This document shows, one piece after another, positions 1-47,386 of a stretch of DNA of 47,386 bases. Under the pieces are notes generated by a model. It was not told the DNA's origin, did not search any database, and saw nothing but the letters and a program-made list of their open reading frames with translations. The position numbers and the translations under genes were made by a program. Source of the stretch: Desulfobacula sp. (GTDB taxonomy: Bacteria; Desulfobacterota; Desulfobacteria; Desulfobacterales; Desulfobacteraceae); NCBI RefSeq assembly GCF_014237455.1, contig NZ_JABZFL010000034.1, positions 1 to 47,386 on the forward strand. The letters run 5' to 3'. Position 1 is the stretch's first letter. Each line of letters begins with the position of its first letter.

Positions 1-449
1 GGCGTTCTTCCGATAATACCATGAAAGCCTTCGTCGATATAATACATTCTTTTTATGGATGCCAGTTCATTCTTATAATTAATATTTTCAGATATATCTT
101 TCAGGGTCTCGACTGCACCAACAATCTCTTTTTTCTCATTAAAAAGCACAGTTGCGCTCTTAACAACTGGTATGGTTCTGTTATGGCTGTTGGTAATCAC
201 ACATTTTTTTTCCCTGACAAGCTCTTCAGAAAAAAGACTGCACCAGTTCTTTCCTTTACCTTTTCCAATAATCTTGCATCCGGTGCAATTCAAAATCCGG
301 CAGGATTGGCCTTTTAGTTCTTTTTCGGTGTAACCTGTGATCAACTGGGCCATTTGATTGGCTGCAACAAAAATTCCCTTCTCATCAACGATGATAATAC
401 CATCCTGGACGGAATCAATAATATGCCGCCATTGTTTTCCAATTTCCAT
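1..449 (-). CDS. PAS-domain sigma-54-type regulator, N-terminal part (runs off the window)
   Basis: The reverse strand reads open from an ATG at 449-447, preceded by GGAGGT, to the window edge (149 codons). The product begins MEIGKQWRHIIDSVQDGIII and contains a PAS fold (about residues 5-125), including the DGIIIVDEKG and ITGYTEKEL signatures. A cysteine cluster (CRILNCTGC, then a further Cys) lies where many deltaproteobacterial PAS/AAA+/Fis sigma-54 activators carry one, so redox or metal sensing is possible. The AAA+ and Fis parts would lie outside the window and are inferred. It is divergent from a sigma-54 promoter and from the rhodanese/octaheme cluster, so it is the likely activator of that cluster. 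The family assignment from the N-terminus alone is moderately sure. Confidence 0.75.
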   Translation of the reverse strand, partial: MEIGKQWRHIIDSVQDGIIIVDEKGIFVAANQMAQLITGYTEKELKGQSCRILNCTGCKIIGKGKGKNWCSLFSEELVREKKCVITNSHNRTIPVVKSATVLFNEKKEIVGAVETLKDISENINYKNELASIKRMYYIDEGFHGIIGRT

Positions 450-463
450 ACTACCTCCACAAA

Positions 464-480
464 GATTAACACTGTTAATC
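464..480. promoter_or_regulatory. Perfect 8-bp-arm palindrome, candidate activator binding site
   Basis: GATTAACACTGTTAATC is a perfect inverted repeat (8-bp arms around one base). It lies 15 bp from the regulator start and about 130 bp upstream of the sigma-54 promoter at 612-627, the usual distance for an enhancer-like site of a Fis-type activator. A related site, GTTAA-N7-TTAAC, follows at 486-502. Role inferred from position and symmetry. Confidence 0.55.
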
Positions 481-485
481 AACAA

Positions 486-502
486 GTTAACATATCATTA
501 AC
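486..502. promoter_or_regulatory. Second TTAAC half-site palindrome
   Basis: GTTAACATATCATTAAC has 5-bp arms (GTTAA/TTAAC) and shares its half-site with the perfect palindrome at 464-480. The two sites are about 22 bp apart centre to centre (two helical turns), as expected for cooperative binding by one dimeric activator. Inference only. Confidence 0.4.
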
Positions 503-611
503 ACACTTGCAATAAAAATAGTTAAAACTCGATAGTAAAAGGAGGCTATATATTTATGAATCTCTTTTAATTTTAATTAGTTATAACAATAAATATTGGA
601 TTTTTTTACAA

Positions 612-627
612 TGGCACACTCATTGCT
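612..627 (+). promoter_or_regulatory. Sigma-54 (-24/-12) promoter
   Basis: TGGCACACTCATTGCT matches the consensus TGGCAC-N5-TTGCW exactly, with GG and GC separated by ten bases. It lies 48 bp before the rhodanese start codon at 675, leaving a short leader with AAGGAGA. It is the probable promoter for the genes from 675 onward and would need an AAA+ activator, most simply the divergent regulator at 1-449. Confidence 0.85.
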
Positions 628-674
628 CTATGATTTGATTAACATAATTTACACTGTAACTTTAAGGAGAACAA

Positions 675-1799
675 ATGAAAGTAAACAAAGTAAAAATCTT
701 ACTTCTGGCCTCGCTGGCAGGTCTGGTACTGCTGACAGGATGTACGGCAACTAAAGCGGTAAAGACCGCAGCAACTCCAGCCGAGGACACCGCATGGATG
801 TTTCATGACATCGTGAATGCCAAATTTGTAAAGGCACATATGGCTGTTCCCATGCCTGAAAATGTGATGATGATTGATGCAAGGCCGTACAAGGGTAAAT
901 ACGCAAAAGGACATATTCCCGGGGCCATCAGCATTCCTTTCTCGCAATTTGATAAAAAAATAAATCTTCTGCCAAAAGATAAAAACACCCTCCTGATTTA
1001 TTATTGTGAGGGAGTTAAATGCAAACTCAGCCACAAATCCGCCAAAAAGGCTGAAAAGTTAGGCTACAAAAATGTAAAGGTATATGCAAAAGGATACCCT
1101 GAATGGGTCAGCCTGAAAGACAATTATGGTTCTCTCAGCGCTGAACATGTAGCAAAACTGATCGCTGATAATAACACCGTAATTGTTGATGCCAGACCCA
1201 AAAAGATTAAATTTGATAAAGGTCATATCCCTACAGCTATCAGTATTCCCTTTTCTCAATTTGATAACTTTAAAGGAAAACTGCCACGGGACCTTAACAC
1301 CCCGGTTGTTTTCTATTGCGGTGGTCTTAAATGCCGACTAAGCCATAAATCAGCAGCAAAAGCCCTTGAAATGGGCTACACCAACGTAAAAGTGTTTGCT
1401 AAAGGATACCCCGAATGGAAAAAAACCTATGGACAATCCAGGGCGACCATTCAGGTGCAAGCTGGTGAAGTTGAAGGGTCAATTGATCTTGAACGATTCA
1501 AGTCCATTATCGCAAACAATCCCGAATCCATTCTGCTCATTGACGTAAGAGATGCAGATGAATTTGCAAAAGGATCCTTTAAAACAGCCGTGAATATCCC
1601 GATTGAAAAACTTGAGCCCAAAATCAAGGACTTTCCCGATACCAAACCCATTGTTTTTGTTTGTCCAACAGGCGCAAGGAGTGGTGAAGCGTTTTACATG
1701 GTAAAAGATGTTAAAAAATCCTTGAAAGATGTCTATTATGTGGAAGCTGAAATTAATTTTAAAAGTGACGGAAATATTGAGATTAAAAAACCTAAATAA
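675..1799 (+). CDS. Lipoprotein with three rhodanese domains
   Basis: 374 residues. A lipoprotein signal with lipobox LLTGC (Cys23) would anchor it outside the inner membrane. Three rhodanese-like domains follow, roughly residues 45-150, 150-255 and 265-365. Each has the DARP/DVRD entry motif and a candidate persulfide Cys: Cys111 (loop CEGVKC), Cys215 (CGGLKC) and Cys330 (CPTGAR, the most canonical loop, ending in Arg). Domains 1 and 2 are close paralogues, suggesting internal duplication, and carry a second Cys in the loop. Rhodaneses transfer or carry sulfane sulfur. As first gene behind the sigma-54 promoter and ahead of the octaheme cytochrome, it may deliver or accept sulfur from thiosulfate, polysulfide or tetrathionate. 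RBS AAGGAGA precedes the start. Confidence 0.9.
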   Translation: MKVNKVKILLLASLAGLVLLTGCTATKAVKTAATPAEDTAWMFHDIVNAKFVKAHMAVPMPENVMMIDARPYKGKYAKGHIPGAISIPFSQFDKKINLLPKDKNTLLIYYCEGVKCKLSHKSAKKAEKLGYKNVKVYAKGYPEWVSLKDNYGSLSAEHVAKLIADNNTVIVDARPKKIKFDKGHIPTAISIPFSQFDNFKGKLPRDLNTPVVFYCGGLKCRLSHKSAAKALEMGYTNVKVFAKGYPEWKKTYGQSRATIQVQAGEVEGSIDLERFKSIIANNPESILLIDVRDADEFAKGSFKTAVNIPIEKLEPKIKDFPDTKPIVFVCPTGARSGEAFYMVKDVKKSLKDVYYVEAEINFKSDGNIEIKKPK

Positions 1800-1843
1800 A
1801 CTCGATGTTACCTAATAAATAAGAATCAGAAGGAAAATATAAC

Positions 1844-2194
1844 ATGTTTAAAAAGAATATGGCCGCCCTCATGATGATAATATTTTTACTTGTATCCTTT
1901 TCCATGGCGTTTGCCTCTGAAGGACCGGACGGCAACGATAGAAAAGGCAAATACACATATCGGAAGGTATATAAAGCCTGTGCCCAAACCGGCGAGGTTG
2001 AATCTGCTACCCCTACAATAAGCCCTGCCGATAAAACAATGGTACAGTGGCAAGAGATTTTTGAAAACAAAAACTTTGATGAATTCGGCTGCAAGGATAA
2101 CTGGGCAGGGCTTCCTGATAAGGATGTCCTTGACGTTTATTCATATTTCTATAAACATGCATCAGATTCGCCCACACCTGCTAAGTGCAAATAA
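1844..2194 (+). CDS. Small periplasmic cytochrome-c-like protein lacking a heme motif
   Basis: 116 residues with a Sec signal peptide (FLLVSFSMAFA, cleavage near residue 25). The mature part (GKYTYRKVYKACAQTGE, then PADKTMVQWQEIFENK, W-GLPDKDVLDVYSYFYKHASDSP) resembles the monoheme class I cytochrome c proteins of sulfate reducers, in which the first block reads roughly FRK-C-x-x-C-H. Here the position corresponding to CxxCH reads YKACA: the first Cys and the His are gone. It therefore probably does not bind heme covalently. It lies 44 bp after the rhodanese gene and before a terminator, so it is likely co-transcribed. Function unknown; possibly an electron-transfer partner fold reused for protein interaction. 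The resemblance is from memory of the family, not an alignment. Confidence 0.7.
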   Translation: MFKKNMAALMMIIFLLVSFSMAFASEGPDGNDRKGKYTYRKVYKACAQTGEVESATPTISPADKTMVQWQEIFENKNFDEFGCKDNWAGLPDKDVLDVYSYFYKHASDSPTPAKCK

Positions 2195-2215
2195 TAATTA
2201 TTTCTAGGCGCAAAC

Positions 2216-2247
2216 AAAAAGGGCGGCCATTTTATCCCGCCCTTTTT
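2216..2247 (+). terminator. Rho-independent terminator
   Basis: AAAAAGGGCGG and CCGCCCTTTTT form an 11-bp perfect stem around a 10-base loop, ending in five T. It sits between the small cytochrome-like gene and the octaheme gene, so it may limit read-through and set different expression levels within the cluster. The symmetrical A/T tails could work in both directions. Confidence 0.85.
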
Positions 2248-2282
2248 AATTAAGAATATTTAACAACCTCATGGAGATGTCT

Positions 2283-3914
2283 ATGGAAAAACGGTATTTT
2301 ATACTGACAGGCCTGACTATGCTCACTATAACAGCACTCGTTTTATCCTTTCAGGCTGTCTTTGCATCAACGCCCCCTGACGGAAAAGAAGCGTTGGGGC
2401 GCACACTTGCCAAACAGGCAGTGAAGAACAGTAAACGGTGGACTACAGTGGATCACGCAAAGATCGATGCGTTAAACCAGAATTTTACATCTGGTGAAGA
2501 AATCACTAAAGCCTGCATATCCTGTCATTCCGAAGCGGCTACCCAGTTCCATAAATCCATTCACTGGACCTGGCTGGCTTCCGGGGACAAAAGCGATATG
2601 CGATATGGCAAGGCAGGATATTCTGTGAATAATTTTTGTATTTCAGGAAATGCCATGGAAGACAAAAGCTGCCTGGCATGTCATCCTGCCTGGAATAAAA
2701 AAGGGTCCCAAGGTGTAGTCAACTGCCTTCAATGCCACAATTCATCGGGATTTAATTTTGAGGAAGCCCTTGGGGACATTGAGGCATTTTCTAAAGATGA
2801 TGATCCTGACACCAAAGAGATGATGGAAGATATCCAGAATGAAGTCAAAGAGGCTGTGAGCAAGGTGACGTTTCCCACCAGAAAAAATTGTGGCGACTGC
2901 CATTTTACCGGCGGAGGCGGAGATGGTGTAAAACATGGTGATCTTGACACCTCTCTGACAAAGCCGAACAGGATGCTGGACGTGCATATGGGAATCGACG
3001 GCAAAAACTTTTCATGTACCCGGTGTCACACAACAGTGGATCACAATATTGCCGGCAGAATCTACACAAATCCAGCCGTTACAAAGCGGAAAAGTCTGAT
3101 TGAAGATGATCTGGCGCCAAAAATCACCTGTGTTTCCTGCCATAGCAGCGAACCCCACAAAAATGATTCAAAATTGAATGACCATACAGATGTGGTTTCC
3201 TGTCAGGCATGTCACATTCCAAAATACGCAAGGGTGAACCCCACAAAAATGTGGTGGGACTGGTCTAAGGCAGGAAAGATGAAAGACGGCAAACCCTATG
3301 TTGAAAAAGGTCCTTTTGGAAAACCGGTTTATAAATCCATTAAAGGGGAATTCAGATGGGAAAAAAATGTAGTGCCTGAATATTTCTGGTCCAATGGCTC
3401 ACAGACCAGTACAACAGCAGATGATGTCATTGATCCTGGTCAAATTGTAAAAGTCAGTCATCCCGTTGGCGACAGGACTGATCCGGAAGCCCGGATTTTT
3501 CCGTTCAAAATTCATCGGGGAAAACAACCCTATGATAAAGTTAACAAAAAACTTTTAGCGCCTCTGCTTTCAGGGGAAAAGGGTTACTGGACAACACTTG
3601 ATATGAATGACGCCATTGAACACGGCAATAAGGCCATTGGTATCCCATATTCCGGAGAATTCGATTATGTGGAAACAACCTATGCATTTCCCATCACCCA
3701 CATGGTTGCACCCAAAGAGAATGCAGTGAACTGCACTCAATGCCATATCAGGGAAAACTCAAGGCTGGCCAATATAACAGGGCTGTATATGCCTGGAAGA
3801 GATAAATCATCCCTGTTTGATACCATTGGATGGCTCTCGATTTTTGGTGCCCTGGCAGGTGTATTGCTCCATGGTTTGGGACGATTCTTTACCCGGAACG
3901 GCAAGGAGGATTAA
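2283..3914 (+). CDS. Octaheme c-type cytochrome, tetrathionate reductase (OTR) family
   Basis: Eight CxxCH motifs are present: CISCH, CLACH, CLQCH, CGDCH, CTRCH, CVSCH, CQACH and CTQCH (residues 82, 134, 152, 207, 249, 287, 311 and 488 counted from the first ATG at 2271). The N-terminal segment is a signal or anchor and the C-terminus has a hydrophobic helix (TIGWLSIFGALAGVLLHGLG), so it is membrane-tethered and faces the periplasm. Motif number, spacing and length fit octaheme OTR proteins, which in vitro reduce tetrathionate, nitrite and hydroxylamine; the physiological substrate is uncertain. I prefer the ATG at 2283 over 2271 because GGAG lies 6 bases upstream of it and nothing suitable precedes 2271. 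The cytochrome b gene begins immediately after its stop codon. Confidence 0.9.
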   Translation: MEKRYFILTGLTMLTITALVLSFQAVFASTPPDGKEALGRTLAKQAVKNSKRWTTVDHAKIDALNQNFTSGEEITKACISCHSEAATQFHKSIHWTWLASGDKSDMRYGKAGYSVNNFCISGNAMEDKSCLACHPAWNKKGSQGVVNCLQCHNSSGFNFEEALGDIEAFSKDDDPDTKEMMEDIQNEVKEAVSKVTFPTRKNCGDCHFTGGGGDGVKHGDLDTSLTKPNRMLDVHMGIDGKNFSCTRCHTTVDHNIAGRIYTNPAVTKRKSLIEDDLAPKITCVSCHSSEPHKNDSKLNDHTDVVSCQACHIPKYARVNPTKMWWDWSKAGKMKDGKPYVEKGPFGKPVYKSIKGEFRWEKNVVPEYFWSNGSQTSTTADDVIDPGQIVKVSHPVGDRTDPEARIFPFKIHRGKQPYDKVNKKLLAPLLSGEKGYWTTLDMNDAIEHGNKAIGIPYSGEFDYVETTYAFPITHMVAPKENAVNCTQCHIRENSRLANITGLYMPGRDKSSLFDTIGWLSIFGALAGVLLHGLGRFFTRNGKED

Positions 3915-4559
3915 ATGAAAGACAAAAAAATTATTAAAATTTATCTTTACACAAGATATGAGCGTCTATGGCACTGGCTCCAGGCATTTATGGTTATCAG
4001 CCTGATCGTCACCGGACTTGAAATTCATGGAACATATAAATTGTTTGGCTTTCAAACAGCCGTCAATATCCATAATTTTATCGGCCTGTCCTGGCTGATT
4101 CTATTTGCCTTTTTTGTATTCTGGCTATTTACAACAGGGGAATGGAAACAATATATCCCCACAACCAAAAAACTGTTTTCAGTAATCCTCTATTACTCCT
4201 GGGGAATTTTTCAGGGCAAGCCTCACCCGGTTCAAAAAGCAAAAGGGGCCAAGCACAACCCCCTGCAGCGGCTGGCATATCTTGGCATTTCCGCCATGCT
4301 GCTGCCAATTCAAATGGGCACAGGTCTGTTATACTACCTGTATAACGACATACCGCAAGTTTTGCCCCTACCGGTATTGGCTGTCATACACACCCTGGTT
4401 GCACTTTTCCTTTTAAATTTTCTGGTCATCCATCTTTATATGACGACCACAGGTCATTCCCTTTTCAGCCATATTGCAGGAATGATTACAGGCTGGGAAG
4501 AAATTTACGAAACAACTAAAATTGCAGGCTGGGAAACCCAGGCGACAAAAAAAGAATAA
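3915..4559 (+). CDS. Membrane cytochrome b (b561 / formate dehydrogenase gamma-like)
   Basis: 214 residues with four predicted membrane helices (about 22-38, 55-73, 122-141 and 153-176). Candidate heme-ligating histidines lie in or next to helices: His20 (LWHWLQ), His53 (NIHNFIG), His159 (VIHTL) and His173 (VIHLYMTT). Such di-heme cytochrome b subunits pass electrons from menaquinol to a periplasmic reductase. The gene starts directly after the octaheme cytochrome stop codon, with AAGGAGG just upstream, so the two are translationally coupled and probably form one quinol-oxidising respiratory module. Confidence 0.88.
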   Translation: MKDKKIIKIYLYTRYERLWHWLQAFMVISLIVTGLEIHGTYKLFGFQTAVNIHNFIGLSWLILFAFFVFWLFTTGEWKQYIPTTKKLFSVILYYSWGIFQGKPHPVQKAKGAKHNPLQRLAYLGISAMLLPIQMGTGLLYYLYNDIPQVLPLPVLAVIHTLVALFLLNFLVIHLYMTTTGHSLFSHIAGMITGWEEIYETTKIAGWETQATKKE

Positions 4560-4681
4560 ACCAGCTTTCGAATTCAGACCCCGTATTTTTTACAATGCTT
4601 TTTATCAACATCCTGGTGATGAATCCTGTTAACCTTAAAGATGTTGTGATACATTGTGAATAACTGAAAGGACTGAACCCG

Positions 4682-5665
4682 ATGAAAAAGAAAATACTGG
4701 CGTCAAGGCTATACCCTAAGGCAGGAATCAGGCTCCTGGAAAAAGAGGATTTTCATCTTACTCTGTGGAAAAAAGAACGCCCCATGACACAAGTCGAACT
4801 TATTGAACAGGCGAGGACCCATCATGCCCTTCTCTGCACCCTGACCGACCGAATTGATCGACATTTTTTAGATGACTGCAGCCACCTTGAAATCATCTCC
4901 CAGTTTGCCGTTGGGTATGATAATATTGATATTGCCTCGGCCACGCGTCTTGGTATTCCTGTCGGGTTTACCCCTGACGCCATGAGTGAAGCCACCGCAG
5001 ACATCACATTCGGCCTGATGATAGCTGTTGCAAGGAAAATGTTTTTTCTGCATAAAACCATTATCAACGGCCAGTGGGGACATTTCAATCCTACAGGAAA
5101 TCTTGGCTTTGAGCTGAAAAATAAAACTCTGGGTGTATTCGGGCTCGGGCGTATCGGTATTAAAATGGCCCAGCGCTGTAAAAATGCTTATAATATGGAT
5201 ATCATTTATCATAACCGGACCCGGAATAAAGCGGCGGAAAAACTTTTGGGTGCAGCATATGTCGACTTTGACGATCTTCTGGCGCAAAGTGATGTGCTGT
5301 CGGTTCATTGCGCATTGACACCAGAAACAAAAGAAATTTTTAGCCGGTCCGCCTTTAAAAAAATGAAATCCTCAGCAATTTTTATTAATACCGCCAGAGG
5401 GCCTATCCATCATGAAAAAGACCTGACCCGAGCCGTCCTTTCGGGTGATATCTGGGGAGCAGGCCTGGATGTGACAAACCCTGAACCCATGCAGCCCGAT
5501 AATCCCCTGTTATTCATAGAAAATGTCTGCGTTCTTCCCCATGTGGGGTCGGGCACGATAGAAGCCAGAAAGCAGATGTCTGTGCTGGCAGCCATGAATA
5601 TCATCAAATTTTACCGGAATCGCCGGGTGCCCCATATCGTTAATCCGGAGGTTCTGGAATCGTGA
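4682..5665 (+). CDS. D-2-hydroxyacid dehydrogenase, glyoxylate/hydroxypyruvate reductase type
   Basis: 327 residues, normal length for the family. The Rossmann motif GLGRIG is at 154-159, followed by HNR at 177-179, where Arg instead of an acidic residue suggests NADPH use. Catalytic residues are Arg239 (NTARG), Glu268 (NPEP) and His287 (LPHVGSGT). The four terminal bases overlap the following glycerate kinase gene (GTGA), so the pair is translationally coupled: reduction of glyoxylate or hydroxypyruvate to glycerate-type products and then phosphorylation. The 122-bp gap upstream shows no strong promoter or terminator that I can name. Confidence 0.88.
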   Translation: MKKKILASRLYPKAGIRLLEKEDFHLTLWKKERPMTQVELIEQARTHHALLCTLTDRIDRHFLDDCSHLEIISQFAVGYDNIDIASATRLGIPVGFTPDAMSEATADITFGLMIAVARKMFFLHKTIINGQWGHFNPTGNLGFELKNKTLGVFGLGRIGIKMAQRCKNAYNMDIIYHNRTRNKAAEKLLGAAYVDFDDLLAQSDVLSVHCALTPETKEIFSRSAFKKMKSSAIFINTARGPIHHEKDLTRAVLSGDIWGAGLDVTNPEPMQPDNPLLFIENVCVLPHVGSGTIEARKQMSVLAAMNIIKFYRNRRVPHIVNPEVLES

Positions 5666-7005
5666 CCATTGAAAGCTCCCTGTTACAAAAAATGAGACAA
5701 GATGCTGTCCGCATCTTTAATGAGGGACTTGCGGCTGTAGATCCAAAAATTTGTATTCATCGCTGCTGCAGGGTTGAAAACAACGTTCTCAAGGTGAAGA
5801 ATAAGGCATATAATCTGGATAAATTCGAACGGATCTTTGTTCTTGGCGCGGGAAAGGCCGGGGCATCCATGGCCTGTGCCGTGGAAGAAATTCTGCAGGA
5901 CAGGATAACTGCCGGAATTGTCATTGTAAAGTATGGCCATATTAAAAACCTGAAAAGAATAGCGATCGTTGAGGCCGCCCACCCGGTGCCGGACACAAAC
6001 GGTGTTGCCGGTGCAGAGAAACTCTTGAAAATGGCCTGCCAGGCTGATGATAAAACCCTTGTCATCTGCCTGATTTCCGGTGGCGGTTCCGCATTGATGA
6101 CTCTTCCGGCCCACGGATTGACCCTGGAAGATAAACAGAAAACCACAAGGTTGCTCCTTGACTGCGGTGCCACCATTCATGAGATCAATACCATCAGAAA
6201 GCATTTGTCCCGGATAAAAGGGGGTCTTCTTGCAAAAACCGTGTATCCAGCCCCCATGATTTGTCTTGTTCTGTCCGATGTGGTGGGTGACGACCTTGAT
6301 ATCATCGCTTCAGGGCCCGCTGTGGCGGACAAAGGAACCTTTGGGCAATGCCTTGAAATCATTGAAACCTACGGCATAAAAGATCACCTGACCAGAACTG
6401 TTCTACAGCACTTTAAGAAAGGTTCCAAAGGCCTTATCCCTGAAACCTTGAAACAGGGAGACTCCGTATTTGAAAATATTTTTCATACCATCATCGCAAG
6501 TAATATCAACGCACTTTTAAGCGCTGAAAAAAAAGCAAAACAACTAGGATACCGCACGCAGGTTCTTTCTTCCATGATCGAAGGGGAAACCACTGACGTG
6601 GCAAACGTCCATACTGCCATTGCCCGAGAAGTCCTTGCTACAGGACACCCTTTGAAACCACCGGCCTGCATCCTGTCAGGCGGTGAGACCACCGTCACCA
6701 TAAAAGGGAGAGGGAAAGGCGGCCGCAACCAGGAATTTGCCCTTGCTTCTGCCATAAGGATAAAAGATCTTGAGCATACCGTCATCCTGAGTGCAGGCAC
6801 GGACGGTACGGACGGCCCCACAGACGCGGCCGGTGCCATTGCCGATCATACGACTATCCAAAGGGCTGTGGCTCTGGACCTGAAGCCCGAACTATTCCTT
6901 GAGGAAAACAATACCTATTCATTTTTTGACCGCATTTCAGATCTTTTCAAAACAGGAGCCACCCACACCAATGTTATGGACCTGAGGATTATGCTGATCC
7001 GGTAA
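5662..7005 (+). CDS. Glycerate 2-kinase (GckA/MOFRL family)
   Basis: 447 residues. The start is GTG at 5662, overlapping the TGA of the dehydrogenase. N-terminal DUF4147 domain: VLGAGKAGASMA (about 60-71), EAAHPVPD and CLISGGGSALM. C-terminal MOFRL domain: ILSGGETTVTIKGRGKGGRNQEFALA and SAGTDGTDGPTDAAGA. This family phosphorylates D-glycerate to 2-phosphoglycerate with ATP. With the upstream reductase it would feed glyoxylate or hydroxypyruvate carbon into lower glycolysis. The gene is convergent with the histidine kinase gene at 7047, and a run of ten G lies between the two. Confidence 0.92.
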   Translation: MTIESSLLQKMRQDAVRIFNEGLAAVDPKICIHRCCRVENNVLKVKNKAYNLDKFERIFVLGAGKAGASMACAVEEILQDRITAGIVIVKYGHIKNLKRIAIVEAAHPVPDTNGVAGAEKLLKMACQADDKTLVICLISGGGSALMTLPAHGLTLEDKQKTTRLLLDCGATIHEINTIRKHLSRIKGGLLAKTVYPAPMICLVLSDVVGDDLDIIASGPAVADKGTFGQCLEIIETYGIKDHLTRTVLQHFKKGSKGLIPETLKQGDSVFENIFHTIIASNINALLSAEKKAKQLGYRTQVLSSMIEGETTDVANVHTAIAREVLATGHPLKPPACILSGGETTVTIKGRGKGGRNQEFALASAIRIKDLEHTVILSAGTDGTDGPTDAAGAIADHTTIQRAVALDLKPELFLEENNTYSFFDRISDLFKTGATHTNVMDLRIMLIR

Positions 7006-7046
7006 TCCGGATCGACAAAGAGAGGAATCGCAGACAGGGGGGGGGG

Positions 7047-8636
7047 TTACCTGTTGTCCAGAAGATATCTAATCGTCTTCAGGGACTCTTCTTTACGAAC
7101 AGGTTTCAGTAAAAAGCCATCCACACCCATATCATGAAAATTATCTTTGTTGATCTGTTCGCTGAAACCTGTACAGATGATGACCGGAATATCAGGCCTG
7201 ATCTGTTTGATCCTATATGCCAGTTCCAGTCCTGCCACGATCGGCATTGCCATATCGCAGATGACAATGTCAAAAGTCTCGGGCCGGGTCTTAAATTCAT
7301 TTAATGCATCAAGGCTCTTAATAAAAGGTGTGACAATATACCCATACCGTTCAAAGGTCTTTTGCTGAACTTGCACAATAAAGGGATCATCATCAACAAA
7401 AAGAATCGATTCATTCCCATACAGATCCTTTTGTTTGTCATTATTAGCCCGAGTGGTAGTGGTGTCAAAGGGGACATAACCTCGGGGAAGATAGACCCGG
7501 AAAAGAGTCCTCCTTCCCGATTCATTGGAAAAACAGATATCTCCACCGTATTTTTTTAAAATATGGGAAATAACGGAAAGTCCGATTCCTGTTCCTTTTT
7601 CTTTTGTTGTAAAATGGGGATCAAATATTTTGTTCATTATAGAAGCCTCTATACCCTTCCCGGTATCGCCAACGCTTAAGCAGACATAAGTACCGGGAGT
7701 CAGGGCCAGGTCTCCGGGGACATCCCGGGTGATTTCAATCTCTTTCAGTGTTACATCAAGAATTCCGTCATCATTCCCCATGGCTTGAAAGGCATTGGTA
7801 ATCAGGTTCATGACAATCTGATAAATGTGAGTGGAATCTGCCATGACTGGTCCGCATTCATTGTCAATGGTCTGAATAATTTTTATATTGGCTGGCAGGG
7901 TTGACCGGTTCAATTTTAAGACTTCCCTGATAATGGGCTGGATTTTTATGAGGCCGACCTCAAGATCCGCCTGGTGACTGAAGCTGAGAATCTGTTTCAC
8001 CAGATTGCCGGCCCTGTTGGTACCGATAAGAACATTTTTGAGAGCCGCCTGGAGTTCTCTGTCACAGGCTGCATCTTCTATCAAAATTTCGAGATTACCA
8101 ACAATAGGATGAAGGATGTTGTTGTAATCATGAACAATGGCGCTTGAAAGTACACCAATGGCTTCCACCTTCTGTCTCTGTTCAAGCTTGCGTTCCAGTT
8201 TTGTTTTTTCCTGTTCTGCCTGTTTCAGGCCTGTAATATCACAAAGCATAAGCCTTATCTGCCTGCCGTAAAAATGCAAATTTTCATTAATAGAAACATA
8301 GACCCTGATCCATAACAGGTCCTGGCTTTTTTTTAACCGAATATCAAAGGAGTGAGACGTCAGGTCAGAAAGGCTGTTTTTGTCTAACTGGAGGTTTTTT
8401 TGATCTTCCTTGTGAACAAAACTAAGAAAATCAGTGTTAATTAAAAGGTCCTTTTCAACACCCAACATTTCAGCAGCAGTCAGGTTGCCACTTTTAATCA
8501 TTCCTTTTTCATCAAGGGTCACATATCCAATGGGTAGAAAATCATAAAACCGAGATTGATCTTCCCGGAGGATGTCAAGACAATCCGGTACCACCGGAAT
8601 AGTTCTATGGGGCTTGGAGTTTTGGTTGATTGTCAA
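7047..8636 (-). CDS. Cytoplasmic hybrid histidine kinase (PAS-HisKA-HATPase-receiver)
   Basis: 529 residues with no membrane segment, so cytoplasmic. PAS domain about 25-140. HisKA domain with His169 in SSAIVHDYNNILHPIVGN, the HD(F/Y)NN variant common in hybrid kinases. HATPase motifs: N-box NLITNAFQAM (277-286), G1 DTGKG (324-328) and G2 KGTGIGLS (347-354). The C-terminal receiver has the acidic triad FVDDDP, phospho-acceptor Asp461 (VICDMAMP) and Lys511 (LLKP). No output domain or partner regulator is adjacent. Upstream on the same strand lie a sigma-54-like sequence (8705-8720) and a long AT-rich inverted repeat (8724-8769). The signal is unknown. Confidence 0.92.
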   Translation of the reverse strand: MTINQNSKPHRTIPVVPDCLDILREDQSRFYDFLPIGYVTLDEKGMIKSGNLTAAEMLGVEKDLLINTDFLSFVHKEDQKNLQLDKNSLSDLTSHSFDIRLKKSQDLLWIRVYVSINENLHFYGRQIRLMLCDITGLKQAEQEKTKLERKLEQRQKVEAIGVLSSAIVHDYNNILHPIVGNLEILIEDAACDRELQAALKNVLIGTNRAGNLVKQILSFSHQADLEVGLIKIQPIIREVLKLNRSTLPANIKIIQTIDNECGPVMADSTHIYQIVMNLITNAFQAMGNDDGILDVTLKEIEITRDVPGDLALTPGTYVCLSVGDTGKGIEASIMNKIFDPHFTTKEKGTGIGLSVISHILKKYGGDICFSNESGRRTLFRVYLPRGYVPFDTTTTRANNDKQKDLYGNESILFVDDDPFIVQVQQKTFERYGYIVTPFIKSLDALNEFKTRPETFDIVICDMAMPIVAGLELAYRIKQIRPDIPVIICTGFSEQINKDNFHDMGVDGFLLKPVRKEESLKTIRYLLDNR

Positions 8637-8704
8637 GTGAACCTTTTTCTCCTAATCTATCCAACGTAATTTAATTAAAAATTCATATCATCTAGAATAA
8701 AAAA

Positions 8705-8720
8705 GGCAATGATTATGCCA
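8705..8720 (-). promoter_or_regulatory. Possible sigma-54 promoter for the hybrid kinase gene
   Basis: Read on the minus strand the sequence is TGGCATAATCATTGCC, with GG and GC ten bases apart as required and only the last base of each block off consensus. It is about 69 bases upstream of the kinase start. The site is partly self-complementary (GGCA/TGCC), so chance is possible. No known activator site was identified. Confidence 0.4.
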
Positions 8721-8723
8721 GAG

Positions 8724-8769
8724 TATTCAATAAATTAAAATTTTATTAACTATTTTAATTTATTGAATA
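8724..8769. repeat. Perfect 17-bp AT-rich inverted repeat
   Basis: The left arm TATTCAATAAATTAAAA (8724-8740) and its exact reverse complement (8753-8769) enclose 12 bases. It contains only one G/C pair per arm, so it is unlikely to be a strong terminator; a protein-binding site or DNA extrusion element upstream of the hybrid kinase is possible. Confidence 0.7.
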
Positions 8770-8895
8770 AAAACTTCTTTTCGATCCAATTGGAAAACCA
8801 GAAAGATAAAAAAAGTGCACGGGTTTGTGAGCGCAAACCAGGCCAACAACAGCACAAAACATATAACCCCTTGAAATATAAAGAAAAAAAGGAGT

Positions 8896-8932
8896 GCCTA
8901 TAAATATGGCTATTTTGCACATATTTATAGGC
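8896..8932. repeat. 13-bp perfect stem-loop
   Basis: GCCTATAAATATG (8896-8908) pairs perfectly with 8920-8932 around an 11-base loop. It overlaps the start codon of a small candidate gene at 8906 and follows AAAGGAG at 8887-8893, so in RNA it could gate translation. A shorter 6-bp stem GGTTTG/CAAACC lies at 8822-8839. Confidence 0.6.
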
Positions 8933-9025
8933 AAACTACGGGAAACAAGACCCTGCAACATGAAAAAAGAAAAAGAGGAAAAAGAAATCCTCTTTTTCCC
9001 TTGTTGCGATTTTGCCTGCACATAA
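8906..9025 (+). CDS. Candidate 39-residue small protein, uncertain
   Basis: An ATG at 8906 opens a 39-codon frame with AAAGGAG about 12 bases upstream. The product is charged in the middle (KKEKEEKE) and ends in a cysteine-rich tail (FFPCCDFACT). The coding sequence holds two stem-loops (8896-8932 and 8969-8998), which is unusual and argues that the region may instead be a structured RNA. I do not recognise the protein. Weak candidate. Confidence 0.2.
   Translation: MAILHIFIGKLRETRPCNMKKEKEEKEILFFPCCDFACT
8969..8998 (+). terminator. Hairpin with T-rich arm, possible terminator
   Basis: GAAAAAGAGGA pairs with TCCTCTTTTTC around an eight-base loop (11-bp stem). The T-run lies inside the descending arm, as in AT-rich terminators. 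It closes the hairpin-rich stretch 8822-8998 and could end a small RNA transcribed from the plus strand. Confidence 0.45.
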
Positions 9026-9131
9026 GAATGTGCACTTCTCAAGGAGTATTTGTTTTTGTTCTGTTTTAAATATTAAGAAATATTCTTTTAATTTCAAATG
9101 GTTATAAAATATTTTCTGGAAATAAAATCCG

Positions 9132-9147
9132 TGGCCCCTGCCTTGCT
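9132..9147 (+). promoter_or_regulatory. Sigma-54 (-24/-12) promoter upstream of a micropeptide gene
   Basis: TGGCCCCTGCCTTGCT has the invariant GG and GC ten bases apart and a perfect TTGCT -12 block; only one base of the -24 block departs from TGGCAC. It lies 71 bases before the ATG at 9218. The nearby NtrC-type regulator (13000-14409) is a plausible activator. Confidence 0.75.
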
Positions 9148-9217
9148 ATATTGATAACCAACGAGATGATAATTGTATCGTAATTTTAACTAACCAGGAA
9201 AACAAAGGAGAAAAAAG

Positions 9218-9310
9218 ATGAAAAAACTCATGGTAAAATTATTTGTAATTGGTGTTTTGGTTGCCGGATATGCACTGCCTGTTCTGGCATGTGGCAGTGG
9301 CGGGCCTTAA
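9218..9310 (+). CDS. 30-residue exported micropeptide
   Basis: The peptide starts MKKLMVKLFVIGVLVAGYAL and ends PVLACGSGGP. It consists almost entirely of a signal peptide: basic N-terminus, a long hydrophobic core, then VLAC, which could be a Sec cleavage site (VLA before Cys25) or a weak lipobox. The released or lipidated part would be about six residues, CGSGGP. The start has a strong RBS (AAAGGAG at 9204-9210, eight bases away). A sigma-54 promoter lies upstream and a terminator-like hairpin downstream (9355-9391), so this is a complete tiny transcription unit. It precedes an oligopeptide-binding lipoprotein and a sensor kinase. I do not recognise the family; a secreted signalling peptide is a hypothesis. 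Confidence 0.65.
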   Translation: MKKLMVKLFVIGVLVAGYALPVLACGSGGP

Positions 9311-9354
9311 TTCTTTCTTGAAAAAAATGCCTGTTCATTAAGACAAAACAGGTT

Positions 9355-9391
9355 AAGAAAAGCACGGTATCCTTTCTCTCGTGCTTTTCTT
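9355..9391 (+). terminator. Hairpin terminator after the micropeptide gene
   Basis: AAGAAAAGCACG (9355-9366) pairs perfectly with CGTGCTTTTCTT (9380-9391) around a 13-base loop, giving a 12-bp stem with a T-rich descending arm. It lies 45 bases after the micropeptide stop codon and ahead of the next gene, so the micropeptide RNA can be short and abundant. Confidence 0.7.
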
Positions 9392-9504
9392 TGCCAATTG
9401 GTCCTGACTTCAGGAACGTTTTAATAAAATTTGAGATACTTGCATATGTATCTTCTCTGTGGTAAATTTTTTCCTCTTTAAACACATATCAATAAGGAGG
9501 AAAG

Positions 9505-11154
9505 ATGAACCAGTCAAGCCTGTTTTCATTCTTTTTCACTAGTTTTTTTTTCTTAAGCCTGGTTATCCTGCCAGGCTGTACTAATCAGGAAGAAAAAGAA
9601 ATAACACAAAAGGCTGTATCCGAACCTGTGCCTGTCTTGGGCGGAATTTACCGGGCACCTTTACGAAGCAATCCTGCCACACTTGATCCCGCTTATGTTC
9701 AGAATGAATATGGTGTATCCATAGTAAAACAGTTGTTTGATGGACTTGTCCGGTTTGATCCCTATCTATCGGTTTTACCGGCCCTGGCTGAAACATGGCA
9801 GGTAAAAGAAAAAGGGAAAGTATACCGGTTTACCTTAAGAAAAAATGCCCGGTTTCATAACCTGGAACCTGTCACTCCAAAAGATGTGGTTTTTTCCTTC
9901 AACAGGCTTTTGCGGGCAGACCCCCCTCCTGCTGTTCTGCCCCATCTGCTTAAAATTTCCGGGGCAAAGGAATACAGGGCCAAAACCCTTGAAAATGTCC
10001 CGGGACTGGAAATTGAAAGTGACACAGTTTTTAAGGTCCGCCTGGAAGAATCCCATGTGCCCTTTCTGACTGCCTTGGGCATGTATCAGGCCGCTATTGT
10101 TCCTCAAAAAGAGGTGATCCGGCTGGGGAATAATTTTGGAAACCATCCCGTGGGAACCGGCCCGTTCAGGTTTGTGTCATGGGATGGGGGAAAATCTGTC
10201 CACCTTAAGCGGTTTGAAGACTATTATGCCGAGCCTGCTTTTCTTGATGAGATCCATTATAAAATCTACCCTGGAGGGCAGGACCCCCTGGTGTTAGCTG
10301 ATTTTCAGAATGGTATTCTTGACGAAATGGCAGTCTACGGGGATGTTAGAGAAAAACTTGCAAACACAAAGAAGCTTCAATGGTTTCACAGACCCTCCCT
10401 GAGCCTCTTTTTCTACGGTATGAACCTGAAACATCCCAACCTTGCAAATCCGGATCTTCGAAAGGCCCTTTCCATTGCCGTTGACCGCACTGCATTTGTC
10501 AACCAGATCTATAAAGGTCGGTTTGAAATTGCCAGAACCATTCTGCCACCCGGTATGCCGGGGTATAATCCCTTGAATCGGATGGAGGACAATAACCCGG
10601 ATCTTGCCCGCCGGCACTTGAACAGATCCTCTGGCAAGACGATGAAGGATCAACCTGAATTGGAAATTGTGTCAGCTCTTCAATTCCCGCGAGTGGAAAA
10701 GGAACTATCTATGATCAAAGACTTCTGGGCCGGACTCGGTATAAAGCTCAGGGTAAAATACATCACGGACTGGGAAAAATTTGAAGCCTATTTAAGATCA
10801 GACTCTGTCCAGCTCTACCGGTATGCCTGGTTTGCAGACATGCCTGATCCAGACAGCTTTTTATATTCCCTTTTTGCCTCTGAATCCCCAACCAATTTCA
10901 TGAAATTTCAGGATGAAAATGTGGACCGGATGCTGTTAACTGCCCGGGGGATTGTGGACCCGGTTGAACGGGCAAAGATGTATCAAAAGATCGAAGCAAC
11001 CGTCATAGACTCCGCACCCCTGATCCCGCTTTTTTATATGAGTGTGGACCGGGTGTATCAATCCTATGTTAAATCCGTGAACGTGAGTGCCCTTGGCGCT
11101 CATACCATGCCACTCAATAAAATCTGGCTGGACAAATCTTCACGAAATGACTGA
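9505..11154 (+). CDS. Peptide/solute-binding lipoprotein, ABC family 5 (OppA/DppA-like)
   Basis: 549 residues with lipobox ILPGC (Cys25). SBP_bac_5 features: GGIYRAPLRSNPATLDPAYV at the start of the mature fold, LFDGLVRFDPYLSVLPALAETW, FTLRKNARFH, and VKDVVFSFNRLL-like text in the first lobe. The GTGPFRF hinge block and the LRKALSIAVDRTAFV segment follow. Such proteins bind oligopeptides or related ligands outside the membrane. No permease or ATPase genes are adjacent; instead the sensor kinase gene starts eight bases before its stop codon. This suggests the binding protein delivers ligand information to the kinase rather than only feeding a transporter. RBS AAGGAGG. Confidence 0.9.
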   Translation: MNQSSLFSFFFTSFFFLSLVILPGCTNQEEKEITQKAVSEPVPVLGGIYRAPLRSNPATLDPAYVQNEYGVSIVKQLFDGLVRFDPYLSVLPALAETWQVKEKGKVYRFTLRKNARFHNLEPVTPKDVVFSFNRLLRADPPPAVLPHLLKISGAKEYRAKTLENVPGLEIESDTVFKVRLEESHVPFLTALGMYQAAIVPQKEVIRLGNNFGNHPVGTGPFRFVSWDGGKSVHLKRFEDYYAEPAFLDEIHYKIYPGGQDPLVLADFQNGILDEMAVYGDVREKLANTKKLQWFHRPSLSLFFYGMNLKHPNLANPDLRKALSIAVDRTAFVNQIYKGRFEIARTILPPGMPGYNPLNRMEDNNPDLARRHLNRSSGKTMKDQPELEIVSALQFPRVEKELSMIKDFWAGLGIKLRVKYITDWEKFEAYLRSDSVQLYRYAWFADMPDPDSFLYSLFASESPTNFMKFQDENVDRMLLTARGIVDPVERAKMYQKIEATVIDSAPLIPLFYMSVDRVYQSYVKSVNVSALGAHTMPLNKIWLDKSSRND

Positions 11155-13003
11155 CTCTTTACAAAAGAACGGTTTGCACCCGGAAAAAAAATATAGATTT
11201 ATTTCCCTGCGCTATCGATTCATCCTTATCACCTCAATTATGCTCATGCTCATGCTGGGCACCCTTGCCCTGGTCCTGGGGATGCTTCAAACCCGAACCA
11301 TCCGGGGGAAAATTGAGGAACAGGGGATGGCTATTGCAAAGAATCTTGCTGCCATATCCATCGAGCATCTGATCACTTATAACTATGTTGCCCTGGAAAA
11401 ACTGGTCAACCAGGCTGTCAAAAACCCAGAGATCCTTTATGTGATCATCCATGACAAAGAAGGAAGGGTGGCTGGTTACAGCAAAAGGCCTGATCTCCAG
11501 AACAAGGTGTTGTCAGACAAAGTCAGCCTTACTGCTGTTGAAGTAAAAGAACCTTTGATTTCAGTCCATTCTCCTGAATCAGGAGGCATCCCTGTCATGG
11601 ATGTGGCCGTACCTGTATACCTTCCCGGTTCCCGGGACCGGTGGGGAACCATACGGGTCTGCTTATCCCTTGAACTGATGCGCCAGCAGATCCGCCAGAC
11701 CCTTTGGACCATTCTTATTCTGGGATCTGTGGCTCTTGCCATCGGCACCCTGATCTCCAACTGGGCTGCCCAGCGGGTCACACGGCCTCTGGAAACATTG
11801 GTTAAAGCCACCATTGAAGCAGCCCGGGGGAATTTAAAACAAAAAATTTCCATTCACACCCGGGATGAAGTGGAGATTCTGGCATCCAATTTTTCCTTTA
11901 TGATCCGTGAAATCCTTGCTCAAAAACAGCAATTGGAAAACCACCTCAAAGAAATCAAACGGTTGCAGCAATATGCCGAGAAAATACTGGACACAATGAG
12001 TGACGGCCTTTTGGCCGTTGATATGAATAAAATTGTTACGGCTGTCAACCCTGCAGCCCTTGCCATCCTGGGCATCCCTCCGGGCCATACCGTAAAAGGC
12101 CGCTCTGTCTTGGAATTTTTTGATAAAAACACACAGTTTTCTGCCTATATACTGCAATCCCTTGAAAACCCTTCAGGGCCAAACCAGCGTGAGATTCATC
12201 TGCAACAAGGAGAAGATACAAGGGTACTCCTGGCAGGTTCAGGTGTTCTTGAATCGGATGAAAAAAACTCCAGGCAGCTCATATTCAACCTTAATGATAT
12301 TACTGCCCTCAAAAGACTTGAGGCACAGATCCGCCAGACACAGCGGCTTGCGGATCTGGGAACCATGGCTGCCGGCATGGCCCATGAAATTCGAAATCCC
12401 CTTTCTGCCATCAAAACCTATGTGGCATTGTTGCCGGGAAAAATTGAAAAACCAGATTTCCTGGAAAAGTTTCAAAGGACTGTTCCCAGGGAGATCAACC
12501 GGCTCAACACCCTCACTGAAGAACTCTTAGAGTTATCAAGGCCGCCAAAATACAATTTCAGGCTGACAGATATCCGGAAGTTGTTAACCCTGAGCATTGA
12601 ATTGCTGGAAACGGATTTTAAGGCCAGTGGTATTGACTGCCAATGGGATATTCCAAATGAACTGCCCAAGGTCATGGCAGATGCAGACCAGCTTGAAAAA
12701 GTATTTATAAACCTCATGCAGAATGGGGCCCAGGCAATGCCCAATGGCGGGGTGATCTCCATTCATGTATCCTGTAAAAACACTTGGGTGGTCATAGATT
12801 TCAGGGACACAGGCCATGGATTTTCAGCTGAACTGGCCCAGAATATTTTTAATCCGTTTTTTACCACCAAGGCCAAAGGGACCGGGCTGGGGCTTGCCAT
12901 CACTCATAAGGTGATCTCGGAACACGGGGGGCAGATAGAAGCAAAAAGCAAAAAAGGCGAGGGCTGCTGTTTTTCAGTTAGTCTGCCAGGAAAACAGGCT
13001 TAG
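11147..13003 (+). CDS. Membrane sensor histidine kinase (periplasmic sensor-HAMP-PAS-HisKA-HATPase)
   Basis: 618 residues from the ATG at 11147, which overlaps the end of the binding-protein gene by eight bases; a further ATG at 11087 would lie deep inside that gene and is less likely. TM1 about 25-45, a periplasmic sensor of roughly 135 residues, TM2 about 184-204, HAMP, PAS about 282-390. HisKA with His413 (MAAGMAHEIRNPLSAIKTY), N-box NLMQNGAQAM, G1 DTGHGF and G2 KGTGLGLAI. The kinase is of the NtrB/ZraS type that pairs with AAA+ sigma-54 response regulators, and one is encoded convergently next door. Partner and ligand assignments are inferred from context. Confidence 0.92.
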   Translation: MTDSLQKNGLHPEKKYRFISLRYRFILITSIMLMLMLGTLALVLGMLQTRTIRGKIEEQGMAIAKNLAAISIEHLITYNYVALEKLVNQAVKNPEILYVIIHDKEGRVAGYSKRPDLQNKVLSDKVSLTAVEVKEPLISVHSPESGGIPVMDVAVPVYLPGSRDRWGTIRVCLSLELMRQQIRQTLWTILILGSVALAIGTLISNWAAQRVTRPLETLVKATIEAARGNLKQKISIHTRDEVEILASNFSFMIREILAQKQQLENHLKEIKRLQQYAEKILDTMSDGLLAVDMNKIVTAVNPAALAILGIPPGHTVKGRSVLEFFDKNTQFSAYILQSLENPSGPNQREIHLQQGEDTRVLLAGSGVLESDEKNSRQLIFNLNDITALKRLEAQIRQTQRLADLGTMAAGMAHEIRNPLSAIKTYVALLPGKIEKPDFLEKFQRTVPREINRLNTLTEELLELSRPPKYNFRLTDIRKLLTLSIELLETDFKASGIDCQWDIPNELPKVMADADQLEKVFINLMQNGAQAMPNGGVISIHVSCKNTWVVIDFRDTGHGFSAELAQNIFNPFFTTKAKGTGLGLAITHKVISEHGGQIEAKSKKGEGCCFSVSLPGKQA

Positions 13004-14409
13004 GAAACATTTTTGTCCCGGGTAAGATTCAACGCTTTCATTTTCTGAATAAGGGTGTTCCTGTGAATTCCAAGAAGATTTGCAGCCCGGGTCTGATTCC
13101 ACCGACAGTTCTGAAGGGCCCGCAGGATGTAGAGACGTTCAAAGGACTGGCGAGCCTGGATCAATCCCTTGTTTTCTCCAGCACCTTTTTGCCCCCCTTT
13201 TATGGATTCCCTGTGGAACAAAAGATCAAAGGGAAGGTCTTTTTCATCAATGAATTGATTTTCTGATCCCAGCACCACCATCCGTTCGATAAAATTTTCC
13301 AGCTCACGGATATTTCCAGGCCAGGGATAGGCCTCCAGCACGGCAAGGGCAGCCTGGGTAAAGCCTTTTATGCTTTTATTCATCTGACGGTTGAACCTGT
13401 CCAGAAAAAAATCTGCCAGAAGCGGAACATCGCCTTCGCGGCTGCGAAGGGGCGGCAGCAATACCGGAACTACATTAAGCCTGAAATAAAGATCATCCCT
13501 GAATAAGCCTTCTTTCACCATCTCCTCCAAGCTGATATTTGTGGCGGCAACAATTCGGACATCCACTTTAATGGTGCGATGGCTGCCCACCCGTGTGAAT
13601 TCCCTTTCCTGGATAAACCTTAAAAGCTTTGCCTGGAACTCAGGTTTCAGGCAGGAAACTTCATCCAGAAAAATGGTGCCCTGGTGGGCAAATTCAAATT
13701 TACCTATCGTCTGCTTATAGGCGCCGGTAAAGGCTCCCTTCTCATGGCCGAATAATTCTGCTTCCATAAGTTCTGCCGGTATGGCTGCACAATTAATAAC
13801 AACAAAGGGCTTATCTGTGCGCAGACTTGCATTGTGAACTGCCCGGGCGACTAATTCTTTTCCGGTTCCACTCTCTCCTGTAATCAGGACATTGCTCGAT
13901 GTTTCAGCAACTTTTGCAACCCGATCAAACACAGCAGCCATATTTTTTGAGTTGCTGACAATTTCGGTCTGCCAGGACACCGAAACTGCCTGGGACCTAT
14001 GAAAATTGACCTCTTTGATGAGATTTCGTTTTAACAATACCTTTTCCAGACGGTTCAATATAATTTCATGGTCAAATGGTTTTGTAATATAGTCATAGGC
14101 CCCGTGTTTAATGGAATCCGTGGCTTCCTGGGCACGGTCAATGGCAGAGACCATGATGATATCCAGATTCTTGTCATGGGCCTTGATCCGTCTCAAAGCT
14201 TCAATTCCATTCATTTCAGGCATTACAATGTCCAGGAAAACAAGGTCAAACACCTGGTTTTTAATCTCTTCAACGGCCTTGAACCCGCTGTCAACACAGA
14301 CAACATCATAATTATCCTCAAGGATCACCCTTAGGGCATCCCTTATGGCTTCATCATCATCTACCACCAGAATCCGTGCGTGTGTTGAAATAATATTATT
14401 CCCCGCCAA
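13000..14409 (-). CDS. Sigma-54-dependent NtrC-family response regulator
   Basis: 469 residues. Receiver: RILVVDDDE, phospho-acceptor Asp60 (LVFLDIVMPEMNG) and ITKPFD. AAA+ domain: Walker A GESGTGKE (178-185), the sigma-54-contact loop GAFTGA (225-230), and downstream R-finger and sensor motifs. The C-terminal Fis helix-turn-helix is NCRWNQTRAANLLGIHRNTLIQKM. The start appears to be TTG (14409-14407), with AAAGGA about ten bases before it. The gene's end overlaps the sensor kinase end by four bases. It should activate -24/-12 promoters, the nearest being 9132-9147 and 8705-8720. Confidence 0.94.
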   Translation of the reverse strand: MAGNNIISTHARILVVDDDEAIRDALRVILEDNYDVVCVDSGFKAVEEIKNQVFDLVFLDIVMPEMNGIEALRRIKAHDKNLDIIMVSAIDRAQEATDSIKHGAYDYITKPFDHEIILNRLEKVLLKRNLIKEVNFHRSQAVSVSWQTEIVSNSKNMAAVFDRVAKVAETSSNVLITGESGTGKELVARAVHNASLRTDKPFVVINCAAIPAELMEAELFGHEKGAFTGAYKQTIGKFEFAHQGTIFLDEVSCLKPEFQAKLLRFIQEREFTRVGSHRTIKVDVRIVAATNISLEEMVKEGLFRDDLYFRLNVVPVLLPPLRSREGDVPLLADFFLDRFNRQMNKSIKGFTQAALAVLEAYPWPGNIRELENFIERMVVLGSENQFIDEKDLPFDLLFHRESIKGGQKGAGENKGLIQARQSFERLYILRALQNCRWNQTRAANLLGIHRNTLIQKMKALNLTRDKNVS

Positions 14410-14591
14410 AAATGTAATATCCTTTCTTTTTATCCATTCATATCCAAAAGCCTGCCTTCACATCACCACGAATACTACAGATTCTTTTTTTTTACCATAG
14501 TTTCAAATGAATTTTCGAAACGATTCTTTTTGTAATGTCATGCAAATGTTGTATAACAGATAAAAACATAATTTTAAAAAAAGGATTTCCC

Positions 14592-15104
14592 ATGAATTTA
14601 GACATTTTTAAAACCATGACTAAAAAAGAACTCCAGACCTACATTGAATTTCTTTTATGGAACTACAGGGTCATGGATGCATTCTGGTTTATCAGGATCG
14701 CTGAAAAATTTGATCAGCCAACGGCAGAAAAGATCAATGAACAGGTCTGGGACCGTGTAGCAGGGGATGCTGCCAAAGATCTTAAGAAAAAATTTAATAT
14801 CCCTGAAAAGGGACTTGCAGGGTTTGTTAAGGCATTAAAATTATTCCCCTGGTGTATCCTTGTGGGCTACAATTTTGAGGAAAAAAAAGATGAGGTGATC
14901 ATTACAGTGCCTTCGTGCCCCACCCAGCAAGCCCGTCTCAAACGCGGCCAGGGAGAATATGTCTGCAAATACATGCACATGAAGGAATTTGAAAGCTTTG
15001 TAAAAGTGATTGATGAGCGCATCAACGTGGAATGTGTGTTTGCGCCGCCGGACCCTCACCCGGATGATATGTTCTGCAAATGGCGGTTCACGTTAAACGG
15101 TTAA
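14592..15104 (+). CDS. DUF6125-like cytosolic protein
   Basis: 170 residues from the ATG at 14592, which has AAAAAAGG just upstream; an ATG at 14535 lacks such a site. The sequence has [24 protein letters not shown] near the N-terminus and a conserved-looking [22 protein letters not shown] block with cysteines and histidine that could bind a metal or cofactor. No signal peptide or membrane segment. It resembles the DUF6125 family seen in anaerobes, whose function is unknown. It ends four bases into the convergent acyl-CoA synthetase gene. Confidence 0.65.
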
Positions 15105-16630
15105 GACAGATCCCCTTTTCTGATCTTGCCAAGGGAAGTACGGGGAAATTGTGATTTAAAGGTTACCTTTTTAGGCCATTTGTATTTTGCAAGCTTGCCC
15201 TGACACATGGCAATGACATCCGCCTGAGTCAGGGATGCACCAGATGACACGATAACAAAGGCATGCCCTGTTTCTCCCCATGTCTCATCAGCCATTCCTA
15301 TGACAGCCACATCCTCAATATCCGGATGGAGTTTGAGAATTTTTTCTACTTCTGCCGGATAAACGTTTTCCCCGCCTGAAATATACATATCCCCTGCTCT
15401 TCCCTTCAGGTAGAAAAATCCATCCTCATCCATACGGGCCAAATCTCCTGTCCGAAGAAACCCGTTTTTAATAGTCTCTTCTGTTTTTACGGGGTCCTGC
15501 CAATACTCTTTCATCATGATAGATCCCCGAACAACAATCTCGCCTGTTTCACCCGGTTTTGCCGCTCTTCCCCGTTCATCCAGGATGGAGACCTCGGCAT
15601 GGAAAACAGGCCGTCCCACAGTTCCCGGCTTTTTCAAGGGGTCATCTTCAGACGCCCACAACAGGATTGAGGTTTCTGTCTGACCCATGATCTGACGGAA
15701 GGCAAGGCCGGCTTCAGCACATTTTTTGATCAGGTCCTGATTCAGTTTTTCCCCGCCTCCGGCGCAGACCCGCAGGGAGGAAATATCACTTCGCTTTTCC
15801 GGATCAACTTTTAATAATTCCCTGTATACCGTAGGAACTCCTAGAAATTTGGTCACCCGATATTTTTCAATATCCCTGTAAATCGTAATAGGATCGAATT
15901 TCCTGTGAAGGACAATGGTTGCCCCTTTATAAAAAATCGGGGCTGCCTGGATAAACAGGCCGCCCGAATGAAACAAAGGCAAAAAAATCAGCATGATATC
16001 ACTGAAATGAAGCTTGAAAAAAATATCGGCATTCAGGCAGTTAAAAAACGTCTTTCGGTGGGACAGAACCGCTCCCTTTGGCTTCCCGGTTGTACCGGAT
16101 GTATACATGATCACCTGGGGTTCTTCAGGATCAGCAGGCCCAAGAGACCTTGTCAGAAAGGCCCGCTTTCCATCAAAATTTTTTGTTTCTTCAACAAAAT
16201 CAAACATCCTGCCGTTAAACTGAGCCTCTCCCACAACCGCCACCATCATGGGAGGCAGATAGCTTTCCAGCTCAAGTGCATTCACTGCATCGGCAAATGC
16301 GTCTCCATGGACAAAAAGCCTTGGGCGGCAGTTTTTAATAAAATAATCCAGTTCAACCGATGTAATACGAAAATTTATAGGAACAAAAATAGCTCCAAGC
16401 CTGGCACATGCAAGAAACAAATCGAGAAACTCGGGACAGTTATTAAGCATCGCGGCCACACGGTCACCCTTTTCAATCCCTATGGACTGAAGCCAGCAGC
16501 TTGTCCGGTCCGCCCGCCTGCAAAGCACTTGATAAGAGATGGTCTGTTCTTCAAACAGGATCGCCGCCTTGTCCGGTGTCAGCTCAGCCCAGCGCTGCAC
16601 CCACCAGGCAATATTCATGGATTTAATCAT
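15101..16630 (-). CDS. Acyl-CoA synthetase / AMP-dependent ligase
   Basis: 509 residues. P-loop-like [18 protein letters not shown] at 175-192, GQTETS (A5 motif), the hinge block [36 protein letters not shown] and the catalytic lysine motif [10 protein letters not shown] at the C-terminus. This ANL family activates carboxylic acids to acyl-AMP and then acyl-CoA; general fold and length fit medium- or long-chain fatty acids, but the substrate is not readable. It follows a small gene (16633-16899) with a two-base gap, so the two form an operon. Met5 is an alternative start. Confidence 0.9.
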
Positions 16631-16632
16631 TT

Positions 16633-16899
16633 TTATTTCAGCCCGATATTATCAAAAAACTGTTTGCGTTTCATCCGGTATAAATCCTTATCCTCTTTAA
16701 CCAGATAAAAAAACCGATTGTTATCATCATCAAAACACTCAAACAGACCGGTATAATCTTCCTTGTCTGTTACATCACAGATACGGGACACATCATCATT
16801 GAATTTTTGGCAGACCATTGCCCAGTCTTCCTCTTTGGCATCTTTTTTAATGGTGGTTTTTTTTGACGCCTCTTTAAATTCCGCCTGGATGGATTTCAT
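16633..16899 (-). CDS. Small conserved-looking cytosolic protein, function unknown
   Basis: 88 residues, rich in charged residues (KKTTIKKDAKEEDW, DVTDKEDYTGLFECFDDDNN), with no signal peptide or membrane helix. RBS GGGGGAGAAAG lies just upstream of the ATG. It is the first gene of a two-gene unit with the acyl-CoA synthetase. The pattern FECFDDDNNRFFYLVKEDKDLYRMKRKQFFD suggests a compact alpha/beta fold. I do not recognise a family. Confidence 0.65.
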   Translation of the reverse strand: MKSIQAEFKEASKKTTIKKDAKEEDWAMVCQKFNDDVSRICDVTDKEDYTGLFECFDDDNNRFFYLVKEDKDLYRMKRKQFFDNIGLK

Positions 16900-17021
16900 A
16901 CTTTCTCCCCCAAACCCTATAATATTTGAATAAAAATTAAACTTATCGGAATGATCTTAACAAATGACGGCAGATGATGTAAAACAAATTTAAAAAACAC
17001 AGAAAAACCAAGGATACAAAC

Positions 17022-18482
17022 ATGAAAATCGGTCGTAATGACTCATGCCCGTGCGGCAGTGGAAAAAAATATAAAAAATGCTGTTTGAATAAAAGCAATA
17101 TCATACCCGCCATTGACCTGGCTTACAGACGCATCTCCAAGGCCTATGAAGAACTTGAACCTAAACTTGAAAAATATATGCTCAAACATTTTAACAGCGA
17201 GATCATAGAAGATGCATTGCATGAGTTTTTCTGCTGGCCGGATGAAGAGGATGAATATTTTACCGATGACGCCATGGATTCTCTTCAGGATCTTTACCGG
17301 CCATGGATTCTCTATAACTGGGATTGCAAACCGGACCTTGATGAAGCCTGGGCTGAAGAAGAGAGTGAAATCACCATTGCTGAAGCCTATATGAAGGAAA
17401 ACATCAAAAAAATCAGTAATCTGGAAAAAAAACTTGTCAAAGGCATCAGCCGAAAGCCTTATTGCTTCTGGGATGTCATGGGAGTTAAACCCGGTCAATC
17501 CATTGACCTTAAGAATATTATGACCGGGAAGACCGTCACGGTTCAGGAGCATATGGGTTCAGGATACCTTAACCCTAAAAATATTGTTTTTGCCAGAGCA
17601 GTTGTCATAGATAATATCGACATGCTCATCGGCATGGGCCGGGCTATCATTCCGACCGGACTGAAACCGGCGTTGATCGAACTTCGGAAAGATATTAAAG
17701 AAGGCCGACTTCTGATAACTGATGAAGACCTGCTGGAATGGGATATGGACCTGCGGGAAGCCTATCTCGATATTGACCATCATTTGCACAACCCTCCAAA
17801 AATGCAGAACATCGACGGAGAGCTGCTGGAATTTCATAAACTTGTTTTTGAGATAAAAGACCCTGACTCCGCATTTGAAAAACTGGCCTCCCTGTGTACT
17901 GTTGAATCCCCCGAGACTATCCGGAAAACAGCCGAATCAGACAAAAAAGGACGAATCAGCAAGGTAAATTTTTCCTGGACAAAAAAAGGGAATAAAAAAA
18001 TTCAACACTATGATAACACCATCTTAGGCGAAGTGCGTATCGACCATAAAAAAATGATAATACAAATCAACTCTGCACAGCGGGCTGAGCGCATATGCAA
18101 AGAGATTAAAACCCGGATGGGCAGTGATGCCAAGTTTAAAGTTGATGTCATTGAAGACATGGATCCGATCATGAATCATCCAGACGAAGATTCCTTTGAC
18201 CATAAAAAATTTGAGGGGGAACATGATGCCCTGATGAAAAACCCTGAAATACAGCAGCAGTTAAAACAAATGCTCTCCAAGCACTGGGATAACTGGGTGG
18301 ATATGAAAATTCCTGCCCTTGGAAATATAACCCCGAGGACAGCCGTAAAAACGGCAGACGGACGAGAGGCTGTAGAAGCGTTGCTATATGATATTGAGAC
18401 CGGAAAAACCCCTGATCCGGTTTTAAATGAGCTGCACCGAAAAGGTGTTCAAAAAGTCAAAAAAGAGCTAGGCCTGGATTAA
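17022..18482 (+). CDS. SEC-C zinc-motif protein of unknown function
   Basis: 486 residues. The N-terminus is a textbook SEC-C motif (NDSCPCGSGKKYKKCC, cysteines 9, 11, 20 and 21), which binds zinc and occurs at the C-terminus of SecA and in many unrelated proteins. The rest is acidic and cytosolic, with one segment (about 140-200) resembling conserved blocks seen in SEC-C proteins (SIDLKNIMTGKTVTVQEHMGS). Its stop codon abuts the start of the methyltransferase gene, so the two are co-translated. Substrate or partner unknown. Confidence 0.8.
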   Translation: MKIGRNDSCPCGSGKKYKKCCLNKSNIIPAIDLAYRRISKAYEELEPKLEKYMLKHFNSEIIEDALHEFFCWPDEEDEYFTDDAMDSLQDLYRPWILYNWDCKPDLDEAWAEEESEITIAEAYMKENIKKISNLEKKLVKGISRKPYCFWDVMGVKPGQSIDLKNIMTGKTVTVQEHMGSGYLNPKNIVFARAVVIDNIDMLIGMGRAIIPTGLKPALIELRKDIKEGRLLITDEDLLEWDMDLREAYLDIDHHLHNPPKMQNIDGELLEFHKLVFEIKDPDSAFEKLASLCTVESPETIRKTAESDKKGRISKVNFSWTKKGNKKIQHYDNTILGEVRIDHKKMIIQINSAQRAERICKEIKTRMGSDAKFKVDVIEDMDPIMNHPDEDSFDHKKFEGEHDALMKNPEIQQQLKQMLSKHWDNWVDMKIPALGNITPRTAVKTADGREAVEALLYDIETGKTPDPVLNELHRKGVQKVKKELGLD

Positions 18483-19100
18483 ATGGAATTTTATCATAAT
18501 TGCATTTTCCCAAAGCTGACCCACTGGGTTTGTTCCCGGAAAGATTTCATATATCAGCGTAAAAAGGTGGTCCCGCAAGCCTTTGGAAGAGTCCTGGAAA
18601 TCGGGATCGGGTCAGGACTGAATTTGCCATTTTATAACCCGGAAAAAATCGACTTTGTATGGGGGTTGGATCCTTCAAAACAATTGCGGGAAATTGCAGA
18701 AAAAAATGCGGAGAAGGTTCCATTCAACGTCGAATTCATAACTTTGTCCGCCGAAGAGATTCCGCTTAAAAAAAATTCAGCAGATACTGTATTGGTTACT
18801 TATACCCTTTGCTCGATCCCTGATGTGGTGAAAGCTTTAAAAGAAATGAACCGGGTTTTGAAACCAGGGGGTGAATTGATTTTTTATGAACATGGGAAGG
18901 CACCGGATAATCATATTAGCAAATGGCAAAACAGAATGAATCCCCTCTGGAAATTAGTCAGCGACGGGTGTAATCTGAACAGACCCATACCCCGCCTTAT
19001 CGAAAAAGGTGGTTTTAAAATCAGACATCTTGATATGAAGTATACGAGCAGTCTGAAACCGTTAAGTTTTAATTACTGGGGTACTGCTGTCCATGGATAA
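18483..19100 (+). CDS. Class I SAM-dependent methyltransferase
   Basis: 205 residues. Motif I VLEIGIGSGLNLPFY (37-51), an acidic loop (WGLDPSKQ), motif II/post-I DTVLVTYTLCSIPDV and motif III RVLKPGGELIFYEHG. The YEHG plus PDN/W-NRMNPLWK region resembles phosphatidylethanolamine N-methyltransferase/Ubi-type small methyltransferases (Methyltransf_11). The target is not identifiable. It directly follows the SEC-C gene and ends convergently with the flavoprotein gene. Confidence 0.88.
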   Translation: MEFYHNCIFPKLTHWVCSRKDFIYQRKKVVPQAFGRVLEIGIGSGLNLPFYNPEKIDFVWGLDPSKQLREIAEKNAEKVPFNVEFITLSAEEIPLKKNSADTVLVTYTLCSIPDVVKALKEMNRVLKPGGELIFYEHGKAPDNHISKWQNRMNPLWKLVSDGCNLNRPIPRLIEKGGFKIRHLDMKYTSSLKPLSFNYWGTAVHG

Positions 19101-19160
19101 CGTCTCTCCCTGTCCAAGGCAAAAACTTTCTTAAAACAATCTGCAATCCGCATGAACTGA

Positions 19161-19727
19161 TCAGGCAGCAATCTCTCGAGCAAATTCAATCGCCTGCTGT
19201 TGAACCAAATCATTGAGCTTGTCAGGGGTTGTGCACGAACCAATATAAAGCTCACCGGCATTGATGGCCCTGTGGGGGTTCTGCATACGCCTGAAAGCTG
19301 TAAACACGCCTTCTGCATTGTCTTCGTAGGGTCCGGCACCCGTCACCAAAAGGGCCTGCCGCTGTCCGGCCACAAGGGATGCATGACCCGGCTGGTGATA
19401 GTTTGTGTACAGGCTGTAAGTCCTGTCAATCACTGCCTTGATCTGTGCGGTAAAGCCCCAGAAATACAATGGAGAGGTAAAAATAACCAGTTGTGAACTG
19501 ACCATTTTCCCCAGGATTTCAGGTACATCGTCTTTTTGAATACACCCTATTGTATCGGGTTTTTCCTTGCACTTGGCGCATCCCATACATCCGTGAAGAT
19601 TTTGAGAATTCAAGTAGATCGTCTCAACTTCATGACCCAGGGAAACCAGTTCTTCTTCAACCCAGCCAATTACCCTGGCCGTATTACCTTTTTTTCTGGC
19701 ACTGCCCTGCAATATCGTTATTTTCAT
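19161..19727 (-). CDS. Flavodoxin-fold NAD(P)H/FMN reductase with iron-sulfur-flavoprotein-like cysteine cluster
   Basis: 188 residues. FMN-binding flavodoxin-like fold: ILQGSARKKGNTARV (phosphate loop), FTSPLYFWGFTAQIKAVIDR and LLVTGAG. Four cysteines lie at 47, 50, 53 and 62 (GCMGCAKCKEKPDTIGC), a spacing close to the compact cluster of iron-sulfur flavoproteins (Isf), which bind a 4Fe-4S cluster. It could therefore be an Isf-like electron-transfer protein or a NADPH-dependent FMN reductase with a degenerate cluster. Monocistronic, with RBS AAGGAG. Confidence 0.85.
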   Translation of the reverse strand: MKITILQGSARKKGNTARVIGWVEEELVSLGHEVETIYLNSQNLHGCMGCAKCKEKPDTIGCIQKDDVPEILGKMVSSQLVIFTSPLYFWGFTAQIKAVIDRTYSLYTNYHQPGHASLVAGQRQALLVTGAGPYEDNAEGVFTAFRRMQNPHRAINAGELYIGSCTTPDKLNDLVQQQAIEFAREIAA

Positions 19728-19859
19728 TGTATCTCCTTTTATTCAATTCATTTTTCAACTTAAGATTTTATACTCTCTTTTACCGGGGGCATCAATATTA
19801 TTCTGTTTTTCATATCTTTGTGCCGGCCCCTGCGCCGGTTGCCGATTCCCTTTCAAGAG

Positions 19860-20780
19860 TTAATCCAGGGCTTTCTGGATGATGATTACACCTGAAAGGG
19901 AGAGCACCATTCCCAGAATAAACACTGGTCCCAGGTCCTGATGACCCGGAAGAAATCCCGCTGCCGCCGTTACTGCTGCAAGAAGGGTGGTTGCCGGAGG
20001 TTGAGCATTGGTTGTAATCGCTACCTGAACCGGTGTGAGATGCTGTAAAAGGATATTCCACAATATCATCATCACAGAACTTGTGATCACAATCATATAT
20101 CCGAGCCCAAACCATCCGGCTGTTGAAACCGCGGAAAAATCAAAAGCCATCAGTGGTCCGACTGCTATGGGAAGCATAATGAGAACACCTAAAATCAAGC
20201 TCCAGGCTGTGACGGTCAACGCATTCTTCTTCCTGCATATGTCACTGGCCAGAACCGTATACAGAACCCAACAGAAAACAGCGGCGATCAACCAGAGATC
20301 ACCGGTTCTCATTTCACTGATTTGAGCCCCGGATGCCCAAGGCCTTAAAACGATCACCACCCCTGAAAATGCAATAAAAACGCCTGCAAATTTCCGGAGA
20401 GAAGGCATTGTACCGATCCGAATACTTGAAACCAGAAGTACACCAAGGGGAGTCATAGCATAGAGAAGGGCGGAATGCCCCGGAACGGTAAGTTCAAGAC
20501 CTTTTAAAAAACAATATTGATTCAACGGGACCAGCAACACGCCCAGCCCCAGAAGCCCAAACCATTCCCTTAAGGTGAAATCAGGTTTGGGGATTTTCCA
20601 TCCGGTAAACATAAGAAAAATCACAGCAGATCCCAGGCCCCGGGAAACGGTTAAGACCATGGGATTTGCAAAGCTGACAGTTGCAGCCTTGCTGAAAATA
20701 AATGTGCCGGCTGCACCAAGCACATGAAGCGTCATAAACAGATACAGATAGTTTTTAGACATAACAGATGTTTGCTTCAA
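19860..20780 (-). CDS. EamA/DMT-family transporter
   Basis: 306 residues with about ten hydrophobic helices in two EamA repeats (first AAGTFIFSKAATVSFANPMVLTVSRGLGSAVIFLMF; second LWLIAAVFCWVLYTVLASDI). The family exports metabolites such as amino acids; the substrate is unknown. The start could be Met1 or Met7; the AAGGAT site upstream favours Met1. Divergent from two further EamA genes. Confidence 0.88.
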   Translation of the reverse strand: MKQTSVMSKNYLYLFMTLHVLGAAGTFIFSKAATVSFANPMVLTVSRGLGSAVIFLMFTGWKIPKPDFTLREWFGLLGLGVLLVPLNQYCFLKGLELTVPGHSALLYAMTPLGVLLVSSIRIGTMPSLRKFAGVFIAFSGVVIVLRPWASGAQISEMRTGDLWLIAAVFCWVLYTVLASDICRKKNALTVTAWSLILGVLIMLPIAVGPLMAFDFSAVSTAGWFGLGYMIVITSSVMMILWNILLQHLTPVQVAITTNAQPPATTLLAAVTAAAGFLPGHQDLGPVFILGMVLSLSGVIIIQKALD

Positions 20781-20943
20781 TGATCCTTCCTTTATATATT
20801 AAGCCTGTAATTTAAAGGAATATTTCATTTTTTGAAACACAATTCTTATCTTTTTTTCCTGTGTTCCTTTTTTTTTCAAATCTGTATCTTTTTTCAGACA
20901 GCAAGGGCATATTAGACTATATTCAAAAAGGAGAAAATAAAAT

Positions 20944-21849
20944 ATGTCAGATATGCTCAAAAAACAGTCTGTTCTTGCTGGCTATCTTTGTGCCATTGGC
21001 GCCACAGCCTTATGGTCAGGGAACTTCATTGTCGCAAGAGGGCTCAGTGACAATATCCCCCCTGTCAGCCTTGCTTTCTGCAGATGGATGGTAGCGGTGA
21101 TTGTTTTCACACCCTTTGCCGTCAAAAATCTTCTTCAAGAATGGCCGATCATAAAAAAACATATCACATACTTTTCAATCACATCCTTTCTGGGTATTAC
21201 AACCTTCAATACCCTTATTTATTTTGCAGGCCAGACAACAACGGCCATGAATCTCTCGCTGATTTCCATCACATTTCCCATCTTTATTATCCTGTTTTCC
21301 AGATTTCTCTACAAAGAAATTTTAACCGTCAAAAAAGGGGTGGGCATCACAATCGTTTTAATCGGTGTTCTGTTTCTGATCACAAAAGGAAAATTCTCCA
21401 CCCTCTTAAGTATTTCTTTCACTATTGGTGATGTCTGGATGTTAACAGCGGCCATCATATTTGCTGTTTACAGTCTTTTTTTAAAAAATAAGCCAAAAGG
21501 GTTAAGTATTAAAGCATTGCAGCTTTCCACTTTTATCTTAGGATTGCTTTTTCTATTTCCATTTTTCTTATGGGAACTCACCACGGTCCATCAATCCTTT
21601 TTAAATCAAACCACCATCCCGGCAATCCTTTATGTCGGCATCTTTGCATCGCTGTGTGCCTTTGTACTGTGGAATAAATCCATTGTCATACTCGGGCCCT
21701 CCAAGGCAGGCATGGTATATTATACCCTTCCCCTCTTCACTGGTTTTTCAGGGTATCTTTTTTTGCATGAGAGCATCGGCATGGTTCATTTTTACAGCAT
21801 GATACTTATTTTTTCCGGTATTATCGCCACGAATCATGAATCCAAATGA
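20944..21849 (+). CDS. EamA/DMT-family transporter
   Basis: 301 residues, ten predicted helices, two EamA repeats (CAIGATALWSGNFIVARGLSDNIPPVSLAFCRWM near the N-terminus; GDVWMLTAAIIFAVYSLFLK in the second half). RBS AAAAGGAG precedes the ATG. The last four bases overlap the next transporter gene (ATGA), indicating translational coupling, so the two may form a heteromeric or jointly expressed exporter pair. Substrate unknown. Confidence 0.88.
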   Translation: MSDMLKKQSVLAGYLCAIGATALWSGNFIVARGLSDNIPPVSLAFCRWMVAVIVFTPFAVKNLLQEWPIIKKHITYFSITSFLGITTFNTLIYFAGQTTTAMNLSLISITFPIFIILFSRFLYKEILTVKKGVGITIVLIGVLFLITKGKFSTLLSISFTIGDVWMLTAAIIFAVYSLFLKNKPKGLSIKALQLSTFILGLLFLFPFFLWELTTVHQSFLNQTTIPAILYVGIFASLCAFVLWNKSIVILGPSKAGMVYYTLPLFTGFSGYLFLHESIGMVHFYSMILIFSGIIATNHESK

Positions 21850-22733
21850 AACCCAATAATGCTGCTTTAGATTTTAAAGGGGTGCTGCTGCTTATACTTC
21901 TTTGTGCAAGCTGGGGGTTTAACCAGGTGGCCATTAAGGTTGCAATTGAGGGTATCTCTCCGGTTCTCCAGGCCGGTATCCGGTCAATCGGTGCAACCAT
22001 ATTAGTGCTGATATGGATGAACGTACGCCGTATTCCTGTCCTGGCAAAAGACAATACCCTTTGGTGGGGAATCGCTGTCGGCCTTCTCTTTTCAATAGAA
22101 TTTATTCTGATCTACCGGGGCCTTAATTTCACTAATGCATCACGGGCAGTCATTTTTCTGAACACGTCACCATTTGCTGTCGCCTTAGGTGCCCAGCTCT
22201 TCATTCCCGGAGAAAAACTCAACAAAATCCAGGTATCCGGTCTTTGCCTGGCCTTTATCGGTATAATTATCGCATTTAATGAATCCTTAAACCTTCCCAC
22301 CAGACAGATGCTCATCGGGGATATCATGCTGACCGGTGCGGCAGTCATCTGGGGTGCAACAACCGTCGTAATAAAAGCAGGTCCCCTTGCATCTATTGCG
22401 CCGAGCAAAACACTTTTATACCAGCTTGGTATTTCTGCAATGGTTCTTCCTGCCGTCTCCCCGGCATTTGGAGAGCCGGGTATCACAAACATGACCCCTT
22501 TAGTTATCACCAGTCTTTTTTACCAAATTGTCTGGATCGCTTTTATCACCTATATTGCCTGGTTCTGGCTGATCAGCAATTATGCTGTATCAAGACTGGC
22601 ATCATTCACTTTTTTAACACCTTTTTTTGGGGTAATTGCCGGGGCCGTATTCCTCAACGAACAGATAACCCTATACCTTATATGTGCTCTTGTTCTGGTA
22701 GGGACAGGGATATATCTTGTAAACCGACATTAA
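21846..22733 (+). CDS. EamA/DMT-family transporter
   Basis: 295 residues, ten predicted helices in two EamA repeats (LLILLCASWGFNQVAIKVAIEGISPVLQAGIR; DIMLTGAAVIWGATTVVIKAG). It overlaps the preceding transporter by four bases. The two are paralogues but differ enough to suggest old duplication. Substrate unknown. Confidence 0.88.
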   Translation: MKPNNAALDFKGVLLLILLCASWGFNQVAIKVAIEGISPVLQAGIRSIGATILVLIWMNVRRIPVLAKDNTLWWGIAVGLLFSIEFILIYRGLNFTNASRAVIFLNTSPFAVALGAQLFIPGEKLNKIQVSGLCLAFIGIIIAFNESLNLPTRQMLIGDIMLTGAAVIWGATTVVIKAGPLASIAPSKTLLYQLGISAMVLPAVSPAFGEPGITNMTPLVITSLFYQIVWIAFITYIAWFWLISNYAVSRLASFTFLTPFFGVIAGAVFLNEQITLYLICALVLVGTGIYLVNRH

Positions 22734-22863
22734 AATTAAGGATCTCTTTTTGCTTTAATCTTCAGATTATTATGATTCAGAATGGCAACGATGCCATCTC
22801 ATTTAAACAATTTCTTCTTGACAACAGAAGAGTATGGCTCTAAAGAAATAAAGGAAGCTATTA

Positions 22864-22941
22864 ATGTCAGATGAATACAAGCAAATGTCAAACAAAAATA
22901 ATCATAAAGGAAAGTCATGGCACGAAGTGAAATCAAAATGA
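22864..22941 (+). CDS. Possible 25-residue upstream reading frame
   Basis: An ATG at 22864 with AAGGAAG nine bases upstream opens a hydrophilic 25-codon frame (MSDEYKQMSNKNNHKGKSWH...) that runs 25 bases into the thioesterase gene in another frame. It may couple or damp translation of the thioesterase, or be meaningless. Low confidence. Confidence 0.15.
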   Translation: MSDEYKQMSNKNNHKGKSWHEVKSK

Positions 22942-23345
22942 TAGAAGATTTTATTTTTGAGACTGAACTTGCAGTAAGGCTTACAGATATAAGCTATGGT
23001 AATCATGTTGGAGATGATGCTTTTGTTTCCCTTATTCATGAAGCCAGGGTAAGGTTTCTGGAAAAATTCGGTTTTCCAAAACCAGATATTTCTGGAAAAG
23101 CGTTAGTTATTTCAGACCTTGCTGTTTCATATAAATCGCAATCGGTTTATGGCGATAAATTAAAATTTGAAATGGGCGCAGGTAATTTTACCAAATATGG
23201 GTGTGATATATTTTACCGGGTAACAAATACAGAAACCGGCAACTTAGTAATACTTGCAAAAACCGGGATTGTTTTCTTTGACTTTGCCCAAAATAAGATT
23301 ACGACTCCCCCTGAGGCATTTTCATTTCAATTTGCGCCTGCCTGA
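22917..23345 (+). CDS. Hotdog-fold acyl-CoA thioesterase (4HBT-like)
   Basis: 142 residues. The N-terminal helix-strand block RLTDISYGNHVGDDAFVSLIHEARVRFLEKFG is typical of the 4-hydroxybenzoyl-CoA thioesterase superfamily, with the central hotdog helix and a candidate catalytic acidic residue. It continues with VISDLAVSYKSQSVYGDKLKFEMGAGNF. It likely hydrolyses acyl-CoA in the cytosol; the substrate is unknown. AAAGGAAAG precedes the ATG. The gene marks the last intact gene before the accessory island. Confidence 0.85.
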   Translation: MARSEIKMIEDFIFETELAVRLTDISYGNHVGDDAFVSLIHEARVRFLEKFGFPKPDISGKALVISDLAVSYKSQSVYGDKLKFEMGAGNFTKYGCDIFYRVTNTETGNLVILAKTGIVFFDFAQNKITTPPEAFSFQFAPA

Positions 23346-23791
23346 TTAGATTCAAAATCCTTCCTAATCCGTCCAGTTTTGTTTCCATTCATACTTAAAA
23401 TCGCCAGAAGAACGATGGCTCCAGACAGCAGACGTATAATGGTAAAGCTGGATGCATCAATGGCTCTCTCACCCAACGCCAGTCGACACAGCACTGAATT
23501 TGCAGCAAACGCAATTAGTGCTAAGCCAGTAAAGATAATAGTTTTGACTAAGTAATCAGTGGATTTGTTGATCAATCTCGACTCCATATAAAGCATCATA
23601 AGTTGGTTATACAGTTTTGGATCATTGAAGTGGACCCTACGATGGACCCCATTGTTTGGACAGCCTGCTAAGAAAGTTAGGCTATCATTTCGTTGATCAT
23701 ATACCACATTTTTGCACCACTTGAGCAAAAAATTTTTAAGCGTGAGCTCACCTGAAGGCTCCCACATTCTCCCGATATCTATTCCTTTCAA
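23327..23791 (-). pseudogene. Truncated EamA transporter remnant in a chimeric frame
   Basis: A 154-codon open frame contains, from about codon 83 (23545 downward), KTIIFTGLALIAFAANSVLCRLALG and IDASSFTIIRLLSGAIVLLAILSM, which is the first two-helix stretch of an EamA transporter. After about 55 residues similarity stops and the frame runs into the end of the thioesterase gene. The first 80 codons are not transporter-like and include a TGGACCCCATTGTTTGGACA block on the plus strand reminiscent of an insertion-sequence end. I interpret this as a 5' transporter fragment left by deletion or insertion, not a functional gene. Confidence 0.65.
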
Positions 23792-24382
23792 CGTACCAAT
23801 ATATAGATCACAATTTGGCAGATTTCAGAAAAATATTTCTCAAGATTTGAACTGCTGGGAAGTGTATCTCCAATAAAGATTAAGGTGATCTTGATTAATT
23901 TGAATTTACCCTTTCTTATATATTTGAATTAATTTATGAAAATTTATTTACTTTGCATCACAATATACTGTACGGTGATTATTATTGAAATCTACCAGAA
24001 TATAAAAATCATTCTGTTGTTGTTACGATTTGGGGAGTGTGCGGAACATGGCAAGTATTCCACACCAAGGATCAAATTCATTCCGATATTGAAAGAGAAT
24101 TTTTATGTTTGAAAATCTATCCTATGAAAATTAGGTATTCATTCACGGGGTTGTCAAGTGATTATAAGTGGCTGAAATTATAAACAATAATAATTTATTT
24201 TGATACTGCATTAGTGATTAACATTTTAAATCGGGTCGGATATTCTATTTTGCATTGTTAATTATGGGATTAGCCTGTTTCTGTATAACATATCATCATA
24301 GGATGTTACTCAGAAAAAAACTGGTAAGCTTATTGTTATATTTTCGTCGGCAAGGTGGGACTACGAAAAAACAAAAAGGGAG
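23792..24382. other. 590-base AT-rich intergenic region
   Basis: No supportable gene, RNA or clear terminator. It is markedly AT-rich, like the rest of the island to its right, and would contain the promoter for the GH26-like lipoprotein gene. I see no matching repeats that would mark an element end. Confidence 0.6.
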
Positions 24383-24388
24383 ATGGCA

Positions 24389-25558
24389 ATGGTTCATAAC
24401 GGCTTTCTAACTCGCAGGGATTTCTTAAGACAGAGCGGGGTATCTGCTTTTGGATTTGCTGTCATTATGCAATCCAGTGGGCTATTAACCGGTTGTGGAA
24501 CCATGCCAGTTGATGTGGTTAAAGACTTGAAATCTGTTCACTATCCCAGGCTTTCGGGACAAAAAATACAATCCCCAGACCATTATGGGCAACACGGGTG
24601 CATGGTAGGGTATTACTATGGCCAAAAACTTGTTGGTAGACCTATCAAAATTTTTCCTGAGGTGATTGAGCGTTATATTCGGATCATAGGAAAGCCACCT
24701 TCTGTAATTTATCAACCAAACCCCTTTTACAGAAATCAACCCAACGTGGAATTTGCAAAGGATCAAGCAATCACGGCTGCAGAACATGGCGTAATTCCTT
24801 CCCTTATCCTTGACGTAAGAATGCTTTACGAAGCACGCCGGAGTCATCTCCTCGAGGATATTATTCGCGGGAAAGCCGATGCCCGTCTAAGGAGATATGC
24901 AAAAGAGAGCGTCAAATTTGGCAAACAATACGGAGGCTTTTTTTTCAGAACACTGATTGAAGCCAATGGGGGGACTTATCCCTGGCGGGGTCAGCCGGAA
25001 AAAGTCAAAGAAGCCTGGCGGCACATGTGGGAGTTATTCGAAGTGGAGGGAGCCAATGAATATGTAACCTGGGTATGGGATCAATTCTATCAGGGCTGGT
25101 ATATTTCGAATAGCAATATTGTCAAATGGTCCAGCTGGCCAGATGATTACTATCCGGGTAACCGTTATGTTGACTGGATAGGAATGAACGTCTGGAATTT
25201 TGGCGACTCGCAATCATATAGCCACTGGGAGTCTATTGATGAAGCTCTTGGTTTCGGGTATTCGAACGTTCGAAAGAACCATCCTGACAAGCCTGTGATG
25301 CTCGCTGAATTTGGATGCCACGAACAGGCGGGTAAAGCAAAGTGGGTAAAGGATACCTTTAAACAGGTAAAGGAGAAATACAAAGGGATTAAACTTATAG
25401 GCTGGATCGACTTTCCATGGTACATGCCGGAAAAAAATTCTCCTACCAAAAATATTGTTAATTCATCTATAGATTCTTCCGAAGCATCTTTACGTGCTTT
25501 TGTAAAGGGAGTAGCAGATCCTTATTACTTGGGAAAGGTTCCCTATCGAACTTTTTAA
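24389..25558 (+). CDS. Tat-exported lipoprotein with GH26-like glycoside hydrolase domain
   Basis: About 389 residues. A twin-arginine signal (LTRRDFLRQSG) is followed by a lipobox LLTGC (Cys38, counted from an ATG at 24383), so it is probably folded before export and lipid-anchored. The catalytic part resembles GH26 beta-mannanase-type barrels: RTLIEANGGTYPW carries the candidate acid/base Glu193 and VMLAEFG the candidate nucleophile Glu309; aromatic residues line both (YVTWVWDQFYQGWY, YVDWIGMNVWNFG). The preferred start is the ATG at 24389, six bases after AGGGAG. Likely substrate is a cell-surface or external beta-linked polysaccharide; unproven. Confidence 0.78.
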   Translation: MVHNGFLTRRDFLRQSGVSAFGFAVIMQSSGLLTGCGTMPVDVVKDLKSVHYPRLSGQKIQSPDHYGQHGCMVGYYYGQKLVGRPIKIFPEVIERYIRIIGKPPSVIYQPNPFYRNQPNVEFAKDQAITAAEHGVIPSLILDVRMLYEARRSHLLEDIIRGKADARLRRYAKESVKFGKQYGGFFFRTLIEANGGTYPWRGQPEKVKEAWRHMWELFEVEGANEYVTWVWDQFYQGWYISNSNIVKWSSWPDDYYPGNRYVDWIGMNVWNFGDSQSYSHWESIDEALGFGYSNVRKNHPDKPVMLAEFGCHEQAGKAKWVKDTFKQVKEKYKGIKLIGWIDFPWYMPEKNSPTKNIVNSSIDSSEASLRAFVKGVADPYYLGKVPYRTF

Positions 25559-25795
25559 TATAACCACACACAAACTGGAAAGTGGTCTTGGGGATGGGTC
25601 AAGAGATTATTGTATGATTTCTCATAGATAAAGGTGCATGGTTACAGAGGTGTGCATTCTACCCATCTTCCTTTTGAGACAATAAAAAGTGGTAAAAGCG
25701 ACACCAAAAACCGATATTCAATATATACTCCTTGTATATATTTCTTGACAAAAAGCATTTACTTATCCATTGAATCAGCTTAGAATTTTAATTTA

Positions 25796-25811
25796 TGGCA
25801 TTTGATCTGCT
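25796..25811 (+). promoter_or_regulatory. Possible sigma-54-like promoter
   Basis: TGGCATTTGATCTGCT has GG and GC ten bases apart, but the -12 block is CTGCT instead of TTGCT. It ends 25 bases before the ATG at 25836, leaving a leader of about 14 bases with AAGGAGG. Weak match; a sigma-70-type TTGACA at 25745-25750 is an alternative. Confidence 0.3.
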
Positions 25812-25835
25812 CTCAGTGTTAAGAAGGAGGTCTTT

Positions 25836-26765
25836 ATGGTCCCTCAAAACAATACCTTAATAAAGTATTTATTGACAATTTTATTATGTTCTATTGTTGG
25901 AGGATGCACTTCATTAGGTCCAACGAAACCTAATGAACCATTCCATGGCCCTTATACTGATTTATTTAAAGAAATTATAGAAAGTAATGCTTTGCTCGCA
26001 AAAGAAATAGGAAAATTACCAGATATTCAAGATGGAATTTCATCTGATGAAATGATTGCGTTGAAAAGATTGGATAGGATATATAATGAAAATCCAATAC
26101 ATTTTGATGAATATTTTGATATAATGTACCAGATCGGTTTACCGGAAGTTAGAAAGTATTGTACGCCATTGCAGGCCCTTTTTTGGCTTTTACAAAAAAA
26201 TCCTGAGTTAGCCTACCGACGTATCAAAGAAAAAGAAATCAACTGGTTGTTATCGTCGGCATGGTTTTCTTATTATGACAAATCAAGGTGGGGGAATCCA
26301 CAAGATGTCATGGATCGTTTAAACGCTCCAATTGTGTTTGAACTTTGGCTCAGGAGAAATTTTAAATATAATTGGAAAAAATTACCTGTAAGAAATCCTA
26401 TATCTGCTCTTCAAACGGCGAAACAAACACTCAAAATAAAGAAGGGTATATGTACTGATGCAGCGTACCTCGCTTATATATGCCTTGGTAAAGCTGGTTA
26501 CGAGACAATCCCTTTGCGGGCGTATTTTCACAAAGAGTCGAGTAAAAGCCCATTAGGGTATGTCGTGGGCCACACCATTTGTGTGATAAAAAAAGGGAAT
26601 GAATTTTACATGGCAGGCGATTCAAATGCAATGGAAGCAATGGAAACGACAAAACGTCCATTTAGAAATCTAAAAGAAATAGCAGAATATATGGCAGAGT
26701 TCCAAGGGTGCCATTTACAAGGTTACACTACCGGTTTTGATGCATTTTACCGTTTGAGATTTTAG
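25836..26765 (+). CDS. Lipoprotein with transglutaminase-like (papain-fold) domain
   Basis: 309 residues with lipobox IVGGC (Cys24). The C-terminal third has a plausible Cys-His-Asp triad of the transglutaminase-like superfamily: Cys206 in IKKGICTDAAYLAYICLGKAGYE, His246 in VVGHTICVIKKGNEFY and Asp262 in AGDSN. The N-terminal 180 residues are helical and unrecognised. Bacterial members act as peptidases, amidases or cross-linkers of proteins or peptidoglycan. Base composition is clearly more AT-rich than the flanking core genes, consistent with transfer. AAGGAGG lies five bases before the start. It sits between the GH26-like gene and the IS element. Confidence 0.75.
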   Translation: MVPQNNTLIKYLLTILLCSIVGGCTSLGPTKPNEPFHGPYTDLFKEIIESNALLAKEIGKLPDIQDGISSDEMIALKRLDRIYNENPIHFDEYFDIMYQIGLPEVRKYCTPLQALFWLLQKNPELAYRRIKEKEINWLLSSAWFSYYDKSRWGNPQDVMDRLNAPIVFELWLRRNFKYNWKKLPVRNPISALQTAKQTLKIKKGICTDAAYLAYICLGKAGYETIPLRAYFHKESSKSPLGYVVGHTICVIKKGNEFYMAGDSNAMEAMETTKRPFRNLKEIAEYMAEFQGCHLQGYTTGFDAFYRLRF

Positions 26766-26816
26766 TTGGTTTTATGATGAACTTATTGATCCTACCCCAA
26801 TAAACTGGAGACCGAG

Positions 26817-27698
26817 TTAAGCCACATTTTTCAGGTTATACCATTCCTGCTCACAGTGAGCAGGCGCTTTCCAGCCATTGGCCGAATGTTTCCTTCTTTG
26901 ATTATAATAAACCTCAATATATTTAAAGAGAATTCTTTCAGTCTCTTCAAAACTATTAAAACGAATATGGTAGACCAACTGTGTTTTTAATGTATGAAAA
27001 AATGATTCTGCAACAGCGTTATCCCAGCAATTTCCCTTACGGCTCATGCTTTGAATAAAACCATGTTTCTTAAGTGCTTTTTTAAAATCTTGACTGGCGT
27101 ATTGCACACCACGATCACTGTGGATCATCAATCCCTTCCCAGGCCTGCGGCGCATGATAGCTTTTTTCAATGCCAGAATAACCGAGTGCCTTTCAAGGGA
27201 ACCGCTTAAATCCCAGCCTACAACACATCTGGAAAACAGATCTATAAAAATAGTCAAATAGTACCATTGCCTGCCAATCTTTAAATATGTAATATCGGTT
27301 ACCCATACTGTGTTCGGTGCTTCAACATCAAATTCCCTGTTCAACAGGTTAGGGGCCACTGGCTCATTATGTTTGGAATCAGTGGTGACAACAAATTTCT
27401 TTAATCTTTTACATTTCAGATTCATGTCGCGCATCAGACGAGCAACTCTATTTTGACCAACATTATAAAATTCGGGGTCATCATGGAGGTCTGCTGTGAT
27501 CAGTGGGCTGCCAGCCATACCATTATGCTCTGAAAACAATTCAAAAATACGTTTTTTTAAATGCTCGTTTCTCATAGCCCGTGCTGATGGTGCCCTGTTT
27601 TGCCAATGATAGAAACCGCTCATAGATAGTTTCAATACCTGGCACATCTTCTTCATCGTAAATTTAGAGCGGTGAGCTTTAATAAATTGATATCTCAT
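26817..27698 (-). CDS. IS3-family transposase OrfB (DDE integrase)
   Basis: 293 residues. HTH_21-like N-terminal region (MKKMCQVLKLSMSGFYHWQNR), then an rve core with the DDE triad: Asp in VWVTDITYLKIG, Asp in MIHSDRGVQYAS and Glu in the helix AVAESFFHTLKTQ. The ATG overlaps the OrfA stop (ATGA). In IS3 elements the active transposase is an OrfAB fusion made by -1 frameshifting; see the A7 site at 27728-27734. Confidence 0.94.
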   Translation of the reverse strand: MRYQFIKAHRSKFTMKKMCQVLKLSMSGFYHWQNRAPSARAMRNEHLKKRIFELFSEHNGMAGSPLITADLHDDPEFYNVGQNRVARLMRDMNLKCKRLKKFVVTTDSKHNEPVAPNLLNREFDVEAPNTVWVTDITYLKIGRQWYYLTIFIDLFSRCVVGWDLSGSLERHSVILALKKAIMRRRPGKGLMIHSDRGVQYASQDFKKALKKHGFIQSMSRKGNCWDNAVAESFFHTLKTQLVYHIRFNSFEETERILFKYIEVYYNQRRKHSANGWKAPAHCEQEWYNLKNVA

Positions 27699-28003
27699 TT
27701 CGATGTCCTGCTGAAGATGGCCATGGCTTTTTTTAATATGTCTCTCTCCATTTCAGTATCCCGAAGCTTTTTTCCAAGCTCCCGAATTCGTTTCTGATTT
27801 GGGGTCAATGCCTCAACACCATTGCCGGGGAATACATATTGCCCGCTTGCCCGGTGGTACTCACGTCGCCAGCGATATAGGAGATCTTTGCCAATACCTA
27901 AATTTTCTGCCACCCCAGTAACAGATCGCCCAGGTTCAGAGCATAATAGAACTGCATTCCTTTTGAAATCCTGATCAAATTTTCTTCTGGATTTCGAACT
28001 CAT
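27695..28003 (-). CDS. IS3-family OrfA (helix-turn-helix)
   Basis: 102 residues with a transposase_8 HTH (KFDQDFKRNAVLLCSEPGRSVTGVAENLGIGKDLLYRW) and a leucine-zipper-like C-terminal helix (LGKKLRDTEMERDILKKA). It binds the terminal repeats and represses or, as part of OrfAB, transposes the element. Confidence 0.93.
   Translation of the reverse strand: MSSKSRRKFDQDFKRNAVLLCSEPGRSVTGVAENLGIGKDLLYRWRREYHRASGQYVFPGNGVEALTPNQKRIRELGKKLRDTEMERDILKKAMAIFSRTSK
27728..27734 (-). other. A7 programmed -1 frameshift site
   Basis: Codons TTA AAA AAA GCC on the minus strand contain a seven-A slippery run just before the end of orfA. A -1 slip leads through KSHGHLQQDIE into orfB (MRYQ...). This fits the standard IS3 expression mechanism. 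Confidence 0.7.
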
Positions 28004-28069
28004 GTTTTGTCCTCCTTAATTTTCATTATAGAGGCTTAACTGAGTGTCTACAATACCGGGGGAGGATCA

Positions 28070-28364
28070 AAAAAACATTCGCCAGACTTTTGTTTTAAAA
28101 ACCATTCATATTAATTTTTGTTCATACCTGTTCAAATTTTTCAAGAGCTTTTGTCCAGATATATTTATATCTTTGCCCTATTCAAGACGTATGTAACAAA
28201 TATTTTTTAACCTTGGAGGAAATGTCGATTAATAAAGCCAAGCCATGTATTAAAAAATACTGCTATTTTAATGGTTTAGATAGGTTTTTAAAAATCGACT
28301 CTACCTGTTCCACATCAATGATTTCCGGTCGCTTCAATGGGTTCTATTGCCGATAAATTTTCTT
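28070..28364. other. Intergenic junction between the IS element and yejE
   Basis: 295 bases, AT-rich, with no gene I can support and no recognisable start of the ATPase gene expected downstream of yejE. No terminator hairpin was found. Confidence 0.5.
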
Positions 28365-29405
28365 TTATTCATAGATGGTGTGAAGCTTCGGATCAAAGGC
28401 TTCTCGTATGCCTTCACCGATAAAGGTGACCGTCATAAGGGTTGTTACAAGGGCAGCTACGACAGAAGAGACAATCCACCAGGCCTCCATGTTCTGCCAG
28501 CCCTGTGACAACAATTCCCCCCAGGAAGGTGTCGGGGCAGGCAGCCCGAACCCCAGATAATCAAGGGATGTTAAAGCGACAATCCCCCCTGAAATGGCAA
28601 AGGGGGCATAGGTCACGATTACGGAAATGGTGTTGGGGATAATGTGTTTGAATATGATCCTTGCATGGGATGCTCCAAGAGACCGCACTGCCAGAATATA
28701 TTCCCTTTCTTTTTCTTTATAGGTCATGGTTCGCATGACCCAGGTAATGCCGATCCACCCGAAAAAGGCCATGATCAAAAGCAAAATCATGAAATTTGGA
28801 ATCACAATGGAGGCAATGATAATGATCACATATAAAAACGGGACATTATTCCAGATTTCGATGATCCGCTGGAAGATTAAATCAAATTTCCCTCCGAAAT
28901 ATCCCATGGAACAGCCAATGGTAATCCCGACGCTATAGTTCATGATCAAAAGAACAAAAGAAAAAAGAATGGCGGTTCGAAACCCGTAGACAAGGCGCGC
29001 AAGAATATCTCTGCCCACATTGTCGGTTCCCAGAAAATGCTTTTCTTTAAATGAGGGGGGAAACGGCGGATACGAATTGAGTTTCAAATCATTCTCATAA
29101 GGGTTATAGGGAACCGGGGGCAGGATGACAAAATTGGATGACGTCTCAAACTTTTTTTTAAGATCCCTGTAATTGGTTTCATACTCATAGCCAAGATTAA
29201 AAACAGAGCCCGGGATCATAGTGGTATAGGTTGGAAAATAAAGAGTGCCGTTATAATAAACCAGCAATGCCCGCGAATTGATAAAGGCCTCGGCAAAAAA
29301 AGAAAAAAAGATCATTAAAGAAAGAATAACAAATGACCAGAATCCTCTTTTAATGGATCGAAACCGTTTGATCTTTTTTATGGTAACAGGATTTAAAGAT
29401 ATCAT
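28365..29405 (-). CDS. yejE: ABC transporter permease, YejE-like (microcin C/peptide family)
   Basis: 346 residues. The large periplasmic insert (NSRALLVYYNGTLYFPTYT, YPPFPPSFKEKHFLGTDNVGRDILARLVYG) and the family 5 permease EAA loop (RSLGASHARIIFKHIIPNTISVI) are typical of YejE of the YejABEF oligopeptide/microcin C importer. It overlaps yejB by four bases. The expected YejF ATPase is absent downstream, where an AT-rich gap and the IS3 element begin. The import function therefore depends on an ATPase encoded elsewhere. Confidence 0.88.
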   Translation of the reverse strand: MISLNPVTIKKIKRFRSIKRGFWSFVILSLMIFFSFFAEAFINSRALLVYYNGTLYFPTYTTMIPGSVFNLGYEYETNYRDLKKKFETSSNFVILPPVPYNPYENDLKLNSYPPFPPSFKEKHFLGTDNVGRDILARLVYGFRTAILFSFVLLIMNYSVGITIGCSMGYFGGKFDLIFQRIIEIWNNVPFLYVIIIIASIVIPNFMILLLIMAFFGWIGITWVMRTMTYKEKEREYILAVRSLGASHARIIFKHIIPNTISVIVTYAPFAISGGIVALTSLDYLGFGLPAPTPSWGELLSQGWQNMEAWWIVSSVVAALVTTLMTVTFIGEGIREAFDPKLHTIYE

Positions 29406-30436
29406 TTAAACCTCACCCTGGGATCGACAAGCGCAACACAGATGTCGGATAGAATATTACCAATCATGAACAAGAGGGATGAGATAACAAGGATACCCAT
29501 CACCACCGGGTAATCCCTGTCAAGAATGGATTCATATCCCAAAAGCCCCATACCGTTGATATTGAATACTTTTTCAATCAAAAATGATCCCATTAAAAGG
29601 ATGGAGATATTATTTCCAAAGCTGGTTGCCAGGGGAATCAGACTGTTTTGCATGGCATGATTCAGTACAGCTTTTTTAAAGGGAAGCCCTTTGGCAATGG
29701 CTGTTCTGACATAATCGGAAGACAGATTATCCATAAGGGTGTTTTTCATCAAAAGTGTCATCACGGTAAAAGAACCAATGACATAGGAAAACAGGGGTAA
29801 AATGGTATGCCAGGCAATATCCAGAATTTTTTCAAACAGATTCATCTCTTCAAACAATTCGGACACAAGCCCTCCCAAAGGGAACACATCATAATTGGAT
29901 GCAAACAAAACCAGCATGAATACGCCTGCCACCCATCCGGGAATGGCATAACCCGTAAAAATAATGATGGATGTAATATTATCAAATCCGGTTTTATGCC
30001 GAATGGCCTTTGCAACGCCAAGGGGAATACAGACCCCGTAAATCATGATCAGGCTTAAGATGCCAAAATAAAGAGAGATGGGAATTCGGTCTCTTATCAT
30101 ATCCCAGACCGGATCATAATATCGTGTGGATTGACCCAGATCTCCTCTCAACACTTTGCCAAGCCAGATAAAATAGCTGGTTAATACAGGTTTATCAAAC
30201 CCGTAGTATTCTTTTAATTTTTGGATTTGTTCGTGGGAAAGGGGTTGCTCGCTACCTGGGCCGGACATGGAAGATGAACCTGATCCGCCGTGGCCTGTCT
30301 GCATGGCCCTTGTATCGGTAATAATTCTTTCAATGGGGCCTCCGGGTACAAAACGAGTGATGGTAAAAACCATAATGGTAATACCGATGAATGTCGGTAT
30401 CACCAGAAGCAATCGTCTTATGAAATATGCGGTCAT
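29402..30436 (-). CDS. yejB: ABC transporter permease, YejB-like
   Basis: 344 residues. Starts MTAYFIRRLLLVIPTFIGI, has the Ser/Gly-rich insert (HGGSGSSSMSGPGSE) between the first helix and QIQKLKEYYGFDKPV that marks YejB, and the permease EAA region (YVRTAIAKGLPFKKAVLNHAMQNSLIPL). It overlaps alaS by four bases and yejE by four bases, so it is translated with them. The combination with alaS is probably a chromosomal accident rather than a pathway. Confidence 0.88.
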   Translation of the reverse strand: MTAYFIRRLLLVIPTFIGITIMVFTITRFVPGGPIERIITDTRAMQTGHGGSGSSSMSGPGSEQPLSHEQIQKLKEYYGFDKPVLTSYFIWLGKVLRGDLGQSTRYYDPVWDMIRDRIPISLYFGILSLIMIYGVCIPLGVAKAIRHKTGFDNITSIIIFTGYAIPGWVAGVFMLVLFASNYDVFPLGGLVSELFEEMNLFEKILDIAWHTILPLFSYVIGSFTVMTLLMKNTLMDNLSSDYVRTAIAKGLPFKKAVLNHAMQNSLIPLATSFGNNISILLMGSFLIEKVFNINGMGLLGYESILDRDYPVVMGILVISSLLFMIGNILSDICVALVDPRVRFK

Positions 30437-33093
30437 GACATTGTTTTAAATACGGATTCAAGTGCCTTATCAAGGTTTTCAGGTTTTGTGCCGCCGGCCT
30501 GGGCCATATCGGGACGGCCACCACCGCCGCCGCCAACTATTTTAGCCGCTGCTTTTACAATATCGCCTGCTTTATATTCTTTTGTCAAATCCTCGGTCAC
30601 AATAGAAATCAATAACGCTTTCCCACCGGATTGGGCGCCAAGAAGGACGACCCCGGATCCTATTTTTGTCTTGAATTTATCAGCCAGATCTCTTAACTGG
30701 GACGGATTTTCAATCTCCACCCGCCTTGAAATCACTTTGACACCGTTTATTTCCCTTATGGCATCATCAATATTTTCAACAGATTTTGACGCCATTTTTG
30801 CTTTCATGGATTCAAGTTCTTTTTCAAGAGTCTTCTTGTCTTTTAATACCACCTCAATCTTTGATACCACGTCCTCTTTTGCCCCTTTCAACCGATCTGC
30901 TACAGAATCAATCAGATGCTGATCCTTGTGAACGGTATCAAGTGCCGCCTGGCCGGTTACAGCTTCGATTCTTCGAACGCCGGAAGCAATCCCGCCTTCT
31001 GACAAAATTTTAAACAGTCCGATATCACCGGATGATTTTGTATGGGTTCCCCCGCAAAGCTCCCGGGAGAATGACCCTTGGGAAACCACCCTTACCACAT
31101 CCCCGTATTTTTCTTCAAACAGGGCGGTAGCACCTGCTTTAACCGCCTCATCCATGTTCATCTCTTCTGTCTCAATTGAATGATTTTCACGAATCCTTAA
31201 GTTGACTTCATTCTCTATGGCCTGAATATCCTGGATAGAAATAGATGAAAAATGGGTAAAATCAAATCTTAATCTTGTGTCTGTTACAAGAGAACCGGCT
31301 TGTTTAATATGATCCCCCAGGACTTTTCTCAAGGCCGAATGAAGGATATGGGTGGCCGTATGGTTCACTGCTGTATTTTGTCTTTTCTGTGCATCTACCT
31401 TGAGTATAAATGTATCCCCTTTTTTAACCTCGCCTTTTTCAACCATACCTTTATGGATGGCAAGCCCGGTGGGATCTTTCACCGTGTCCGTAATCGTGAT
31501 GACGCAAGTTTCATTTTCAAATCCGCCTGCATCTCCCGCCTGGCCGCCGGATTCTGCATAAAAGACTGTAGCGGCGGTTACAATTTCTATGATATCGCCC
31601 TGTTTAGCCGTTTCAATTTCCTTATCATCCTGGACAATGATGAGCACATCCGACTCTCCTTCAATAGTGTCATAGCCCTCAAAAGAAGTCTTTATCCCTT
31701 TTGAAGTCAGGGCTTTATAAGCAACACCCACGCCTGCAAATTTTTTAGTGGACTTTGACCTTGCTTTTTGTTCTGCCATGGCCTGGTCAAACCCTACCAT
31801 GTCAAGATCAATATCCATCTCTTTGACGTGATCGACAATGATGTCCACTGGAAATCCATAGGTATCATAGAGCTTGAAAATCATATCCCCAGTAATTTCT
31901 CTTTTTGGTATGAACTCTTTACCGTCTTTCACAAAAATAGGCCCATCTCGATCCGGAAGGTCTTCAATTACGACTTCCAGAAGTTTCATCCCGGCATCCA
32001 GGGTTTCAAGAAATTTTTCCTCTTCATTCTTCACCACATTCAAAATAAATGCAGCAGAATCTTTCAACTCGGGATAAGCTTCATCCATAATTGCAAAAAC
32101 CGTCTGTACCGTCTCATGCATAAAAGGTTTGACAAGCCCGATACTTCTTCCATACCGAATGGCCCGCCTCATGATGCGACGAAGCACGTACCCGCGTCCT
32201 TCATTGGAGGGCATCACTCCGTCACAAATCAGGAAAGCAGATGCCCTGGAATGATCGGCAATGACCTTCATGGCCACTTCAACCAGATCAGACTCATGCC
32301 GTTTTTTATTGGAAAGTTCCCCGACTTTTTCCATAATAGGCACAAAAAGGTCTGTGTCATAATTTGTGGGAACCCCCTGGAGAACCGAAATCACCCGTTC
32401 AAGACCCAGGCCCGTATCTATACTTGGTTTTGGCAATGGTGTCATATTGCCCTGTTCATCTTTTTCAAACTGCATGAACACAAGGTTCCATAATTCCAGC
32501 CACCGGTCACAGTCACACCCGACAGCACAGTCTTTGCTGTCACAGCCAAATTCTATGCCACGGTCAATATGAATTTCACTGCAGGGTCCGCAAGGCCCTG
32601 TGTCTCCCATAGACCAGAAGTTATCCTCTTCTCCAAGCCGCACAATTCTTTCCGGAGGAACACCCGCGACTTTCTGCCAAAGGTCAAAGGCCTCATCGTC
32701 ATCAAGAAAAACAGACACCCAGAGTTTATCCTTGTCAAACCCATAGCCGTTTGTGAGAAGATCCCAACAAAAGTCAATGGCTTTTTCCTTAAAATAATTA
32801 CCAAAGGAAAAATTGCCCAGCATTTCAAAAAAAGTATGATGCCTTGCCGTATACCCGACATTTTCAAGGTCATTATGTTTTCCGCCGGCCCTGACACATT
32901 TTTGAGAGGTTACCGCAGTTAAATAATCCCTTTTTTCATCTCCCGTGAAAACCCGTTTAAACTGCACCATTCCGGAATTCACAAACAAAAGGGTCGGATC
33001 ATCCTGTGGTACAAGGGAAGACGATCTTACCTGCTGATGATTGTGTTTTTTAAAATACTCGATAAACATCTTTCTGGCATCATTGCCTGTCAT
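30433..33093 (-). CDS. alaS: Alanyl-tRNA synthetase
   Basis: 886 residues, the standard bacterial length. Class II motif 2 region with RHHTFFEMLGNFSFGNYFK, the tRNA-recognition region, the editing domain with HTATHILHSALRKVLGDH and CGGTHTKSSGDIGLF (zinc-binding His/Cys residues), and the C-Ala domain with a GGGGGGRPDMAQAGG motif. It charges tRNA-Ala and clears mischarged Ser/Gly. It follows recA with a 26-base gap, a common arrangement in deltaproteobacteria. Confidence 0.98.
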   Translation of the reverse strand: MTGNDARKMFIEYFKKHNHQQVRSSSLVPQDDPTLLFVNSGMVQFKRVFTGDEKRDYLTAVTSQKCVRAGGKHNDLENVGYTARHHTFFEMLGNFSFGNYFKEKAIDFCWDLLTNGYGFDKDKLWVSVFLDDDEAFDLWQKVAGVPPERIVRLGEEDNFWSMGDTGPCGPCSEIHIDRGIEFGCDSKDCAVGCDCDRWLELWNLVFMQFEKDEQGNMTPLPKPSIDTGLGLERVISVLQGVPTNYDTDLFVPIMEKVGELSNKKRHESDLVEVAMKVIADHSRASAFLICDGVMPSNEGRGYVLRRIMRRAIRYGRSIGLVKPFMHETVQTVFAIMDEAYPELKDSAAFILNVVKNEEEKFLETLDAGMKLLEVVIEDLPDRDGPIFVKDGKEFIPKREITGDMIFKLYDTYGFPVDIIVDHVKEMDIDLDMVGFDQAMAEQKARSKSTKKFAGVGVAYKALTSKGIKTSFEGYDTIEGESDVLIIVQDDKEIETAKQGDIIEIVTAATVFYAESGGQAGDAGGFENETCVITITDTVKDPTGLAIHKGMVEKGEVKKGDTFILKVDAQKRQNTAVNHTATHILHSALRKVLGDHIKQAGSLVTDTRLRFDFTHFSSISIQDIQAIENEVNLRIRENHSIETEEMNMDEAVKAGATALFEEKYGDVVRVVSQGSFSRELCGGTHTKSSGDIGLFKILSEGGIASGVRRIEAVTGQAALDTVHKDQHLIDSVADRLKGAKEDVVSKIEVVLKDKKTLEKELESMKAKMASKSVENIDDAIREINGVKVISRRVEIENPSQLRDLADKFKTKIGSGVVLLGAQSGGKALLISIVTEDLTKEYKAGDIVKAAAKIVGGGGGGRPDMAQAGGTKPENLDKALESVFKTMS

Positions 33094-33119
33094 ATCACAA
33101 CTCCTAATTCACTAAATCA

Positions 33120-34154
33120 TTATGCCTTGGTTTCTTTATTATTATCATTGCTGCCAGGGACTGCGATCCCAAGCTTTTCACGGACTTGAACTTCAATTTT
33201 TTCAAATATGTCGGGGTTATCAATTAAAAAGAGTTTTACATTTTCTCTTCCCTGGCCGATTCTTTCACCTTCAAATGAATACCATGAGCCGCTCTTGTCC
33301 ACAATTCCAAGCTCAGCTCCCATATCAAGCAGATCTCCTGTTCTTGAAATGCCTTCTCCATACATGAGATCGAATTCCACATTTTTAAACGGAGGCGCCA
33401 GTTTGTTTTTCACAACCTTTACCTTGGTGCGGTTCCCGATAATGTCCTGGCCTTCTTTGATCGGAGAGGCTCTTCTGATTTCAAGGCGCATAGATGAATA
33501 AAATTTCAAGGCATTACCGCCTGTAGTGGTCTCAGGGTTGCCATAGACCACACCGATTTTCATCCGGATCTGATTAATAAAGATGAGGGTGGTATTGGTC
33601 TTGCCAATGGTGCCTGCAAGCTTTCTTAAAGCCTGGGACATGAGTCGTGCCTGGAGTCCCATGTGGGAATCCCCCATGTCCCCTTCAATTTCAGCTCTTG
33701 GCACAAGGGCTGCCACAGAGTCTACAACCATAACATCAACGCCGCCGCTTCTGACCAGCATATCCGCAATTTCAAGGGCCTGCTCCCCTGTATCGGGCTG
33801 GGACACTAAAAGTTCATCACAATCCACTCCCAGGCGTTTGGCATACGCCACATCCAGAGCATGCTCGGCATCAATAAAAGCTGCAATCCCGCCATCCTTT
33901 TGTGCCTCGGCAACTGCATGGAGTGCCAGGGTTGTCTTTCCCGAAGATTCAGGACCGTATATTTCAATCACCCTGCCCCTTGGATATCCGCCTACCCCAA
34001 GAGCCTTATCCAGTGCCAGGGAGCCTGTTCGTATGACAGGAACGGCTTCAATTGCCCTGCCGCCCAGTTTCATGATAGATCCTTTGCCGAATTGGCGTTC
34101 GATCTGGCTCATTGCCGTTTTTATCGCTTTTTCTTTTTCCAAATTATTCTCCAT
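33120..34154 (-). CDS. recA: Recombinase RecA
   Basis: 344 residues. Walker A GPESSGKT (about 65-72), Walker B region [39 protein letters not shown] (L1), [26 protein letters not shown] (L2). It forms filaments on single-stranded DNA for strand exchange and SOS induction. RBS AGGAGAAAAGGG precedes the ATG. No LexA-type box is obvious in the ten bases before it, because pgpA abuts; regulation would act from further upstream. Confidence 0.99.
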
Positions 34155-34164
34155 CCCTTTTCTC

Positions 34165-34629
34165 CTAAAATATACCCGATAAATATAGAATTTTTAACAC
34201 TATTGCAGATAAAACACCTGCCATAATATCATCCAGAACCACCCCTGCACCTCCTGGAAAATTATTTTCAAAATATTTCACCGGTCCAAGTTTTACAATG
34301 TCAAAAAACCGGAATATAAAAAACCCGGCCACAAGCGTATAGATATTAACGGAAACCAAAGACATCGTCACCACAAATCCTGCAATCTCATCAATAACAA
34401 TACAGCCGGGATCTTTTTCCCCCAATATCTTTTCAGCCTGATCCGAAAAATAAATAGCTGCAAGGATTAAACCTGCAATATAAACCCCATAAAAAGATGA
34501 AGGAATAATTAAAAAAACAAGCACAAAAGGAATCGCTGCAATCGTTCCAAACGTACCGGGTGCAAACGGGATTTTACCGGAATAGCATCCTGTGGCAAAA
34601 AACATTATGACTTTCTGGTTTAAGGTCAT
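34165..34629 (-). CDS. pgpA: Phosphatidylglycerophosphatase A
   Basis: 154 residues, a membrane protein with about four helices. Family hallmarks: [22 protein letters not shown] near the N-terminus, the acidic motif [10 protein letters not shown] and the C-terminal [31 protein letters not shown]. It dephosphorylates phosphatidylglycerol phosphate in phospholipid synthesis. It lies between larC and recA with gaps of 31 and 10 bases. Confidence 0.92.
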
Positions 34630-34660
34630 TTTGAAGTTCTATATTCTGCATCAATCCTTG

Positions 34661-35863
34661 TCAAGAGGATTGGGTACGTGAATTGGCATCAGATAAAATT
34701 TGAGTGTAAACATCTTTTAACGGAATCTTTTTTTCCTTTGCCACTTTTTTTGCAACATCATACTCCGGAACAAACCGGAGACTATTGTCAGGATTGATTA
34801 CTTTTTTTGCCTGCAATTTCCCATATACGGTTTCAACAAACGCTGTTTCCCTTAAAAGAAAGGATCGTTCACATTCATGATGCCTCACTCCGATGGATGT
34901 GGTCTGAGTGAGTATGATGTGAACAACATTGTCCAGATCCTCTTTGCGGCAGATGACCTCGATCTGGGTCCCGGGTCTGTTTTTCTTCATCTGAACCGGA
35001 ACATAACAAACATCAAGCGCCTTATTTTCAAACAGGATTTCCATTAAAAATCCTGAAATTTCAGGGCTCATGTCATCCACGTTTGTTTTGACAACACAAA
35101 TGGTCTCTTTGTTAATGGATATTCCATTTTCCTTTTGGTCTGTTACCTTCTCCCCTAAAACAATGCGCAGCAGATTGGGAAGGTCTGAACCGGTATCTCT
35201 TTTTCCTGAACCATAGCCGACCTTTTTTATGGTCATTTCCGGCAACTCCCCAAAAGAGGACGCAAGGGTGATAATAATGGCTGCCCCTGTCGGTGTAACA
35301 ATCTCTGTCTTTGCATCTGAAGGCTTGACAGGGATATCTTTTAAAATTGACAGGGTTGCCGGAACCGGAACCGGAATTTTTCCATGGGAGCACGTTACAA
35401 ATCCTGATCCTAAAGGAATACAGGAGGCATATACCTTTTTAATGCCAAGATACTCCACACCCAGAAAAGATCCAATAATATCCACAATGGAATCTATGCC
35501 ACCGATTTCATGAAAATGAACCGTTTCAATATCTTTGCCATGAATTCGCGACTCAGCCCGGGCTATTTTTTTAAAAGCAGAAAGACTGTTCTCCTTTACC
35601 TTTTCAGGCAAAGAACTGTTTTTAATCAAGGCCTTAATATCTCTGTAATTCCTTGATGATCTTTCTTTATCAGCAGTAACATCCACAATTAAATCCGTTG
35701 CCTTTAAATGATGCTTATATACGATATTTGTCTTCAGTTGAAATCCTTTTAAAACACTTGACAATTCCTTTTTTATCCAGTCAACAGGTACGCCAAGATC
35801 AATCAAGGCGCCTAAGGTCATATCCCCGCTGATACCGGAAAACATATCAACATAAGCGATCAT
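34661..35863 (-). CDS. larC: LarC-type nickel insertion protein (DUF111)
   Basis: 400 residues. Starts MIAYVDMFSGISGDMTLGAL, with HFHEIGGIDSIVDIIG, PTGAAII and CVVKTNVDDMSPEISGFLMEILF, all characteristic of LarC/DUF111. In lactate racemase maturation LarC inserts nickel into the pyridinium dithiocarboxylate cofactor. No larB, larE or larA is in the window, so the client enzyme is unknown. Its ATG abuts the stop codon of the peptidase gene upstream. Confidence 0.92.
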   Translation of the reverse strand: MIAYVDMFSGISGDMTLGALIDLGVPVDWIKKELSSVLKGFQLKTNIVYKHHLKATDLIVDVTADKERSSRNYRDIKALIKNSSLPEKVKENSLSAFKKIARAESRIHGKDIETVHFHEIGGIDSIVDIIGSFLGVEYLGIKKVYASCIPLGSGFVTCSHGKIPVPVPATLSILKDIPVKPSDAKTEIVTPTGAAIIITLASSFGELPEMTIKKVGYGSGKRDTGSDLPNLLRIVLGEKVTDQKENGISINKETICVVKTNVDDMSPEISGFLMEILFENKALDVCYVPVQMKKNRPGTQIEVICRKEDLDNVVHIILTQTTSIGVRHHECERSFLLRETAFVETVYGKLQAKKVINPDNSLRFVPEYDVAKKVAKEKKIPLKDVYTQILSDANSRTQSS

Positions 35864-37003
35864 CTATGATATTTCTCCTGCTGCATGAACCTTTAAAATC
35901 TCAAGCACCAGCTTTGCTGAGGCCTCCATATCTTTGATGGCAATAGATTCATTTAAGGTGTGGACATCGGTCATGCCGGTTCCGAGGACGCCTGCAACAA
36001 TGCCTTTGCCAAAAAAAATATTTGCATCTGCACCGCCGCCAATGGTCTTGCTTGCCAAATCAATACCAAGATTGTCTGCGGCTTTCCTGGCAAGTTTAAT
36101 CGCCTTGTGATCCTCGGAAATATTTGTATTGGGAAAATCATTTTGGACAATGGCTTCTATCCTGGGAAGATCCGGATCACCTTTAAACTTCTCTGCCGCA
36201 GTCTGAAACGTATTGACAATATTATCCGTAACTCTCTTTAATTTTTCGACACTATGACTTCTGGCTTCTCCCCGGATTTCAACAAAGTCAGGGACAATAT
36301 TGGTGGCAATCCCACCTTTTATAATTCCAAGATTACAGGTCGTCTCTTCATCCATCCGGCCCAGTTCAAGCTTTGAAATGGCTTTAGATGCGACCATAAT
36401 GGCATTCACCCCGTTTTCAGGCTCCGCACCTGAATGGGCAGCCTTGCCATATATTTTAATCGTAATTTTGTTGGCAGCAGGCGCTTTTGTAACAATCCCC
36501 TGTGTATCGGTTGAATCAAGAATATAACCGAACTTTGAATCTATTAAGGAATAATCAAAATGCTTTGCGCCTAAAAGACCGATTTCTTCACAAATTGTAA
36601 AAATGATCTCAACCGGCGGGAAATCTATTTTATTTTCAAAAATTACATCCATGACTTCAAGAATAATGGCAAGTGCAGATTTGTCATCCGCACCCAGAAT
36701 GGTAGTTCCGTCGCTTCTGAAAATACCATCTTCAAACCGGACTTTTATACCCTTTCCCGGGCCAACCGTGTCCATGTGACCGCATAAAAATATCGGGTCG
36801 GCATCAACATTTCCCTTAAATTTAGCCACAAGGTTGGAACAATTGCCACCCACCTGTTTTCCGGCAGTGTCATAACTGACTATTGCACCCATTGCTGTCA
36901 ATATTTTTTCAAGCTCCATTGCAACATCCCGTTCCTGCCGGGAGAGAGAATCAATCTTAACAAGGGCCTGAAATCTTTGTGCCAGTCTCTGTGAATTGAT
37001 CAT
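35864..37003 (-). CDS. M20 family metallopeptidase (PepT-like)
   Basis: 379 residues. Zinc-binding and catalytic motifs: LCGHMDTVGPG (His76, Asp78), ILGADDKSA (Asp about 106), ICEEIGLLGAKHFD (Glu139/Glu140) and a C-terminal His in GMTDVHTLNESI. The dimerisation domain includes KAAHSGAEPENGVNAI. It probably cleaves small peptides such as tripeptides in the cytosol. First gene of the minus-strand run, with GGAATAATAA before its ATG and a TATATAAC-like -10 region upstream. Confidence 0.9.
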   Translation of the reverse strand: MINSQRLAQRFQALVKIDSLSRQERDVAMELEKILTAMGAIVSYDTAGKQVGGNCSNLVAKFKGNVDADPIFLCGHMDTVGPGKGIKVRFEDGIFRSDGTTILGADDKSALAIILEVMDVIFENKIDFPPVEIIFTICEEIGLLGAKHFDYSLIDSKFGYILDSTDTQGIVTKAPAANKITIKIYGKAAHSGAEPENGVNAIMVASKAISKLELGRMDEETTCNLGIIKGGIATNIVPDFVEIRGEARSHSVEKLKRVTDNIVNTFQTAAEKFKGDPDLPRIEAIVQNDFPNTNISEDHKAIKLARKAADNLGIDLASKTIGGGADANIFFGKGIVAGVLGTGMTDVHTLNESIAIKDMEASAKLVLEILKVHAAGEIS

Positions 37004-37104
37004 TTATTATTCCTTCATTTAATAGCGAGTTATATATGCAACTTGATAAATCAAAGGAATAATATATACTATTTTTTTTTTATTAATTCTATAATTAATT
37101 ACAA

Positions 37105-37120
37105 AAGTGCGCGGCTCACT
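37105..37120 (+). repeat. Partial duplicate of the 5' end of selC
   Basis: AAGTGCGCGGCTCACT is identical to positions 38221-38236 in the 5' acceptor and D-arm side of the selenocysteine tRNA; the match continues imperfectly (20 of 22 bases). It lies 1.1 kb upstream in the same orientation, with only the methyltransferase gene between. No tRNA can fold here. It may be a relic of integration or duplication at selC. Confidence 0.75.
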
Positions 37121-37185
37121 CGCGGGTGATTAAATGCTGCAATGTATACATGAAAAATATTGAGAATAAAAAGGAATGATCAAGC

Positions 37186-38055
37186 ATGGATATTCTTGAA
37201 AAAGTTCGGAAAGAGGGTCTTGTTTTTGATGGTGCCATGGGTTCAATTCTTATCGGCAAAGGTATTACAGGTGGAGAAGCATCTGAACTATGGAACTTGA
37301 AACATCCTGACATTATCATGGAAATACACCGGGCCTATTATGATGCCGGATCAGATGTGGCATGTGCCAATACATATGGCGCATCCGCAATAAAACTAAA
37401 AAAAATGGGCGTTACCCAAAGTGTGGAAGAAGTGAACCGAACCGGGGTCAAGATTGCAAGAAAGGCCTGCGGTAAGGGTCAGTACGTTGCAGGTGAATTA
37501 GGTTCCCTTGGTGATATGCTTCACCCCATGGGTCCTGTTTCGTTTAATGAAGCAGTGGACTGTTTTGCCCACCAGGCGGGTTTCCTTGAAGATGAAGGGG
37601 TTGATGTTTTTCTGATTGAAACTATTTTTGATATTAATATTGCATTGGCAGCCATCAAAGCAATTCAATCAGTGTCTGAAAAGCCGGTTTTTTGTTCCCT
37701 TACCTTTAAAAAAATGAAAAAAGGCTTTTTTACTATTTTTGGAAACACTCCAAAAGACAGCATGAAATCACTGGTTGACGCCGGTGCTTCAGTTGTTGGA
37801 GCCAATTGTTCAATGGGGAGCAAGACAATGATTGACCTGGCAGGTGAAATTAAAAAGGAAATTGATATTCCTGTAATCATTATGCCGAATGCCGGTATGC
37901 CGGAGACAACAAAAGACAATGCCGTCTTTTATCCAGAGGACGAAACCTTTTTTGCAAACAATATCAAAAAAATTAAAGGACTTGGTGTGGAAGTTGTTGG
38001 CGGCTGCTGCGGTACAACACCGGAATACATCAAAAAAATCAAAGAAATCATTTAA
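37186..38055 (+). CDS. Stand-alone homocysteine S-methyltransferase domain (MetH N-terminal type)
   Basis: 289 residues, one Hcy-binding TIM barrel. VFDGAMGSIL at the N-terminus; zinc-thiolate cysteines Cys208 (GANCSMGS) and Cys274/Cys275 (VGGCCGTTPEYI) match the MetH/BHMT family. It would transfer a methyl group to homocysteine or another thiol from a methyl donor such as S-methylmethionine or a corrinoid protein; no corrinoid or pterin partner is adjacent. RBS AAAAGGAAT. It lies between a selC fragment and selC itself. Confidence 0.88.
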   Translation: MDILEKVRKEGLVFDGAMGSILIGKGITGGEASELWNLKHPDIIMEIHRAYYDAGSDVACANTYGASAIKLKKMGVTQSVEEVNRTGVKIARKACGKGQYVAGELGSLGDMLHPMGPVSFNEAVDCFAHQAGFLEDEGVDVFLIETIFDINIALAAIKAIQSVSEKPVFCSLTFKKMKKGFFTIFGNTPKDSMKSLVDAGASVVGANCSMGSKTMIDLAGEIKKEIDIPVIIMPNAGMPETTKDNAVFYPEDETFFANNIKKIKGLGVEVVGGCCGTTPEYIKKIKEII

Positions 38056-38218
38056 ACCAAAGAGTATCACACGTAAAACGGTCACTGTTGTCCTCAGAAT
38101 TAACATGAAAATGTATTGAAAAATACCCTGAATTTTCTTTGTATTTTTAAATGGAAAACAGTAAAACAGGTTGACAAACAAGGCTCTTCAGGTGTATTAT
38201 TTTTCTCTGTTTCGATGC

Positions 38219-38316
38219 GGAAGTGCGCGGCTCACTGGTGGGGCCCTCGGACTTCAAATCCGATGTGGGGCGCTAGAACCGTCCCGGGTGGGTTCGATTC
38301 CCATGCACTTCCGCCA
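38219..38316 (+). tRNA. selC: tRNA-Sec (anticodon TCA)
   Basis: 98 nt including CCA. An 8-bp acceptor stem (GGAAGTGC pairs with GCACTTCC), the anticodon TCA at 38254-38256 inside CTTCAAA with a GGA/TCC stem, a long extra arm (GGGGCGCTAGAACCGTCCC) and the T arm GGTTCGATTCCC. Size and features match bacterial selC. It implies that the organism makes selenoproteins, which fits anaerobic dehydrogenases of sulfate reducers; no selA, selB or selenoprotein gene is visible in the window. Confidence 0.95.
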
Positions 38317-38593
38317 ATTTATCCTATAATTTCAATAGATTATTCTTTCTGATATCATCCCAAAAATAGTACCAGCGAAAAGTAGAGATTTTTGGGAAAT
38401 CCTTTGGGAAATCCTTGATTGACGAATTGTGGGGGGACACTAAGAACCATCCGTTGATATTGCTGGATCTATGGGCACTCTTATGAGACTCTTATGGGAC
38501 GATATCCAGACCGGGTGGGCGTGTTGGGCTTTTTGAAAGTTGTGTTTTTTGGATGGTTTTATTTGTCAAAATATTTTGGAGCGTTTTCTTGAT
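38317..38593. other. Region between selC and the Mu-like element
   Basis: No gene is supportable. It contains a 12-base tandem TTTGGGAAATCC near 38390-38415 and a copy of the element-end sequence at 38551-38571 (listed separately). A remnant of an integrase 3' end next to the tRNA is possible but I could not confirm it. Confidence 0.4.
38551..38571 (+). repeat. Third copy of the Mu-like element end sequence
   Basis: GGATGGTTTTATTTGTCA plus AAA, identical to the right end of the element at 46572-46592 and inverted relative to the left end at 38594-38615. Together with the left end it forms a 21-bp perfect inverted repeat with a 22-base spacer. It may be an additional transposase-binding site or the remaining right end of another copy. 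Confidence 0.7.
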
Positions 38594-38615
38594 TTTTGAC
38601 AAATAAAACCATCCG
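38594..38615 (+). repeat. Left terminal inverted repeat of the Mu-like element
   Basis: TTTTGACAAATAAAACCATC followed by CG; exact reverse complement of 46571-46592. Probable MuA-binding end. Confidence 0.8.
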
Positions 38616-38919
38616 CCTTTTTGATTATAGTAAAGCTCTGAAAGCCTTTTAGAATAGTCTTTTTAAGCCATATTACTATTTCAATTCAGCGCATTTTTTA
38701 GCTTTTTGGGCTGGCCCGATTCTTCAATAAATCAGTAGAGCCGGAAATGGGTCGGGAATAGATTGAAAAATTGATATCTCATTTAATATCTATAGGTTAT
38801 ATGAAATATTGTAAAAATCACGCTAAAAAGAGTCGGAAACGGCAAGCCGCATTTTTTTTAAAAAACGAAGCAATTTTCTATAAATTTTGATTTTTGGCCC
38901 GGATGATTTAAAATCGATT

Positions 38920-39402
38920 TTACTTATTTTTTTTTATCATTTGTTTAACTAAAGATAATTGTTCAACAACCTCAGTTAAGAGGTTATGAGTTATTTTTTT
39001 TTTCACAAAGTCAACAAAAACCATTCTATCTTTATCTTCAAGCACAACCCCTGTTTCATCCATAGCCTTGAACACTAGCATTTCGGCAAGTTGAGAATCA
39101 AATGGTAGTGTACTAATCCAATTATAAAAACTCAAATCACCATCTCTAAAAGGAGTAAACCACATTTCTGTATCGGATAAAGATATTATTCCAGTTATTA
39201 ACCACATCATATCGACTTTTGGGAATTGTTTATTTAGATTATCTAAAAATTTTTTCCCCGGACTTTGCTCTCCTTTCAGATATCTAAATATTTGTGTTCT
39301 GCTAATCTGACATCGGGAAGCGAACTCAACCTTTGTCAATCCAGTTCGTTCGATTATATATTTTAAGCGGTCCTTAAAATTTTCAATGGGTTTAGACTCC
39401 AT
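38920..39402 (-). CDS. Phage-type repressor with XRE helix-turn-helix
   Basis: 160 residues. HTH_3 domain in the first 60 residues (LKYIIERTGLTKVEFASRCQISRTQIFRYLKGEQSPG) and a C-terminal region of unknown fold (WLITGIISLSDTEMWF...) with no Ser-Lys LexA-type peptidase motif visible. It is divergent from the early operon, separated by paired CTAATTAGG operators, so it probably keeps the element quiet like Mu c or Cro/CI repressors. AAGGAAGAACT is the RBS. Confidence 0.85.
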   Translation of the reverse strand: MESKPIENFKDRLKYIIERTGLTKVEFASRCQISRTQIFRYLKGEQSPGKKFLDNLNKQFPKVDMMWLITGIISLSDTEMWFTPFRDGDLSFYNWISTLPFDSQLAEMLVFKAMDETGVVLEDKDRMVFVDFVKKKITHNLLTEVVEQLSLVKQMIKKNK

Positions 39403-39450
39403 AGTTCTTCCTTTAAATTGTGAAAGTAACGCAAAATTAAAAAAAAGATG

Positions 39451-39499
39451 CTAATTAGGTATTTTTTTAATTGACAAGCCCCTAATTAGGTACTATATC
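39451..39499 (+). promoter_or_regulatory. Early promoter with two CTAATTAGG operators
   Basis: TTGACA (39471-39476) and TATATC (39494-39499) are 17 bases apart, a strong sigma-70 promoter reading into the Ner-like and MuA genes. CTAATTAGG occurs at 39451-39459 and again at 39482-39490 inside the promoter spacer, as part of the perfect palindrome CCTAATTAGG. The 31-bp distance (three helical turns) fits cooperative repressor binding. Confidence 0.75.
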
Positions 39500-39559
39500 A
39501 CATAAATATGGTACTTATTACAATTTACAACATACACCAAGAATTGAAGGGATGCAATT

Positions 39560-39763
39560 ATGATTTTTAAAAATGTTAAAAAAGAAATGATAGACCAAGA
39601 TCTTACAAATAAAAATCTTGCCAAAATTTTGGGGTATAGAACGTCGCATATATGCGGAGTAATAACCGGTCGTATTCATTCGATTAAAGTCCGAAAAAGC
39701 ATAGCACTTGCCCTTGGCAAAGATTACGATTTTCTTTGGGATGAGAAGAAAACAAGGCGGTAA
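39560..39763 (+). CDS. Ner-like small DNA-binding protein
   Basis: 67 residues with a helix-turn-helix (DQDLTNKNLAKILGYRTSHICGVITGR). First gene of the early operon, opposite the repressor, in the position of Mu ner, which down-regulates early and repressor transcription. GAAGGGAT precedes the ATG. Family by position and fold rather than sequence match. Confidence 0.75.
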   Translation: MIFKNVKKEMIDQDLTNKNLAKILGYRTSHICGVITGRIHSIKVRKSIALALGKDYDFLWDEKKTRR

Positions 39764-39767
39764 TAAA

Positions 39768-42035
39768 ATGGAACCGGCGCTCACTACAAAAAATATTTCC
39801 ATCTGTCTTGAACAGACTCCAAGAGCAGTATTGGCCAGGGCAAACAAAGAACAATGGCCTTCAGAAATAATTAGAGGCCGTGGTGGGAAAAAACACACTT
39901 ATAATTTTGACACGCTGCCGGATGATGTACGGGTCATGATAATTGCAAAATACCCAGCCCTTAAACCTGAACAAGGTATGGTTCAAGCCTCTTCAAATCT
40001 TCCGATCTCTCAAACTGCCCAAAATGACCACCTATTAACAAAAAATCATATTGCCATTCATGGTGCTAAAGTTGACATCATTCAGTTTTACAATAAGCAT
40101 ATTAGACAAGCACCGACAGGCAAGAAAAGCGCTTTTAAAAATGAATTTATAAAAAAATATAACACCGGTAAACGCTATCCAAAACTTTTCAAAATTGTTG
40201 GTAAAATCGGCAGTTGGAGAACTGTTCAGGGATGGCAAAAACAACTACTCAAATCTAAGACCCCATACCCGTTAGCTGACACCAGGGGTTTCCATCGAAA
40301 GGATAAAAGCAGACTCACTGAAGAACAAAAGGAAATCCTTGTAAAACACGCCCTTCACCCTAATCAACCCTTGATTTCTGAAGTCATACGGATAGCCAAA
40401 TCAACGATAGCGGCCAGGGGAATTCCAATAAAGGTCAGTGATAGAACTTGCCGCCGGTGGCTTCAAAAATATATGGAAAAAAATTATCCCTCCTGGGTGT
40501 TCAGCCGTGAAGGCTCCAAGGCCCTTAATGACAAATGTCTCCCATACATCGAGCGAGATTATAGTAAAATTGCCGTTGGTGACGTTCTCATTGCTGATGG
40601 TCACACATTAAATTTTGAAGTCTTAAACCCTTACACCGGCAAACCTGGCCGTCCTACCCTGATACTCTGGTATGACATGAAATCAAATTTTCCATTAGGT
40701 TGGGAGATTATGCCGACAGAGAACACCCAGGCTATTTCTTCTGCCCTACGTCGGGCTATTATACGTCTGGGCAAATACCCCAAGGTGGTTTACCTGGATA
40801 ATGGAAAAGCTTTCCGCGCTCGATTCTTTGAAGGCCATAACTTTGAAGAGGATGGTTTTTCAGGGCTTTATGACCGTCTTGGTATTAAAACAATCTTTGC
40901 ATGGCCATATCATGGGCAGTCTAAAACGGTAGAGCGGTTTTTTAAAGATCTTGCTGAATTAGAGAGGTTAATCCCTACCTGTGTTGGAAATTCAATAGCC
41001 AATAAGCCACCCAGATTAAACCGGGGAGAAAAAATACACAGAAAGGTTTATAATAAGGCATTCCCGGCGCAATTCATAACCCTTGAACAGGCAAACATAG
41101 CTATTGCAAGCTGGTTTGATCTGTATGTAACACGGAACCAATTAGGCCATTTAGAAGGGCAAAACCCCCTTGAACTTTACCTTGAAGGCAGAGGTCCTGG
41201 GGTTGATCTCATAGAACTTCGTCACCTCATGATGAATATTGAAATAAAAACCATTAACAGGAATGGTATCCGTTTCCGTAAGAAAAATTATTATCACCCA
41301 AAACTATTCACCCGCAATCATCCTGTAACCATCAAATACGATCTTCAGGACGATTCAAAAATTTATGTTTTTGACCAGGACGAAACTTTTATTTGTGAAG
41401 CCTCACCCGTTGGGAAAGTTCACCCCGCTGCAACCCACCTGGGCACGGATGAGGATAGAAAAATACTCAAGGAAAGTATCGAGTTTAAAAAACGGCTGGA
41501 GAAAGACGCTACAGCATCAGCCAGGGCTTTTCTTTTGTCGGATGTCCTGCCGGAACAGCAGCGTCGGCTTAAACGCCTGGGCATTGATCAGCTTGGAATG
41601 CCTCTTGATGCTTCCAGAAAAAAGCCCATTGAACCGGACATTTTGACCCCAGCAAAGGAAAAAAAAATAAGGGTAGAGATTGAGCTACAAAGAAAACTTC
41701 AGCAGGAAGGAAAAACCGCTATTTCTCAAGAGCCTGAATATATTCCAGAGATAATCAACGAGGCTACTGATATCCGCGATCAATTAAGGGAAATGGATGA
41801 AATGGAGCGTTATGAAAAAATTACGGAACTTGAAGTCAGAGGCTTAATGATACCGAAGGAATATCAAGCGTTTACAACGTATTTCGAGTTAACCCCGGAA
41901 TACAAAAAATATAAAGATTACTTTGAAGAGTACCGGGCAAAAATGGCTTTAATGTATCAAGTTGATATTGAAAACAATAACCAAAAAAACAGGGCGGATG
42001 CTGGCACACCCACCCCTAACCCAACAAGGATTTAA
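39768..42035 (+). CDS. MuA-type DDE transposase
   Basis: 755 residues from the ATG at 39768, which has AAGGCGG upstream; a longer version starting inside the Ner-like gene (39708) is less likely. N-terminal MuA HTH (SICLEQTPRAVLARAN, KHTYNFDTLPDDVR), linker, the catalytic core with Asp277 (LIADGHTLNFE), Asp344 (VVYLDNGKAFRA) and Glu389 (SKTVERFFKDLAE), then a Mu-C-type beta domain (HHPKLFTRNHPVTIKYD-like) and an acidic/basic tail for the MuB interaction. The spacing closely follows phage Mu (D269, D336, E392). It should cut and join the element ends. Confidence 0.93.
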   Translation: MEPALTTKNISICLEQTPRAVLARANKEQWPSEIIRGRGGKKHTYNFDTLPDDVRVMIIAKYPALKPEQGMVQASSNLPISQTAQNDHLLTKNHIAIHGAKVDIIQFYNKHIRQAPTGKKSAFKNEFIKKYNTGKRYPKLFKIVGKIGSWRTVQGWQKQLLKSKTPYPLADTRGFHRKDKSRLTEEQKEILVKHALHPNQPLISEVIRIAKSTIAARGIPIKVSDRTCRRWLQKYMEKNYPSWVFSREGSKALNDKCLPYIERDYSKIAVGDVLIADGHTLNFEVLNPYTGKPGRPTLILWYDMKSNFPLGWEIMPTENTQAISSALRRAIIRLGKYPKVVYLDNGKAFRARFFEGHNFEEDGFSGLYDRLGIKTIFAWPYHGQSKTVERFFKDLAELERLIPTCVGNSIANKPPRLNRGEKIHRKVYNKAFPAQFITLEQANIAIASWFDLYVTRNQLGHLEGQNPLELYLEGRGPGVDLIELRHLMMNIEIKTINRNGIRFRKKNYYHPKLFTRNHPVTIKYDLQDDSKIYVFDQDETFICEASPVGKVHPAATHLGTDEDRKILKESIEFKKRLEKDATASARAFLLSDVLPEQQRRLKRLGIDQLGMPLDASRKKPIEPDILTPAKEKKIRVEIELQRKLQQEGKTAISQEPEYIPEIINEATDIRDQLREMDEMERYEKITELEVRGLMIPKEYQAFTTYFELTPEYKKYKDYFEEYRAKMALMYQVDIENNNQKNRADAGTPTPNPTRI

Positions 42036-42036
42036 T

Positions 42037-42756
42037 ATGAAAACAATACAATTAAAACCGACCTTTGTAAAAACAAAAAATGTCAGGAAAACCGAGGTGA
42101 TGATGGATGCTCTTGGCCTGAACCAGGGAGAGGGTTGTTTCGGCATGATCTACGGTCAGGCCGGACGTGGAAAGACAAGGACTGCCCAGTGGTACACCGC
42201 CCATAATGACACTGGTTATTTAAGAATTTTAAGTATTTATAGAACATCGGAACTAGCCTTCTTATATGATTTATGCAAAGCCCTGGGCATCATCACACCG
42301 CCTAAAAGAAAAGCCCAAGCGTTTGCCGCCATTGTTGACAAGCTTACGGATTATCCCAAGCCTGTATTTCTTGATGAAATCGAGAAGATGCCGAACACCT
42401 TTCTTGAGATAGTCCGCGATATTGCAGATATTGCAGGTGTCCTTTTTGTTTTTATTGGTGAGGATGAGCTTGTAGGCTATCTGGAAAGAAACCGGAGAGT
42501 ATGGTCCAGAACTTTTAAACAGCTTGAATTTAAGCCTATTGAGATTGCGGATATTATCGTGTATGCCGTTGAAACCACGGGTCTTAAACTTTCCATTCAG
42601 GTTGCATCAATACTTCATAAAGCCTCCGGAGGTGATTTCCGTTTGATTCGCCGGGATCTGATTGGATTGGTACAGGCTGCCAATGCCAACCAGACAGACA
42701 CCATCACTGAAAAAATGGCTAATATTATTATTAAATCTGGCTTTTCAGGGAAATAG
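42037..42756 (+). CDS. MuB-type AAA+ ATPase
   Basis: 239 residues from the ATG at 42037, one base after the MuA stop codon. Walker A GQAGRGKT (40-47), Walker B PVFLDEIEKM (109-118) and sensor/arginine region ERNRRVWSRTFKQLEF. MuB-type proteins polymerise on target DNA, stimulate MuA and confer target immunity. The N-terminal HTH of Mu MuB is absent or very short here, so this is the compact form found in Tn552-like and many Mu-like prophages. Confidence 0.9.
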   Translation: MKTIQLKPTFVKTKNVRKTEVMMDALGLNQGEGCFGMIYGQAGRGKTRTAQWYTAHNDTGYLRILSIYRTSELAFLYDLCKALGIITPPKRKAQAFAAIVDKLTDYPKPVFLDEIEKMPNTFLEIVRDIADIAGVLFVFIGEDELVGYLERNRRVWSRTFKQLEFKPIEIADIIVYAVETTGLKLSIQVASILHKASGGDFRLIRRDLIGLVQAANANQTDTITEKMANIIIKSGFSGK

Positions 42757-42767
42757 GACTCTATGGC

Positions 42768-43313
42768 ATGAAAGGATTTACTCAAATCGTCAGGAACAAA
42801 ATCAAGGAAATAGGAGAGAAAGGCACTGAAATCAAAGCGGCTCAGCTTGCAGAGGCTTTAAATTTAACAAGTCGGAAGGACAAAAACCCTTTGTACCGAA
42901 CCATTCAGGATTTTGTTGTAAGAGGAGAGGTTAAGCGGCTAAGACACGGAGTTTATAAGTATGTTGAATTACCCTCTAAAAACGAATTGAAAAGCATAAT
43001 GTGGCGGCTTCTTCGGGCAAGGAAAATCATCACTATTGATGACCTTGAACAGCTTTCTGGAGCCTCCAGAGAATATGTAACTGAATGGCTGAGGATGCTT
43101 GAAAAGCGAAAAATTGTGAAACGCCTCGAAGACGGCAGATGCCGCCTTATCAACGACACTGTTATTGAACCGAAAGACAACGATAAAGCTTTTAAGTACA
43201 GGAAAATCAGAAGGAAGAAAAAGAGAGAAGCTTTGACAGCATTAGACCAAGCTTCCGCCGCTATTAAAACCGCAAAGGAAGCCTTGCAGGCTTTAGATGC
43301 CGGAAACAGCTAA
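42768..43313 (+). CDS. Winged-helix-like DNA-binding protein of unknown role
   Basis: 181 residues. The first 120 residues contain two probable winged-helix units (AAQLAEALNLTSRKDKNPLYRTIQDFVVRGEVKRL; DDLEQLSGASREYVTEWLRMLEKRKIVKRL), followed by a highly basic linker (KYRKIRRKKKREAL) and a helical tail (TALDQASAAIKTAKEALQALDAG). It probably controls early gene expression or takes part in replication. The RBS is weak (AGGA), so coupling to MuB is likely. Confidence 0.75.
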   Translation: MKGFTQIVRNKIKEIGEKGTEIKAAQLAEALNLTSRKDKNPLYRTIQDFVVRGEVKRLRHGVYKYVELPSKNELKSIMWRLLRARKIITIDDLEQLSGASREYVTEWLRMLEKRKIVKRLEDGRCRLINDTVIEPKDNDKAFKYRKIRRKKKREALTALDQASAAIKTAKEALQALDAGNS

Positions 43314-43330
43314 ATAAGGAGGTTCTCCCA

Positions 43331-43825
43331 ATGGCACAACAATCAACGCTAAGGACTTATAATCAACAAAACAGAACCATCCATAAGGCGCTTCAAATGT
43401 CGGGAATGTCATATAATGAAGACAAAGAAGAGTTGATGGAGCTTATAAATTCCATGACCAGACGAAAAATAGACGGTTTAAGCGCCCTTACCATTGGCGA
43501 GAGGGATAAGCTTATCAGACATTTTCAAAAACGTGGTTTAAATCTGTTTAAGCCGTTTGTGAATAAAGAATTTATGGGATGGCGCAAGGGAGATGCAGAG
43601 ATAAAGGAAATCACCACCTCAAGACCATTGCGGGTGCCGGAAGACAGACGGCGGCTTGTTGGAAAAATAGGGGCTGTCCTGGCTGATCTGAAACTTCCCT
43701 GGTCTTATGCTGACGGTATTTCAACCAAAATGTTTAATATCAACAAGGTTGAATGGTGCTCTCCTCAGCAGCTTTACAAGATTGTTGCGGCCCTGGCAAT
43801 ATATCAAAGGAGGCAATACGCTTAG
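43331..43825 (+). CDS. GemA-like regulatory protein (Mu gp16, DUF1018)
   Basis: 164 residues. The C-terminal block LVGKIGAVLADLKLPWSYADGISTKMFNINKVEWCSPQQLYKIVAALAIY is characteristic of the GemA/DUF1018 family; in Mu, GemA alters host and phage gene expression. The N-terminus (YNEDKEELMELINSMTRRKIDGLSALTIGERDKLIRHF) is also conserved in such proteins. Strong RBS AAGGAGG. Confidence 0.9.
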   Translation: MAQQSTLRTYNQQNRTIHKALQMSGMSYNEDKEELMELINSMTRRKIDGLSALTIGERDKLIRHFQKRGLNLFKPFVNKEFMGWRKGDAEIKEITTSRPLRVPEDRRRLVGKIGAVLADLKLPWSYADGISTKMFNINKVEWCSPQQLYKIVAALAIYQRRQYA

Positions 43826-43826
43826 C

Positions 43827-44165
43827 ATGAAAAACCTATCTGAAAAATCCTTAGAGGTATGGGGTCTACTTGATGACCAAGAGAGAAGAGCCATTCGAAA
43901 GGATAACCCCTTCAGGGCTGATCGAAACGAAGCTATCAAGGCATTACGCAGGCGGGGTGTTGGAATGGACATTATAGCCGAAATAGCGGGTTTTCATATT
44001 GGCCATATTAAGAGACTTGCAGGAAAAATCAAACCCGTTGCCTGGGAGTTTAATCATAAAAAAATTGAAAGCAAAATCAACAGAATTGAAATTGTAATCG
44101 CCGACTTGCTCAAGGAGCTTTCAGAAATCAAAACAAATATTTTAACCAACATCAAGGATAATTAA
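43827..44165 (+). CDS. Small early-region protein, possible DNA-binding
   Basis: 112 residues from the ATG at 43827, one base after the GemA stop codon and after AAAGGAGG. The middle (RNEAIKALRRRGVGMDIIAEIAGFHIGHIKRLAGKI) has the shape of a helix-turn-helix, and the C-terminal 50 residues are a predicted coiled coil (KKIESKINRIEIVIADLLKELSEIKTNI). Not recognised as a named family; position matches the small Mu early genes. Confidence 0.7.
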   Translation: MKNLSEKSLEVWGLLDDQERRAIRKDNPFRADRNEAIKALRRRGVGMDIIAEIAGFHIGHIKRLAGKIKPVAWEFNHKKIESKINRIEIVIADLLKELSEIKTNILTNIKDN

Positions 44166-44175
44166 AGGAGAAGAC

Positions 44176-44580
44176 ATGGAACAACTTTTTTTAACACGCG
44201 ACCGGACAGAGGATCTTCTTGGGTGGGCAGCAAAATTAGAATGCTTAGGCAACATTATTGCATTTCTGGGCGAATCAAAAGATGGTGATTTAGCACTCCA
44301 ATACAATGACGGTGCTTTGGGTAATATCATTATGGATTACGCCCATGCCTTGAAAGAGACTATAAGAGAATCATATCCGGCTATTTCAAAGACAATAGAC
44401 AGTTTTGACTGGTCAAACATTGGGGCAATAGAACGAAGCAGCAAAACGGCTATATTTCAACGCAATAGCCAAGGTATTAAGCAAAATCTTCAAGCTATTA
44501 ACGAAGTTAAAGAAAAATTCAAGCATCTTTATGCCCTGGAAGAAGTTTTAAAAAAAGAACTGGAAAGCACTGCAATTTAA
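44176..44580 (+). CDS. Unknown small protein of the Mu-like element
   Basis: 134 residues, helical, no signal or membrane segment: MEQLFLTRDRTEDLLGWAAK at the start, then YAHALKETIRESYPAISKTIDSF and a coiled-coil C-terminus (NEVKEKFKHLYALEEVLKKELES). RBS AAAGGAGAAG. It lies in the early-gene run. No family recognised. Confidence 0.7.
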   Translation: MEQLFLTRDRTEDLLGWAAKLECLGNIIAFLGESKDGDLALQYNDGALGNIIMDYAHALKETIRESYPAISKTIDSFDWSNIGAIERSSKTAIFQRNSQGIKQNLQAINEVKEKFKHLYALEEVLKKELESTAI

Positions 44581-44645
44581 ACGTTTAACCATACTGCTTT
44601 TGTATAAAAATTACTATAAGCAGCAAACACTTATAAGGAGAAACC

Positions 44646-45260
44646 ATGAAAACTATAATTTCATCGGGACCAATCAACAACGCATTACATGAGTTCCAGT
44701 TATTTCCTTATGGGGAAAGCGAACTCGAAGGTCAGCATGTGACAAAAATAACGGTGGACAAAGAAAGTATGTCACACATTATTGCTGAGTTCGAACGGAG
44801 AGGAAATGACGTGGTTGTAGACTATGAGCACCAGACAATTAGAGAAGGCAAAGCCCCTGCTGCCGGATGGATTTCAAAATTGATCGACAAAGGATCTGAG
44901 GGATTATGGGCAGCCGTAACCTGGACAGAAAAGGCCAAATCCTTTTTAAAAAACAAAGAATATCGCTACTATTCGCCGGTATTCCACGTCCGCAAAGCAG
45001 ACAGCCGAGTTATAAGAATTTTAAGTGTTGCTCTAACAAATATGCCCAGGCTTAATAATTTAAAACCAGTTTATGCTAAATTAAGACTTGTTACAGGCAA
45101 GGCAGGACATCTTGTGATAAGCCAGGATCAGCAACGTTTGAATGAAATGATGGGTTTAGAGCTTGAGGACTATTTGGAATATGCAAGTGAAATACCTAAT
45201 AGTTTACAACTTTTTGAAACCGATGAGGAAAAAATAAATCATCTTTTACCAAACGATTAA
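44646..45260 (+). CDS. Mu gpI-like protease/scaffold protein, short form
   Basis: 204 residues. The segment GNDVVVDYEHQTIREGKAPAAGWISKL and KNKEYRYYSPVFHVRKADSRVIRILSVALTNMPRLNNL is the core of the Mu I protein (PF10123-type) family, which in Mu is the head-maturation protease and scaffold (361 residues). The C-terminal scaffold half is shorter here (LSMNEMMGLELEDYLEYASEI-like tail). No capsid gene accompanies it, so its role in this element is unclear. TAAGGAG lies upstream. Confidence 0.82.
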   Translation: MKTIISSGPINNALHEFQLFPYGESELEGQHVTKITVDKESMSHIIAEFERRGNDVVVDYEHQTIREGKAPAAGWISKLIDKGSEGLWAAVTWTEKAKSFLKNKEYRYYSPVFHVRKADSRVIRILSVALTNMPRLNNLKPVYAKLRLVTGKAGHLVISQDQQRLNEMMGLELEDYLEYASEIPNSLQLFETDEEKINHLLPND

Positions 45261-45306
45261 AGCCTGAGATTGGCTGGATATTAACAATCAAGCAAAGGGG
45301 TATAAA

Positions 45307-46050
45307 ATGTTAAATTATAATAAAATTGAAAGAGAGCTGGGAAATATATTAGGACATTCTGGAGGCATTACAAGCTTTTCTTTAGGATTTAATAAAGAAT
45401 TGCTTAGCCTGGATTGGGTTGACGATTACATTGAAGACAAAAAACTTCAGGATGAAATAGACACTCTTGAGAAATCCATCATGGAAACCAGGACAAATAA
45501 AATCAGCAAAGATGAGCTTAGAGCCTGGCTTGAAGGTGCCATGCAGAAATATAGAAAATTTCAACTCGAACAGCTTCAAACGCTAATAAAAGAACTTCAA
45601 AACAGGGAACTTCCTTTTTTTTCATTCGCCGATAAAATAGGTGCACATAAGATCCTTGGCGGTGATATACATCCCTATGTTTTTAGCTTAACCAACAAGG
45701 AAAAGGACGCTATTTTTGCAGGTCTTGAGGGTGGTATGACTGTCCAGGAGATAGATTCTACCATAAAAGAAAATCAGGCAAGAATTGACCAATTAAAAGC
45801 TGTAAGAGAAGAAAAATTTAGCCCAAGATCCAGGTGGATTTATAAAGACACGGGCGAGGCCCTGCCTTACCCTAACGGGTGTAGATGGACCATATATGTC
45901 AAACTATGGAAACTTGTGGCAGGGCGTTTTGAAGGAGTCGTTGATAATATCGGCTACAAAGTGACATCAGACAAGATGCTTACTGCATACATAAAGTTGG
46001 GGATAGACAAACAGCAGAAACGGCAACCTGCTATAACCCCATTTGAGTAA
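45307..46050 (+). CDS. Unknown protein of the Mu-like element
   Basis: 247 residues, hydrophilic with a long helical middle (SKDELRAWLEGAMQKYRKFQLEQLQTLIKEL) and a C-terminal region rich in aromatic residues (SPRSRWIYKDTGEALPYPNGCRWTIYVKLWKLVAGRFEGVVDNIGYKV) that may be a beta domain. Followed by a strong terminator at 46093-46133. No family recognised; it occupies the position where Mu-like phages start their head genes. Confidence 0.7.
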   Translation: MLNYNKIERELGNILGHSGGITSFSLGFNKELLSLDWVDDYIEDKKLQDEIDTLEKSIMETRTNKISKDELRAWLEGAMQKYRKFQLEQLQTLIKELQNRELPFFSFADKIGAHKILGGDIHPYVFSLTNKEKDAIFAGLEGGMTVQEIDSTIKENQARIDQLKAVREEKFSPRSRWIYKDTGEALPYPNGCRWTIYVKLWKLVAGRFEGVVDNIGYKVTSDKMLTAYIKLGIDKQQKRQPAITPFE

Positions 46051-46092
46051 TACTGATGGAGCACGGACCTCCTTGCTGTCCTCCTGCGGTGT

Positions 46093-46133
46093 TTAAGGAA
46101 GGTGCCTTGTTAGGGGCCTTCCTTAACCTTTTT
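46093..46133 (+). terminator. Rho-independent terminator of the element's main operon
   Basis: TTAAGGAAGG (46093-46102) pairs with CCTTCCTTAA (46117-46126) around 14 bases with further possible pairing, followed by CCTTTTTATA. It closes the run of genes that begins at the early promoter, separating Mor. Confidence 0.85.
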
Positions 46134-46170
46134 ATACAGAGTTCAACAACTTAACAAGGTTTAAATAGAC

Positions 46171-46491
46171 ATGGCTCAAAATAAAAAACATATGATCAAC
46201 GACAGCCTGAATCCGTTCACTAAGATCGAAAATTTTAACGAACTGATTCAGACTGTTGTTGATGTGATAGGCATAGATTCTACAGTAAAACTCATCAAAG
46301 AATTTGGCGGTGAAGCCTTGTATCTCCCAAAGCTTGAATCAGTTATGCGAAATAGTAGAAATAGAGATATCCGCAAGGATTTTACAGGGAACAACCATAG
46401 GGAATTGTCAAAAAAATACAGGCTTACGGTGCGTCAGATCCGGTATATTCTAAGAAAAAAAAAGGGGGTGGGGATAACAAAATTTAGATAA
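46171..46491 (+). CDS. Mor-family transcription activator
   Basis: 106 residues. Mor/C family features: LIQTVVDVIGIDSTVKLIKEFGGEALYLPKLESV, then a C-terminal helix-turn-helix (NNHRELSKKYRLTVRQIRYILRKKK). In Mu, Mor activates the middle promoter and C the late promoters. Here it is the last gene and reads toward the right end, with nothing downstream to activate inside the element except the end itself, so its target promoter is elsewhere or in a helper phage. Confidence 0.88.
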   Translation: MAQNKKHMINDSLNPFTKIENFNELIQTVVDVIGIDSTVKLIKEFGGEALYLPKLESVMRNSRNRDIRKDFTGNNHRELSKKYRLTVRQIRYILRKKKGVGITKFR

Positions 46492-46497
46492 TTCAAC

Positions 46498-46544
46498 AAC
46501 CTGGATCGGATCAAATCAAATAGTTTGAATCGAACAGGTTTTTT
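46498..46544 (+). terminator. Terminator after Mor
   Basis: AACCTG...CAGGTT arms with inner pairing (TCG and CAAA blocks) and a TTTTTT tail, about 47 bases. It ends seven bases after the Mor stop codon and before the right end of the element. Confidence 0.7.
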
Positions 46545-46570
46545 GCGTCCAAAATTTATCGCACTTTTTA

Positions 46571-46592
46571 CGGATGGTTTTATTTGTCAAAA
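46571..46592 (-). repeat. Right terminal inverted repeat of the Mu-like element
   Basis: CGGATGGTTTTATTTGTCAA followed by AA, exact reverse complement of 38594-38615. The following bases (GTCGG) do not match the five bases left of the element. Confidence 0.8.
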
Positions 46593-46860
46593 GTCGGATT
46601 TTAAATGTCACTCTACACGAATTTCCTCAGACGTGCTAATTTGAATTTTAGTAATTTCGGTTTTATTGAAACAGATATTCTCCTTATTCTAATCAGATCG
46701 ATCCCGTGATTTTTTGGCTTTCAGAATGGAAAAATGTCATCAGAGTTCATATTCATATGGGCACCTGCTCTGAAGGTCGCCCTTTCTTGGTGAGCAAGAA
46801 AGATTGAAAACTTCACATGTTGTGCCCTTTTTTAAACAAATATAACAAGGAGGTATTATC
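46593..46860. other. Intergenic region right of the Mu-like element
   Basis: 268 bases without a supportable gene. It carries the promoter region for the monooxygenase-like gene; AAGGAGG lies seven bases before its ATG. No second copy of the selC or element sequences is present. Confidence 0.5.
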
Positions 46861-47157
46861 ATGGCTGTTAAAATTTTTATTAAGAGAAGCTTTAAAGATG
46901 GTAATTTGCAAAAAATTTCTGAAATGTTAATCCAGGCCCGATCCAATGCTATGGGAGAGCAAGGTTATATCTCTTCTGAAACCCTTAGAGGCTGTGACGA
47001 TCCAAATGAAATCGTTGTGGTCTCCATGTGGGAAAAAAAAGAAGATTGGGATAGATATAAAGACAACGCGTCACGAAAGGAACTTGAGGCAAAATTCTCA
47101 GAACTGCTTAATGGTTCGACTGTATATGCTGCCTATAATTTAGGCTTGTACGCATAA
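46861..47157 (+). CDS. Antibiotic biosynthesis monooxygenase (ABM) domain protein
   Basis: 98 residues, a single ferredoxin-like ABM barrel: AVKIFIKRSFKDGNLQKISEMLIQARSNAMGEQGYISSETLRGCDDPNEIVVVSMWEKKEDWDRYKDNA. These small proteins are often dimeric heme- or quinone-modifying enzymes or orphan oxygenases; function here unknown. Strong RBS (AAGGAGG). Codon use is that of the core genome. Confidence 0.85.
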   Translation: MAVKIFIKRSFKDGNLQKISEMLIQARSNAMGEQGYISSETLRGCDDPNEIVVVSMWEKKEDWDRYKDNASRKELEAKFSELLNGSTVYAAYNLGLYA

Positions 47158-47237
47158 CAAAAAAAACGGCATTTGAAGTCTCCAAAATTATTGTGACAAA
47201 CTATAGCAGATCAATATCTTGAAGGAAGATCATTATT

Positions 47238-47386
47238 GTGATCCATATGCTTTTGGCAAACAGCATCTTGATGGTGCACTTTGCGTTTATCCTGTTTGTG
47301 ATATTCGGCGGCCTGCTCGTGTTTTACAAGGAATGGATACTATGGCTGCACATTCCTGCGATTTTCTGGGGGGCATTGATTGAATT
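47238..47386 (+). CDS. DUF2784-like membrane protein, N-terminal part (runs off the window)
   Basis: A frame from GTG at 47238 (GAAGGA 11 bases upstream) reads VIHMLLANSILMVHFAFILF, then VIFGGLLVFYKEWILWLHIP and a following IFWGALIE. The HFAFILFVIFGGLLVF and LHIPAIFWGALIE blocks are typical of DUF2784 proteins, small membrane proteins of unknown function. It is truncated at the window edge. Confidence 0.75.
   Translation, partial: MIHMLLANSILMVHFAFILFVIFGGLLVFYKEWILWLHIPAIFWGALIE

Follow-up and report, generated by a model that had tools for sequence, protein, structure and literature searches.

A Mu-type transposable element of Desulfobacula with a shortened head protease and no virion set of its own: a candidate phage satellite

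Mu-like phages have long been studied as transposons turned viruses; Mu itself has TG...CA ends and a 5-bp duplication. SuMu, D3112 and a prophage of another genome (G043:C294, locus L068) are among the known Mu-like (transposable) phages closest to the element described here.

Among the phage satellites, SaPIs are integrase islands of Gram-positive bacteria, and P4 integrates site-specifically by an integrase and encodes a replication protein of its own. According to the accessible part of PMC6893505, the SaPI protein CpmB binds the capsid with the C-terminal motif of the helper's scaffold and redirects capsid size, and P4 (Sid, Psu) is a virion-less satellite that resizes the capsid of its helper, P2, with Sid forming an external cage. 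A Mu-like phage serves as helper for the PICI PmCI172 of Pasteurella multocida, which has small heads; PmCI172 carries a capsid-like gene, and the accessible text does not describe it as Mu-derived or transposing (PMC6092414). Prophage AH14b of Pseudomonas sp. ANT_H14 (16.8 kb, with a helper of 55 kb) was proposed to be a satellite without structural genes, and neither transposition nor a protease-scaffold role is described for it in the available account (PMC4936722). Likewise, the accessible sections of PMC11389934 do not describe the P4-like, PICI, cfPICI, PLE, PICMI, VEIMEs and tycheposon families as Mu-derived or transposing. A search of the full-text literature, as far as its texts were accessible and with few subscription journals covered, found no Mu-derived or transposing phage satellite.

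Gene content and boundaries of the element

We analysed a stretch of 47,386 nucleotides of a Desulfobacula contig (the window), whose last 9 kb are occupied by a Mu-type element near a tRNA-SeC gene. The element contains 11 open frames, from a repressor to a Mor-type activator (Table 1). The assignments of the repressor, Ner, MuA, MuB, GemA, gpI and Mor, which the original prediction had made from the sequence, were upheld by Pfam and PHROGs matches. Its further claim that virion genes are absent held in part: in neither Pfam nor PHROGs did any of the 11 proteins match a family of terminases, portals, major capsid proteins, tail proteins or lysis proteins, but the gpI-like gene is itself a virion-assembly gene. 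The element shares with Mu-like transposable phages a MuA-type transposase, a MuB ATPase, TG...CA ends and a 5-bp target duplication. We do not file it as a phage because, apart from a shortened head protease, referred to below as mini-gpI, it shows no terminase, portal, head or tail genes of its own. Like a satellite, it lacks a full virion set and carries its own integration and regulation genes. The architecture of mini-gpI would suit a protein acting on the morphogenesis or packaging of a helper. As judged against PICIs, there is no tyrosine or serine integrase among the 11 proteins, and MuA is found instead.

Table 1. Coordinates of the element, its repeats and its genes in the window
Feature	Position	Strand	Details
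Left target duplication copy, 5-bp	38423..38427	.	CGAAT
Whole element	38428..46617	+	8190 bp; TGTGGGGGGACA ... TGTCACTCTACA; TG start, CA end; single match in host assembly
Diverged repeat site near left end	38434..38453	+	14/20
Third transposase-site-like repeat copy	38551..38571	-	inverted; outside the interval of the original prediction
Transposase-site-like repeat, left 22-bp repeat of the original prediction	38594..38615	+	
Repressor, HTH_3, 160 aa	38920..39402	-	PF01381 9.2e-06; phrog_8 4.3e-10
Ner-like regulator, 67 aa	39560..39763	+	phrog_1468 3.1e-08
MuA-type transposase	39768..42035	+	phrog_310 9e-104; Mu-transpos_C 1.2e-15
MuB-type ATPase	42037..42756	+	phrog_296 1.7e-38; AAA_22 3.5e-13
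Winged-HTH protein (wHTH), 181 aa	42768..43313	+	PF13338 AbiEi_4 7e-06; homologs follow MuB in many Mu-like relatives
GemA-like, 164 aa	43331..43825	+	PF06252 5.5e-09
o112, HTH-like	43827..44165	+	common to G035, G586, G635; looser relatives G516, G380
o134	44176..44580	+	common to G035, G586, G635
mini-gpI, 204 aa	44646..45260	+	protease domain + scaffold C-terminal motif, central scaffold region absent; PF10123 1.1e-48; phrog_328 2.7e-40
o247, function unassigned	45307..46050	+	homolog (244 aa, 28%) at equivalent place in G586
Mor/C-family late transcription activator, 106 aa	46171..46491	+	PF08765 6.7e-18; phrog_836 3.3e-17
Transposase-site-like repeat, right 22-bp repeat of the original prediction	46571..46592	-	
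Right target duplication copy, 5-bp	46618..46622	.	CGAAT

The unit had been predicted to be enclosed by perfect 22-bp inverted repeats. These repeats are real, but as ends of the element they are ruled out by a better pair, TG at 38428 and CA at 46617, which lies farther out. The terminal bases of the outer pair (TGTGGGGGGACA opposite TGTAGAGTGACA) are identical at 9/12 positions, the best of the end pairs, and three alternative 5-bp pairs at the element ends gave a terminal match of at most 5/12. When random pairs of same-size stretches were drawn from the rest of the window, a terminal match of at least 9/12 together with a 5-bp duplication occurred in 8/2000 (0.4%, draws less than 1 kb apart being scored as misses), and any 5-bp duplication in 51%. 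The 22-bp repeats look like putative internal transposase sites, for which the transposase sites in Mu ends are the model of comparison. A 21-nt version of the repeat, with up to three mismatches, is present at three places in the host assembly, all within the element.

The tRNA-SeC gene (38219-38316), about 110 bp from the left end of the element, is whole according to ARAGORN and is not the insertion site. A search within the genus did not recover an empty site for the window element, whose flanks match relatives only piecewise. At the left ends of three virion-less elements (window 38428, L465 5934, L476 2312) the TG is soon followed by G-rich stretches.

We also considered o247 as a Sid-like coiled coil, for which we found no support: its heptad score was z 1.5 relative to shuffled sequences, and its fold model had a pLDDT of 41. 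The z values of the frames beside the other three mini-gpIs were 4.1 (G035), 2.5 (L180) and 1.9 (L357). A match of o247 in G257 was discarded as weak (29%).

Relatives of the element and the question of decay

The original prediction suggested looking for a related complete Mu-like prophage in the same genomes as the relatives of the element. The host assembly (G000) contains one match to the element, one MuA and one gpI; no Mu-type portal, second copy of the element or helper was found in it. Larger prophages are available for comparison at loci L068, L069 and L074, where the order is A-B-GemA-Mor-terminase-portal-gpF-gpI, with wHTH seen in L068. Mor is located left of gpI in all three, whereas in the window it is far right, after gpI and o247, and for this reason a simple deletion fails as an explanation. 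Collinear order and broken genes, as expected of a decayed prophage, are thus not what we see, since Mor is displaced and the 11 frames are open. The possibility, also raised at the outset, that the block is the left part of a full Mu-like prophage agrees with the A-B-wHTH-GemA genes and Mor, which resemble it, but o112, o134, o247 and mini-gpI have no counterpart there. The resemblance of the early genes to those of larger prophages would be expected from common descent.

In about 200 MuA and gpI loci, o112 and o134 were matched in G035 only (E 0.01), and at the same threshold o134 and o247 had no match among 50,697 phage records. Pattern scans of viral contigs, which see only places fitting a short peptide pattern, yielded no relative of o112 (28 candidate stretches) or o134 (35). 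Among the MuA loci, 127 extended 9 kb or more beyond MuA. A downstream virion-gene match was present in 75 of them; the other 52 cannot be classed as lacking virion genes, since the terminase usually starts close to where the fetched flank stops.

An o134 profile found five matches in 389 genomes of the order: the window's own, those of G035, G586 and G635, and one in G514, a false lead in a 559-aa frame without Mu genes. Mu-like loci with the uncommon o112-o134 pair are present in G035, G586 and G635, and they bear out the expectation that the same gene order would be found at other sites in near genomes: GemA-o112-o134 in G586 and G635, and o112-o134-mini-gpI...Mor in G035. The G586 locus, on a 5-kb contig cut at both ends, reads MuA-MuB-wHTH-GemA-o112-o134, a 64-aa frame and the o247 homolog (28%), which is the window order; its 64-aa frame corresponds to the C-terminal part of gpI only, with one motif (22 bits) and no protease.

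The element of G635 is complete. Its order is repressor-Ner-regulator-MuA-MuB-wHTH-GemA-o112-o134-two unknowns-Mor-o103, and its 10,105 bp lie within an MFS transporter gene, flanked on either side by TCAAC as the target duplication. When the flanks were joined, the MFS frame was open (312 codons, 0 stops), and joins shifted by 1 or 2 bases gave three stops each. A 9-mer is repeated at both ends of this element, with one internal copy, and does not occur outside it in 16.4 kb. Because only 5/12 of the terminal bases agree, the insertion call relies on the duplication, the open frame and the repeats. In this way an empty site was recovered for a relative. Four accessory or unassigned frames of G635 were scanned for virion families without a match.

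The copy in G035, which belongs to the same genus as the window, looks damaged. The order there is end of MuA-MuB-wHTH-portal in two frames-o112-o134-mini-gpI-unknown-o103-Mor, the parts of MuA lie on two contigs, with an early stop in the first, and the mini-gpI frame (224 residues) has no ATG, GTG or TTG before residue 58. The MuB of another Desulfobacula relative, G080:C118, is 70% identical to that of the window, and a single HTH gene comes after its Mor. No virion family was matched among 11 frames scanned over its next 24 kb, no o112, o134 or gpI match was obtained, and its ends were not found. As gpI was found neither in G635 nor in G080, mini-gpI is not universal among these elements.

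With an o112 profile, eight matches were obtained in 172 genomes of the class, four of them strong (window, G635, G380, G516); those in G023, G029, G157 and G631 were set aside as weak matches within longer frames, one with a stop. In G516 we delimited a candidate Mu-like element of 8560 bp (L476, G516:C23, 2312-10871) with the target duplication CCGTT and ends agreeing at 6/12. It encodes a repressor, Ner, MuA, MuB, GemA and an o112-like protein, without a Mor match. The only virion-type gene found in it is a short head maturation protease of phrog_976 (261 aa vs a 415-position profile), a different family from gpI. A repressor and Mor are present in three of the four complete or near-complete elements (window, G635, G080), G516 having the repressor alone.

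The o112-like HTH gene of G380:C116 (L475, 7962-10136) lies between a GemA-like small frame and a tyrosine recombinase, both identified by eye, with a primase-like frame upstream. We took this locus for a tyrosine-recombinase element, not a Mu-like relative. At L465 (13814-14413), a 199-aa protein with internal repeats seen by eye and no family match occupies the usual place of mini-gpI.

Taken together, the related elements elsewhere, the complete relative with its target duplication and empty site, and the codon constraint on mini-gpI described below support the prediction of a maintained unit, and a maintained family of virion-less Mu-type elements is well supported. The window gene order is partly common to elements in other genera. 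An ordinary Mu-like relic or decayed prophage is unlikely, because the o112-o134 pair recurs in Mu-like loci of G035, G586 and G635.

The shortened gpI protein

The gpI of the window is a head maturation protease of 204 aa that aligns to positions 1-186 of the 330-position profile. Compared with full gpIs, its protease domain is followed directly by a stretch like their last 25 residues, and about 150 scaffold residues are missing between. Invariant protease residues are kept, among them D59, E61, H62 and S110. Fold prediction yielded a confident protease domain and, for the motif, helices at 160-168 and 173-182. Its best fold matches in the PDB are capsid-assembly proteases, namely those of HCMV (2wpo, E 0.025), pseudorabies virus (0.11) and T4 gp21 (0.18), none below 0.001; a PDB sequence search with the gpI profile gave no match.

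A model of the C-terminal motif was built from 91 full-length gpI tails and used with a cut-off of 8 bits. It found one copy in the window mini-gpI (11.3 bits) and two copies each in the short gpIs of G035, L180 and L357. A short second motif ending KINHLLPND can be seen by eye in the window protein. The motif frame of G586 ends similarly, by eye, with KIKRLLPT, and so the short form of the second motif seems to be shared rather than a fresh lesion. The motif was counted in 168 distinct complete proteins from the matches listed and the genome searches. Among the matches listed, long gpIs (at least 280 aa) had one motif in 154/159 cases, none in 5/159 and two in 0/159; a single motif in full-length proteins is partly expected by construction, the absence of two is not. 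Among the shorter ones listed, 3/9 had two motifs, all from Mu-like loci, 2/9 had one, as in L328, and 4/9 had none. The short gpIs of L397, L375, L418 and L291, which have no C-terminal motif, look like truncations.

PF10123 was matched in 20/389 genomes of the order and 38/395 of the phylum, and among strong matches starting at the protease only the frames of the window (207) and G035 (224) were shorter than 260 residues. Of the phage records, 197 match the window mini-gpI, and none covers 80% of it.

Both other mini-gpI loci are cut by contig ends. L180 (viral contig IMGVR_UViG_3300005403_000149) has the order repressor-Ner-MuA-MuB-wHTH-GemA-like-Mor-360-aa frame-mini-gpI, after which the contig ends; genes of filamentous-phage type, Zot/pI-like and minor head protein, lie upstream of the Mu-like element at 5-2143. 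In L357, a repressor and, by eye, a small HTH-like frame at the place of Ner accompany MuA, MuB, mini-gpI and a charged frame. Matches to phrog_28 (5.9e-78) and phrog_426 (5.8e-20) identify a tape measure gene and a small terminase in the same locus, whose FtsK-like end is truncated by the contig. The small terminase subunit is a typical redirection gene. At about 1010, the left edge of the L357 element falls at TGTGACAC, by eye apparently within a YhaM-like OB-fold gene that it interrupts.

We computed a tree of 115 protease domains by a quick method. On it, the distribution of the mini label implies no fewer than three changes on starred branches, which could also be one gain and two losses. 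The AU test rejected a single clade of all four minis (p-AU 8.25e-05) and a clade of window, G035 and L357 (0.0039). The window and G035 minis form a sister pair that lacks strong support (78). The two differ at codon positions 1/2/3 by 0.36/0.22/0.62, a pattern that we take as a sign of selection on the mini-gpI protein; o134 (0.50/0.37/0.59) and o112 (0.50/0.37/0.63) are less constrained.

A possible transposing satellite and its known counterparts

Three other explanations of the element were weighed. It is rather doubtful that we are dealing with an anti-phage Mu-type transposon that does not travel in virions, and whose mini-gpI would be a dominant-negative inhibitor of the head assembly of invading Mu-like phages. 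Interference by mini-gpI would occur either way, prophage-encoded assembly blockers such as Tab exist (accessible text of PMC10884400), wHTH is similar to AbiEi and no helper was found in the genome; but defence would require neither Mor as late activator nor a lysogeny switch of the Mu type, and relatives of wHTH follow MuB in many Mu-like loci with virion genes. Moreover, PADLOC, applied to five window proteins, matched only wHTH (best AbiEi, 1.3e-08) and o134 (weak DRT, 0.0049).

The conserved second codon positions of mini-gpI, its odd architecture, for which the gpI tree requires three or more changes, and the presence of both repressor and Mor in three of four elements speak against a Mu-derived transposon that moves only inside genomes, leaves its passage from one genome to another to plasmids or chance, and keeps the protease as a roleless remnant. 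Although it would account for the complete transposition set, the target duplication, the lack of a virion set and the failure to find gpI in G635 and G080, we regard it as improbable. Very improbable is a Mu prophage from which an internal deletion took the virion genes and left the ends. Such a deletion would likewise keep the ends and the target duplication, and early genes homologous to those at the left of larger Mu-like prophages, the short gpI and the broken G035 copy suit it; it does not agree with Mor right of gpI, with the absence of o134 and o247 from phage records and the restriction of o112/o134 to G035 among about 200 MuA/gpI loci, or with the same genes at unrelated sites in other genera, in open frames.

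We consider it somewhat probable that the window element is a Mu-type transposing phage satellite that redirects the capsid assembly of a Mu-like helper, and we infer that it uses the helper's virion. The element, with its ends, duplication and open genes, would integrate and replicate by its own MuA and MuB, which are presumably active, and, judging by their families, the repressor and Ner would keep it silent. Upon induction, Mor may switch on the element's own right-hand genes and the late genes of a co-resident helper, the element itself making no virion. The C-terminal motif of mini-gpI, which ends the scaffold in full-length gpI, would bind the major capsid protein of the helper, and mini-gpI would therefore compete with the helper's protease-scaffold. 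By the protease or the motif alone, this competition could give small or satellite-dedicated heads, or block helper heads. Satellite DNA would be packaged into the redirected heads from the element end, as Mu DNA is from its own. Against the satellite interpretation weigh the failure to find a helper in the host assembly, the failure to find gpI in G635 and G080, the damaged G035 copy, the truncation of L180 and L357 by contig ends, the tape measure gene kept by L357, the lack of a Mor match in G516, the single full motif of the window mini-gpI, the modest support for the window and G035 sister pair, and the limited exclusiveness of o112.

There is, in our view, about an even chance that these elements are a new class of satellites moving by Mu-type transposition, in which gpI shrank independently in at least three Mu-like lineages to a protease with a doubled capsid-binding motif, once to the motif part alone, as convergent capsid piracy. 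If the satellite reading is true, Mu-like phages also give rise to parasites of viruses in which the transposon is retained and the viral part lost. Mini-gpI is a candidate capsid-redirection protein open to direct testing; if it arose repeatedly, this would show how satellites can be born from the scaffold gene of their own helper.

In comparison with known Mu-like phages, MuA, MuB, wHTH, GemA and Mor are common to L068 and the window element, and the gpI protease domain of the window is 39% identical to that of L068 and 34% to that of SuMu. In L068 Mor lies to the left of gpI, and the virion genes, named by inspection and from their position, include a terminase, portal, gpF and a 338-aa gpI, whereas of these virion genes the element has the 204-aa gpI only and, unlike L068, it has o112, o134 and o247. 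Among satellites, P4 offers a parallel to Mor in Delta, a satellite-borne late activator. SaPI1 and its relatives (CpmA/CpmB) are, in the accessible part of PMC6893505, small elements that lack a virion set and encode a protein with the capsid-binding motif of the helper's scaffold, the role that we propose in parallel for mini-gpI. CpmB is a small helical dimer without a protease fusion; by analogy, it would be the nearest worked precedent for the mechanism of mini-gpI.
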